Origin: a virus
Strand: one strand, 5' to 3'
DNA: 45,122 bases
IMG/VR virus record: IMGVR_UViG_3300046462_000711
Coordinates: 1 to 45,122 of that record
Shown here: piece by piece, positions 1-45,122 of the stretch
Layout of the letters: each line of letters starts with the position of its first letter
Numbering within the stretch: position 1 is the first letter of the stretch
The notes under the pieces: model-generated
What the model saw: the letters and a program-made list of their open reading frames with translations, nothing else
Told to the model about the DNA's origin: nothing
Databases searched by the model: none
Program-made: the position numbers and the translations under genes

Positions 1-189
1 GCCTTGCTGAAACCGCTGCATCTGAGCACGGGTGAAAAGCGTGATCTGCTCGCCTTTCTCCGCGCGCTCACCGGCGACAATGCAACAAGCTTGGCAGTCC
101 AGGCACGCGCCGCCGCCAGCGGCGGCAGTACAATTGAATCGGTTCGGGACCTCGCCATCGAACAGCGTGAGCCGCTCGGAAAACCTTGA
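1..189 (+). CDS. C-terminal end of a MauG / di-haem cytochrome c peroxidase-like protein (partial)
   Basis: Only the last 62 codons are in the window, and the frame is open from base 1. The segment with LSTGEKRDLLAFLRALTGD resembles the end of periplasmic di-haem cytochrome c peroxidases and MauG-like proteins, where an LSxxEKxDLxAFLxxLTG motif is typical. This is family knowledge applied to a short fragment, and no haem CXXCH motif lies in the visible part. It is a host gene ending about 100 bp before the left prophage boundary. The last 35 or so residues are Ala/Ser rich and nondescript. Confidence 0.6.
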   Translation, partial: ALLKPLHLSTGEKRDLLAFLRALTGDNATSLAVQARAAASGGSTIESVRDLAIEQREPLGKP

Positions 190-210
190 TTTTCAACGGG
201 TAAGGGGAGT

Positions 211-231
211 TTGTTAGGTGCTGTCTAACAA
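211..231. other. hairpin downstream of the host cytochrome gene
   Basis: TTGTTAG and CTAACAA form a perfect 7-bp stem around a 7-nt loop. There is no U tract after it on the plus strand, so it is at best a weak 3'-end structure for the upstream gene. Confidence 0.35.
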
Positions 232-235
232 GGCG

Positions 236-281
236 TCTAAAAAGACAAAAGAAAAGGGGCTGCATTTGCATGCAACCCCTT
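236..281 (-). terminator. rho-independent terminator, probably the original tRNA-Asn terminator
   Basis: Read on the minus strand, AAGGGG (276-281) pairs with CCCCTT (254-259). TGCAT pairs with ATGCA around a TTGC loop, with one C/A mismatch in the stem, and a T-rich tract follows (complement of 236-253). It points away from the prophage and ends 9 bp from attL. The tRNA-Asn at the far end of the prophage is also on the minus strand, so before integration this would have lain immediately 3' of that tRNA. The position fits exactly; the functional assignment is inference. Confidence 0.75.
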
Positions 282-289
282 ATATGTCT

Positions 290-300
290 TGGCTCCCCGA
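290..300. other. attL: attL core
   Basis: TGGCTCCCCGA is identical to the 3' end of tRNA-Asn at the other prophage boundary. Bases on either side differ from the right copy. Phage-side sequence at 301-320 also contains CGAACCA, echoing the T arm of the tRNA (CGAACCA at 43454-43460). Confidence 0.8.
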
Positions 301-419
301 GGAAGCTCTACTACGAACCATTTCCCTGAGAGTGAAGTTGCCGGACCGGCTTTCCGCTGTTCGGGCAGCCTAGAAAGAAAAGCGAAGCCCGAAAAATTGC
401 CAATGAGTAAATTTCGGCT

Positions 420-1022
420 ATGATGTTGGCTCTGAATGCCTCGCTAAGCGGGGGTTTTATGGGACTAACAATCATGGGATTAGCTTTACTGGCGGTAGTC
501 GCCTTTTTTGGACTGTTGTTCGGCTTCGCCTACTATGGCCGCAAGGGAAAATGGTCAGCTGTCACCCGGTGGGGTGGAGGCTTCATCATTGCCGCTTTGA
601 TCGTTGGCGTGGCCGCGCTCAGGTTCAACAGCGAAAGCAGTAGCGCGGCTATAGGGGCGGAGTCGGTTTCCAATGTCCAGGAGGCCAAGCAGTTCCTGTT
701 GGGGACATGGACATTCACGGAGCCGCTTGCTCCGAACGATCCGTATATAGGACAGTGGGAAAAATGGATTGTGAAGGACGACGGAACCGTTGACGTCTAC
801 AGCGCATTTCCAACCGCTGATGACTGGGGCAAGCCAGACACCAAAGCCTATGAAATTCTGACTTCAAAATATACCGACACGGGGAAGAGGTTTTACTATA
901 TTCGTCTGAAGGACATGGTCGTCAGCGCCTCTATTCTCAAAAACGACCTAATCGGGCTGACAATTTCAGCATCGGCTTCCGTGCCAATGCGGCGTGGCGA
1001 CAGAAATCCATTTAGCAAGTGA
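420..1022 (+). CDS. membrane protein at the left prophage end (possible moron)
   Basis: A 200-residue protein with two strongly hydrophobic segments near the N-terminus (about residues 14-38 and 54-68) separated by a short basic loop (YGRKGKW). A soluble C-terminal domain of about 130 residues follows, containing a FLLGTWTF stretch. I do not recognise the family. An alternative start is ATG at 459 (residue 14), which removes a weak leader. It stands alone between attL and the packaging genes, a position often occupied by lysogenic-conversion genes, but nothing in the sequence shows its role. A lipocalin-like or DUF-type soluble domain is possible but not demonstrated. Confidence 0.7.
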   Translation: MMLALNASLSGGFMGLTIMGLALLAVVAFFGLLFGFAYYGRKGKWSAVTRWGGGFIIAALIVGVAALRFNSESSSAAIGAESVSNVQEAKQFLLGTWTFTEPLAPNDPYIGQWEKWIVKDDGTVDVYSAFPTADDWGKPDTKAYEILTSKYTDTGKRFYYIRLKDMVVSASILKNDLIGLTISASASVPMRRGDRNPFSK

Positions 1023-1086
1023 TCTAACGGTTCTACCTGCAGTACCGCGCATGGCAACGCAACCGATTATTTTGCTCGCCATGCCG

Positions 1087-1113
1087 CACAATCCCCCCCC
1101 TGATTTTGAATTG
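1087..1113 (+). repeat. C8 element copy 1, upstream of the terminase genes
   Basis: CACAAT, then eight C, then TGATTTTGAATTG. It differs at 3 of 27 positions from two identical copies at 6462 and 16176. It lies 32 bp before the first packaging gene. A candidate late-promoter or activator site; function inferred from position only. Confidence 0.75.
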
Positions 1114-1145
1114 ACGATGACGGCAAGATTAGCAAATCTGAACTT

Positions 1146-2141
1146 TTGCGCCCTTATCCTGTGTCTCTCAAAAAAGATCATCGTTCCCAGCTGAAAGAGG
1201 TCACGTTCCGGTGCGTGCGGCATGGCGGATTCAAGGCCGAGCCGGCGCGTGTGGACGCTGATCCGGATGATGTTGTCCACCCATGGCGTTATTTCTCGCC
1301 ATGCCCCGTTTGCGATGACGAGTGCAGCCAGGCGCATTGGGAGCGGTCGCTGCTGAAGGCTTGGCAAAAGGCCACCGGGCCAATTTCTGAGGAAGGTAAA
1401 GCGGCCAGCGCGGAAAATCTGGTCGGGCACCCAACCAAGGAAGAAAGTCTGCGCACGCGCTTCAATGCGATGAAGCATGGCGCGTCGGCCAAGGTGGCGA
1501 CGTATTTCCCGGCCAAGCCGGACGGTTATGCGCTGTGCGCGACCTGTGATGTCGACCGTTATTTCTGTTCGCAACAACCGTGCTGCGTCAAGCAGACACA
1601 AAATTTTATGCTGCACCACGCCGCTTTCGAACAGCGCAAGCCGGGCATGCTGACGGGCATGTATGCCGATATGCAGGCTGCTGTTTTCTCCATCCTGCAG
1701 CAAATCATCATGACGATTATTGCCGATGGAGTGAAGTTGACGCGACCGGAATTTCATTTCGATGAGAATGGGAAATTGAGCCTTGCGACGTATGCCGACG
1801 AGCATGGCGAGAAGCACACCATCATGGAAGTGTCAGCCCATCCGCTGCTGAAATCGATGTCTGAACTGCTGACCAAAAATAATATGTCGCTGGCCGATAT
1901 GGGGATGACGAACAAGGTTATCGAGGCCGACGACATGCTGCCCGGCCAGCTCGGCAGCAAAACGATTCCGGTCCTGAGCGACGACGAATACAAGCGGCGC
2001 CAGCTGACCGCGCTAGAAAATCTGACGGCGAAGGTGATGCGTTCGAACCAGTTGACCGCGGCGGATCCGATCCTGATCGAATTCGGGCGCGAGAATGGCC
2101 ATGTTGGCCAGGTGATCGATGTCGAGGTACGGGAGCAATGA
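1146..2141 (+). CDS. cysteine-rich packaging-region protein, putative small terminase subunit
   Basis: A 331-residue protein whose stop overlaps the large terminase start (ATGA), which is why a small-terminase role is suggested. It contains C23/H26, a CPVCDDEC cluster (residues 52-59), a GPISEEGKAASAEN segment with a downstream NAMKHG motif, and a second cluster, CATCDVDRYFCSQQPCC. Zinc binding is likely. The KHG motif type is shared by many uncharacterised phage and mobile-element proteins. The rest is helical without recognised motifs. No ATG is available upstream, since the frame is closed at 1107, so TTG at 1146 is taken as the start. It is longer than typical small terminases. Confidence 0.72.
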   Translation: MRPYPVSLKKDHRSQLKEVTFRCVRHGGFKAEPARVDADPDDVVHPWRYFSPCPVCDDECSQAHWERSLLKAWQKATGPISEEGKAASAENLVGHPTKEESLRTRFNAMKHGASAKVATYFPAKPDGYALCATCDVDRYFCSQQPCCVKQTQNFMLHHAAFEQRKPGMLTGMYADMQAAVFSILQQIIMTIIADGVKLTRPEFHFDENGKLSLATYADEHGEKHTIMEVSAHPLLKSMSELLTKNNMSLADMGMTNKVIEADDMLPGQLGSKTIPVLSDDEYKRRQLTALENLTAKVMRSNQLTAADPILIEFGRENGHVGQVIDVEVREQ

Positions 2142-3775
2142 GCGGCGAGCGGGTCAGCGCCAGCCAGCGCATCAGTGTGGCACATCGGGCCGAGCAGGAG
2201 ATCCTGCGCTACAAGGATGACCATGCCCTATGGCATAAACACATCCATGGCGTAGATCTGGATCCGATGCAGGTGCTCAAGTGCATCGAAATGGACATGC
2301 ACCCGAATACGATCGATGTGTCTTGCCGCCGTACCGGCAAGACGGCGGTGAAGGAAATGCATGCGCTCAAGCACAATGCCTGCAACCCACACCAGGAGGT
2401 CGGCATCGTGGCGCCACGGCAGCAACAGGCCCAGACCAACTTGACCTATCACGTTGACGCTATCCGGCGTTCTCCTATCCTGTCTGGCTATCTAGCCCAC
2501 AAGTCAGGGCGCCAGCAGCTATCGGATACCAAATATCAGTTGTACAACGGCAGTAAGGGGATCGCCTACGGGATAATGAGCCAGATTGACGGTGACGGCT
2601 TGTCCTATGCATCGCTCGAAGAGATGGATGACATGCCGGCGGAGCGGTTGTATTCCAACTTTTTCCCGATGCTGGGCTCGGCTCGCCGGCTTGGCGTAGC
2701 AGCCGATGTTTCCTTCAAGCCCCAGATCCGGATTACCGGGGTGTTTAAGGGCGCCGACACGCTGCAGGGCTTCATCGATTCGAAGGCATATCACCTGCTG
2801 CCGATCGTCAATATGTACCTGGGCATTGAGCTGGGCATCCTGAACGAGAGCTATTGCACCCAGAAGCGCGGCGAGATGCCGGAAGGCGAATTCATTCGCC
2901 AGTATCTTTGCCGCAATGTCGCGGCACAAAATCACATTTGGGACAAATATATCCGGCTTGCGTTGTCGATCGGGATTCAGGCCAGGCTGGATCCGGCCGG
3001 CCCCATGCCTGGCGAGCGCTACAAAAAGCGCGGTTTGGTGTCGTTTGGCTACGATCACTCAGGCCACGGCGAAAGCATGACGGCGTCCAAATCGGCGCTG
3101 GTGGTGAGCGAGCAGCTCGGCAACTTTACCGCGTTCATCTACGTCAAGACCTGGCCGGCCGGCACCGACGACAATGTGGTGCGCCGGGATCTGGTGGGAC
3201 TGTGGCGCTATTTCAACCCGGACTATGCGATGGGTGACGCCTTCGGCGTCGGCATGCTGACCTCTGTAAATGATGACCTATACCGCGAAGGGCTGACGCA
3301 TATCGACCGTCGAACCATTGGCGACGGTGACAGCAATGCATCGACCTGGCAGCAGTGGGCTTTTGCGCCTATTCGCTTCGAGGGTATGACAAAGCACAGC
3401 ATGGCGGCGGCGCTGCGTGCCGCTTTCCATAACCGGCAGGCTGCAATTCCCCCTTTTGATGAAGATATGGAGGCGCTGGAAGGTGACGTTGATCCTAATC
3501 CGCATTGGAACAATGAACATCGTGTCAGCGCCAGCGATACGACCGATTGGCGCTTGTTCACTCGACAGCTGGGAAATATGAAGGCGGTACCGAACAAATC
3601 CGGTGCCTATTCTAGCTACAAGCAGGTCGATCCTAAGATCGGCGATGACTTGTTCGATGCTGCCTGCGCTGGCGTCTGGGCGCTGACCACGCGCGGCGCC
3701 GACCACGTGCCAACCATCATCAGCGGCCGCACGCAAAGCCGGGCTCAACTTTTGGGTGCTGGCTATGGCAGATGA
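2138..3775 (+). CDS. large terminase subunit (packaging ATPase/nuclease)
   Basis: A 545-residue packaging motor. Walker A is CRRTGKTA at residues 63-70. A Walker-B-like LSYASLEEMDD stands at about 155-165, preceded by hydrophobic strands. In the C-terminal half, acidic residues in VSFGYDHSGHG, YAMGDAFGVG and GDDLFDAACAGVWA fit an RNase-H-like nuclease. It cuts and translocates concatemeric DNA into proheads through the portal. Start ATG overlaps the preceding stop. Size and order (before portal and MuF) match Mu-like and other tailed-phage TerL genes. Confidence 0.9.
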   Translation: MSGERVSASQRISVAHRAEQEILRYKDDHALWHKHIHGVDLDPMQVLKCIEMDMHPNTIDVSCRRTGKTAVKEMHALKHNACNPHQEVGIVAPRQQQAQTNLTYHVDAIRRSPILSGYLAHKSGRQQLSDTKYQLYNGSKGIAYGIMSQIDGDGLSYASLEEMDDMPAERLYSNFFPMLGSARRLGVAADVSFKPQIRITGVFKGADTLQGFIDSKAYHLLPIVNMYLGIELGILNESYCTQKRGEMPEGEFIRQYLCRNVAAQNHIWDKYIRLALSIGIQARLDPAGPMPGERYKKRGLVSFGYDHSGHGESMTASKSALVVSEQLGNFTAFIYVKTWPAGTDDNVVRRDLVGLWRYFNPDYAMGDAFGVGMLTSVNDDLYREGLTHIDRRTIGDGDSNASTWQQWAFAPIRFEGMTKHSMAAALRAAFHNRQAAIPPFDEDMEALEGDVDPNPHWNNEHRVSASDTTDWRLFTRQLGNMKAVPNKSGAYSSYKQVDPKIGDDLFDAACAGVWALTTRGADHVPTIISGRTQSRAQLLGAGYGR

Positions 3776-4019
3776 ACGTCCGTACCAAGCGAATGCCTCG
3801 GTATCTGTGAGACCGAAGCCAGCAGCGCCGGCGGCGGTACCGAAATCACTTCCACCGCTGAGCGGGGCGGAGCATGCCCGCATCAAGCAGACCGTCGCTG
3901 TGGTCAAGGCGAGGATGCCCGAGCTGGTGCCGCTGATCAAGGATCTGCATGCCCTGGGCATGATCGAAGGCTGGCGCTCCGTCACTATAACGAAAGGCAA
4001 CGATGAACCTCATCAGTAG
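3765..4019 (+). CDS. small protein between terminase and portal
   Basis: 84 residues from ATG 3765; a GTG at 3756 is the alternative. It overlaps both neighbours: TerL ends at 3775 and the portal starts at 4003. A Pro/Ala-rich N-terminus is followed by a predicted helical segment with ARIKQTVAVVKARMPELV. The position suggests a connector or packaging accessory, but no family is recognised. Confidence 0.7.
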   Translation: MADERPYQANASVSVRPKPAAPAAVPKSLPPLSGAEHARIKQTVAVVKARMPELVPLIKDLHALGMIEGWRSVTITKGNDEPHQ

Positions 4020-5400
4020 ACTGTGGCAAGGCATGAGGAAGCCGTCGGTAGCGACGGCGCCCATTGCGCAAAAAATTGAATCCGATCCGCTCAGTTTGCC
4101 GAATGCGCCGGCGGCGAACACCACCGAAACCGGTACACGTCTCGGGCCGGAAAACCGTTATCGGTCCCTGTATCGGCAGTTTTATGTCGATCCGGACGTA
4201 CGCAACGCGATCCTGGGCATCCGCGAGATGGACAAGCTTGACGGCCGGGTCAAGATGATCCATAGCCGCGTGGCGCGCGACGTTATCAAGGGCGGCCTGG
4301 TGATGCAGTTGGCCAAGCCGAACCCTGCAGTGTCCGCAGCATGGGAAAATTTCCGGAAGCGCTGTCAGCTGGATCGGCCTGAAAAGTTGAAGTCACACGC
4401 GCGCGGTCTTGTCATGGAGGGAAATCTGCCGTTGCAAATCGTCGTTGACGACCGCAACAATGTCCGCAACCTGGTGCGCATGCCGACCGAGACCATCGTG
4501 CCGAACGTTGATGACAGCGGCCAGTTCGCGGATGTCACGAATGCCTATACCCAGTTCGATCTGGTGACAGGTGAACCTGCCTCCCATTTCGCGCTATGGC
4601 AGTTGCACCTGGTGCGCTTCGATCCGGACAACTTCGATGACATGGGTGCGCTGGGACGGCCGTTTTTGGATGCCAACCGGACGACCTGGCAAAAATTGCG
4701 GATGACCGAAGAGGATCTGGTAATCCGGCGCCGAGTTCGTGCGCCGCTGCGATTGTCACATGTGCTGGAAGGGGCATCGGAGTCCGAATTGGACAGATAT
4801 GAAGCCAAGGTCATCAATAAGCAGAGTGAAATCACTACCGATTATTTCCTGAATAAGAAAGGATCGGTGAACCCGATCCAGGGCGACAGCAATCTGGACC
4901 AAGTGGCTGATATCGCGCTGCTGCTGGACTGCTTCTTTTCCGGCTCGCCAATGCCCAAGGGGTTGGCTGGCTACACCGATGGACTGAACCGGGACATACT
5001 GGAAGACCTGAAGCGCGATTATTTCGACGAAATCGACGTTCTGCAGGACACGCTGGCATTTGGCTACCAGCAGGCATTCCATATCGATCTGCTGCTGAAG
5101 GGTATCAACCCGCTTGATGCCGATTTCAGCATCTGCTATGCCGAACGCCGAACGGAGACACCGAATCAGGCCGCCGACCGGGCGCTGAAGCTGCAGGCGC
5201 TTGGCTTGCCGCCAGACCTGATATGGCAAGAATTGGGCTATGACCCGGCCTATATCAACGAGATGCAGGCGCACCAGGCCAATAAGTCGAATCCCTACCC
5301 AGACGATGATGTAGCGCCAGATCCGAAGGTATCGCAGATCAAGATTACACCCGGGAACGGCCGCAAAGGCGAATCCGGCACGTCAATCAGGAACCGTTGA
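4003..5400 (+). CDS. portal protein
   Basis: 465 residues, directly after TerL and before a MuF-type protein, which is the canonical portal position. The N-terminal part contains NAILGIREMDKLDGRV and a region rich in basic and aromatic residues. The C-terminal part has YFDEIDVLQDTLAFGYQQAF followed by ETPNQAADRALKLQALGLPPDLIW, resembling the end of other portal proteins, where residues contact TerL. The portal forms the dodecameric channel for DNA entry and exit. The assignment rests on position plus general similarity. Start ATG 4003 has GAAAGG upstream. Confidence 0.82.
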   Translation: MNLISRLWQGMRKPSVATAPIAQKIESDPLSLPNAPAANTTETGTRLGPENRYRSLYRQFYVDPDVRNAILGIREMDKLDGRVKMIHSRVARDVIKGGLVMQLAKPNPAVSAAWENFRKRCQLDRPEKLKSHARGLVMEGNLPLQIVVDDRNNVRNLVRMPTETIVPNVDDSGQFADVTNAYTQFDLVTGEPASHFALWQLHLVRFDPDNFDDMGALGRPFLDANRTTWQKLRMTEEDLVIRRRVRAPLRLSHVLEGASESELDRYEAKVINKQSEITTDYFLNKKGSVNPIQGDSNLDQVADIALLLDCFFSGSPMPKGLAGYTDGLNRDILEDLKRDYFDEIDVLQDTLAFGYQQAFHIDLLLKGINPLDADFSICYAERRTETPNQAADRALKLQALGLPPDLIWQELGYDPAYINEMQAHQANKSNPYPDDDVAPDPKVSQIKITPGNGRKGESGTSIRNR

Positions 5401-6458
5401 TGGCGCTGACCCCAGAACAGAAAGCGGTGCTTGTCGCCTCGGCCAAGGGGCGAAAGGCCATGCAGGATCTGGACGCTGCGGCCCTGGCGGATGTCAGGAA
5501 GCAGTACGACGAAGCCGTGCGGGATATCCAGCAGATGATCGCGGTGGTGGCGGGTGCCGCTGGTGTTGTTTCCATTGCTGCATTGCCCTCTCTGCTGCTG
5601 CAGATCCAGGCACGGCTCGGGAATCTGGCATCAGCGCGCAACGCTGCGCTGGATCAGGGGATAGATCGTGCGGCCACCATCGGCACCACGCCGTTCAGCA
5701 GCACTGTGAACACGGGGCAGCTGGACCACATTCGGAATGACGCAGTGCAGTTTGTGAAGGATTTTGTCGGAACCGACAAGCTGGCGCTGTCGGATCGACT
5801 CTGGCGTATCGATCGCCATGCAAATGAGATCGTGAACCAGGCGGTGCAAAATTCGGTGGTGCGCGGCGAAGGTGCCGCTCAAGCCGCCCGCGATTTTCTG
5901 GCCAGGGGAATGCGGCCGCCTGCCGAGATCGACCTCGCGAAAGATGCGGCTACAGCGCGAAATATCGGCAATTCCGTTGAGGAAGGCCTGATGACCGGCC
6001 GCGGCGCGCCACTGGATAATGCCATGCGGGTGATGCGTACGGAAATCAACCGTGCCCACACCAAGGCCTATCAACAAGGGGCAGCTGCCGATGACGGTTC
6101 TGTCGGAACCCAGTTCATGCTGTCGCCGCGCCATCCCCGCGTAGATATCTGCGACATGCATGCCCGAGCAAACCTGTTTGGCCTAGGCGCCGGCGTTTAC
6201 CCGCATGGCAAAAGCCCGTTGCCTGCCCATCCCAATACACTGAGTTTCGAAGTCATCGTGTATCGAGATGAAGTGACAGAGGAAGACCGTGCCGGCCGGC
6301 AGAGCGTCACGGAGTTTCTTGGCACGGTACCTAGCAAGGACCGCAAGGGCATACTGGGCGCGAACAAGAATGAAGCGTTCGAAGCTGGCCAGCTGCCAGC
6401 ATCGCAGGTAAAAAGCCGGTGGCGCGATGTCCAGCGGCGTATTGGCCGCCAGTCCTAA
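5400..6458 (+). CDS. MuF / SPP1 gp7-like minor head protein
   Basis: 352 residues. The C-terminal part carries the family signature of phage head morphogenesis proteins: HPRVDICDMHA near residue 247, then GVYPHGKSPLPAHPNT about 25 residues on. The N-terminal half is helical. In related phages this protein is a minor capsid component, sometimes injected with DNA. Start ATG 5400 overlaps the portal stop (TGATG); a TTG at 5397 is less likely. The gene ends 4 bp before C8 element copy 2. Confidence 0.85.
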   Translation: MALTPEQKAVLVASAKGRKAMQDLDAAALADVRKQYDEAVRDIQQMIAVVAGAAGVVSIAALPSLLLQIQARLGNLASARNAALDQGIDRAATIGTTPFSSTVNTGQLDHIRNDAVQFVKDFVGTDKLALSDRLWRIDRHANEIVNQAVQNSVVRGEGAAQAARDFLARGMRPPAEIDLAKDAATARNIGNSVEEGLMTGRGAPLDNAMRVMRTEINRAHTKAYQQGAAADDGSVGTQFMLSPRHPRVDICDMHARANLFGLGAGVYPHGKSPLPAHPNTLSFEVIVYRDEVTEEDRAGRQSVTEFLGTVPSKDRKGILGANKNEAFEAGQLPASQVKSRWRDVQRRIGRQS

Positions 6459-6461
6459 CTA

Positions 6462-6488
6462 CACAATCCCCCCCCTTATTTTGGCTTG
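6462..6488 (+). repeat. C8 element copy 2, upstream of the protease-capsid gene
   Basis: CACAAT, eight C, then TTATTTTGGCTTG. All 27 bp are identical to the copy at 16176. About 120 bp of untranslated or weakly coding sequence follow before the ATG at 6608, giving room for a promoter and leader. The position corresponds to the Mu PI promoter before gene I. Confidence 0.8.
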
Positions 6489-6607
6489 CCAACGGCCAGA
6501 AAATAGCACCTGACTTAAAAAGTTTATTGCGCGGCATCGGTTGTCCCCTACGAGCCGTCTCCCTCGGAAATTCGGGCGATGCCGCACACTTTTATTCAGG
6601 GCGAAAA

Positions 6608-9169
6608 ATGCAAAAACAATCACGTCATATCCTCTTGGACGCCGCGCAATCCGGGTCAGTGAGATTCCTGTCCGGGCTCCATGTGAATCTGGAGGAAGGC
6701 AAAGCGGCCACCTGGGTGACGATTACCCGCACCGGCAAGTTCACGGATCCGCGCTATGGCGAATTCGAGATCAGTCGGGCCATGCTGTTGACGATGGTCG
6801 ACAATTTCAACAAGCGGGTGTTCGGACAAGACGTGTTCATTGATGTCGCACATCGCCCGAACGATGGAGCAGCGGCCAAGGTATTGAAGCTGTCGGTTGA
6901 GGGCGACCGCTTGCGAGCCTTGTGCGAGTGGACGCCGCTCGGTCTGGACGCAATCCAGAACAAGGGCTATCGCTACCTCTCCATCGAGTACCACGAACAC
7001 TACACGGATAACGAATCCCGCACCGATTTCGGTCCGGTCATGATGGGCGCGGGGTTGGTCGTGCGTCCCGCCATCAAGCGCCTTGATCCTATTCAGCTAT
7101 CCGAAGCCATCGAAGATCAGGGCATTCCGGTCCTGATCCACCCAGAACTCCAAACCAAACTACTGCAGGAGCTACACATCATGCATAAGAAATTACTTGA
7201 AGCACTGAAAGCAAAGCTGGCGGCGAAGAAGCTGGCATCTGCCGTTGTTGATTCGCTGGTTCTTGCGGCCGAGAAGGCCGTGGCCCACGTAGTCGACGAA
7301 ACTGCGGCAACGTTGTTACTGAATTCGTTCGACGACGCCGGCACCAAGTTAGCAGAACAGATCGGCAGTCAGGAAATCAAGTTGTCGGTCGAAGTTCCAG
7401 CGATGACCCTGGGTATGAATGCTGACCAGGTTCGGCTGCTGATGGCCGAAGAAACAAAAAAAGCTGCTGACACCACCAGGGCATTGAGCGAGAAGCGCGA
7501 CGGCAATGTCAAATTGCTGTCTGACACCATCGGCGCCGTGACCGCGTTCGACACCGAGACAAAGAAAGCGCTGACCGAAGCGGTGGCCGACCTGGTTACG
7601 CCGGAAATGACGGTTGAGCAGGTGACGAAGCTTGCTCAGGTACAGATCAATCAGGGCAATGAATTGGCCGTTGCGCGCCAACTTTCCGGGTTGGGTTATG
7701 TGGCGCAGCGAGGCAATCTGCACATCTCCGTGCCATTCGAAGATGTGAAGAAGCTCGAAGGCATGTATCGCGACCAGCTCAAGAAGACTTCAAGCTACGC
7801 TAACGGCGGGTTGAAGCTGGCCGAGAAGTTGCCCGAGCGTTACAGCGGATTCGTCAACATGGTGCTGGCGGAATTCGACCGTGTCCACGCGCCCGTGATC
7901 GCAAACGAAGTGAAAATGCTTTCTGGCGGCCAGACCAATATCTCGGACACCAATTTGCCGGTGGGCTTCCGGCGCGAGGTGATTCGCGAGGCGTTGTCCG
8001 ATCTGCGCATTCTGGAACTGGTGCAAGCCACTACAGATTTCAGCGCTACAGTGACGACCCAAATCCCGTACGAGCTGCGCGACATGTCGGCAGTCTACAA
8101 CGACGGCATCGTGTACGAAGGTCAACCAATCCACCGTGCTAGCGTCGGCCAGTTCATGGATACCGCGTACATCCAACCTATGAAGCTGGCAATGTTGATT
8201 TCCAACGAAGTGATGTATTTCACACAGGCGTCGGCGATCAACTGGGACGCGATGGGACGCAACGTCGAGATGAACGCACGCATCATGCGCGAATTGATCT
8301 GCCGCCGTATCTTGAACGAGCTGCAGCGGTCCACCGATGCTTACCAAGCCGCCGCGGTTGTCGCCGAGAGTTTTACGGCACAGCTGGGCGCTGTCAGCCA
8401 AATCAAGACCGTGTCGTTCCCGATCGTCCGTCCATTCCAGCAGCGTGACCTGCAGGGCAACAACGTCGGATCGCCGCAGAACCCGGTAGTGGTCACGCTG
8501 AACAGTGTTGTGATCGCTCAATGGGACGGCACCGGCAAGCAAGCAGCCGGCACCTATTGGAAGGCGAATTCGTACAACCTGGGTTATATCCAGTTCGTCA
8601 CGCAAGCCGGCGCGCCTGTTGTTCCTGCCGCGACTGGCAGCAATACCATCGCGTATTACACCCCGACCAACATCGTGAAGGTGGATTCGGACATTGCGGC
8701 AGGTTCGACGCTCGAAAAGCAAATGAACAAGGTGATCCAGGCAGTAGGCAAGCGCAAAGCATTCATGAGCGGGCAGCGCTTTGTGACACCAGATTTTCTG
8801 TTGACTTCTCCGACGTTGAACAATGCGATGTCAAATGCTGAGCAGTTCCAGCAGCAGTTTCAGCGCAGCGGTTCAAACACCGACAACGGCGGCGATCTCG
8901 GTCAGGTCAACAACCTGCCTGCATACGGTACCAATGCGCCAGGCGTCGACATGGGCGACGAGCGCGTAATCATCGGCCAGCGCGGTCTGCTGGGCTACGT
9001 GGTTGCGAAGCCGTTTGTTACTGGCCAGCCGTTCGAAGCTGTTGATAACACCGGCACACCGATCGGCAAAAAGCAAGCCTACGGCGAAGAGTACAGCGCC
9101 ATCAAGGTGCCGCTGCCGGTCGCCAACCGCATGACCTCGGTGCTGGTGTACAGCGTCACCGGCCGCTAA
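6608..9169 (+). CDS. fused prohead protease - scaffold - major capsid protein
   Basis: 853 residues from ATG 6608. The frame is open upstream to 6419, but that stretch crosses the C8 element and looks untranslated. Residues 1-185 match Mu gpI-type proteases: H82 (DVAHRPND) and S125 (YRYLSIEYH) are the likely catalytic pair, and the block ends in GAGLVVRPAIKRLDP. Residues 191-370 are highly charged and helical, like a scaffold. From about 400 on lies a capsid-like region ending in the acidic/hydrophobic strands expected of a major head protein. Separate genes I, Z and T in Mu appear merged here. An internal ATG at 7181 with CAGGAG at 7166 could yield scaffold-capsid alone. Confidence 0.88.
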   Translation: MQKQSRHILLDAAQSGSVRFLSGLHVNLEEGKAATWVTITRTGKFTDPRYGEFEISRAMLLTMVDNFNKRVFGQDVFIDVAHRPNDGAAAKVLKLSVEGDRLRALCEWTPLGLDAIQNKGYRYLSIEYHEHYTDNESRTDFGPVMMGAGLVVRPAIKRLDPIQLSEAIEDQGIPVLIHPELQTKLLQELHIMHKKLLEALKAKLAAKKLASAVVDSLVLAAEKAVAHVVDETAATLLLNSFDDAGTKLAEQIGSQEIKLSVEVPAMTLGMNADQVRLLMAEETKKAADTTRALSEKRDGNVKLLSDTIGAVTAFDTETKKALTEAVADLVTPEMTVEQVTKLAQVQINQGNELAVARQLSGLGYVAQRGNLHISVPFEDVKKLEGMYRDQLKKTSSYANGGLKLAEKLPERYSGFVNMVLAEFDRVHAPVIANEVKMLSGGQTNISDTNLPVGFRREVIREALSDLRILELVQATTDFSATVTTQIPYELRDMSAVYNDGIVYEGQPIHRASVGQFMDTAYIQPMKLAMLISNEVMYFTQASAINWDAMGRNVEMNARIMRELICRRILNELQRSTDAYQAAAVVAESFTAQLGAVSQIKTVSFPIVRPFQQRDLQGNNVGSPQNPVVVTLNSVVIAQWDGTGKQAAGTYWKANSYNLGYIQFVTQAGAPVVPAATGSNTIAYYTPTNIVKVDSDIAAGSTLEKQMNKVIQAVGKRKAFMSGQRFVTPDFLLTSPTLNNAMSNAEQFQQQFQRSGSNTDNGGDLGQVNNLPAYGTNAPGVDMGDERVIIGQRGLLGYVVAKPFVTGQPFEAVDNTGTPIGKKQAYGEEYSAIKVPLPVANRMTSVLVYSVTGR
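7166..7183 (+). promoter_or_regulatory. internal ribosome binding site and in-frame ATG inside the protease-capsid gene
   Basis: CAGGAG at 7166-7171 lies 9 nt before ATG 7181, which is codon 192 of the large frame and begins MHKKLLEALKAKLAAKK. It falls exactly between the protease block and the charged helical segment. It is a better ribosome site than that of the ATG at 6608. Such nested starts make Nu3 from lambda C and Z from Mu I (known from those phages); here it would also carry the capsid domain. Confidence 0.6.
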
Positions 9170-9202
9170 CCAAGAAATAACCCCGAGCGAAGTTGTATAG
9201 GC

Positions 9203-9226
9203 GCCTGCCCTCATTGGAGGGCAGGC
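9203..9226 (+). terminator. strong hairpin after the capsid gene
   Basis: A perfect 10-bp stem, GCCTGCCCTC / GAGGGCAGGC, around an ATTG loop, followed only by TTTA. It lies between the capsid stop and the next gene. More likely a partial terminator or mRNA-stabilising structure that raises capsid yield than a complete terminator. Confidence 0.65.
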
Positions 9227-9254
9227 TTTAGTCCTAACAAACCACAGGAATTAT

Positions 9255-9638
9255 ATGAAATTCGTACCGCACACCAACAGCTTCGAAAACACTATCCACG
9301 TCGGTGGCGTGACCATTCCGGCCGGCGAGACACGGGACGTCGACCCGTCGCTGTTACCTGGCTGGGAGCCAGAGGGCGACAAAATGGCGGATTTGCCCGC
9401 GGATCCGATCGCCGACATGCTGAAGGGGAATGTGAAGGATGTCAGTGCCGCACTGGAATTGCTCAGCGATGACGAACTGCATTCAGCCCTATACCTGGAA
9501 GAACGGGGCCAGGCCCGCAAGTCCTTGCTGGAATTGATGGCGGCTGAGAAGCTGCAGCGCGCCGCTGGCCAGGGCGGCTATCAGGAACTGTTGTCACCTG
9601 CCGCACCGGCGACTTCTACCACGGAAACGAACGAGTAA
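9255..9638 (+). CDS. hypothetical head-region protein
   Basis: 127 residues following the capsid gene, with AGGAA upstream of ATG. The N-terminus (TIHVGGVTIPAGETRDVD) resembles short beta-rich segments of head-tail joining or decoration proteins. The middle is acidic and helical (LSDDELHSALYLEERGQARKS). No family is recognised with confidence. Two bases separate it from the next gene, so they are co-translated. Confidence 0.75.
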   Translation: MKFVPHTNSFENTIHVGGVTIPAGETRDVDPSLLPGWEPEGDKMADLPADPIADMLKGNVKDVSAALELLSDDELHSALYLEERGQARKSLLELMAAEKLQRAAGQGGYQELLSPAAPATSTTETNE

Positions 9639-9640
9639 TC

Positions 9641-10276
9641 ATGGCCGGTTCGATGTCGCGTGCTGACCTGGTCGCAGACCTGACCGCATCTCTGCATGAT
9701 GCGGCCGAGGTGTTTGTCGCGCCCGACGACATGGCGCGCCTGTTGGACGTGGCTGCGCTCGACTTCAGCCGACACCGTCAGCGCACGCTACTGGGCACCA
9801 TGACCGTCGAAGTTGGCCGCATGGATTACCCGGCGCCGGCCAATCTTTACCTCTTCAAGTCGTCCTTGTGGGGTATTGCGCCGGTCCCGCGCGCCAAGCC
9901 ATGGGAGCGGCAGTGGCCAGGGCCGATGCCGGATGTGCGTCTGGTGGATGGCGTGTCCGGACGTGAGCTGCACTTGGCACCAGTGCCGACGCAGTTGCAG
10001 TTGATGACGCTGGGTTCCGAATTCCGTTATTACTATTTTGGCAACCAGATGATAGGAGATGCTGCCACCGACACCACGCTGGCAGACGGCGATCGTTTCC
10101 TGTTGCTGCTGCGGGCGCAGGCTGAAGCTATGCGCGAGCTCTCGATGCGCAACATCAAGAAACCGGTTCAGATGCGCGACGGCTTGCATTCGGCGCCGCG
10201 GAACATGACGCCGGCGGCGCTGCACATTGAGCTGATGCGAGAGTGGGAATCAAAAGTGCTGAGGCTGGGCGTATGA
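9641..10276 (+). CDS. putative head-tail connector protein
   Basis: 211 residues between the capsid and tail-completion genes. In Mu-like and HK97-like phages this slot holds the head completion/adaptor proteins. It is helical at both ends with a central beta-rich part containing YPAPANLYLFKSSLWG. The stop overlaps the next start (ATGA). The assignment is by position, with no diagnostic motif. Confidence 0.7.
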   Translation: MAGSMSRADLVADLTASLHDAAEVFVAPDDMARLLDVAALDFSRHRQRTLLGTMTVEVGRMDYPAPANLYLFKSSLWGIAPVPRAKPWERQWPGPMPDVRLVDGVSGRELHLAPVPTQLQLMTLGSEFRYYYFGNQMIGDAATDTTLADGDRFLLLLRAQAEAMRELSMRNIKKPVQMRDGLHSAPRNMTPAALHIELMREWESKVLRLGV

Positions 10277-10758
10277 CTTTCCTGAATATCGTTGTCGACG
10301 CTGCGCAGCTCGAAAAGCGCGCGGCAAAGGCCATTACTATATTGCCGGCCACGCTGGATCGGTTCGTTCAGCGTGGCGCGAACGAATTCGCCCGGGCAGA
10401 AAAGAAGGAAGCCCCAAAGGCATTGACCAATCTGACCAACAGCATCCAGGTACGGAAGAACCATGTTGCAGATTACAGCGTGGTGCCGACCATGAAATAC
10501 GCCGCAGCCGTCAACAATGGCGGCCGTCCGCATTGGGCGCCGCTGAATCCCTTGATGGACTGGCTGCGTGTGACCAAGCGTGTGACCGACAAGCGACAGC
10601 TTAGAGCGCGGGCCAAGGGCCTGCAACGCTTCATAGCCGCGCACGGCACCAAGGCGAATCCTTTTGTGCAACGCACACGAAAGAAGATGGATGACCGCGT
10701 GATTGCCCTGTTGCGCGAAGGTGTGCACACAGGACTGAAGCAGGTATTTGAATCATGA
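10273..10758 (+). CDS. HK97 gp10-like tail completion / head-tail joining protein
   Basis: 161 residues. Features fit the gp10 family: an N-terminal helix, RGANEFARAEKKEAPKAL, then a beta segment with YAAAVNNGGRPHW (the family usually has a Y-A-xx-V-E-xG-T-xxxxxxPFL pattern), and a C-terminal ANPFVQRTRKKM helix. These proteins finish the connector or tail neck. ATG 10273 overlaps the previous stop, which fixes the start. Confidence 0.75.
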   Translation: MTFLNIVVDAAQLEKRAAKAITILPATLDRFVQRGANEFARAEKKEAPKALTNLTNSIQVRKNHVADYSVVPTMKYAAAVNNGGRPHWAPLNPLMDWLRVTKRVTDKRQLRARAKGLQRFIAAHGTKANPFVQRTRKKMDDRVIALLREGVHTGLKQVFES

Positions 10759-11354
10759 ACCCACAGACTCCAGAATCTAAGATCCTGACATCGTTCAAGG
10801 CAGCACTGGCTTCCGCCTATCCATTGCGCACGGTAACGCGCAGCTTGAAAGATTATGCAGAACGTCAGCCGGCCGAGCTGAAAGCGGGTGTCTTTACCGT
10901 GATTACGGTTAAGCAGCCAGGTGGTGACGTGTACGAGCAAATGCTGGATTTCATGGTCGTTGGCCAGCTGCAGCTAAGCGAGCAGGCCGCCGGCGAAGAC
11001 ATTGAAGAGGCTGAGCTAATCATGGCGCGCGAGGTCAAGACCTTGATCCAGCGTCAGCTCACGGGACCGGTGATGCGCATTACTGGCATCGATCACTCGG
11101 CGCAGCTTGAAGTGCCGTACGGCTGGGTATCGATCGCGGTCGAATGTGGTCCGTATGACGCCACCGAGCCGTTGACCGAAGATGAACACATCGGCCATCT
11201 GACTGACTTCCTGACCTTCCGCGGCGACATCGATGTCAGCCAGCCGCACCAGAGCGCCGCCGAGCATCAAAAATGGGCGGCAGACGCGCCGGATTATCAA
11301 ACCAGCAAACCAGACGCACAGATGAGCGTCACCATTCCACGGAGTATCCCATGA
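10755..11354 (+). CDS. Mu gp37-like tail terminator protein
   Basis: 199 residues, overlapping the genes on both sides by 4 bp. An N-terminal helix with KILTSFKAALASAYP is followed by strands and FTVITVKQPGG, then DFMVVGQLQLSE. This is compatible with the small tail-terminator fold of Mu gp37 (K) that caps the tube. Position immediately before a gp38-like gene and the sheath supports this. The last 50 residues (HQSAAEHQKWAADAPDYQ) are a low-complexity tail of unknown use. Confidence 0.7.
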   Translation: MNPQTPESKILTSFKAALASAYPLRTVTRSLKDYAERQPAELKAGVFTVITVKQPGGDVYEQMLDFMVVGQLQLSEQAAGEDIEEAELIMAREVKTLIQRQLTGPVMRITGIDHSAQLEVPYGWVSIAVECGPYDATEPLTEDEHIGHLTDFLTFRGDIDVSQPHQSAAEHQKWAADAPDYQTSKPDAQMSVTIPRSIP

Positions 11355-11578
11355 GCGAGTTGACAAAAATCACCCCGAAACCCGGCATGATCGTGCCGCT
11401 GCCGGACGGAAACGGCAATCTGCCGGCCGAGGGCAAAACCTTGATCCTGAACAGTTACTGGTACCAGCGCAAATTCGACGGTGACGTCACGTTTGATGAT
11501 GTGCCGGTTGAGGCGCAAGCAGTCACAAAAGAATCTCCGGCCAACCGGGATACCGAAGTAAAACCTGCGGGCAAATAA
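11351..11578 (+). CDS. Mu gp38-like protein (DUF2635 type)
   Basis: 75 residues from ATG 11351, which overlaps the upstream stop. The pattern V-P-LPDGNGNLPAEGKT, then YWYQRKFDGDV, is characteristic of the DUF2635/Mu gp38 group: a short protein encoded just before the sheath gene in Mu-like phages. Its role is undefined. It is probably tail-assembly related. Confidence 0.8.
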   Translation: MSELTKITPKPGMIVPLPDGNGNLPAEGKTLILNSYWYQRKFDGDVTFDDVPVEAQAVTKESPANRDTEVKPAGK

Positions 11579-11610
11579 GCCCGATCAATCACTAACTGAG
11601 AGGAACCGCC

Positions 11611-13095
11611 ATGGCCGACAATGTCAGCTTCCGCGAAATCCCGGCCGACGTTGTTGTGCCGGGACAATTTATCGAAATAGACGGCTCGCGCGCTGATAGC
11701 GGCACGCCGCCTATTCCGCGCAAGATCATCATCATGGGACAGAAGCTGGCGACTGGCACGGCGGTCACAGCAGTTCCGACCGAGGTGCCCGTCGGCACCG
11801 TTGACCAGGTGGTGCAGCTGGGCGGCCGCGGCTCGCTACTGGCGCAGATAGCGGCCGAAGCGTTCAAGGCCAATCCATACGGGAAATTTACCGTCATTGC
11901 AACCGATGACCTGGCCGCCGGCGTCGCCGCAACAGGATCGATCGTTGTCACCGGGCCGGCCGTCGAGTCCGGGACCATTGCTCTGTATGTCGATGCGACA
12001 TTGGTGCAGGTCGGCGTTACAAAAGGTGATACCGGGATCCAGATCGCGGCAAATATTGCAACGCAGATCAATGCCAATTCTGATCTGCCGTTGTCGGTGC
12101 CGGTGGCGCCGACAACCGCAACGCTGGCGCTCGTTGCCAAACACAAGGGCGAATGCGGCAACGATCTTGATGTACGGTATTCGTTCTATCTTGGGCAAAA
12201 TCTGCCTTCCGGTGTGACGCTGGCCGTCACGGCGATGGCCGGCGGTACCGGAAATCCTGATGTCGGCCCCTTGCTGGCAGCCATCAAGGGGGATGACAGA
12301 ATCGTGCTGATCAGTCCATGGACCGACAGCAGCAACGTGCCCAAGATCGAAGCTGATTTTGCTGATCGCTATGGTCCGATGAAACAACAAGAGTCGCATG
12401 TCTTCAGCTGCATTTCCGGCACTTACGCCGGCTTGGTAACGTACGGATCCAGCCGCAATAGCCCGCATGTATCGATTGTCACGCGGGAAGGCAATATGGT
12501 TGCTCCATGGCGTATCGCAGCATCGGTTGCCGGCCTGTGCAGCTTGCGCGGATCCGCTGACCCGGCTCGACCGTTCTTCGGGATGGTCTTGCCAGGTATT
12601 CCAGCACCGGCAGAAGGCGTACGCTTTGACCAGCCAACCCGCAATAATTTGCTGAAATACGGTCTTTCCACACTGCGCTACGATGCGGGCGGCAACGTGA
12701 TGATCGAGATGGTGACCACCACCTATAAGACCAACAGTTTCGGTGTGCCGACTCGGGCGTATTTCAAGCTGCAGAGCAAGTGGACTGCCGATTATTTTCG
12801 CTATGCATGGAAGGTGCTCATCGCCACTCGCTATCCGGATTTCAAGCTGGCGGATGACGGCACCAACTTTGCACCAGGTCAGCCGATCGTGACGCCGAGC
12901 GTATTGCGCATTGAGACGATCGGTCTGGCGCGTACGCTGGAATACGCCGGCATCATCGAAAACGTGGACGAGTTCAAGAAAACGTTGCTGATCCTGCGCT
13001 CGATCGCCAATCCGAACCAGGTCAATGCCGTGGCGTCGCCTAACCTGGTCAACCAGTTCGACATTTTTGCGGCGGCGGTCAAATTCATTAATTAA
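11611..13095 (+). CDS. contractile tail sheath protein (Mu gpL-like)
   Basis: 494 residues with RBS GAGAGGA before ATG. The N-terminus (FREIPADVVVPGQFIEID) and a C-terminal region (TIGLARTLEYAGIIENVDEFKKTLLI...NPNQVNAVASPNLVNQF) match the sheath family of Mu-type myoviruses. It polymerises around the tail tube and contracts on infection, so the virion is a myovirus. It is followed by the tube gene, as expected. Confidence 0.92.
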   Translation: MADNVSFREIPADVVVPGQFIEIDGSRADSGTPPIPRKIIIMGQKLATGTAVTAVPTEVPVGTVDQVVQLGGRGSLLAQIAAEAFKANPYGKFTVIATDDLAAGVAATGSIVVTGPAVESGTIALYVDATLVQVGVTKGDTGIQIAANIATQINANSDLPLSVPVAPTTATLALVAKHKGECGNDLDVRYSFYLGQNLPSGVTLAVTAMAGGTGNPDVGPLLAAIKGDDRIVLISPWTDSSNVPKIEADFADRYGPMKQQESHVFSCISGTYAGLVTYGSSRNSPHVSIVTREGNMVAPWRIAASVAGLCSLRGSADPARPFFGMVLPGIPAPAEGVRFDQPTRNNLLKYGLSTLRYDAGGNVMIEMVTTTYKTNSFGVPTRAYFKLQSKWTADYFRYAWKVLIATRYPDFKLADDGTNFAPGQPIVTPSVLRIETIGLARTLEYAGIIENVDEFKKTLLILRSIANPNQVNAVASPNLVNQFDIFAAAVKFIN

Positions 13096-13164
13096 TGACG
13101 GCGACCGTGTCGGCGGCAGCGCCGATGCGGTCTGTCGGAAACAGTCCAACTTCAGGAGAAAAGC

Positions 13165-13518
13165 ATGTCTGCATTACTTGCCCGTTTAAAAATGACCTTT
13201 GATGGTCAAACCTATGCCACCGAGGAGCGCGCAACGGAGGTTGACATTGGCGGCGCCGACAATGAGCCGGTGGTCGACGCCAGCAAAAATACGCATACCG
13301 CAGAAAAGCTGAATCCGGGCATGATCAAATGCACATTGCTGGCGACCGAGGGTTTCAAGCTGCGGCCGCTGCAGGCCATGAGCGGCGGCACCATTATTGC
13401 CGAGGGCAACAACGGTCTGAATTTCATCATGCGTAACGCCAAGTGTGGCAGCGCACGGACCTTCGGCGCCGGCGGCAAGATCTCGGCGACGTTCTACGGT
13501 GATGTGGAGGAGATGTAA
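13165..13518 (+). CDS. tail tube protein (Mu gpM-like)
   Basis: 117 residues with AGGAGA upstream. The beta-rich sequence with ALLARLKMTFDGQTY at the N-terminus and NAKCGSARTFGAGG before ATFYGDVEEM fits the Mu gpM tube family. It forms the rigid inner tube. It sits between sheath and chaperone genes in conserved order. Confidence 0.9.
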   Translation: MSALLARLKMTFDGQTYATEERATEVDIGGADNEPVVDASKNTHTAEKLNPGMIKCTLLATEGFKLRPLQAMSGGTIIAEGNNGLNFIMRNAKCGSARTFGAGGKISATFYGDVEEM

Positions 13519-13520
13519 TC

Positions 13521-13832
13521 ATGTCAACCTACACGGATAAATTCAAAAAAGGAATGAAGGTCGGCAAGGACGTTCACATGGATTTCGAGCTGAGGGAAAT
13601 GACCACGGCCGACATGCTGGACGCGGAGATGGAGGTTTCCGCCGGCAAGCCGATAAATTTTTCCGCAGCCCTGGCCAGCTTGCAATTAGTCCGCGTTGGT
13701 ACCTATGAAGGCCCGTTCACGTTGAAGATGGTGAAGTCGCTCCACCCGGATGATTTCAACGCACTGCGCGCTGGATTGAACGAGGTAGCCAAGCTGGGGG
13801 AAGAGTCGTCGCCGAGCAAGAAGACCGACTGA
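13521..13832 (+). CDS. tail assembly chaperone (Mu gp41-like), zero-frame product
   Basis: 103 residues, mostly helical, with HMDFELREMTTADMLDAE near the N-terminus, in the chaperone position just before the tape measure. RBS GGAGG precedes ATG. In Mu, gp41 and the -1 frameshift product gp41-gp42 coat the tape measure during tail assembly. The same arrangement is visible here (see the frameshifted product). Confidence 0.85.
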   Translation: MSTYTDKFKKGMKVGKDVHMDFELREMTTADMLDAEMEVSAGKPINFSAALASLQLVRVGTYEGPFTLKMVKSLHPDDFNALRAGLNEVAKLGEESSPSKKTD

Positions 13833-13948
13833 GGGCGGTTCTCTTTCTCGGCAAGGAAACGGGGTGGTCGGAAGCTGAAATACTGGCCATGCCCCGCGTC
13901 CGGCTGAATTTCTATATCGAACAACTGACCCAAGCAAATGATGAGTGA
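13521..13948 (+). CDS. predicted -1 frameshift product of the tail chaperone gene (gp41-gp42)
   Basis: The -1 frame stays open across the gp41 stop at 13830-13832 and continues to a TGA at 13946-13948. It reads FLGKETGWSEAEILAMP, then RVRLNFYIEQLTQANDE, which is like Mu gp42/GpE-type extensions and has no start codon of its own with a ribosome site. The shift is likely between about 13796 (G GGG GAA) and 13829; no perfect canonical heptamer is present. The extension ends 2 bp before the tape measure ATG. Confidence 0.7.
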
Positions 13949-13950
13949 CC

Positions 13951-16158
13951 ATGGCTGAGCGCAAAGAAGATATTTCAGTTCGCATTAGCACCGACTATGC
14001 CAAGGCGCTGGACGACATCAAGCGCTTCACAGGATCAGCTGATCGTGCGTTCGATCAATTACCCAGGGTGGTGCAAAACGTTGCGACTTCAGTCGATAAA
14101 CTGACCGAACGTATCGAAAAGATGGGCCGCAACGATGGCGCCGACCAGCTAGCGCGAAAACTGAACAAATCGAATCAAGAGGCCACGCTGCTGGCGAAGA
14201 CGTTTGAGCGCCTGCAGACCAGTGGCAAGGCCATTGGCGTAGCCGTTGCCGGCTGGCAGGCCGGCAAGGCGGTGCTGGCGCCTGTGGTGCATACCACCAT
14301 GGACTACCAGATGCGACTGGCACAGGCGACCAATGTATCGCTACTGGGTGGCAGCATAGATGAGAAGACCCAGGGCATGGCCAAGCTTGATGCCGGCGTA
14401 ATTAAAGCGACGCGATACAGTGGCCAGAAGCGTGAGGATCTGCTGGAAGCCGCGGAATCATTGATTGCCCGGAATTCGCTGGGAAATCTGGACGATACCT
14501 TGAAGGTTCTGCCTTTCATTGGCATGATCGCCAAGGCCGGCAATGCCTCTTCCGTAGATGTTGGGCAGGCAACTTCCGGGTTGGTTAAAAGCCTGGGGGT
14601 ACCCGTTGATGAAGTGAAGGACGGGCTATCAAAGATCCTGTACGGCGGCGCGATCGGTGGATCCGAGATCAAGCACATGGCACACTATTTCCCGCAACAG
14701 TCTGCTGCAGCAAAAAATGCCGGTATGTCGGGATCGTCAGCGGTGGCCAAGATGGTGGCGCTCAATGAGCTGGCGGTGGACTATTCCGGTACTCCGGATC
14801 AGGCTGGGATTAATACGACCGATTTTCTGAATTCGATGAACTCGTCGCATCTGGCCAATAACTTGAAGCGATTTTCTTTTGACAAGGAAAACAATACGCT
14901 GGTGGCCAACAATGGCCAAAAGCGAACTGGTAAAAATTATATCGACCTCGGGCATCTGCTGGCCGCGAACGCAGAAAAAGGAACCGATGCCGTCGACACC
15001 ATGATCCAGATTGTCGGGATGATTAGCAAAGGTGACCCGAAGTACGTCGAGGCCGTCAAGAAACGGGAGGTTGCCAAGCAGCGCCTGGACGCGGCCAAGA
15101 AACGCGGCGATACGGGCGGTCAGTTGGCCGCGACCGAGGAATTGAGCGGCATTGCCGATAATGTGACGGCCATTCTGTTGGGAAGGGGTATCGGGAAATT
15201 ATTCCACAATCAGCAGGAGCTGCGCGGCGGTATCGGGGTGTTGACCAATCCTGATGCGTACCATGACATGGTGAAACAGATCAATGACAAGGGCACCATC
15301 AAGATGGCCGAGTCAGAGCATGAGTTCATCAGCAATCAGCCGGGCTACAAGGTGCAGCTTTCTGAAGAGAACAAGGCGGATGCAGTCTATCGAGGAATGG
15401 AAGGTTTCAACGGGTGGCTGGGAAAATTGGCCGAAAAGACCAGCGCGCTGTACGAAAAATATCCTGTTCTCGCGGCCGCCATGGAGGGCGGGAAAGTAGG
15501 TGTTATGACCCTCGGCGCCAGTGCTGGTGCTGCCTCAATCGTGATGACTTTGCTGGGCAAGAACGCGGCAGCTGCGTCTGCCGCACTTGGCGGTGTGGCG
15601 GCGGCGGGGGGCGGCGGCGCAGGAGGTAGCGGCTCTGGCGGTAGCCGACTTGGAAAATTTGGGAAAGTCCTGGGAGCTGTCGGCGCATTCTCTGCCGGAT
15701 GGGAAGTCGGTACGTTGTTGAACGACCATGTCATTGATCCCGCGGCCAAATGGGCCAGCGGCGGGAAAAGTGAATCGTTAGGCGGCTGGATCTTTGATGC
15801 GACACATAGAGAAGAGATGGCAAAATTGTCGGCATCGACACCTTTGAAAAAGCAGAGTTTCAGCGAGAATTTTGCCATGAAAAAGCAAACGGATTTTAAC
15901 TTTCCGACGCCAGCCATGGATTTTCCATTGACAGCGGCCGCTGTTCCGAGTTCAGCGATACAACGGCAAATGAATAGCCCGGGCGTGAATGTCGACGCTA
16001 TGCAGCGCGCCTTGACAGATGGTTTGAAACCGTTACCGATCGATGCCAAGCTGAAGATCGATGTTGCGTTCGATGACATGGGCAAGCCCTATGTGAAACA
16101 GCAAAGCGTTAGCGGACAGGGTGTCAGGCTGGACACCGGGCCGATGATGACGCATTAG
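13951..16158 (+). CDS. tail tape measure protein
   Basis: 735 residues from ATG 13951; a GTG at 13945 is the alternative. Long helical N-terminal part (YAKALDDIKRFTGSADRAFDQLP), a TP901-type core with TTMDYQMRLAQATN and ETKEDLLEA-like repeats, and a Gly/Ala-rich hydrophobic region at about 520-590 containing a polyglycine stretch. Tape measure length sets tail length. At about 0.15 nm per residue this predicts a tail near 110 nm (rule of thumb). It is preceded by the chaperone pair and followed by the circularization gene. Confidence 0.9.
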   Translation: MAERKEDISVRISTDYAKALDDIKRFTGSADRAFDQLPRVVQNVATSVDKLTERIEKMGRNDGADQLARKLNKSNQEATLLAKTFERLQTSGKAIGVAVAGWQAGKAVLAPVVHTTMDYQMRLAQATNVSLLGGSIDEKTQGMAKLDAGVIKATRYSGQKREDLLEAAESLIARNSLGNLDDTLKVLPFIGMIAKAGNASSVDVGQATSGLVKSLGVPVDEVKDGLSKILYGGAIGGSEIKHMAHYFPQQSAAAKNAGMSGSSAVAKMVALNELAVDYSGTPDQAGINTTDFLNSMNSSHLANNLKRFSFDKENNTLVANNGQKRTGKNYIDLGHLLAANAEKGTDAVDTMIQIVGMISKGDPKYVEAVKKREVAKQRLDAAKKRGDTGGQLAATEELSGIADNVTAILLGRGIGKLFHNQQELRGGIGVLTNPDAYHDMVKQINDKGTIKMAESEHEFISNQPGYKVQLSEENKADAVYRGMEGFNGWLGKLAEKTSALYEKYPVLAAAMEGGKVGVMTLGASAGAASIVMTLLGKNAAAASAALGGVAAAGGGGAGGSGSGGSRLGKFGKVLGAVGAFSAGWEVGTLLNDHVIDPAAKWASGGKSESLGGWIFDATHREEMAKLSASTPLKKQSFSENFAMKKQTDFNFPTPAMDFPLTAAAVPSSAIQRQMNSPGVNVDAMQRALTDGLKPLPIDAKLKIDVAFDDMGKPYVKQQSVSGQGVRLDTGPMMTH

Positions 16159-16175
16159 AAAACCTGTACGGCGCG

Positions 16176-16202
16176 CACAATCCCCCCCCTTATTTTGGCT
16201 TG
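16176..16202 (+). repeat. C8 element copy 3, upstream of the circularization/baseplate genes
   Basis: CACAAT, eight C, TTATTTTGGCTTG; identical to copy 2 and 49 bp before the TTG start at 16252. Bases after the repeat (ACCAAGGCGGCAAA) also recall copy 1 (ACGATGACGGCAAG). Confidence 0.8.
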
Positions 16203-16251
16203 ACCAAGGCGGCAAACTCGGCATCACTTCATCGTGTGACCGAGATTCCCC

Positions 16252-17610
16252 TTGAGCTACCAAGACGAATATAAACCAGCCTCCTTTCGCGGCGTCCCAT
16301 TCGTAGTATCCAGCGGAGATACTACGGTGGGGCGGCGCACGGTTGTGCATGAGTTTCCGCTCAAGGATCTGCCATTTCCGGAAGACCTGGGCGGGAAAGC
16401 TTCGGAATTCGTAGTTGAAGGCTTTTTGATCGGGGACGAGTACATATCCGACATGAAGCGGCTGATCGCCGCGCTGAAAACTGCAGGCCCTGGTACGCTG
16501 GTGCATCCCTCCCTTGGCACAATGCAGGTCTCGCTGGCGCAACCCGGCCGTCTGCGTGAGCAGTTCATCGAACGGCGCGGGATGGTGTCGTTCTCACTGG
16601 CATTCGTTGAAGCCGGCGACGCTGCGCAACCATCTACTGACATCGATACGCAGCAGGCCGTAGACGATGCCGCTGACGCGGCGTATGGATCAATGGGGGA
16701 TGATTTTGCGTCAATGTTTTCCATCGACGGCGCGCCAGCTTGGTCCATGCAATCCATCATTGACGAGATCAGCACTGTCAACGACGTGGTGAATTCGGTA
16801 CGTTCGGCGATACATTTCGATCTCTCCGTGCTGTCGCAGCTGATCAGCGCCGGGGCAATATTCAAGGCCAACGTCACGGGCCTGTTGGCCACGCCGAACG
16901 CATTGTTTACCGAACTGTCGGTGCAGTTTCGTGCGCTGGTCAATTTGTTCGATTTCTCCGTTGCTCAGGGCTCCTCTATAAGCCCATCAAGTAGTTTGCG
17001 TTCGATCAGCAGCACCGCAAATTCGAACCAGTTGTCCAGTCTGCAGCGTAGTCTGAGTCCAGCAAATAATTTCGGCAACCCGAGCTTGCCGTCCAGCCCA
17101 ATGCGCAATTTGTTGACGCTGGCGCAATATGGGCAACCAGGCATGCCTTACGCCAGACCGGTCGTCCCCACAAATACACCGGTGCGCCGCCAGCAGGCAG
17201 CGAATCAGGCGGCATTGTGTTCCGCAGTGGCTCGCTGCGCGGTGGTCGAGGCGGTGCGCTCGTCAATATATTTGCCATTTACCAGTGCGGACGAGTCGAC
17301 GACAGTCCGCGCAGATCTGTACGATGCGCTTGACCAGTTGATGCTGGACGCCTCGGACCCTGTATACGCTGCTCTTCATGACCTGCGCAGTGCCATGGTG
17401 CGGGACATTACCGCGCGTGGCGCTGACCTGGCGCAATTGTCAAAATTGACGTTGTCGGCATCGGCACCGGCGCAAGTTTTGTCGTATCGCCTGTATGGCG
17501 CCGGCGGCTATGCCGCTGAACTCGCATCGCGCAACCAGGCGCCGGCCACCGTGATGCACCCTCTGTTCTTGCCTGGCGGCGTCGAGTTGGAGGTGCGTCG
17601 TGTCATCTAA
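16252..17610 (+). CDS. DNA circularization / tail protein (Mu gpN-like)
   Basis: 452 residues. The N-terminal YKPASFRGVPFVV is the hallmark of the DNA-circularization N-terminal domain found in Mu gpN and relatives. In Mu, N protein is injected and protects the infecting DNA as a circle, and it also contributes to the tail. The frame is closed by TGA at 16237 and the conserved motif begins within 10 residues, so TTG 16252 must be the start. The middle is Ser/Asn rich (SSSLRSISSTANSNQ). It overlaps the next gene. Confidence 0.88.
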   Translation: MSYQDEYKPASFRGVPFVVSSGDTTVGRRTVVHEFPLKDLPFPEDLGGKASEFVVEGFLIGDEYISDMKRLIAALKTAGPGTLVHPSLGTMQVSLAQPGRLREQFIERRGMVSFSLAFVEAGDAAQPSTDIDTQQAVDDAADAAYGSMGDDFASMFSIDGAPAWSMQSIIDEISTVNDVVNSVRSAIHFDLSVLSQLISAGAIFKANVTGLLATPNALFTELSVQFRALVNLFDFSVAQGSSISPSSSLRSISSTANSNQLSSLQRSLSPANNFGNPSLPSSPMRNLLTLAQYGQPGMPYARPVVPTNTPVRRQQAANQAALCSAVARCAVVEAVRSSIYLPFTSADESTTVRADLYDALDQLMLDASDPVYAALHDLRSAMVRDITARGADLAQLSKLTLSASAPAQVLSYRLYGAGGYAAELASRNQAPATVMHPLFLPGGVELEVRRVI

Positions 17611-18799
17611 TCTGGGAGTTTCCTTAAAGACAGGTGGCCTTGTCTATTCTGGCTGGAAGTCGCTGCGGGCGGAAACCGGCATCGAGCAATGTTCTGGCGC
17701 GTTTGAGCTGGGCGTAATGGATCGCTGGGCTGGGCAGGCACAACCATGGCAGATCAAGCCAGGCGATTCTTGCGAGCTGCAGATAGATGGGCAAACGATC
17801 ATCACAGGCTTTGCAGACCTCGCCCGGCCGGCAATCACCAAAATGTCGCATGGCATACAGGTGTCGGGGCGTGATCGGACGATGGATCTGATCGATTGCG
17901 CGGCGATCTTCAAGACCGGCCAATGGAAGCGCGTCAAGCTTGACCGCATCGCACGGGATATTGCCACGCCATTCGGCATTGAAGTGGTGGTCGCCGAAGG
18001 TGTGAATGTTGGCGCCGCCTTCGATAGCTTCAACATCGAGGAAGGCGAGCGCGCGTTCGAAGCCATTGATCGCGCGGCGCGGATGCGCGCGGTGCTGGTG
18101 ACGACAGACGGCACCGGGCGCCTGATTTTGAGCACTCCCTCGTCAAAGAAGACCGGCACCGTTCTGCGGCTGGGTGACAACGTTCTGGATGCGTGGCTGG
18201 AACTGAGCTGGAAAGAACGCTTTAGCGAAATCATCATAAAAGGGCAAGGCAAAGGCAGTGCGACCAGTTTCGGCAGCCAGGTAGCGCATGGGCGCGCGAG
18301 CATCAAGGACGATGCGATCAACCGCTATCGGCCTTTAATTGTGATCGCTGAACAGCATGGATTGAGCCCGAGTTTTTCCGCGCGTGCCGAATGGGAGCGT
18401 AACGTCCGGCGCGGGCGCGGTACTAGGGCGACGGTCAAAGTGCAGGGCTGGACCTACCCTGACAGCAGTTCGGCGACTGGGTCGACTGTGTGGCGCCCGA
18501 ATATGTTGGTTGAGGTTGATCTTCCTTATCTGGGCTTGCACCAGGATCTGCTCATCGCGAAATGTGAGTTTGTGCTGGACGACGGCGGCAGCACCACCAT
18601 GCTGCATCTGGCGGCGCCAGGAGCATTCCAGCTGCTGGCTGGTATCAAGGGTACTAGGCTGGATCAAAAAATCAAGGGCAGAAACGGCGTGCAGAACAAT
18701 CGCGGCGCCAGGGAACGGGCGCGCCGCAAAGGAATGGCCGGCAGCAGCGAAGCTACCATCGACGCAGAGACTGGTTTGTCGCTGGAAGAGGAGTCCTGA
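17600..18799 (+). CDS. baseplate hub protein (Mu gpP / gp44-like)
   Basis: 399 residues from GTG 17600, overlapping the previous gene by 11 bp. The order of domains fits gp44 of Mu: an N-terminal KSLRAETGIEQCSGAFEL, the hub signature PGDSCELQIDGQTIITGF with VSGRDRTMDLIDCAA, and a late-control-gene-D-like fold. A basic C-terminal tail (RNNRGARERARRKG-like) precedes the end. It forms the trimeric hub onto which the spike is mounted. Confidence 0.9.
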   Translation: MSSNLGVSLKTGGLVYSGWKSLRAETGIEQCSGAFELGVMDRWAGQAQPWQIKPGDSCELQIDGQTIITGFADLARPAITKMSHGIQVSGRDRTMDLIDCAAIFKTGQWKRVKLDRIARDIATPFGIEVVVAEGVNVGAAFDSFNIEEGERAFEAIDRAARMRAVLVTTDGTGRLILSTPSSKKTGTVLRLGDNVLDAWLELSWKERFSEIIIKGQGKGSATSFGSQVAHGRASIKDDAINRYRPLIVIAEQHGLSPSFSARAEWERNVRRGRGTRATVKVQGWTYPDSSSATGSTVWRPNMLVEVDLPYLGLHQDLLIAKCEFVLDDGGSTTMLHLAAPGAFQLLAGIKGTRLDQKIKGRNGVQNNRGARERARRKGMAGSSEATIDAETGLSLEEES

Positions 18800-19299
18800 T
18801 GGAATGGCAACGGAAAATCAGGATGCTGGCCGGCCGCGCGGTGCTGTCGTTGATGTCGGACGCGTTCACGGCGCAGATGAAGGGGCTGGATGGTGAGGTT
18901 CGGGACGATGCCGAGGTATTTCAGCAATACGGTTTCCGTTCCCAGCCACAGCCTGGCGCTGAGGGGATCCTGCTGGCGCTGGGAGGTAATCGCGACCACA
19001 CGGTGATTCTATGTCTAGATGACCGCCGCTACACCATCACTCTGTCCGGTGGCGAGTGCGCGATGTATGACGACTTGGGTAAATACATTGTTCTCAAACG
19101 CGACGGGTCCATCCTGGTCAAGGCCCAGACCAAGGTGCGCATGGAGGTTCCGCGGCTGGAGGTTACCGGGGAAATCATAGACCGCTGTGATAGCGGCGGG
19201 TTTTCGATGTCCGATATGCGGGGGAAGCACAACGGTCACGACCATAAAGAAAATAACATAACCGGCGGCAACACCGGCAAACCGAATCAGGTGTTCTGA
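18799..19299 (+). CDS. baseplate spike protein (Mu gp45-like)
   Basis: 166 residues: an OB-like N-terminal part (VFQQYGFRSQPQPGAEGILLALGG), then a short beta-helix repeat region and a tip with H144-x2-H147-x-H149 (KHNGHDHKEN). In Mu gp45 and P2 gpV, a histidine motif at the apex holds iron, sharpening the membrane-piercing tip. The motif here suggests the same. Start overlaps the hub stop (TGATG), with GAGGAG upstream. Confidence 0.9.
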   Translation: MEWQRKIRMLAGRAVLSLMSDAFTAQMKGLDGEVRDDAEVFQQYGFRSQPQPGAEGILLALGGNRDHTVILCLDDRRYTITLSGGECAMYDDLGKYIVLKRDGSILVKAQTKVRMEVPRLEVTGEIIDRCDSGGFSMSDMRGKHNGHDHKENNITGGNTGKPNQVF

Positions 19300-19760
19300 T
19301 GGGCGATATCGCAACGAAGTTCATCGACTTCACCCAGGGCGCGGATTTGGCGCTTAACGGCCTGCTGCTGGCCGACGATGACGGTCTCCTGACCTCAGTG
19401 CTGATTTCACTGTTTTCCGACCAGTTGGCCCGGGTTGACGACGTGCTGCCGAACGCCGACCAGGGCGATGACGACCGGCGCGGTTGGTGGGGCGATGAAT
19501 TTAACGACGACCCAGCTGATCGTATTGGATCCCGCCTTTGGCTGAATGAAGCGGCCAAGCAGCTGCCTGCCGTTCTGATTTCCGACAAGGAGTTCGCTGA
19601 AGAGGCATTGCAGTGGCTGGTAGACGATGGCGTCGCGTCTAGCGTCGTGGTCAGGGCATTTTCTCCCCGCGAAGGCATCCGCGCATTGTCGATCGCCATC
19701 CATCGCGCACTCCACCCCGTGGCCCGTTATCAATTTGAACAATTTTGGAGGAGCATCTAA
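19299..19760 (+). CDS. baseplate wedge protein (Mu gp46-like)
   Basis: 153 residues starting with GDIATKFIDFTQGADLALNG, followed by DDGLLTSVLISLFSD and a segment with ADQGDDDRRGWWGDEF. The DRRGWWGD motif is characteristic of Mu gp46/GP46 proteins. It joins gp47 to build the baseplate wedges. Overlaps both neighbours by one base. Confidence 0.92.
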   Translation: MGDIATKFIDFTQGADLALNGLLLADDDGLLTSVLISLFSDQLARVDDVLPNADQGDDDRRGWWGDEFNDDPADRIGSRLWLNEAAKQLPAVLISDKEFAEEALQWLVDDGVASSVVVRAFSPREGIRALSIAIHRALHPVARYQFEQFWRSI

Positions 19761-20815
19761 TGGCATTTGATACACCGGATCTGCGGACCCTGAACACCCG
19801 GGCGCAAGCCGATATCGAGGCCGAGCTGCCAGGCACGAATGCGCGCCTGCGCCGCAGCAACTTGAACGTTTTGGCCCGAGTTATGGCCGGTATGGCACAC
19901 GGGATGTATGGGTTCCTCCGGGAATTCTTGTCGCAATGTCTCCCATGGTCGAAGGGTTTCCTGTTGCGCATGTGGGCCGAGATCTGGGGCGTTTTCCAAT
20001 TGTCTGCCGTGGCTGCGCACGGGCCAGTGATTTTTACCGGAACTGAGGGCAGCCCAATTGCTGCCGATACCAGGCTGCAGTCGGCCGATGAATTGGAGTA
20101 CGCGACCATATCGGACGCGATCATCACGGGAGGCGTGGCGTCTGTAAATGTCATTGCCATAGTTCCCGGGAAAGCTGGCAATCAGGTCGCCGGTATCGTG
20201 TTGACCTTGGTCACCCCGGTGTTTGGGGTGAATGCGAGCGCGACGGTCGACGCCGCTGGATTGACGGAAGGTACCGATGACGAGTCTATGGATGGGCTCT
20301 ACACCCGTTACCAGCAGCGGGTGCAGAACCCGGCGCATGGCGGCAATGTTGCCGACTATAAAGGCTGGGCATTGGAAGTTCCTGGGGTGACGCGTGCGTG
20401 GGTGTACGGAGGCCTGGATGGAGCAGATACCGTGCAGGTTTATTTTGTGCGCGATAACGACGTCAGCATCATTCCTGACGCAACCGAGGTGGCGACGGTA
20501 CAGGCTCACATCAACGATCCAACACGCAAACCTGTAGCGGCTGCCGTCGGAGTATATGCGCCCACAGCGAAGGTAATTAATTACACGATTGCCGCTGTGC
20601 CAAACACTGCATTGGTGCGCGCCGCGATCGAGCAAGAGCTGCGCGACCTGACACGGCGCGAGGCTGATCTGGGCGGCACCATCTTGTGGAGCCATCTCAA
20701 CGAAGCGATTTCGCTTGCCGAAGGAGAAACCGATCACACCTTGACGGTACCGGCGGGAAATGTAGTTTGCCTATCGAACGAGATCGCCACCTTCGGCGCG
20801 ATCACCTGGATGTGA
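19760..20815 (+). CDS. baseplate J-like protein (Mu gp47-like)
   Basis: 351 residues from ATG 19760, with GGAGGAG ideally placed upstream; an in-frame TTG at 19745 is not needed. Signature elements: DLRTLNTRAQADIEAELPGTNARLRRSN at the start (split over the N-terminal helix), GTEGSPIAADTRLQSADELEYAT, and GTDDESMDGLYTRYQQRVQNPAHGG. These are typical of J-like proteins that make up the baseplate wedge. Followed at 2 bp by the gp48-like gene. Confidence 0.93.
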   Translation: MAFDTPDLRTLNTRAQADIEAELPGTNARLRRSNLNVLARVMAGMAHGMYGFLREFLSQCLPWSKGFLLRMWAEIWGVFQLSAVAAHGPVIFTGTEGSPIAADTRLQSADELEYATISDAIITGGVASVNVIAIVPGKAGNQVAGIVLTLVTPVFGVNASATVDAAGLTEGTDDESMDGLYTRYQQRVQNPAHGGNVADYKGWALEVPGVTRAWVYGGLDGADTVQVYFVRDNDVSIIPDATEVATVQAHINDPTRKPVAAAVGVYAPTAKVINYTIAAVPNTALVRAAIEQELRDLTRREADLGGTILWSHLNEAISLAEGETDHTLTVPAGNVVCLSNEIATFGAITWM

Positions 20816-20816
20816 G

Positions 20817-21410
20817 ATGGAACCATTAAAAAAAGAAGATTACACCACCGCCCACGGGCTGCTGTTGCCGCGCGGGTTAGCGTGGCCGCGTACCCCGGGC
20901 AGTGTGCTGATGCGCCTGTTCGCCGGCTTTTCACGCTCTTACGCCGCATTGCATGCCAGCTTGATTCTTCTGATTCGCGAACTGGATCCACGCAGCACGA
21001 CCGCCTTTCTCTCGGAGTGGGAAAGTTTTGCCGGGTTGCCGGACGAGTGCTCGCTAGTGGTCGGTACTGAAACACAACGTCGAGCCGCTGTCGTTTCCAA
21101 GATAACGGCCACAGGTGGCGCTACCGCTCCATATTTTATTGCAATCGCAGCAGGACTCGGCTATGCCGGCGCCACGGTCACGGAATTCCCGGTTAGTCGC
21201 TTCGGTCGTGTTCGCTTTGGAGCACGGTTTCAAGGAAGGCAATGGCGCAACATTTGGCAAATGAATCTATCAGCGCAAGGATCGACTCCAGCGCGTTTCA
21301 CTGATCGCTTTGGGACGCGTTTCAATACGAGCGGGAATACGGTGCTGGAATGCCGCATTGTCAAACTAAAACCCGCACATACCACTGTGCTTTTCCACTA
21401 CGGAACATAA
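20817..21410 (+). CDS. Mu gp48-like tail protein (DUF2313 family)
   Basis: 197 residues. The pattern LLPRGLAWPRTPGSVLMRLF at the N-terminus, followed by ELDPRSTTAFLSEWESFAGLPDEC, is diagnostic for the YmfQ/DUF2313 group to which Mu gp48 (U-linked, baseplate-to-fibre connector) belongs. The C-terminal half contains FGTRFNTSGNTVLECRI, also typical. Position before the fibre gene agrees. Confidence 0.92.
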   Translation: MEPLKKEDYTTAHGLLLPRGLAWPRTPGSVLMRLFAGFSRSYAALHASLILLIRELDPRSTTAFLSEWESFAGLPDECSLVVGTETQRRAAVVSKITATGGATAPYFIAIAAGLGYAGATVTEFPVSRFGRVRFGARFQGRQWRNIWQMNLSAQGSTPARFTDRFGTRFNTSGNTVLECRIVKLKPAHTTVLFHYGT

Positions 21411-21413
21411 CTC

Positions 21414-22463
21414 ATGGACTATCCAATTTCCCAGACTGGGCTGGATCTATACCTCGGAAGATTTACCGATGGCGTGCCAGGTGTACGGCCGGCGTCGGTG
21501 ATCCCATCAATTACCCACAATGCGATTATCGATGAATTGAAGGCTGTAATTGTTGCCGGTGGCTTGATCCCTAGTGAACTCACGTTGACCCAGTTGAGGG
21601 ATGCGTTGAATGCCACCTACGCAAGACTTAATAATGCGCCTTTCACTGTTTCTCCGACTGCGCCAACACCTGGGCCACTCGATAGCAGTGGGAAGCTGGC
21701 AACGACTTCCGGCGTAAATGCTGTTGGTCCAGTGGTGGGAACTGCGCGCAACGCAAAAATGTCACTTTTGACAGCGCCTAATGCTACGGCGACATTTACC
21801 GCTGACGAGGTAATTGTAGAAACCGCGCTTGGTGGTGCACCTATTCGTCTTGCTGGAGTCAATCTCAATATCAATTTAGGCATCGTCGGTGCTGGTGGTA
21901 TGGCAGCAGGTGCCGCACCGAATAGTGGGTATGTCGCTATTTATCTAGCATATAACCCCACCACGTTAGCCAAATGTCTATTCGCGGTAGACGCTTCAAC
22001 TGCGATCCAGGCGAATATTTATGGCGGGGTAAATGCTCCGGCAGGATTCGTGGCAAGCGCATTGGTGGCCGTATGGCCGACCACGGCTGCAGGTTTGCTT
22101 GCTGTTGGGTCTTTGGAAGGTCGGACTTTTTCTTTCCCAGCGATTGCAGTTCAATCCACATCCGCGACTTTCGCCACCCTGACTATTTTGGTGGTAGCTG
22201 GAGCATTGCCTAAGAACGCAGTATATGCAACTGGCTTCGTCAATATGCAATCCACGATAGCCGCAAATTTTGGTTTCGGAGTTGCTGCAACAAACGGCGG
22301 AATCGGGCAAACGTCCTCTAGTGGAGTGATTACAAATCCGGGGCAAGGGACTGGTGGAGTCTTTGGGCTCCCCATTGTTATACCGCAAACCGTGTATTTC
22401 GCATTTTCGTGCTCTGGCGGCACGCCGACACTCACCATGTCCTTGTCTACTTACACATTCTAA
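21414..22463 (+). CDS. tail fibre protein
   Basis: 349 residues. The short N-terminal part (MDYPISQTGLDLYLGRFTDG) is the baseplate-attachment segment common to fibres next to DUF2313 proteins. The rest is Gly/Ala/Thr rich, beta-prone and low in charge, typical of a receptor-binding shaft and tip. It probably sets host range. It is followed closely by a DUF4376-like gene that would act as its assembly factor. GC is lower than in the tail genes before it, consistent with exchange of fibre modules. Confidence 0.85.
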   Translation: MDYPISQTGLDLYLGRFTDGVPGVRPASVIPSITHNAIIDELKAVIVAGGLIPSELTLTQLRDALNATYARLNNAPFTVSPTAPTPGPLDSSGKLATTSGVNAVGPVVGTARNAKMSLLTAPNATATFTADEVIVETALGGAPIRLAGVNLNINLGIVGAGGMAAGAAPNSGYVAIYLAYNPTTLAKCLFAVDASTAIQANIYGGVNAPAGFVASALVAVWPTTAAGLLAVGSLEGRTFSFPAIAVQSTSATFATLTILVVAGALPKNAVYATGFVNMQSTIAANFGFGVAATNGGIGQTSSSGVITNPGQGTGGVFGLPIVIPQTVYFAFSCSGGTPTLTMSLSTYTF

Positions 22464-22471
22464 AAAATATC

Positions 22472-23005
22472 ATGACTAAAATTTACGCACAATTCGCAGA
22501 CCCAACAAAACAGATAATCATCTCGGTTTTTGGTTGCCCGCAAGATGAAACCTGTTATCCAAATCAAGACGAGATTGACGCAAGCGATATTCGATATCAG
22601 GCGTTTATGAACCCAACGTCGAGCCTTGCTGGCGCCCAGGCTTCTCAAATATTGGAAGTGTCGGCGGCCTGCCAGGTATCGATCGTTTCCGGATTTTCTT
22701 CGAATGCTCTTGGCGCATCTCATGCGTATCCGTCCAAGCTTACCGATCAACAAAATTTGACAGCATCGGTCTTGGCTTCTATGTATCCAGGCCTGACGGC
22801 GAACTGGATAACGCCATTCTGGTGCAAGGACGGAGATGGCAATTGGGCGTGGGTTGATCACACGGTTTCTCAAATTCAGCAGGTCGGTAGCGATGGCAAG
22901 GTGGCAATCCTTGCTTGTATGGACAAGAACGCGGCGTTACAAGCGCAAATCTTGGCTGCGACTGATATAGACGCCGTTCTGGCAATCAAATGGAGTCAGC
23001 CGTGA
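22472..23005 (+). CDS. fibre-associated protein with a DUF4376-like C-terminus (putative fibre assembly factor)
   Basis: 177 residues from ATG 22472. It starts MTKIYAQFADPTKQIIISVF, a beta segment seen in short fibre-assembly proteins. The C-terminal 90 residues (QNLTASVLASMYP, then WAWVDHTVSQIQQVG) resemble DUF4376 domains common next to fibre genes. It probably helps fold or decorates the fibre. Family assignment moderate. Confidence 0.7.
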   Translation: MTKIYAQFADPTKQIIISVFGCPQDETCYPNQDEIDASDIRYQAFMNPTSSLAGAQASQILEVSAACQVSIVSGFSSNALGASHAYPSKLTDQQNLTASVLASMYPGLTANWITPFWCKDGDGNWAWVDHTVSQIQQVGSDGKVAILACMDKNAALQAQILAATDIDAVLAIKWSQP

Positions 23006-23304
23006 CCCGCCGCAAACTGTTCTTCATATGGCTACTGTGCGCGTTTGTCGCGCCGGTTCTGATTATCGCGATGTTGGTGCAGGCAGTTCTCGGTTCGACA
23101 GCGCGTGCGCAGAGTATGGCGGTCGCCCTGGATGAGTGCGGGAACAGCTTGTTTGGTGGTGATCCACAAGAGACGATCAGTCGACGCACCGGACTGGCCC
23201 TGGCGGCCGGGAAAAAGTGGGCCAAGATTGCCGCGCCGCTGATCGATTTCATATTCGGAAAAGGGCACTGTCTGGCGAATGCGGCGGATAGGCCAGGCGC
23301 TTAA
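23002..23304 (+). CDS. small membrane protein at the start of the lysis cassette
   Basis: 100 residues from GTG 23002, overlapping the upstream stop (GTGA). One hydrophobic segment (FFIWLLCAFVAPVLIIAMLVQAVLG, residues 7-30) is followed by a soluble part with two cysteines (DECGNSLFGG and GKGHCLAN). Function unknown. A lysis role (holin accessory or antiholin) is suggested only by position. Confidence 0.6.
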   Translation: MTRRKLFFIWLLCAFVAPVLIIAMLVQAVLGSTARAQSMAVALDECGNSLFGGDPQETISRRTGLALAAGKKWAKIAAPLIDFIFGKGHCLANAADRPGA

Positions 23305-23358
23305 AGCAAACATCGATTTATTTTGCGCCCTTGGGTGCTTCCTATTTTAAGGACTGAC

Positions 23359-23718
23359 ATGCCAGAACCAACAAGCACATTTGCTGCTATGTGGCTAGCG
23401 ATCGTGAAGTACCTACTGCCGCTGCTACCTGGCGCCGTCGGATCGGCTATTGCCCTCAAATTTCTGGGTGAAGGCTTGAACTGGTGGCAGAAGCTATCTA
23501 GCTTTGCCGCTGGACTGGCTTGCGCCGTCTACATTGCTCCGATTCTGATCGAATGGTTCGCGATCACTGGGAGCCGTACCCATTCCGGCATCGAATTTCT
23601 GGTCGGACTATTCGCGCTTGCGACAGCCCGCGAGCTTTTCAAGGAAATCAACGAGGCGGACATCATCGGAACGCTTAAGCGCCGCTTTCTGGGAGTGAAC
23701 AATGATCCAGCAAGTTAA
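23359..23718 (+). CDS. putative holin or lysis-cassette membrane protein A
   Basis: 119 residues from ATG 23359, with AAGGAC upstream. Three hydrophobic stretches (about 10-30, 42-62 and 76-94) and a charged C-terminus (KEINEADIIGTLKRRF) suit a class I-like holin, which forms the membrane hole releasing the endolysin. Overlaps the next small membrane gene by 17 bp. Assignment by topology and position only. Confidence 0.65.
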   Translation: MPEPTSTFAAMWLAIVKYLLPLLPGAVGSAIALKFLGEGLNWWQKLSSFAAGLACAVYIAPILIEWFAITGSRTHSGIEFLVGLFALATARELFKEINEADIIGTLKRRFLGVNNDPAS

Positions 23719-23968
23719 TGCACTTGCCAACTTTGTGCTGTTGGCTTTTTGCCTGTGGGCAGTTCTAAACAAGCGGCTGGAGACGCAAGTTTTCGGCACC
23801 GCGGCTTTGTCGATGGTGGCCATTACTTCATTCGTCAACATCGTGCGGCCGGAAATCTTCGGGTTCTGGGCAGAACAAGCGGAAGTGATGTCAAACGTCG
23901 CTGTTGCTGTCCTGGCCGTTTGGTTTTGGCTGCGATGGCGCAAATGCAACTGCGGGAGAAAGCCATGA
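23702..23968 (+). CDS. putative holin or lysis-cassette membrane protein B
   Basis: 88 residues with three predicted hydrophobic segments (residues 6-20, 31-47 and 59-76) and a basic end (RWRKCNCGRKP). It overlaps both the previous gene and the endolysin start. It could be the holin or an antiholin partner of the preceding protein. Confidence 0.65.
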   Translation: MIQQVNALANFVLLAFCLWAVLNKRLETQVFGTAALSMVAITSFVNIVRPEIFGFWAEQAEVMSNVAVAVLAVWFWLRWRKCNCGRKP

Positions 23969-24621
23969 CTCTATCGGCCACTCAACTGGCAGCGGCACTG
24001 CAGATCCAGCTTGACCGCGCGACCATCTGGATTGACCAGATCAACGCGGCGATGCTGGAGTTTGGTATCACCACGCCGGCCAGGCAGGCCGCATTCATCG
24101 CCCAAATCGGCCACGAAAGCGCAGGCTTGTCGCAAACGTCCGAGTCGTTCAATTATCGGGTGTCAGCCCTGGTTGCCACATTTGGCAGCCGCATAGCTGC
24201 AACAGCTGCTACCCTCGGCCGCCAGCCGGGAGAAATTGCCGTCCCGATCGAGCGGCAGATCCGCATCGCCAACATCGTCTACGCCAATCGATACGGGAAC
24301 GGTGATGCGGCCTCTGGTGACGGCTGGCGATACAAGGGGGGCGGCCTCAAGCAGATCACGTTTCACGCCAATTACGCGGCGTGCTCAGCTGCTCTTGGCG
24401 TCAATCTGTTGGCGAATCCCCAGCTGCTTGCCAGCGACAAGAGGTTGGCCGCAAGGTCGGCCGGGTGGTTCTGGTTGTCAATCGGCGGCAGCAACTACGC
24501 AGACCGTGGCGACTTCGACGGTTTGTCGACACGGATCAACGGCGCCGGCATCACGCCGGAAAGTCTTGCGGCCAGGCGTGTGCGCTGGGCCACATGTAAA
24601 AAAACTTTGGGGGTTGCGTGA
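23965..24621 (+). CDS. endolysin, glycoside hydrolase family 19 (chitinase-like muramidase)
   Basis: 218 residues. The GH19 hallmark GHESAGLSQTSESFNY contains both catalytic acids (E51 and E60). It is followed by NIVYANRYGNGDAASGDGWRYKGGGLKQITF, the conserved Y-G-N-GD-GW-Y-GRG-like substrate loop. Phage GH19 enzymes cut peptidoglycan glycan strands. There is no signal peptide, so release depends on a holin. ATG 23965 overlaps the upstream stop; a longer upstream frame lies within the membrane-protein gene and is not used. Confidence 0.93.
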   Translation: MTLSATQLAAALQIQLDRATIWIDQINAAMLEFGITTPARQAAFIAQIGHESAGLSQTSESFNYRVSALVATFGSRIAATAATLGRQPGEIAVPIERQIRIANIVYANRYGNGDAASGDGWRYKGGGLKQITFHANYAACSAALGVNLLANPQLLASDKRLAARSAGWFWLSIGGSNYADRGDFDGLSTRINGAGITPESLAARRVRWATCKKTLGVA

Positions 24622-24815
24622 TGAATAAATTGCGAATTTTCGTTATGTATGCTGCTGATCGCCTGAACGAGGCAAGCACCTGGCAGGGTATCGGTTTTCT
24701 CGTCGCCCTCACAGGATGCAAGCTCGGCGCAGGCATGGACTGGGGGCAAGCGGCCGGCCTGGGCGGGATTATCTCGGCGGCCATCAAGATGGTCTTTCCG
24801 GATAAAAAATCATGA
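24621..24815 (+). CDS. small phage membrane protein (holin-like)
   Basis: 64 residues starting at ATG 24621, overlapping the endolysin stop. A single clear hydrophobic region (IGFLVALTGCKLGAGM and AAGLGGIISAAIKMVF) with a lysine-rich end (PDKKS). The size and the AAGLGGIISA glycine-rich helix resemble short holin-like proteins found between endolysin and spanin genes. Confidence 0.7.
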   Translation: MNKLRIFVMYAADRLNEASTWQGIGFLVALTGCKLGAGMDWGQAAGLGGIISAAIKMVFPDKKS

Positions 24816-25426
24816 CGGCGGCTATCTGGAGCATGGTAGCGCATCATTGGACAGTGCTGGCAGGCGGGGGCGCCCTCGCAGGCATCGCTATTGCGCTGGT
24901 GACGGCCCTAGGGCCCGCGGCGGTGCTTGGCATGCTCAAGATAGTCCCGCGGTGGTGCTGGGAGGTGCTGATCGTCCTGGTGCTGCTGCTTGCCTACGGT
25001 TTGCACGAACGTGGCGTAGGTGAGCGCCTGGTGCAGGCCAAGTGGGATGCCGCCAATGTCGCCCAGGCGCTGGCCAGCAAAGAAGCTATCGACAAACGCA
25101 CCGCTTACAACACGCTGCTCAAGACTATCCAGCTGGGAACCAGCGCCAACATTCAAAAGGCACACGACAATGAAATCACTGCTATTAACGCTTCTCTCGC
25201 TGCTGTTAAGCGCATGCGTGTCGGCCCCAACTTCTGCCCCAATACTTCCGGACAAGCCAATTCCGATAGCCCCAGCAGCAGCGATGGAGCAGATACCGGA
25301 GGCCGGTTACTTTCTGAAAGCGTGGACGCAGCTACTAAGCAACTGATCCTGAAGGCTGAGGAAGTTGCCGCAACGGGGCGGGCCGCTCAGGCGTTCATCA
25401 AGGAAAACGGCATGGCGCCGAAGTAA
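24812..25426 (+). CDS. i-spanin (Rz-like)
   Basis: 204 residues. Two hydrophobic N-terminal segments (VLAGGGALAGIAIALVTALG and VLIVLVLLLAYGL, ending at about residue 63) precede a helical periplasmic domain with ERLVQAKWDAANVAQAL. Rz proteins span the inner membrane and pair with an outer-membrane lipoprotein to fuse the membranes at lysis. The matching Rz1 gene is embedded in a second frame here. It is unusual for Rz to have two N-terminal transmembrane helices. Confidence 0.8.
   Translation: MTAAIWSMVAHHWTVLAGGGALAGIAIALVTALGPAAVLGMLKIVPRWCWEVLIVLVLLLAYGLHERGVGERLVQAKWDAANVAQALASKEAIDKRTAYNTLLKTIQLGTSANIQKAHDNEITAINASLAAVKRMRVGPNFCPNTSGQANSDSPSSSDGADTGGRLLSESVDAATKQLILKAEEVAATGRAAQAFIKENGMAPK
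25170..25346 (+). CDS. o-spanin lipoprotein (Rz1-like), nested within the Rz gene
   Basis: 58 residues in the +1 frame of the i-spanin gene, wholly embedded. MKSLLLTLLSLLLSAC is a textbook lipoprotein signal with lipobox LLSA-C (C16), then a proline-rich mature part (PTSAPILPDKPIPIAPAAA), as in lambda Rz1. It is anchored to the outer membrane and binds Rz across the periplasm. ATG 25170 is the only start that places the lipobox correctly. Confidence 0.9.
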   Translation: MKSLLLTLLSLLLSACVSAPTSAPILPDKPIPIAPAAAMEQIPEAGYFLKAWTQLLSN

Positions 25427-25428
25427 GA

Positions 25429-25713
25429 TCAGTCGACGTTCCCGCGGATCAGAGCTTTGATTCGCGCGTACGATTCCTCGACGAGTAGGGTGCGCACCGA
25501 ACGGAGTACCGCTCGGTCGTCGCCATCATCGCCTAGACGGTCATCTGGCTCCAGCAGCGTGATTTTCGTCCGGATCCCGGTCTCGCCATAGAACTCCTGC
25601 AGGTCGACGTAGGTGGCGATCTGGTCGATTCGAATGCTGCCTTTCCTGGTCGGGGCGCCGGTAGATTCAGTAGAGTCGCTCCGGATGGTTACTTCGATGA
25701 ATTCGTTGTTCAC
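25429..25713 (-). CDS. hypothetical protein, last gene of the LexA-box operon
   Basis: 94 residues on the minus strand, 15 bp after the SRAP gene. Acidic, containing DRLGDDGDDRAVLRS, without transmembrane segments. I do not recognise it. It ends 3 bp from the end of the Rz gene on the other strand, so the two transcription units converge tightly. Confidence 0.65.
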   Translation of the reverse strand: MNNEFIEVTIRSDSTESTGAPTRKGSIRIDQIATYVDLQEFYGETGIRTKITLLEPDDRLGDDGDDRAVLRSVRTLLVEESYARIKALIRGNVD

Positions 25714-25728
25714 GATGTCTCCTTCGAG

Positions 25729-26409
25729 TTAGAACAGCGCGCCGTTGGGCTCGGCTTTCTTTTTCCGTGGTGGCGCCGGCGCCGGCCTGGCAGCCATCAA
25801 GTCGGCAGGGTAGAGTTGGAGGTATGACCTGGCGCGCTCAGGATCTCGGCACTCCAGCCAGTCTTCGCACTCTGATTCGGGGACGATGACTAAGGAGCGC
25901 TTCTCGTCGCCTGGCTTGTGAAAGCGCTTCATCAGTGGATGCTGGTCTGCATTGACTGTGATCTGCGTGAAGGAATGGGAGATTGAGCCGTCTGGCTCGT
26001 TCCATGAGCGCCACAGGCCTGCCACCGCGAACGGTGCGTCGTCAGCCATCCCAATGTTCCAGCGAACGGCGGCTCCAGTCTCGTAGCAGGGCTCGTAAAA
26101 CGATTCCATGGGCACCAGGCAGAGCTGGCCCTCGCGCCACGGCTTGGAGTAGCTGCGCTTTTCACCGATGGTCTCGGCGCGCGCGTTCATCGTTGAGAAT
26201 TTTTTTACGCCAGGCGGGATGTGCCGCTTCGGCACCATCGCATAGCTGGCCAGGATGACCTCGGGACCATCGTCGCCCAGGCGGATGATCGGGGCGGAGT
26301 AGTCGTTATATATTTCGTGCGGCCAGTCCCAGTCCGGCTTCGATGGCCGCATGGCCGACACTATCGACGGCAGCCGGTCTCGCGGCGTGGCATTGTAATT
26401 TGTACACAT
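25729..26409 (-). CDS. SRAP/YedK-HMCES-type protein (SOS response-associated peptidase)
   Basis: 226 residues starting MCTNYNAT: Cys2 becomes the N-terminal nucleophile after Met removal, as in YedK/HMCES, which crosslink to abasic sites in single-stranded DNA to shield them. Further family blocks: NARAETIGEKRSYSKPW (N-A-R-E), CLVPMESFYEP, PFAVAGLWRSW, and SFTQITVNADQHPL with a nearby histidine (KRFHKPGDE). The usual HxRMP is replaced, so the catalytic His is not certain. The gene is second in a LexA-box operon, and phage carriage suggests protection of replicating DNA. Confidence 0.9.
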   Translation of the reverse strand: MCTNYNATPRDRLPSIVSAMRPSKPDWDWPHEIYNDYSAPIIRLGDDGPEVILASYAMVPKRHIPPGVKKFSTMNARAETIGEKRSYSKPWREGQLCLVPMESFYEPCYETGAAVRWNIGMADDAPFAVAGLWRSWNEPDGSISHSFTQITVNADQHPLMKRFHKPGDEKRSLVIVPESECEDWLECRDPERARSYLQLYPADLMAARPAPAPPRKKKAEPNGALF

Positions 26410-26438
26410 ACTTCAGATCTCGCAAGTGCGCTCCCGAT

Positions 26439-26780
26439 CTAGTCTACCTGCACGGCGACTTTTTGTTGAGCCGTTAGCTCCAATACCTCAACCCGCCAAC
26501 TCTGGGCAAAAGTCTGCTGGAGAACCTCATCTCGTTGGAAGCCAGTTATCAGAATATAGTCTTTATGGACCCAGGTAATCGCGGCGTCCAGAAGTGGCGA
26601 TAGTGAGTCAAATTTTCCATTCAGCAGTCGCGCCACCAAGGTGGGGCGGCTTGAATAGAATTCCTCTTTATGGCGTTCGAGGCGAAGTTCGCCACACACG
26701 CAATTCATCTTCCGCTTTGCCAATACATCTCGGTCAAGCAAGCGCCCCTCATCCCAAAGGCTTTCCACTCTGACAAACAT
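26439..26780 (-). CDS. first gene of the LexA-controlled operon, unknown; candidate antirepressor
   Basis: 113 residues on the minus strand, AGGTGA 5 bp before ATG, and a perfect LexA box 17 bp further upstream. Contains a CVCGELRLERH segment and an LITGFQRDEVLQQTFAQSWRVEVLEL end. No family recognised. In phage 186, whose CI-type repressor is not self-cleaving, the LexA-driven gene is the antirepressor tum. This gene holds the analogous regulatory slot, but I see no sequence likeness to Tum. Function is inference. Confidence 0.75.
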   Translation of the reverse strand: MFVRVESLWDEGRLLDRDVLAKRKMNCVCGELRLERHKEEFYSSRPTLVARLLNGKFDSLSPLLDAAITWVHKDYILITGFQRDEVLQQTFAQSWRVEVLELTAQQKVAVQVD

Positions 26781-26796
26781 TCTGTCACCTCAAAAA

Positions 26797-26816
26797 TACT
26801 GTATGAATAAACAGTA
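26797..26816 (-). promoter_or_regulatory. LexA box of the prophage SOS operon
   Basis: TACTGTATGAATAAACAGTA: the core CTGT-N8-ACAG and both flanking TA/TA are palindromic, matching the enterobacterial and betaproteobacterial LexA consensus. It is immediately upstream of the minus-strand gene at 26780, within promoter distance. Confidence 0.88.
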
Positions 26817-26917
26817 TAGTGGAATTTTTCGAAGCAAACTGCGGGCTGCGGAGAACGACAAAAATGGCTCACATCATTGAGAGTCTTTATTAATTGGCCC
26901 CTGAGAATGCGATAAAT

Positions 26918-27421
26918 TCAGTCGTAGCCGACCTTAATCCAAATACGAAGGCGAAGCCAAATACACATCCAGCCGGGTGTATCGGGGCGAAATGCCAGAG
27001 TTGGCCGGCTTTGGCCTGTCGTTATGGCGTAGACGCCCACTGGCGGATCTCGCAGTGTGACGCCAGTTTCAAATGAAGCGTTGCGGCTTTCTAGGAACGC
27101 GGTGCCAATTGTTGTTCGTGCGTCATAGTCGGGCTCATTGACGTCAAGGTAAGGGAGTGATCGCAGTCTGCCCCGCCGCAAAATGTACCCATAATCAGCC
27201 AGTTGCATAGGGTGGTCGCTAAGGCTAATCACATTGAGGAAATACCCTGGCTCGATTTGTGGATAAATCAAGCCGGACGCCACCTTTATTTTGTCGGATT
27301 TCTCTCGATATTTGAACCATAAGTTCGCGCCGCTCGCGACAGCGGCCACAACAGCAGCAATGAGCGTTACTCCCTTTTGCACCCCGTCGAAATTCCAGTC
27401 CACTTTTACCTCCAGATGCAT
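26918..27421 (-). CDS. membrane-anchored hypothetical protein, partner of the HEPN-like gene
   Basis: 167 residues. One transmembrane helix (GVTLIAAVVAAVASGANLWF, residues 17-36) followed by a basic stretch (KYREKSDKIK) and a soluble beta-rich domain containing PGYFLNVISLSDHPMQLADYGYILRRGRL. It starts 21 bp after the preceding minus-strand gene. Family not recognised. The co-orientation and close spacing suggest a two-gene unit expressed from the lysogenic promoter. Confidence 0.7.
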   Translation of the reverse strand: MHLEVKVDWNFDGVQKGVTLIAAVVAAVASGANLWFKYREKSDKIKVASGLIYPQIEPGYFLNVISLSDHPMQLADYGYILRRGRLRSLPYLDVNEPDYDARTTIGTAFLESRNASFETGVTLRDPPVGVYAITTGQSRPTLAFRPDTPGWMCIWLRLRIWIKVGYD

Positions 27422-27442
27422 TACACAAATTCGTAGACGAGG

Positions 27443-28432
27443 TCAGATCTCTTCTAAGTTTCGGCCTATGAATGCAGTTGATGCGTCCCATGCTAGGGCA
27501 ATTTGACCCGTGTCCGGATGCCGAAACCAAGACTTACCTACGACGACGCTGGTATCCCATTCCCAGCTGACGTGCTGTCCCTTCTTGTAATTGGTCAAGG
27601 TGGTCGGATAAACGCGCGGATCTGCCTTTGATCCATCGGCCTTTGTCGTTTCCAATACAACAGCTTTGATCCCATCTCTAATTTTTTCTCCCCGACTATC
27701 TTCGTATACATCTAGACCAGGGTGATACACATGATTCCTCTCCATGGGAATAGCGACAACGGCGCGAAGAATCGTTATTCCAATATCGATTGCGCGGAAA
27801 AGTTCATCATCGGTGATTCCATAACCGTGGATCAAGCGGCTTCGAATTTGCAAAAAGCCGCGTACGGACCTCCCCAGAGCCTTTGGAAGTAGCCCAATTG
27901 AGACAAGATGATCAACAGACTTTCGAATTGTAGTTGGGCCTGAATCTAGAAACCAACCTGAACCCCAAAGTAGGTGACGGAGTTCTCGCTCCAGGTCCGA
28001 TCCGAGCAGGATGAGTGCACCCTTCGGCGATTTTTGCATCTCGTGAAGGACTCGTTCGATCGGTTCTTCAACAGGTGGCGTTACACCTGGCATGATCGAC
28101 GAGGCAATTTGCGAAATTGCGCTCGGCGTTTCCGATACGGCGGCTTCCGTAAGTTTGTGCAGTAATGTCAGTGACTTGTCGATCCCGCCCTGAATCGTTT
28201 CGAGCTGCTCCTGATCTGATATCTGCTTCGACGCCCGCAGCCATTGCCCCGCGTACCACATGATTAGAAAGAAAGTTACACCCCACGATTTCACCAGGCC
28301 AGCTAGTGTCTGCTGCGTGAGGGGTAGAGAATGTATCTCCCAGACAGCATAGGCGAGCGCCAATACTGCTGGGATCCAGCTTTGCGACAAAATTTTTCGT
28401 AGAACTTTTAATTGCTGACCGAAGCGGTTCAT
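27443..28432 (-). CDS. two-TM protein with HEPN-like R-x4-H motif
   Basis: 329 residues. Two hydrophobic segments at 19-36 and 50-64 place the rest in the cytoplasm. A helical domain at about 140-225 contains ERELRHLLWGSGW, a helix with SVDHLVSIGLLP, then RSRLIHG (R197-x4-H202), followed by an ILRAVVAI helix. This arrangement resembles HEPN/DUF4145 domains, whose R-x4-6-H motif forms RNase active sites in abortive-infection systems (established for the superfamily). The C-terminal 90 residues form a separate segment with KKGQHVSWEWDTSVVVG. Located directly downstream of the repressor, so probably expressed in the lysogen. Confidence 0.72.
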   Translation of the reverse strand: MNRFGQQLKVLRKILSQSWIPAVLALAYAVWEIHSLPLTQQTLAGLVKSWGVTFFLIMWYAGQWLRASKQISDQEQLETIQGGIDKSLTLLHKLTEAAVSETPSAISQIASSIMPGVTPPVEEPIERVLHEMQKSPKGALILLGSDLERELRHLLWGSGWFLDSGPTTIRKSVDHLVSIGLLPKALGRSVRGFLQIRSRLIHGYGITDDELFRAIDIGITILRAVVAIPMERNHVYHPGLDVYEDSRGEKIRDGIKAVVLETTKADGSKADPRVYPTTLTNYKKGQHVSWEWDTSVVVGKSWFRHPDTGQIALAWDASTAFIGRNLEEI

Positions 28433-28505
28433 ATTGTGACGGCGCCTAAAATGGGAGCGTTCTACGTGGATGGGCCTGGATGAAATTCGTGATGTGTCGC
28501 TACGG

Positions 28506-29312
28506 TCAGTTCCCGTTGCCGTTCTTTTTTGGTTTTACGTCGTGGGGGAATTCTGGGGGGACTTCGTGTTGCGCCAACGCAGTAGCGACCTCAGCAACTG
28601 TCTTTCGTTTCTCAGATCCCATTGCCCTGAAGTGGCCAAGCAGTGCCTTTTCCTCCGGGCTGGCGGGGAATAGCTCCTGCTGGGTGAACTCGTTGAAAAT
28701 TCGATGCTTCGCGGTGATCTTGCCGGCCGAGTGCATAAGTGCATCGGGGGAATGAAACAGGCGATAGGTGCCGATCATTCCTTTCTCCAGCTTGGCCAGC
28801 GTATCGGCCGTGGCATCCAAAAGATGCACAACGTCCTGAGCTGCTTTCGGCCTAATGCAATCCAACGTCTTACCGCCTATTGTGCCGGTGATCACTTCGA
28901 CCACCCTGTAAGGAATCTCTCGCCACTGCTGTTCCCCCGCGTCGCTCTTCCCGTCCTTAACGGAAAAACTCGCTGGCTGGTCCAACACGATGGCCATCCG
29001 CACCCGATCCGACAGGATCCACACATTCCACTGTTCTTCGAATAGGGCTTCAAGCAGCTCGCATGCGTCTTCGTCGCTGGTGCAGATATTGACAGCGTAT
29101 TGCTTGCCTCTACCTTCTAGCAGCCAGTCAATTCGCACGTTTTCCGTACGGTGGATGTAGGACAGTGTTTCCCCGCTCAACATGCCGTCGAGCTTCATTA
29201 CGCCTTCAATCGACCCTTTGCTGACCCCGATGGATTTTGCCCAGGGGTGAATTTTTCTCCCGTCGGCGACGAGCTCAATACGTTGTGGAAGGGTTGTTGA
29301 TGCAATTTTCAT
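28506..29312 (-). CDS. CI-type phage repressor, 186-like HTH, no S24 peptidase
   Basis: 268 residues. Residues about 8-75 (RIELVADGRKIHPWAKSIG, then GSIEGVMK and VRIDWLLEGRGKQY) match the phage CI repressor helix-turn-helix family (186-like), including the terminal DWLLxGxG. The C-terminal 190 residues do not show the Ser/Lys dyad region of LexA/S24 repressors, so RecA-driven self-cleavage is unlikely. It is divergent from the early genes across an operator region with an 18-bp palindrome and would keep them silent in the lysogen. Confidence 0.88.
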   Translation of the reverse strand: MKIASTTLPQRIELVADGRKIHPWAKSIGVSKGSIEGVMKLDGMLSGETLSYIHRTENVRIDWLLEGRGKQYAVNICTSDEDACELLEALFEEQWNVWILSDRVRMAIVLDQPASFSVKDGKSDAGEQQWREIPYRVVEVITGTIGGKTLDCIRPKAAQDVVHLLDATADTLAKLEKGMIGTYRLFHSPDALMHSAGKITAKHRIFNEFTQQELFPASPEEKALLGHFRAMGSEKRKTVAEVATALAQHEVPPEFPHDVKPKKNGNGN

Positions 29313-29433
29313 AAGTGCGCAAAAAAGCTATGCAATTCCTAAATTTAGGAATACAATTCATTTCATTAGGAATTATATAAAAACCTTAATAGTTTTTAGA
29401 TAGTTATTAAACCCTGTCGAGTATAGCAAAGCC
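29313..29433. promoter_or_regulatory. divergent immunity region with operators
   Basis: AT-rich intergenic region between the repressor (minus) and early genes (plus). It holds a perfect 18-bp palindrome, ATTCCTAAATTTAGGAAT (29335-29352), and a further half site, TTAGGAAT (29366-29373), 26 bp after the corresponding part of the palindrome (29345-29352). ATTATA at 29372-29377 is TATAAT on the minus strand, and TATAAA at 29376-29381 serves the plus strand, so the operators overlap both putative promoters. The -35 boxes are unclear. Confidence 0.75.
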
Positions 29434-29649
29434 ATGAAAAACACTATGCACAAAACCACCACCAGCAAGCGTGTAGCGAGCAAGCCGACGGCTAAAAAAA
29501 CGCACCAGGTCATGGTGACATTCGGTGTTCGCAGCGCAACTTTGAAGGCCAATTTCCAAAGTTTGTGGAGCAAAACCGACATGAGTGAAGCCGGTTTTGC
29601 CCGTGAACTGATCCGGGAAGGCATCGAACGCCGCATGCGCACCAAGTAA
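29434..29649 (+). CDS. small basic protein, first early gene (possible Cro-like or ribbon-helix-helix regulator)
   Basis: 71 residues; ATG 29434, or ATG 29446 (residue 5). Very basic N-terminus (KTTTSKRVASKPTAKK), then HQVMVTFGVRSATLKANFQSLW and FARELIREGIERRMRTK. The strand-then-two-helices pattern is compatible with a ribbon-helix-helix DNA-binding protein. Located where Cro or Apl would lie in a lambda- or 186-like immunity region. Function inferred from position. Confidence 0.7.
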   Translation: MKNTMHKTTTSKRVASKPTAKKTHQVMVTFGVRSATLKANFQSLWSKTDMSEAGFARELIREGIERRMRTK

Positions 29650-29697
29650 AAAAAGCCCGTCGGCCGCGCCAACGGTCAACGGGCTCGCTTTATCGTC
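29650..29697. terminator. bidirectional-looking hairpin after the first early gene
   Basis: AGCCCGT (29654-29660) pairs with ACGGGCT (29679-29685). On the minus strand the stem is followed by T7, so as a terminator it is stronger against transcription entering from the right. On the plus strand only CGCTTTATCG follows. It may attenuate early transcription, which would make it a candidate antitermination point. Confidence 0.55.
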
Positions 29698-29783
29698 CTG
29701 CCGGACGAACTTCACTTCGCTTCGCAACGACAGTGTAGGGAATTCGGCAAAAGGTGAGTAGTTAACTTTTAGCTAGGATTCAC

Positions 29784-30248
29784 ATGTCTCAAGATCCCAC
29801 GCAGCAAGTGGACGTGCACGAAGCTTTCCGGGCTGTCGTGCATGACTACGGCGTACCGCAAATGGCCGCCAAGATCGGCATGCCTGCCGGCACGCTATAC
29901 AACAAATCCAATTTGAACGACTCATCGCTGCACAAGCCGTCTCTAGCCGAGGCAGTGCTGGTGCAGGTGATTTCTTCCGACACCCGTATCGTGGAAGCGA
30001 TGGCGCATGTGCTGGGCGGCCTGTTCGTCCGGATCCCGACCATCGACGCTGTATCCGATGCCGCGCTACTGGAGATGATCACCGAGATCCACGTCCAGTC
30101 CGGCCGCTACCACGCCGAAATCAAGGAAGCGCTCGCCGATGGCAAGTTTTCGCGTGACGAGCACGTACGAATCTACAAGCAGGCGCTGAAGTTCATCCGC
30201 GCCGTTCTCGAATCGGTTCAGCGCATCGAGGGCATGGTCGATGAGTAA
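29784..30248 (+). CDS. CII-like regulator (phage CP76 family)
   Basis: 154 residues. DVHEAFRAVVHDYGVPQMAAKIGMPAGTLYNKSN, then SLAEAVLVQVISSD, match the regulatory CII family of phage 186 and relatives (helix-turn-helix of the lambda-repressor-like fold). In 186, CII activates the establishment promoter of CI. The C-terminus is a long helix with IYKQALKFIRAVLESVQRIE. With the CI-type repressor this makes a 186-style lysogeny switch. Confidence 0.85.
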   Translation: MSQDPTQQVDVHEAFRAVVHDYGVPQMAAKIGMPAGTLYNKSNLNDSSLHKPSLAEAVLVQVISSDTRIVEAMAHVLGGLFVRIPTIDAVSDAALLEMITEIHVQSGRYHAEIKEALADGKFSRDEHVRIYKQALKFIRAVLESVQRIEGMVDE

Positions 30249-30597
30249 GTCGCCAATCTCCCTGGTAGCCGCTCCTTCAATCCCGCCAGAGTTGCGTCGC
30301 GCCGGCATCAGCCAGGTGGTCGACAACGTGCCGCCAGGTGCATTCATCGGCGGTTTCGAAGCGGAGTTTGTACGCCTTTTCGCCAAAACAATTCAGGCCA
30401 CATTGTTCACAGCATCGGGAGACCGTCATGGGGTGGAGCAAAAACAACTCGCGACAGCAAACGTTGCCGCTGCAGGTGGAGCTGCGCAAACCGACCATGG
30501 ACGACCTGCGCGCAGCGTACGAGCTGTGCGTAACGGACAAGGAAAGCATGCCGCTCGATCGAGCGCTGTCGGTGCGGTCGATTGCGCTGACGCTTAA
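30241..30597 (+). CDS. uncharacterised early protein overlapping its downstream neighbour
   Basis: 118 residues from ATG 30241, overlapping the CII stop by 8 bp. The first 60 residues (VAAPSIPPELRRAG, then NVPPGAFIGGFEAEFVRLF) look like genuine protein. From about residue 63 on, it overlaps the next gene in another frame and has a composition typical of a shadow (AAGGAAQTDHGRPARS). It may be that the true C-terminus is read by both. Function unknown. Confidence 0.5.
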   Translation: MSKSPISLVAAPSIPPELRRAGISQVVDNVPPGAFIGGFEAEFVRLFAKTIQATLFTASGDRHGVEQKQLATANVAAAGGAAQTDHGRPARSVRAVRNGQGKHAARSSAVGAVDCADA

Positions 30598-30640
30598 GAA
30601 CGCAGCAAAGGCCGCCATCTTGAAACGCGGAGGTGCGTGA
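30428..30640 (+). CDS. small early protein
   Basis: 70 residues from ATG 30428, with GGGAGA upstream. Basic N-terminus, then PTMDDLRAAYELC and SIALTLKNAAKAAILKRGG helices. The sequence is typical of small phage early proteins of unknown role. Its stop overlaps the next start (TGATG). Confidence 0.65.
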   Translation: MGWSKNNSRQQTLPLQVELRKPTMDDLRAAYELCVTDKESMPLDRALSVRSIALTLKNAAKAAILKRGGA

Positions 30641-30735
30641 TGAGGAAGCAGCTTTTTGACTGGATTGTGTGCGCGGCTGTGATCTGGAGCTACTTGGCCC
30701 TGATTGCCTGGATGGAGCTTCCGGCGGTTCGTTGA
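30640..30735 (+). CDS. 31-residue membrane peptide
   Basis: GGAGG lies 6-10 bp before ATG. Sequence MRKQLFDWIVCAAVIW continues hydrophobic to residue 24, then ends ELPAVR. A single-pass membrane peptide by composition. It overlaps the preceding stop (TGATG), which argues it is translated. Confidence 0.6.
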   Translation: MRKQLFDWIVCAAVIWSYLALIAWMELPAVR

Positions 30736-30796
30736 TGTGCCTCTCGGTGCCGCTACCCCGGATTTCGTAGTTCTTTTACCCCTGATTGGAACAACC

Positions 30797-31462
30797 ATGC
30801 TTCACAGATATTTGACCCCAGAGGAGCAGCAGCGCCTCATCAAAGCGGCTTCGCTGCCGTCGGACATCTTGGCGCGGCGCGATGCCGCCTGGCTGGATGT
30901 CTTGTTGCTGTCCGGCTTGCGCATTACGGAATTCAGCCTGGTCACGGTCGGCGATGCGATCACTGCTCTGCATAGCAAGTACCTGTTCATTCCAAAAGAG
31001 CGCCGCAAGGGCGGTAAAACCGATCACCGAGTTTTCGTTACGGCACCGCTGCGCTTGGCGCTCAAGAAGCTGGTCGCTGTGCATTGCGAAATGACAGGGA
31101 CGGACCAGCCGCTAGCTGATGCTCCCCTGGTCTTGAGTCGGCAGCACGATGGCGCAGCGATGTCTACGCGGGCGTTCCAGCTGCGCTTCAAGCATTGGGC
31201 TGTTGTTGCTGGTCTTCCGGCCGGCGCTTCCCCGCACTGGCTGCGCCACAGCCGCGCCATGAACATCATGCGCAACAGCGAAGCAGCCGATCCGCGCGGA
31301 ATCGCCAAGGAGGCGCTGGGTCATGTGTCGATCGCCAGCACCGGCATTTACACCGGCGTGCTGCGTGAAGAGCTGGAGCAAGCCCTTACCCAAACCGATG
31401 CAACGAAGAGCCGACGCGTAAGCACGGCCGCGCTGCGCAAAGATTTCGACAAGAGGAGCTAG
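30797..31462 (+). CDS. tyrosine recombinase catalytic domain only
   Basis: 221 residues from ATG 30797. The full catalytic set of tyrosine recombinases is visible: R42 (GLRITEF), K71/K74 (RRKGGKTDH), H147 and R150 (HWLRHS), H176 (LGHVSIAST) and Y185. It lacks the N-terminal SAM-like core-binding domain present in XerC/D and lambda Int. It lies in the early region, far from both att sites, so it is not the main integrase by position. Possible roles: dimer resolution, or a regulatory or vestigial domain. The next gene follows after 2 bp. Confidence 0.85.
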   Translation: MLHRYLTPEEQQRLIKAASLPSDILARRDAAWLDVLLLSGLRITEFSLVTVGDAITALHSKYLFIPKERRKGGKTDHRVFVTAPLRLALKKLVAVHCEMTGTDQPLADAPLVLSRQHDGAAMSTRAFQLRFKHWAVVAGLPAGASPHWLRHSRAMNIMRNSEAADPRGIAKEALGHVSIASTGIYTGVLREELEQALTQTDATKSRRVSTAALRKDFDKRS

Positions 31463-31464
31463 AC

Positions 31465-31713
31465 ATGAAACTCAAAAAAATCGACCGGAATACGTTTCGA
31501 AATTTCCTAGGAGCGCTGGCCATGATTGCACTGATCGGCGTGGCCGGCGCCGTCGGAACCAATGCCGGCGATTACGCGGCGCCGACGCAAGCGGATCTTG
31601 ACCGCGATACCAAGACGCAGCTTGCGAATCTGTGCAATGCCGATGGCTGGCCGGAGGATGCCGCCGACGCATACAAGCGTGCATGCCAACGCGAATTGAG
31701 GCGCGCGAACTGA
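31465..31713 (+). CDS. small membrane/exported protein
   Basis: 82 residues with GAGGAG before ATG. A hydrophobic segment (FLGALAMIALIGVAGAVGTNAGDYAA, 14-38) follows a basic N-terminus. The rest is hydrophilic with one CNADGW and one ACQRE cysteine. Signal peptide or anchor not decidable. Unknown function. Confidence 0.65.
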   Translation: MKLKKIDRNTFRNFLGALAMIALIGVAGAVGTNAGDYAAPTQADLDRDTKTQLANLCNADGWPEDAADAYKRACQRELRRAN

Positions 31714-31768
31714 AACGGTTCTTTTTCCTCATCCGCTTCTATCGCAGCAGCGGGCATTTATCACTGAC

Positions 31769-31794
31769 ACCGCCTGCAGCATCGGCGGATTTTT
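31769..31794 (+). terminator. weak hairpin with ATTTTT tail
   Basis: CCGCC and GGCGG separated by 9 nt, followed by ATTTTT. It lies in the 115-bp gap between the exported-protein and HD-domain genes. Short stem, so a weak or regulated terminator. Confidence 0.4.
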
Positions 31795-31828
31795 GAAGTA
31801 CCGTTTTTCACTTCCTGTAAGGGCCATC

Positions 31829-32374
31829 ATGACCGTTGATTACAGCATCTTGACATACACCGGGCGATATATCTGCCTGGCCGAGCCGCGCGAAATCGAT
31901 TTTCATATCAGCGACATCGCGCATGCGCTTTCTCAAATCTGCCGCTTCGGCGGTCATACCCGCCAGTTTTACAGCGTTGCACAGCACAGCGTGCTGGTAT
32001 CGCAGATGGTGCCGGTTGACTATCGCCTGCAAGCCTTGCTGCACGATGCCGCCGAGGCTTACCTTGGCGATATGGTCCGACCGCTAAAGCGCATGGCGGC
32101 GTTGCAGCACTACCGCGACTACGACCAGTCCATGCAATCACGGCTGTTTGAAGTCTTCGGGGTGATACCCACCGCGCATTCTACTGAGGCCGTCAAGCGT
32201 GCTGATCTGGAGATGCTGGCTACGGAGCGGCGCGACCTGATGGCGCCGGATATGGCGCCGTGGTCGATTCTGGAGGGGGTGGAGCCGCGCAGAGCCAGCA
32301 TCACGCCAGTGATGCCGCAGTCGGCAGAAATGCTGTTCATCAAACGATTCAAAGAATTGGCAGGTGTGTTGTGA
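31829..32374 (+). CDS. HD-domain phosphohydrolase (YfbR-like)
   Basis: 181 residues from ATG 31829, with TAAGGG upstream. The metal-binding HD pattern is present: FYSVAQHSVLVSQM (H), LLHDAAEAYLGDMVRP (H-D, then D). Similar phage and bacterial HD proteins (YfbR type) dephosphorylate deoxynucleoside monophosphates. This could tune the nucleotide pool during phage replication. An in-frame upstream start at 31793 has no ribosome site. Confidence 0.85.
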   Translation: MTVDYSILTYTGRYICLAEPREIDFHISDIAHALSQICRFGGHTRQFYSVAQHSVLVSQMVPVDYRLQALLHDAAEAYLGDMVRPLKRMAALQHYRDYDQSMQSRLFEVFGVIPTAHSTEAVKRADLEMLATERRDLMAPDMAPWSILEGVEPRRASITPVMPQSAEMLFIKRFKELAGVL

Positions 32375-32868
32375 GCGCCGCCGCCATTGACACGTTGCCG
32401 TCACGGACTGCTTGCGTTCTCCGTCAGTTCAATCGCCCCGACAGTGACGCCTTGTACCGGGCCTACGATCACTTGATTGCTGCGCGCCTTGGGATGACCT
32501 TGATGGTGCCAGTTGGCAGCGCCTGCGGCCGCCTGATGCCGATTATTGACCGTTGCCCAGTGCCATGGCTGGAAGCTACTGCGATCCTGGCTGCCGATTA
32601 CGCCACGGCGACGCCGTTGTCGCTGGTGGACCTGGTGCAGCACGCCCAGCGCATCAGGGATCCTAAGTCGCCGCTTGCTCAGTTCGCACATTCACTGCTG
32701 GATTCGTTCGTGGGCTCCGACATCGATTTTGCCGTTGCGCTGTCCGATCGAGACTGGCGGCATACCAAAATCATTTTTGCCCAGGGTGGCGAGCCGTGTC
32801 GAGTATTCATCGGCGCCGCCGGCGTGCGGCTGGCATTCACTCCGGATTTTTTGGAGGGACTGCTGTGA
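32371..32868 (+). CDS. hypothetical early protein
   Basis: 165 residues from GTG 32371, which overlaps the preceding TGA. Contains PWLEATAILAADYATATP and FLEGLL at the end; helical and uncharged for much of its length. No family recognised. Part of a run of overlapping early genes. Confidence 0.65.
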   Translation: MSAAAIDTLPSRTACVLRQFNRPDSDALYRAYDHLIAARLGMTLMVPVGSACGRLMPIIDRCPVPWLEATAILAADYATATPLSLVDLVQHAQRIRDPKSPLAQFAHSLLDSFVGSDIDFAVALSDRDWRHTKIIFAQGGEPCRVFIGAAGVRLAFTPDFLEGLL

Positions 32869-33185
32869 CTACGACGACGAAAGCTAACAGCGCCGGTGTC
32901 GATGCGCTTGTCCGGCTGCTTCGCATCGCGCAGGGGCATTCGGGGCAATGCCGGTATGTCGCATCTTTTTTGCTGGGGCTGTACAACGGCAACCGCTTCA
33001 AGTTCGACCTGACTGATTTTCGCTGTCTCGATCGGAATATTTTCGACGACTGCATGGAGGTGCTGAAACTTGACTACCGCCCCGCCGTGGAGGTGCATAT
33101 GTACTTCAAGAACGGTGGCGCTATCTGGGAACAGTTGGCCGAGGATTGGAATATCCGCGATTACACGCGGGAGGTGGTGCGATGA
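32865..33185 (+). CDS. hypothetical protein of a conserved mobile-element family (DUF7673-like)
   Basis: 106 residues from GTG 32865 (GTGA overlap). The segment SGQCRYVASFLLGLYNGNRF, then DLTDFRCLDRNIFDDCMEVLKLD, is, as I recall, conserved in small proteins of phages and integrative elements grouped as DUF7673. Function unknown. The stop is joined to the next ATG (CGATGA). Confidence 0.65.
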   Translation: MTTTTKANSAGVDALVRLLRIAQGHSGQCRYVASFLLGLYNGNRFKFDLTDFRCLDRNIFDDCMEVLKLDYRPAVEVHMYFKNGGAIWEQLAEDWNIRDYTREVVR

Positions 33186-33649
33186 CCGTCCGCAAGCGCC
33201 CCCGCAATAAAGCGTACCGTCCGCGCCCGCCAGGTGCCCGCACATTACGCACCCAGCCGTGGAAATTGCGCAACGTCTTTCTGCCGCTGGAAGAGATCCT
33301 GAATCAGATGGAGGCGAGCGGCCTATCTGATGTCGATCGGCGCGGCACGCCGATTTTTCAAAGCGCGAAGGACAGCTGCTGGTACACCAGCGCCCCGGCG
33401 ATCAACGGCGTCGCTGACGCCTACGAGATCCACGCCAAGCGCAGCGGCCGCCCGATGCCGATCGAGGCGCTGCGGCGTGTTGCCAACAAGCTGCACTACG
33501 GCTGCATGGTGTTTGCCTCCGATGTTGTTGCGATGCGCGCCGCACTGGACACTTTGCGCGCCGAAACGATGGGTATGACCGAAGACTACGCGCACAGCCT
33601 GCTGCAGGCCGTGCGTATCCAAATTGAACTTGAAAGGATTTCCGCATGA
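33182..33649 (+). CDS. hypothetical early protein
   Basis: 155 residues from ATG 33182. Basic, proline-rich start (VRKRPRNKAYRPRPPGAR), then helices with LEEILNQMEASG and IEALRRVANKLHYGC. It may bind nucleic acid given the basic tail. Unknown family. Confidence 0.65.
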   Translation: MTVRKRPRNKAYRPRPPGARTLRTQPWKLRNVFLPLEEILNQMEASGLSDVDRRGTPIFQSAKDSCWYTSAPAINGVADAYEIHAKRSGRPMPIEALRRVANKLHYGCMVFASDVVAMRAALDTLRAETMGMTEDYAHSLLQAVRIQIELERISA

Positions 33650-33912
33650 AGACGAATGACCTGATGACGAACCCAGCCTATAACCCGGATCGCCTGCTGG
33701 ACGCGATGCTCAAGACGATGGCGCTCAAGAACGATGCAGCCCTGTCGCGCCGGCTTGGCGTCCAGCCGCCGGTGATCAGCAAGATCCGGCACCGGCGCAA
33801 CCCCATCACCGCGTCCCTGCTGATTTTGTTGCACGAACATAGCGATATGCCTATCCGGGAGCTGAAATCGTTGATGGTCGCTCCAACCGTGCCGACCTCA
33901 GAACAAGCATGA
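33646..33912 (+). CDS. small helix-turn-helix protein
   Basis: 88 residues. NDAALSRRLGVQPPVISKIRHRRNPITASLLILLHEHS is a recognisable lambda-repressor-type HTH. GAAAGGATT precedes ATG. A second phage transcription regulator besides the repressor and CII-like protein. Confidence 0.75.
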   Translation: MKTNDLMTNPAYNPDRLLDAMLKTMALKNDAALSRRLGVQPPVISKIRHRRNPITASLLILLHEHSDMPIRELKSLMVAPTVPTSEQA

Positions 33913-34115
33913 ACAGGATCGAGACACTTTGCTGGATACCGGTGGACGAGCGTCTGCCTGACAGCGATCTCACCGTTCTGCTGTTCAGTTCTGCTGCTGA
34001 TGAGCCGGTCTGGCTTGGTCATTATGATTCCGATGGCAAGCGCTGGTGGTACGTCGATGCGATGAAGGCGGAGCCGACGTATTGGGCCGAGATACCGGAA
34101 GGACCGACACCATGA
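33909..34115 (+). CDS. DUF551-type protein
   Basis: 68 residues with the DUF551 pattern: WIPVDERLPDSDLTVLLF near the N-terminus, then WLGHYDSDGKRWWYV and PTYWAEIPEGP. These short proteins are common in phage early regions and of unknown function. ATG overlaps the previous stop. Confidence 0.85.
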   Translation: MNRIETLCWIPVDERLPDSDLTVLLFSSAADEPVWLGHYDSDGKRWWYVDAMKAEPTYWAEIPEGPTP

Positions 34116-34750
34116 CCAAGTCACGGGGAATTCTAGCCCCACGGGTGAAATGGACCTTCGAACAGGATGCGATCCTTACGCAGCGTTACCCAAATGAAAA
34201 GGCCGCAATCATCGCCATGGATCTTGGCCGCGCGGTGCATTCCATCTATGCCCGTGCCAAACAACTGAAGCTGCGCAAATCCGTTGAATTCCTCGCCAGT
34301 GAGGCGTCCGGTCGCACAAACGGGTCGCAAGGTGCAGCAACTCGATTCAGCAAAGGCGGTGCTAGCTGGAACCTGGGCAAGAAAGGCTTGGACATTGGCG
34401 GCAAGGAAACCCGATTCAAATTAGGCCAGATGCCGCACAACCATATGGCGGTCGGCAGCGAAAAGATCGCCGACGGTTATGTCTGGGTGAAGTTGGCCGA
34501 GCCGAAGACTTGGAAACAAAAGCACCATTTGGTGTGGAAGGAGGCCCACGGCGACTACCCGCCAAAAGGGTTCGTGTTGGCATTCAAGGACGGCAACCGG
34601 ATGAACGTAGCGCTTGAGAACCTGGAGCTGCTTAGCCGGCAAGACTGGATCCAGCGCCACACCATTCATCAGTATCCAGAACCATTGAAAGAAGTGATCC
34701 GATTAAGCGCAAAACTCAGGAGGAAATTGAATGTCGACGAACAACATTGA
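34112..34750 (+). CDS. HNH endonuclease
   Basis: 212 residues from ATG 34112. An N-terminal helix-turn-helix-like segment (QRYPNEKAAIIAMDLGRAVHSIYARAKQL) precedes an HNH motif: KQKHHLVWKEAHGDYPPKGFVLAFKDGNRMN with VALENLELLSR, that is H-H, then N and the closing N residue. It cuts DNA and may act in packaging or as a free-standing homing enzyme. No intron is evident next to it. Confidence 0.88.
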   Translation: MTKSRGILAPRVKWTFEQDAILTQRYPNEKAAIIAMDLGRAVHSIYARAKQLKLRKSVEFLASEASGRTNGSQGAATRFSKGGASWNLGKKGLDIGGKETRFKLGQMPHNHMAVGSEKIADGYVWVKLAEPKTWKQKHHLVWKEAHGDYPPKGFVLAFKDGNRMNVALENLELLSRQDWIQRHTIHQYPEPLKEVIRLSAKLRRKLNVDEQH

Positions 34751-34982
34751 CAAGCTGCGTGAGCATTTATTTGCCACGCTCGATGCACTGGCCGACAAGG
34801 ACAAGCCGATGGACATAGACCGGGCAAAGGCGATTTCTGGCGTTGCTCAGACGATCATCAACAGCGCTATGGTGGAAGTTAAGTATGCGCAAGCCACCGG
34901 CCAAAAGGCGAGCGGATTTCTGGAAAAAGCACAGGCGCTGCCACCAGGCATCAATAGCGTGACCCAGCACCGTATCAGCTGA
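34731..34982 (+). CDS. conserved small phage protein
   Basis: 83 residues with AGGAGG before ATG, overlapping the end of the HNH gene by 20 bp. Contains DIDRAKAISGVAQTIINSAMVEVKYAQATG, a pattern seen in short proteins next to phage HNH or replication genes, helical with no catalytic residues. Confidence 0.75.
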   Translation: MSTNNIDKLREHLFATLDALADKDKPMDIDRAKAISGVAQTIINSAMVEVKYAQATGQKASGFLEKAQALPPGINSVTQHRIS

Positions 34983-35012
34983 AGGAGACTGCCAGCACTG
35001 TGCGCACAAAAT

Positions 35013-35068
35013 CAGAAAAAGAGAATCATCTAATGACATCTATTGAAGAAATGAAAAAAAGGATGACC
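35013..35068 (+). repeat. diverged direct repeat, copy A (start region of the 45-residue membrane peptide)
   Basis: 56 bp that match 36386-36441 at 47 of 56 positions by eye, covering the ribosome site and the first 12 codons (MTSIEEMKKRMT versus MASIEELKNRVD). Suggests duplication of the primase gene start, or a shared recombination point. Confidence 0.75.
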
Positions 35069-35170
35069 GCCAATTCACTATCTGTAATCGCCGATGCGCT
35101 GATTGTCTTGGCTTGCCTGGCAACGTTCATCATCCTTTTCGTTGAAGTACTGATGGAGCCAATTTTATGA
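35033..35170 (+). CDS. 45-residue membrane peptide with a primase-like N-terminus
   Basis: ATG 35033. MTSIEEMKKRMTAN followed by a hydrophobic helix (ALIVLACLATFIILFVEVLM). The first 12 codons resemble the primase start at 36406. The stop overlaps the next gene (ATGA), supporting translation. Confidence 0.6.
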   Translation: MTSIEEMKKRMTANSLSVIADALIVLACLATFIILFVEVLMEPIL

Positions 35171-35724
35171 GTACCGAATTGAAGCCGTGTCCGTTTTGCG
35201 GCGGCAGAGCGATCTTGCAAGAGCATCCAGCGCACACGCATGCAATCGCGCAATTCATGCCTGACCACGCCGGCAGCGCTACCATCGAGTGCGGCGGCTG
35301 CAACGTCGGGATGATCGATGACACCGTCGCGCTGGTGGTGGAGGCCTGGAATCGGCGCGCCGCACTGGCCGCGCCGCAGCAGGAGCCAGTGGCATTTTTG
35401 GATGGATGGAAATTGGTCCCGATTGAACCAACTGACGCAATGCAAGCTGCGGGAGCGCAATCCATCCGACTTGATACGACGGCTATCAACAAAATATGGA
35501 CCGGTAATAAAGTATTCCGCGCCATGATTGAAGCCGCGCCAATGGCGCCGCCAGCAGCTCCGGTGCTGAGTGATGAGGCGGTCAATGCAATCATGGAACA
35601 AGCGCAGGTTTTCGCAAGTGCATGGTCGCTCGTTGGCGGACGCTTCGATTTCGGGGGCGGCCTGCAAGTGGCTGAGCAAGAAAAGACGAATCTGCGTGCC
35701 CTACTCAACGAGGTGCGCCCATGA
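35167..35724 (+). CDS. Lar-like restriction alleviation family protein with C-terminal extension
   Basis: 185 residues. The N-terminus, KPCPFCGGRA, then ECGGCNVG and EAWNRRA about 40 residues on, is the Lar zinc-ribbon pattern (C-x2-C...C-x2-C). Rac Lar modulates type I restriction; most phage homologues are uncharacterised. The remaining 110 residues carry ATDAMQAAG-like and VFASAWSLVGGRFDFGGGL segments without a known function. ATG overlaps the upstream stop. Confidence 0.85.
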   Translation: MSTELKPCPFCGGRAILQEHPAHTHAIAQFMPDHAGSATIECGGCNVGMIDDTVALVVEAWNRRAALAAPQQEPVAFLDGWKLVPIEPTDAMQAAGAQSIRLDTTAINKIWTGNKVFRAMIEAAPMAPPAAPVLSDEAVNAIMEQAQVFASAWSLVGGRFDFGGGLQVAEQEKTNLRALLNEVRP

Positions 35725-36263
35725 TCCGCGTGACCATTCAAATGATTCCGCGTGGCGACGAATCGCGTGCCAGGCACATGGGTACAGTCGAAATCGCAAA
35801 TGACGGTACCGGCGACCAGGCGATCGGCAATTACAAGGTGAGATTGTCGCGCATGGACAGTTCAACCCGTGCCTGGAGGACAGGGGCAATCCGTGGCTTC
35901 AATCGCAAAACGCGCGGGCCGCATGACCTGTTGTTGTTGGCGTTGCTCTCGACCGTTGGCGATCGTAACCAGCGGGTCATTGATGCTCTTGCAGAGGAAG
36001 CCGCTTTGATAGCGTCAACGCCGTCTGTGGCGCCGGCAGTGCCCGCGTGCCATCGATGTGATCTTCCCCATGTCACCAATCCGCATCCGGAAGCCGGCAA
36101 GCCCGCTTATTTGCTGGAGGTCGGTTGCCCGACGGAATGCCTGCCTTGTCTAGTGAAAAGCCGGCACGAATGGTCTTTGCGGGCGTCGATAGCTGAAAAG
36201 CTCGTGCGGGATTATCAGGTGAGCGGCTGTCCAGTTCAACCGAATGGCGAGAAAGATTTGTAG
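35721..36263 (+). CDS. hypothetical early protein with two-cysteine-pair C-terminus
   Basis: 180 residues from ATG 35721 (ATGA overlap). First half has VTIQMIPRGDESRARHMGTVEIAND, a conserved-looking phage segment, and later RGPHDLLLLALLS. Second half has HRCDLPHVTN and PTECLPCL, a possible zinc site. Unknown function. Last gene before the primase. Confidence 0.65.
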   Translation: MIRVTIQMIPRGDESRARHMGTVEIANDGTGDQAIGNYKVRLSRMDSSTRAWRTGAIRGFNRKTRGPHDLLLLALLSTVGDRNQRVIDALAEEAALIASTPSVAPAVPACHRCDLPHVTNPHPEAGKPAYLLEVGCPTECLPCLVKSRHEWSLRASIAEKLVRDYQVSGCPVQPNGEKDL

Positions 36264-36267
36264 CGAG

Positions 36268-36290
36268 TTTGACAATATCAGATTGTCAAA
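36268..36290. promoter_or_regulatory. inverted repeat upstream of the primase gene
   Basis: TTTGACAAT and ATTGTCAAA are perfect 9-bp arms around ATCAG. It contains TTGACA, the -35 consensus, on both strands, but no good -10 follows. An operator for a phage regulator is the simplest reading. It sits in the 142-bp gap before the primase. Confidence 0.6.
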
Positions 36291-36385
36291 AAATCAAAGA
36301 CATATGCATTCAGTTGCAGTGAATTAGCAGCAGTTGTCCGTGCAATGATCAAGTCGAACAAGCGCTGACAACATTGCAACCAAAC

Positions 36386-36441
36386 CAGAAAAAGAGATTC
36401 ATCGAATGGCATCCATTGAAGAACTGAAAAACAGGGTGGAC
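36386..36441 (+). repeat. diverged direct repeat, copy B (primase start region)
   Basis: Partner of 35013-35068 (47 of 56 identical). Includes the primase ribosome site and first codons. Confidence 0.75.
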
Positions 36442-39162
36442 CTGCATGACCTGGCTGATCGGCTGGGGATGCAGCGGGGAAAAGGAACCGGCAACGCGAA
36501 CTACCACAGCCCTTTTCATACAGATAAATCGCCGTCGATCAGCGTCGACAAGACCGGCAAGCACTTCCGCGATTACAGCGCCGAGGGCACACCGTTCGCG
36601 AAGGGGTCCTGCGTCGACATGGTGATGTACGTCAAGGGCCTGGCGGAGGTTCCGGAGGCAATGCGCTGGCTGCACGACGAATACGGAATTCCCTACGATA
36701 AGAAAGCGGCACCGAACGAGCCGCGGCCGGAAAAGTCGCGTGCCGAGTACATCGCCGACAAGTGTCTCGCCGACGCCTTGAAGGTGCGTGAGTACCTGAA
36801 CGGCCGGCACATTAGCGACGCAGTGATCGACGCCGCCATACGTGCCAAGACACTGGGCTTCAATAGCTGGGTGTCTCCGAAGGTTCAAGCGGGGGAAGTT
36901 GGCCACGGTGGCGACGCGGCCGCATTCATCGTCCGCGACCGCATCAGTTCCGCTGTGCTGGCGGTGGATCTTCGTTATCTCGATCCTGCTCTCAATGGCG
37001 GCGTGAAAACGCAGTCGCAGGGCGACAAGGACGGCGTGTTGTGGTGTGCCGACTGGAAGCGACTGAAGACCGCCACGAAGGTCTGGATTGTGGAGTCGTC
37101 GATCAATGCGCTGTCTATTTTGACGGCCGATGCGTTCGCCTGCGTGCTGGTCCTGCGGGGGCTGGGCAATGTCGACCTGGTGGACTGGTCGTTCTTGCGT
37201 AACAAGCATGTCGTGGTGTGTCTCGACAATGACTTGCCATTTGAGGAGCCGCACAAGTTGGCGGGGCATCGCCAGGGGCCGGAAGCGGCTTGGAAATTGG
37301 TCGAAAAACTCACGTCGCTGAATATCAGCGCCATGCTGGTCGACCAAGCAGGCTGGAAAAACGAAGACGGCGATTCTATCAACGATGTGAATGATTATCT
37401 GGGCGTATGGGGCCCCGATAAGCTGCGCAAAGCCATTGACATCTATGAGCCCTGGCTGATTCCTGGTTTGCCCGCAGAATCAGGCGTGCTTGGGAAAAAA
37501 CGGGTATATCTCCCGTCACACGATTTTCAGCAATATTGGAAATTTCGCACCCGGCCGGACTTCACCAACTACATCAGCAAGATGGAGGAAAAGGACGATG
37601 GCGACGACGGCGTGATCAAAACGCCCGTGATAGCGGATCTGGCTGGTTTCAGGGTGGCGTCGCTGTCCCGGGTGTCGGTGGCCAGCGCCACGGCGACGAT
37701 GACGGGGGATCCGGATAACCAGCCGGCCGTCTATTTCGCTGTGTCGGTGCAAACGCCACGCCACGGCGCCGCGCTGCAGCGCCGGGTCATGATGGACGAG
37801 CAGCTGCACAATATCGACGGCTGGAAGAAATTCGGGCCGGTGTGGATCCCGTCGGCCTTCAGCAGAATGATCAATATCCTGGAGCGGACCGCCGACCTGG
37901 GCGCGCGTCATGCGGCGAATTTTGTCGGCCTGGCATACCGCGAAGGGCAGCTGGTGGTGAACGAGGGAGCTGACTGCTACTTTACCGAGCCTGAAAAGCA
38001 ATGCCCGTACCACAACATGAGTTTCCCGACCGGGTCGGTACGCGAGGCGCGCACGGTGATATCGGCGTTTCAGTCTACCTTCAAGCAGAATGCAGCCTTG
38101 CTGCCGCTGGTGTGGTCGCTGGGTGGCCATTTGAAGGCGTTACTGGGGTTCTGGCCGCACATGATGATCCAGTCGGACAAGGGCAGCGGCAAGTCGACCT
38201 TCATCAAGCGCCTGGAGCGTGCTATCGGCATGACGATGTTCTCCGGGCAGTCCCTGCAGACGGAATTTCGCCTGTTGACCTCTATCAGCCACACGTCGCA
38301 TCCGGTCGGGTGGGAAGAGTTGTCGGCGCGCCGGCAGGAAGTGATCGACAAGGCGGTCGGCATGCTGCAGGAAAACTACCAATACACGGTGACCCGCCGT
38401 GGGACAGAAATGACCGAGTATCTGTTGTGCGCGCCGGTGCTGCTGGCCGGCGAGGACGTGCCGGTGCGGTCGCTGCTGGGCAAGATTATCCGGACGGACC
38501 TGACTGGCAAGAAGGGGCCGATGATGTCCGACGATTTGCCGCGCTTTCCGGTCCGTGGTTGGCTGGAGTTCCTGACCAGGTTGTCGCGCAATGAGGTGCT
38601 GGCGCGTTATCGGGAAGTGCGGACCATGTGCCTGCACGCGTCCCGCGCCAGCGGCGAGGACGACGGCGCGCTGCGCATGAGCGGCAACTACGCGGCGGTG
38701 TATATGGCCTGGATGTATCTGTGCGAGTACGCCGGCATCGACGCCGACCAGGGCGATTTTGACGCGGATCTGTTCGAGGAGATGAATCGGCATATCGGCG
38801 AGACCAGCGCCGACCGCGAGCCGTGGGTCTGGATCATGGAAACGGCGTTATCTGAGATCGCCGCCGGCCGCTTCACGTTCCCTTACGCGTGGGAGTCCGG
38901 TGCCAACCCGGCGTTGCTGATCCGCACCAGCCACATCATGGATCACATTTCCTCGAGTAACCACCTGCGGGAGAAGTGGAACGGCTTGCCTGTCAAATCT
39001 GACCGTGTTTTCAAGAAGCAGATGTTGAACGCCGGCGTCATCGACGGCGATTGCGAGCGGACTATCAACATGAAGCGCGTCAGCAACCTGCAGGTGATCT
39101 CGCTGGACAAGTTGAAGACCTTTGGCCTATACGCGACTCCATCGACGGAAAGAACTGTGTGA
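36406..39162 (+). CDS. phage primase-helicase
   Basis: 918 residues. Residues about 20-80 resemble the CHC2-type N-terminus (HSPFHTDKSPSISVDKTGKHFRDYSAEG, then CVDMVMYV), but the zinc-binding cysteines are absent or reduced. A TOPRIM core follows: VWIVESSINALSIL (E near 228) and VVVCLDNDLP (D-x-D near 273). A P-loop SDKGSGKST sits near 588-597, with downstream VTRRGTEMTEYLLCAPVLLAGE motor motifs. It probably makes primers and unwinds DNA for phage replication. The length suits the phage bifunctional primase-helicases. Confidence 0.88.
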   Translation: MASIEELKNRVDLHDLADRLGMQRGKGTGNANYHSPFHTDKSPSISVDKTGKHFRDYSAEGTPFAKGSCVDMVMYVKGLAEVPEAMRWLHDEYGIPYDKKAAPNEPRPEKSRAEYIADKCLADALKVREYLNGRHISDAVIDAAIRAKTLGFNSWVSPKVQAGEVGHGGDAAAFIVRDRISSAVLAVDLRYLDPALNGGVKTQSQGDKDGVLWCADWKRLKTATKVWIVESSINALSILTADAFACVLVLRGLGNVDLVDWSFLRNKHVVVCLDNDLPFEEPHKLAGHRQGPEAAWKLVEKLTSLNISAMLVDQAGWKNEDGDSINDVNDYLGVWGPDKLRKAIDIYEPWLIPGLPAESGVLGKKRVYLPSHDFQQYWKFRTRPDFTNYISKMEEKDDGDDGVIKTPVIADLAGFRVASLSRVSVASATATMTGDPDNQPAVYFAVSVQTPRHGAALQRRVMMDEQLHNIDGWKKFGPVWIPSAFSRMINILERTADLGARHAANFVGLAYREGQLVVNEGADCYFTEPEKQCPYHNMSFPTGSVREARTVISAFQSTFKQNAALLPLVWSLGGHLKALLGFWPHMMIQSDKGSGKSTFIKRLERAIGMTMFSGQSLQTEFRLLTSISHTSHPVGWEELSARRQEVIDKAVGMLQENYQYTVTRRGTEMTEYLLCAPVLLAGEDVPVRSLLGKIIRTDLTGKKGPMMSDDLPRFPVRGWLEFLTRLSRNEVLARYREVRTMCLHASRASGEDDGALRMSGNYAAVYMAWMYLCEYAGIDADQGDFDADLFEEMNRHIGETSADREPWVWIMETALSEIAAGRFTFPYAWESGANPALLIRTSHIMDHISSSNHLREKWNGLPVKSDRVFKKQMLNAGVIDGDCERTINMKRVSNLQVISLDKLKTFGLYATPSTERTV

Positions 39163-39395
39163 CTGCGCCATCCTGCCTGCCCAGCCGATTTTTTCATGCG
39201 CCGCCGGCGCACCGATTGGAAGTCCGGTGGGACGAGCCTTTGGCTGCCGCCCCCGCACCCCCAGCAAATGAGCCAGGGCCGGGGAAACTGCTCAACGTAA
39301 AGGATGGGGGGCGCAATAGTCAAATTCTATACAAGGGAAGCACAGGTAGCGCAGTAAACGTATGGATCGCGGTGGATAACTCGTTAAGTCGTTGA
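39159..39395 (+). CDS. small hypothetical protein after primase
   Basis: 78 residues from GTG 39159, overlapping the primase stop by 4 bp. Proline/alanine-rich middle (AAAPAPPANEPGPGK) and an NVKDGGRNSQILYKGSTGSA end. No family. The 4-bp overlap is the only support. Confidence 0.45.
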   Translation: MTAPSCLPSRFFHAPPAHRLEVRWDEPLAAAPAPPANEPGPGKLLNVKDGGRNSQILYKGSTGSAVNVWIAVDNSLSR

Positions 39396-39747
39396 TTTTA
39401 GAGAGAGTACCGTCCACAAGTCATATGTGATTTTCCAGATTATTACCGCCGTATTCCAGATTATCGATTTTTGGCTGCGCCGCGGTGCTGTTCCTTTATA
39501 TCTCTCTCTAAATAATTGATTAGAAAGAAGAAAGAATAGAAAGGTCGGCATGAAAAGAGGAAAAACGTATCCACAGGTTGCTGATGAAATTCCACAGAAT
39601 CGCGCGGCGCTGAAAAAACAGTCCACGGAAAAATTGATATGAAACGCGCCTACTTGTGGATGTCGATGGAATTGATTTCACAAAAGAATCAACGAGTTAG
39701 GAAAATTTATAGGGTTCTCCACAGGACCACAGGTTGCAATACCTGTG
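39371..39747. other. candidate phage replication origin region
   Basis: Mostly non-coding, AT-richer than its surroundings, and directly downstream of the primase-helicase. Near-matches to the DnaA box (TTATCCACA): 39371-39379 (reverse, 8/9), 39567-39575 (8/9), 39655-39663 (reverse, 7/9), 39715-39723 (8/9). Two direct repeats of TTCCAGATTAT (39433-39443, 39454-39464) are 21 bp apart, two helix turns. An 11-bp inverted repeat (39397-39407 / 39502-39512) flanks them, and CACAGGT/ACCTGTG arms stand at 728-747. All seen in the sequence; origin function is inference. Confidence 0.55.
39550..39642 (+). CDS. possible 30-residue peptide within the origin region
   Basis: MKRGKTYPQVADEIPQNRAALKKQ and a short end; ATG 39550 is preceded by AAGG at 39541-39544. 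Its stop overlaps ATG 39639. It may simply be an open frame in the origin region. Confidence 0.25.
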   Translation: MKRGKTYPQVADEIPQNRAALKKQSTEKLI

Positions 39748-39791
39748 CGCCCCTGGAGGAAATGAATTTTGATGCAAAAGGAGAAGTTTCT

Positions 39792-40109
39792 ATGAGGAAA
39801 TCCAGCCCTGCTTTAGGTTCCGGAATGAATCCTGCGATCGTTAGCGAAACGTATTCCGCGCCGAATGGATCGACCTTCGAAACCAAGAAGGCGATGCCGT
39901 CGGAAACGATGTTGCGTAAGCGTCTGGTGAACGGAGTTTACCGACAAGAAGAGTGTGGACTTTTCAAGCGCTGTTCACGTTGCAAAGAGTACTGGCCAGC
40001 AGATAGCGAGTTTTTTTATTCGGTGAAATCGGGCGATGGATTGAATCAATGGTGCAAAGCTTGTTATCAAGAGTGGCGATATCCAAACGGTCGCAAGGTG
40101 GTCGCGTGA
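39792..40109 (+). CDS. zinc-finger protein upstream of the tyrosine recombinase
   Basis: 105 residues from ATG 39792, which has AAGGAG 8 bp upstream. The frame is open back to ATG 39639 (156 residues), but that part is basic and shadow-like. C-terminal FKRCSRCKEYWPADSEFFY, then QWCKACYQEWR, forms a C-x2-C / C-x2-C zinc ribbon seen in small phage proteins. Overlaps the recombinase start (GTGA). May be a DNA-binding accessory to recombination, as suggested by context only. Confidence 0.7.
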   Translation: MRKSSPALGSGMNPAIVSETYSAPNGSTFETKKAMPSETMLRKRLVNGVYRQEECGLFKRCSRCKEYWPADSEFFYSVKSGDGLNQWCKACYQEWRYPNGRKVVA

Positions 40110-41104
40110 ATAATTTGATTATCAAGTTTGTCGAGTGGAAGCGTTACAACGAGGGGGCATCCAAACGTACAGCAGAGGCCTACACGGCAGCGCTAGAGCG
40201 ATTTTCCGTGTTCCTGGACGGGCGTGACCTGCTGCAGGCAACCGTGGATGATGTGCAGCTGTTTGGTGGCATCTGGTTGCATAAGCAAGGCGTGACGGCA
40301 GTCAGCCGGCGCCCGTACATCGCGGCAGTGCGTGAATTCTACAAATGGCTGAAAAGTACCGGCGCCATCAAGGAAAATCCGTCGCTCGGTCTGTCGTACC
40401 CAAAGGTCGGCCGCAAGCTGCCGAGGATGATGACTCTGGCCAGCGCCGAAAAACTGATGTGGGCGCCCGATTTCTCCACATTTGACGGTGTACGTGATGC
40501 GGCGGTTCTGTCGCTGCTGCTGGGGTGCGGCCTGCGCCGCGAGGGGGTATCAAGCCTCAACGAGTCGCACCTGGTGCAGATGGATTTCGAGGGCGACCGT
40601 CGCTATATGCTGAAGGTTGTGGAAAAGGGAGAGAAAGAGCGGTCTATGCCGGTGCCGCGCGAGGTCGACATGGTCCTACGTTTGTACCTGGAGCATGAGG
40701 ATCTACTCAAGATCGATCGCACCTTGGCCAACGGCGACAAGGTGCTGTTCGTCTCCTTGAATAATCGAACCGTGCCGGCCCACGAATACATCGGCGCTCG
40801 CCGGCGCATGGCGCCCAAGGCCATCGGGGAGATCGTCAAGAAGCACGGCAACAAGGCAGGCATACCCGACGACCAGCTGCACCCGCACGCCATGCGGCAC
40901 CTGTACGGCACCGAGCTACTGGAATCCGACGTCGATATCCTGATTCGCCAGGAGCTGATGGGCCACGCCGACCCGAAGTCGACGGCTATCTACACGCACC
41001 TGGCGATGCGCAAAAAAACGGCCGAAGCCGATCGAGCCAATCCGTTCACCAAGATCCGGACACCTGTCGGGGATCTGATTTCCAAGTTGAAGCGACCATC
41101 CTGA
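40106..41104 (+). CDS. full-length tyrosine recombinase (XerD/integrase type)
   Basis: 332 residues from GTG 40106. N-terminal SAM-like core-binding region (residues 3-95, e.g. TAEAYTAALERFSVFLDG). Catalytic residues: R144 (GCGLRREGVSSL), K174/K177, H261 and R264 (HPHAMRHLYG), H287 (LMGHADP) and Y296 (AIYTHLA). It has the size of XerC/D and of small phage integrases. It lies 2.3 kb from attR, with the serine recombinase between, so it may resolve multimers or be a second integration system. Confidence 0.9.
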   Translation: MNNLIIKFVEWKRYNEGASKRTAEAYTAALERFSVFLDGRDLLQATVDDVQLFGGIWLHKQGVTAVSRRPYIAAVREFYKWLKSTGAIKENPSLGLSYPKVGRKLPRMMTLASAEKLMWAPDFSTFDGVRDAAVLSLLLGCGLRREGVSSLNESHLVQMDFEGDRRYMLKVVEKGEKERSMPVPREVDMVLRLYLEHEDLLKIDRTLANGDKVLFVSLNNRTVPAHEYIGARRRMAPKAIGEIVKKHGNKAGIPDDQLHPHAMRHLYGTELLESDVDILIRQELMGHADPKSTAIYTHLAMRKKTAEADRANPFTKIRTPVGDLISKLKRPS

Positions 41105-41120
41105 GCGGTTGCGGTTTTTT
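41092..41120 (+). terminator. weak terminator after the tyrosine recombinase
   Basis: GCGACC (41092-41097) pairs with GGTTGC (41107-41112, one G-U pair), followed by GGTTTTTT. Short stem overlapping the gene end. Confidence 0.45.
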
Positions 41121-41272
41121 ATTTGATGGAGCCTTAAGCGTGCCTGGACAAACAAATGCCGGATACAACCCCTCTAGCGGGTGGCGGCGATGAGACATAG
41201 AAGCAGACAGGCTGTGACGCAGCGAGGTGTTTGCGCACGTTGTACAACAGAAACAAAAAGCGAGCTAACTCA

Positions 41273-41905
41273 ATGAAGCCGATACCGACAAAGCTGCCTC
41301 TCCCCCTGGCTGATGAGCTTCGCAGTCTGTCAGAAAGCGAAGCTGCAGCAGGTGGTCCACGGGCTGGCCCTCCGCTCAGCAGCAACGAAATGCGAAGCCC
41401 ACGCGGTGGAATTGCACAGCTGTCCCTGCCTCTGTTGCACCACGACGATGCAGCCGGCCAGGGGGTGGGGGGTAGGCGTGAGACTTCGACCCCGACCCGG
41501 CGGGGGGGAGGGTACCCAGATAACTGCACTGTTTTTGAACTTTCGGGAGGGGTAAAAAAAATCGGCGCGGATCCGCGCATGGAAGAGCTGGCGGCGATGG
41601 GACTACCGGATTACTGGCTCAAGGTCGCTGAATACCTTGGATTCGATGCGTTCCTGGGCATGTGGCGGATTCTGGATGCCAACAGAGATTGCATTCCGCA
41701 ATTCAGCGGCTCCAATTCGATGGCGCCCACGCTACGCACCTATTCGAACTACCTCCGGTTTCAAAAAAACCGGTTTGTCGAGACCCTGGCCGCCCAAGGC
41801 GTCGGGCCACAAGAAATACAGCGGCGAGTGCAGACACAGTTATGTGAATCCATCTCAATAACTCACATTCAACGCATCACCCAAAGACATAGAATCAAGC
41901 GATGA
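41273..41905 (+). CDS. Mor-like regulator upstream of the serine recombinase
   Basis: 210 residues from ATG 41273; a shorter start at ATG 41579 would give 108 residues. Only the part after 41579 looks conserved: ELAAMGLPDYWLKVAEYLG, then LRTYSNYLRFQKNRFVETLAAQG and a helix-turn-helix (PQEIQRRVQTQL and ITHIQRITQ). This resembles the C-terminal HTH of Mor/C-type middle and late activators (family pattern; weak). The first half is Gly/Pro-rich, over runs of G7 and A8. Its stop overlaps the recombinase ATG, so the pair is translationally coupled. Confidence 0.65.
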   Translation: MKPIPTKLPLPLADELRSLSESEAAAGGPRAGPPLSSNEMRSPRGGIAQLSLPLLHHDDAAGQGVGGRRETSTPTRRGGGYPDNCTVFELSGGVKKIGADPRMEELAAMGLPDYWLKVAEYLGFDAFLGMWRILDANRDCIPQFSGSNSMAPTLRTYSNYLRFQKNRFVETLAAQGVGPQEIQRRVQTQLCESISITHIQRITQRHRIKR

Positions 41906-43476
41906 CCCAAAAAACTGCCATTATTTATTTACGCGTCAGCTCGGTGCAGCAAGCACGAAAAGAGCTACCCGTCGAAAGCCAGCTGCAGTATGCCCAAGGG
42001 AAAGCCAAAGAGCTTGGAGCCGTTGTAGTGGCGATATTTACCGACAATGGCATCTCCGGCCGTTCGGACAAGCGTGTGGACTTCCAGGAAGCGATCGCAT
42101 ATTGCGAACTGAACAAGCCCGATTACTTTATAGCCTGGGACACCGCGCGCTTCGCCCGCAACAGGATCGATGCTGCGCTGTACAAGCGCGAGCTGCGCAA
42201 GCACGGGACTGACGTTGTGTATGTGTCGATGTCGATCGATACAAAAACGGATGAGGGCTGGTTTGTCGAGGCCCTGCTGGAGGTGATGGACGAGAGCACC
42301 AGCAGGCGAATCAGCAAGGACACCAAGCGGAGCATGATGAAAAACGCAGAGGAAGGGTATTTCAATGGTGGCCGCGCGCCGTTCGGTTACAAGACCGTGG
42401 CAGACGGTAACCGCAAGCGGGTCGACGTGCTGGAATCGGAGGCGGTGATCGTGCGCGAGATTTTTGCATTGTGTCAGCGTGGTACAGGTGCGCAATCGAT
42501 CGCCGTCAGCATGAACAACAGCGGGCATACAAATCGTGGTCGCCCATGGGCCAAATCGACGATTATCAATCTGCTGAAAAATCATGCATACGCTGGTTAC
42601 ACGATTTTCAATCGTCGCAAGCACCACAGTAAGACGTTGGAGCCAGAGGCGAACTGGATCAGGACTAAGAGCCGGCCGGCCATCATCGATGAGGCAGTTT
42701 TTATGCAGATCCAGCAGCAAATCACGGCACGCGCGCCAGTGCTTGACGCGGGAAGCCCGAAGAGTGGTCACTTATTCACCGGGCTACTGAAGTGCGGCAC
42801 CTGTGAGGGGGCGATGCACATCGAGAGCGCCACCGGCCGCAGCAAGCAGTATTTTTATTATCGATGTGGTGAGGCGAAGCGCGGCGGTAGCTGCGTGGGG
42901 CGACGTATAAGCGCGCCGGCTATCGATGAATTTGTCGCGCAGACGATCCTAAACAAGATACTGACGGCCGAAAGGGTCAGCATTATCATCCGCGAGATCG
43001 AAAAAGCGACCGGCAACTGGTGGAAGGATCGCGAGCAACGTCGCGAAACCATCGTTGCCGAGATCCGCGGCGCCGAGAAGAAACGCAGAAACTTATTCAG
43101 TGTGCTGGAGCTGCACGGCAAGGAAGCGCCGAACCTGGGAGACATCACATTGCGGCTGCGCGAACTCAAGGAACAGATTGACGTCCTGGAGCGCGACCTG
43201 GTGGCGTTGGAGTCGGCGTCCGACCCGGATCTAGATATAAATCAGGAGGAGATTGTGCAGGCCGCAAACGTGATCCGGACGATGGTGATCAACTGTGACG
43301 ACCCGCGAACGGTTCGCACTTTTTTCGGTACGTTTGTGAGTAAGGTTGTGCTTGAGGCGGCTCAGATCGCTATACACTACGACCCTGCCAAGATTATGAA
43401 CCACGGAATTTCCGTGGTTCATAATAAGAATAGGTGGCTCCCCGACCTGGACTCGAACCAGGGACCTGCGGATTAA
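41902..43476 (+). CDS. int: large serine recombinase, probable integrase
   Basis: 524 residues. Resolvase-type catalytic domain with YLRVSS (S13 the likely nucleophile), DNGISGRSDKR and ARFARNRID. A recombinase domain (GRAPFGYKT, then NAYAGYTIFNRRK-like) and a zinc ribbon (KCGTCEG, YRCGEAKRGGSC) follow, then a coiled coil ending in TFFGTFVSKV. It abuts attR, as phage integrases do. The last 10 codons, DLDSNQGPAD, are antisense tRNA-Asn sequence, so the coding frame crosses the attachment site. On excision the tail would be replaced (see findings). Confidence 0.92.
   Translation: MTQKTAIIYLRVSSVQQARKELPVESQLQYAQGKAKELGAVVVAIFTDNGISGRSDKRVDFQEAIAYCELNKPDYFIAWDTARFARNRIDAALYKRELRKHGTDVVYVSMSIDTKTDEGWFVEALLEVMDESTSRRISKDTKRSMMKNAEEGYFNGGRAPFGYKTVADGNRKRVDVLESEAVIVREIFALCQRGTGAQSIAVSMNNSGHTNRGRPWAKSTIINLLKNHAYAGYTIFNRRKHHSKTLEPEANWIRTKSRPAIIDEAVFMQIQQQITARAPVLDAGSPKSGHLFTGLLKCGTCEGAMHIESATGRSKQYFYYRCGEAKRGGSCVGRRISAPAIDEFVAQTILNKILTAERVSIIIREIEKATGNWWKDREQRRETIVAEIRGAEKKRRNLFSVLELHGKEAPNLGDITLRLRELKEQIDVLERDLVALESASDPDLDINQEEIVQAANVIRTMVINCDDPRTVRTFFGTFVSKVVLEAAQIAIHYDPAKIMNHGISVVHNKNRWLPDLDSNQGPAD
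43393..43425. repeat. 16-bp perfect inverted repeat beside attR
   Basis: ATTATGAACCACGGAA, one T, then TTCCGTGGTTCATAAT. It lies inside the 3' end of the serine recombinase and 9 bp from the att core. No U tract on either strand. May be an arm-type binding site or, as RNA, the 3' end of tRNA transcripts. Confidence 0.8.
43435..43445. other. attR: attR core within tRNA-Asn
   Basis: TGGCTCCCCGA: the complement of the acceptor 3' strand, discriminator and CCA. Same 11 bp as at 290-300. Confidence 0.85.
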
Positions 43477-43510
43477 CAGTCCGTCGCTCTACCAACTGAG
43501 CTATCAGGGA
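43435..43510 (-). tRNA. tRNA-Asn(GUU)
   Basis: 76 nt on the minus strand with encoded CCA. Acceptor TCCCTGA pairs with TCGGGGA (one G-U). The D arm contains AGCTCAGTTGGTAGAGC, the anticodon loop is CTGTTAA with anticodon GTT, and the T arm contains GGTTCGAGTCC. The 3' 11 nt are the prophage att core, so integration leaves the tRNA intact. Confidence 0.97.
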
Positions 43511-43616
43511 ATTGAAGAAGCAGAATTATAGTCTCGAATTCGCTGAATTGTCAAAGCTTTTTCTGAACTTTTCTACATCCCGGAGCCGTCGCTACAACTT
43601 CTCCGGGAGCCGAATA

Positions 43617-44834
43617 TTACAGGACTTTTGCGATTGCGGCGACAACATTATCAATATTTTTTGTGTTGAGCGCGGCAACGCAGATGCGGCCGGTGTCGAC
43701 GGCGTAGATCGAGAACTCGTCGCGCAGGCGTTCGACCTGGGCCTTGGTCAGGCCGGAGTAGGAGAACATGCCGCGTTGCTTGGTGACGAAATCGAAGTCG
43801 TGGCCTGGGGCTTGTTCCTTCAGTTTTTTTACCAGCAGGTGGCGCATTTCGCGGATGCGCAGGCGCATGCCGGCCAGTTCTTCTTCCCACAGCTTGCGCA
43901 GCTCCGGCGAGGCCAGGGCGGTGGCGACTACCTGGCCGCCGTGGATCGGCGGGTTGGAGTAGTTGGTGCGCACCACGCGCTTGAGTTGCGACAGCACGCG
44001 GCCGGCTTCTTCCTTGCTGGCGGCGACGATGCTCAGTGCGCCCACGCGTTCGCCATACAGCGAGAACGATTTCGAGAACGAGTTGGAAACGAACAGCGGG
44101 CCGCCGGCTTCGGTGAAGCGGCGCACTACCTGGCCGTCGGCTTCGATGCCGTCGCCAAAGCCCTGGTAGGCCATGTCGAGGAAAGGAATCAGGCCGCGCT
44201 GGGTGACGACGTCGATGACCTGGGTCCATTCATCGTCGCTGAGGTCGGCGCCGGTCGGGTTGTGGCAGCAGGCGTGCAGCAGGACTATCGAGCCGCTAGG
44301 CATGGCTTGTAGTGCGTTCAGCATGCCGCTGAAGTTGACGCCGCGGGTGGCCGGGTCGTAGTAAGGATAGTTATTGACGGTGAAGCCGGCCGATTCGAAC
44401 AGCGCGCGGTGGTTTTCCCAGCTCGGATCGCTGATCCAGACTTGCGCGCTGTCGGCGCTGAAGCGCTTGAGGAAATCGGCGCCCAGTTTCAGCGCGCCGG
44501 TGCCGCCGATGGCTTGCACGGTGATCGCGCGCTTCTCTTGAACTACGGCGCTGTCGGCGCCAAATACCAGTTCTTGCACAGCCTTGTCGTAAGCCGCCAG
44601 GCCTTCGATCGGCAGGTAGGTGCGCGGCGCCAGTTTTTCAATCAGCAGCGCTTCAGCCTTTTGCACGCATGCCAGCAACGGCACCTTGCCGTTGTCATCG
44701 TAATAGACGCCGACGCCGAGGTTGGTCTTGCCTGGGTTCTGGTCCGCATTGAAACCTTCGGTGATGCCGAGGATAGGATCGCGTGGCGCCATTTCGATGG
44801 CGGTAAAGAGGGAGGCTGAAAGAGGTGCGTTCAT
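43617..44834 (-). CDS. aromatic/aspartate aminotransferase
   Basis: 405 residues from ATG 44834, fold type I PLP enzyme. Signature blocks: NLGVGVYYDDNGKVPLL at the start, HACCHNPTGADLS (N binding PLP), and the Schiff-base lysine in SNSFSKSFSLYGERVGAL. It transaminates aspartate, tyrosine or phenylalanine with 2-oxoglutarate; TyrB versus AspC cannot be told apart by eye. An in-frame TTG at 44861 is unlikely. Host gene, divergent from uvrB, ending 106 bp beyond the tRNA. Confidence 0.93.
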   Translation of the reverse strand: MNAPLSASLFTAIEMAPRDPILGITEGFNADQNPGKTNLGVGVYYDDNGKVPLLACVQKAEALLIEKLAPRTYLPIEGLAAYDKAVQELVFGADSAVVQEKRAITVQAIGGTGALKLGADFLKRFSADSAQVWISDPSWENHRALFESAGFTVNNYPYYDPATRGVNFSGMLNALQAMPSGSIVLLHACCHNPTGADLSDDEWTQVIDVVTQRGLIPFLDMAYQGFGDGIEADGQVVRRFTEAGGPLFVSNSFSKSFSLYGERVGALSIVAASKEEAGRVLSQLKRVVRTNYSNPPIHGGQVVATALASPELRKLWEEELAGMRLRIREMRHLLVKKLKEQAPGHDFDFVTKQRGMFSYSGLTKAQVERLRDEFSIYAVDTGRICVAALNTKNIDNVVAAIAKVL

Positions 44835-44961
44835 CGTGATAACATAAAAAGTTGGCTGCAAAAGAGATTTTGTAGCCGGGTTGAATGCTGTGCCGGGTCA
44901 CGAGACAGATCGCTGATCGGCGCGGATTTACTACCGTCTATTTTACCAAAGGTCGAGGCCC

Positions 44962-45122
44962 ATGGCTGACATATCACAGGTTGCAAGCACCGTCGACGAG
45001 TCCAAAATCGTCACTTTTCCCAATTCGCCGTACAAGCTGTTCCAGCCGTTCCAGCCGGCCGGCGACCAGCCTGCGGCCATCGACAAGCTCTCCGAGGGCG
45101 TGGAAGACGGCCTGTTTTACCA
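44962..45122 (+). CDS. uvrB: UvrB, excinuclease ABC subunit B (partial, N-terminus)
   Basis: The visible 53 residues end in [21 protein letters not shown], the highly conserved UvrB start before its Walker A motif, which lies beyond the window. UvrB is the damage-recognition helicase of nucleotide excision repair. Host gene. I see no CTGT-N8-ACAG box in the 127-bp divergent region upstream. Confidence 0.93.

Follow-up and report, generated by a model that had tools for sequence, protein, structure and literature searches.

What happens to a recombinase when the site at which it acts lies within its own gene, and does the part of the protein that is exchanged upon integration matter? These questions are raised by the two ends of the 45,122-nucleotide stretch of viral DNA analysed here (hereafter, the window), which contains a complete-looking 43-kb contractile-tailed prophage with genes for terminase, portal/head morphogenesis, protease, sheath, baseplate hub and primase, flanked by chromosome at both ends. 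The longest word common to the two ends is the 11-bp sequence TGGCTCCCCGA, which is present as exact copies at 290-300 (attL core, plus strand) and 43435-43445 (attR core, plus strand) and nowhere else in the window. On the opposite strand, the right core represents the last 11 nt, i.e. the 3' end, of a tRNA-Asn(GTT) gene (43435-43510, minus strand). This gene is the attB target and is kept whole after integration, and the corresponding empty site, in which left flank, core and tRNA are joined, is found uninterrupted in genome G179 (157/157 identical). The attL core of Paucimonas deviates at one position (TGGCTCCCTGA), which places the crossover within the first eight core bases. At 253-282, on the strand of the tRNA, the window has a GC-rich hairpin with a T-run (GGGGTTGCATGCAAATGCAGCCCC) that resembles the native tRNA-Asn terminator; the prophage separates this hairpin from the tRNA gene by about 43 kb.

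The integrase gene (41902-43476, plus strand) reads through the right core as W-L-P-(D), and its stop codon falls within the tRNA gene, antisense to it. Its product in the prophage has 524 residues, ends in NRWLPDLDSNQGPAD and is a large serine integrase: resolvase, recombinase and zinc-ribbon domains are present (PF00239, PF07508 and PF13408, all above cut-off), the catalytic Ser13 is invariant across the integrase alignments, long helices at residues 356-437 of the AlphaFold model represent the coiled coil, and the best fold matches in the PDB are the large serine integrases of phiC31, Bxb1, SPbeta and LI, which have the same domain order. The last codons of this prophage form (43446-43476, plus strand; LDSNQGPAD and the stop) are host-derived. 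If 43445 is instead joined to 301, the frame stays intact and gives a phage form of 538 residues, which ends in EEALLRTISLRVKLPDRLSAVRAA with a TAG at 371-373 (the joined C-terminus is written WLPEEALLRTISLRVKLPDRLSAVRAA). In other words, integration exchanges the conserved last 24 residues of the phage form for 10 unrelated residues (DLDSNQGPAD) and leaves the detached 3' end of the gene (301-373, plus strand) orphaned at attL. The preliminary description of this DNA had deduced this exchange, and the coordinates of the core, its position inside the integrase frame, the two protein lengths, the continuity of the frame and the stop codon were all correct.

Relatives, collected by homology searches with genome G003 as the centre, occur in two states. 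Prophages at tRNA-Asn (L002-L005, L029, L030 and L032-L034) encode integrases that end in DLDSNQGPAD or close variants of it, while in unintegrated contigs carrying attP (L001, L006 and L040-L043), the integrase frame either continues to the stop predicted for the window or stays open into a similar tail. L001, L006 and L041 share the stop position of the window, and L041, the closest natural attP form, ends in NRWLPEQALLRTISLKIKLPDRLSASRAA. Further attP sequences were sought by a pattern that combined the core with the codons of the right arm; because this pattern required an LLRT-like motif, conservation of LLRT in that set is by construction, while that of the residues after LLRT is not. 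The attP forms found in this way have full integrases upstream with 31-50% identity. Altogether, the frame stays open into the tail in some 20 additional attP forms and in 13 attL halves. The attL halves in bacterial genomes, which were found by searching with the core alone, carry detached tails ending, for instance, in ...FIRKAA, ...LRRLAA and ...FWKKAA, and Microcystis phage yong1, with 37% identity, still has NWRPEGAMLRTIGASWSPFSQSAS. A single core is present in 16/18 attP-form records (G1055 and G1065 carry more than one), and no tRNA was found at the attP-form loci. Thus, the layout persists down to about 31% integrase identity, with an uninterrupted frame to either side of the core. Two observations had been named beforehand as contradicting the exchange, an attP with a different junction and related phages whose protein stops short of the core. 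Among the relatives, there is no native attP with a different junction, and in the set found by homology only, all close relatives reach or cross the core, L031 in another frame. The natural attP sequences, the empty site and the conservation of the phage-form tail all back the position of attP within the integrase frame: integration swaps the C-terminus of the integrase, and this swap is conserved.

The attP itself also bears on the deduced junction. The 53-bp attP was compared across 28 sequences, natural or deduced; its inverted arms (GGTTCATAGTAAG and CTTACTNCGAACC) are symmetric about the core centre at positions +/-20-24 in 23-25/28 and at positions +/-12-18 in 14-22/28; it is thus a short site (about 50 bp) with inverted arms of the kind used by serine integrases. 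In the window, the left (int-side) arm GGTTCATAATAAG is at 43416-43428 and the right arm TCTACTACGAACC, now at attL, is at 307-319 (both plus strand), where it codes for the LLRT of the phage-form tail. Because the two arms are symmetric only once the two prophage ends are joined, their symmetry lends independent support to the deduced attP. The left arm is also the right half of a perfect inverted repeat with 16-bp arms, read directly at 43393-43425 within the integrase coding sequence, the left half of which is an inverted copy of the arm. It is still an inverted repeat in L001-L004, which suggests, from sequence, a third half-site for binding of the integrase or RDF, or an RNA hairpin.

Is the detached tail a coding segment? 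The preliminary description had conceded that 24 codons may be open by chance. Such a run is not rare in itself, and a non-coding stretch after the core would then account for the phage-form tail. However, L001, L006 and L041 share the stop position, and diverged members keep their ends. Moreover, in a codon test on the four closest forms, restricted to codons 13-27 and thus to the part beyond the 53-bp attP, 13 third, seven first and four second codon positions vary, and pN/pS is 0.27 in the integrase frame compared to 1.2 and 1.9 in the alternative frames (0/2000 column shuffles gave a value as low). Together with the natural attP copies, the codon test and the conserved C-termini rule out a chance frame, to which we assign next to no probability. 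Alternatively, the tail could be conserved merely as attP DNA. This is true for the motifs VHSK and LLRT, which are accounted for by the attP arms, as WLP is by the core; it does not account for the following LxVxLP...R-A-A, and we reject it beyond +/-26 bp, where it is mostly third positions that vary. Judged by these codon patterns, the phage-form tail is a protein segment under selection.

A predicted structure suggests what this segment contributes. AlphaFold models were made for the natural attP form L001, with a 20-row alignment, and for the window prophage form. In the attP form, residues 500-519, i.e. the attP-encoded part, make up a disordered loop, which is followed by a strand at 522-527 (pLDDT about 84) and a flexible end. 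By contrast, residues 500-524 of the prophage form are predicted to be wholly disordered. Because the attP-encoded residues coincide with the modelled loop, the phage seems to accommodate its recombination site in a loop of the very enzyme that acts there. LxVxLP, a hydrophobic pattern, is found repeatedly in the tails. One explanation is, therefore, that loss of a structural or regulatory final beta-strand alters the activity or site preference of the integrase rather than its half-life, much as integration of phage Mx8 changes the end of its integrase together with its recombination behaviour (PMC6070905). The confident strand, found in the attP form only, and its recurrent hydrophobic pattern argue for this explanation; however, it leaves unexplained the frequent AA after basic residues beyond the strand, and the short tails of L065, L081 and L086 hardly extend past the strand. 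We regard it as a serious second choice with a probability well short of even.

The residues beyond the strand show a bias of their own. Among 34 non-redundant tails, compared to a background of 220 ORFs from the same loci, 26/34 end in A (28/220 in the background), 19/34 in AA (11/220) and 25/34 in a basic residue plus A (17/220). Among other serine recombinases from the same order, 9/26 end in A and 4/26 in AA; relative to these, the excess in the tails is smaller (p about 0.001) and, after dropping groups and the tRNA-tailed recombinases, amounts to p 0.017 for A and 0.006 for AA. Tails without AA occur in Paucimonas (...LH), Undibacterium (...LQ), L081 (...NL), L086 (...SM) and yong1 (...SAS). 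In L043, L044, L046, L071 and L074, a downstream start codon adjoins or overlaps the end of the integrase frame, where the DNA itself may be constrained. We rejected the idea that -AA is a mere by-product of such a start signal because no start codon is found at that position in the window, L001, L041 or Herminiimonas. By sequence alone, ends such as ...VRAA in the window, ...RKVA in L075 and ...RLAA in G368 resemble ClpX C-motifs, for which ends in LAA, NAA and EAA (C-motif-1) and RAKKVA and HARKVA (C-motif-2) have been tabulated (PMC9775585). Terminal Ala-Ala is the main determinant for ClpXP, and on GFP, a tag of five residues is enough (PMC7652416); by comparison with the latter work, the predicted flexible tail of the phage form would be long enough for gripping. 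Given how often other serine recombinases of the order end in A, the -AA motif as a degron is no more than suggestive, and selection may act on the strand instead, with -AA being secondary.

Based on these data, we suggest a model in which integration strips the phage-form integrase of two C-terminal elements, a proteolysis tag and a terminal strand. We put the probability of this reading at about 50%. The attP of this phage family is embedded in the 3' end of the large serine integrase gene itself. When the phage is free, this gene runs through attP into the 24-codon tail, which is predicted to fold as the last beta-strand of the C-terminal region followed by about 10 flexible residues with a basic, Ala-Ala-type C-terminus akin to the C-motif-1 and -2 degrons of ClpX. 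When the phage integrates into the 3' end of tRNA-Asn, the gene is cut at the core and the tail is left orphaned at attL, and the prophage integrase gains the host-encoded end LDSNQGPAD, which is predicted to be unstructured; excision gives the tail back. Most likely, the phage form would be short-lived or otherwise restrained, resulting in less integrase activity and a lower lysogeny frequency during infection. By contrast, the prophage form, free of the signal, would persist to excise together with the directionality factor upon induction. The shift in the integration/excision balance that had been suggested for this locus is plausible. The data establish the swap, the conservation of its coding sequence, the anatomy of attP and the chemistry that the C-termini have in common. 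Proteolysis, the role of the strand and the effects on lysogeny and excision are what we infer from the sequences and the predicted structure, and tag removal and an altered activity may hold together. A more far-reaching reading is integration-dependent stabilisation of a serine integrase, which would serve as a built-in memory of the integration state and would hold across the family, in Burkholderiales and environmental phages; we hold this reading a little less firmly than the model itself.

A simpler explanation is economy. Here, attP would overlap the end of the gene, and the tail would be required only prior to integration, for folding or function. The prophage end would then be tolerated, neutral and non-regulatory. 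The end of the prophage form is indeed dictated by the tRNA, and unrelated serine recombinases (L124, L125, L128, L138, L139 and L140) likewise appear to end within tRNA genes, in antisense orientation, an overlap that is probably common. However, that the arrangement is kept to about 31% identity with an open frame on both core sides makes a neutral by-product unlikely.

The tag-removal model combines features that are known separately. Mx8 Int is a tyrosine recombinase. As in the window, attP of Mx8 (and Mx9) is inside the phage integrase gene; integration provides this gene with a different 3' end and changes how the integrase behaves (PMC6070905). The likeness is one of layout; the system described here combines a large serine recombinase with symmetric arms in a 53-bp attP and with a conserved -AA tail. 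In integration-dependent immunity (BPs, Brujita, Charlie, and M. abscessus and Bifidobacterium prophages), attP is likewise in a gene near its 3' end, attB is in a tRNA gene and integration removes an ssrA-like -AA tag from the viral form (PMC9262239, PMC8092301, PMC6109161). For mycobacteriophage repressors, this removal of an -LAA tag is established, and the integrases of the same phages are also -AA tagged (PMC9262239, PMC8092301). However, in those phages the repressor is split and the end of the tyrosine integrase is unaltered, whereas here attP is within the integrase gene rather than a repressor gene, and it is the serine integrase itself that is split and loses an end that, by sequence, is tag-like. 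The streptococcal element IME_Spy2096_SNF2 also has a serine integrase with the recombination site within its own gene; it is a mobilizable element in the protein gene snf2, and the passage describing it mentions neither tail conservation nor a tag (PMC5357655). SSV-type archaeal integrases also have the target site within the integrase gene (PMC8371274), but are tyrosine recombinases referred to as suicidal, while the integrase gene described here remains whole and is changed in its last residues only. Finally, the serine integrases of Bxb1 and M. abscessus prophages use 5-8 bp cores in protein genes (PMC8092301), as opposed to the 11-bp core at the 3' end of tRNA-Asn. Thus, attP inside an integrase gene is already known from Mx8, SSV and one streptococcal serine element (PMC5357655). 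In the literature searched, which covered few subscription papers, we found no description of a serine integrase losing its own tag, and a serine integrase that, by integrating, sheds its own conserved coding tail with a degron-like end appears to be new.

If the model is correct, it would unite two switches, attP in the integrase gene as in Mx8 and an integration-removed degradation tag as in the BPs repressor, in serine integrases, which are major tools in genome engineering. A recombinase with its stability or activity set by its own product would help to explain lysogeny frequency and the readiness to excise, and suggests a design for self-limiting integrases. It also follows that integrases taken from prophage annotations, with DLDSNQGPAD-like ends, differ from the integrating form, which matters for mining genomes.

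Several variants of the arrangement were observed. In genome G676 (L031/L055 and L054), the left attP arm is missing from the end of the integrase gene and the core is entered in a different frame, but the tail at the attL side is intact (WLPDLVLQRTTKLEIPLPDRFWKKAA); from its sequence, this element is possibly a locked-in prophage. In Undibacterium (L022, genome G004), the cores are just 8.8 kb apart, and this spacing points to a satellite or remnant far smaller than such a phage. Integrase relatives with 34-43% identity are in tRNA-His genes (L035, 3034-3109; L045, 11552-11628), and their prophage form ends at once in ...WGG; for neither the tRNA-His relative G386 nor G395 was an attL partner found in the stretches examined. 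The distant Burkholderiales recombinases L124, L125, L128, L138, L139 and L140 have ends such as FEPTTFGL, FEPVTFRL, DSNPRPPGS and DLGSNQGPTD, which resemble antisense readings of tRNA genes, and attachment sites inside serine integrase genes or antisense tRNA read-out look common in this order. Lastly, in L042, L043, L046, L071 and L074, the integrase stop abuts or overlaps a small downstream frame with a Cys-rich motif (of the type LNFHCQACGARFES or VNFKCSCGAQFEA) that is reminiscent of phage Mu Com.
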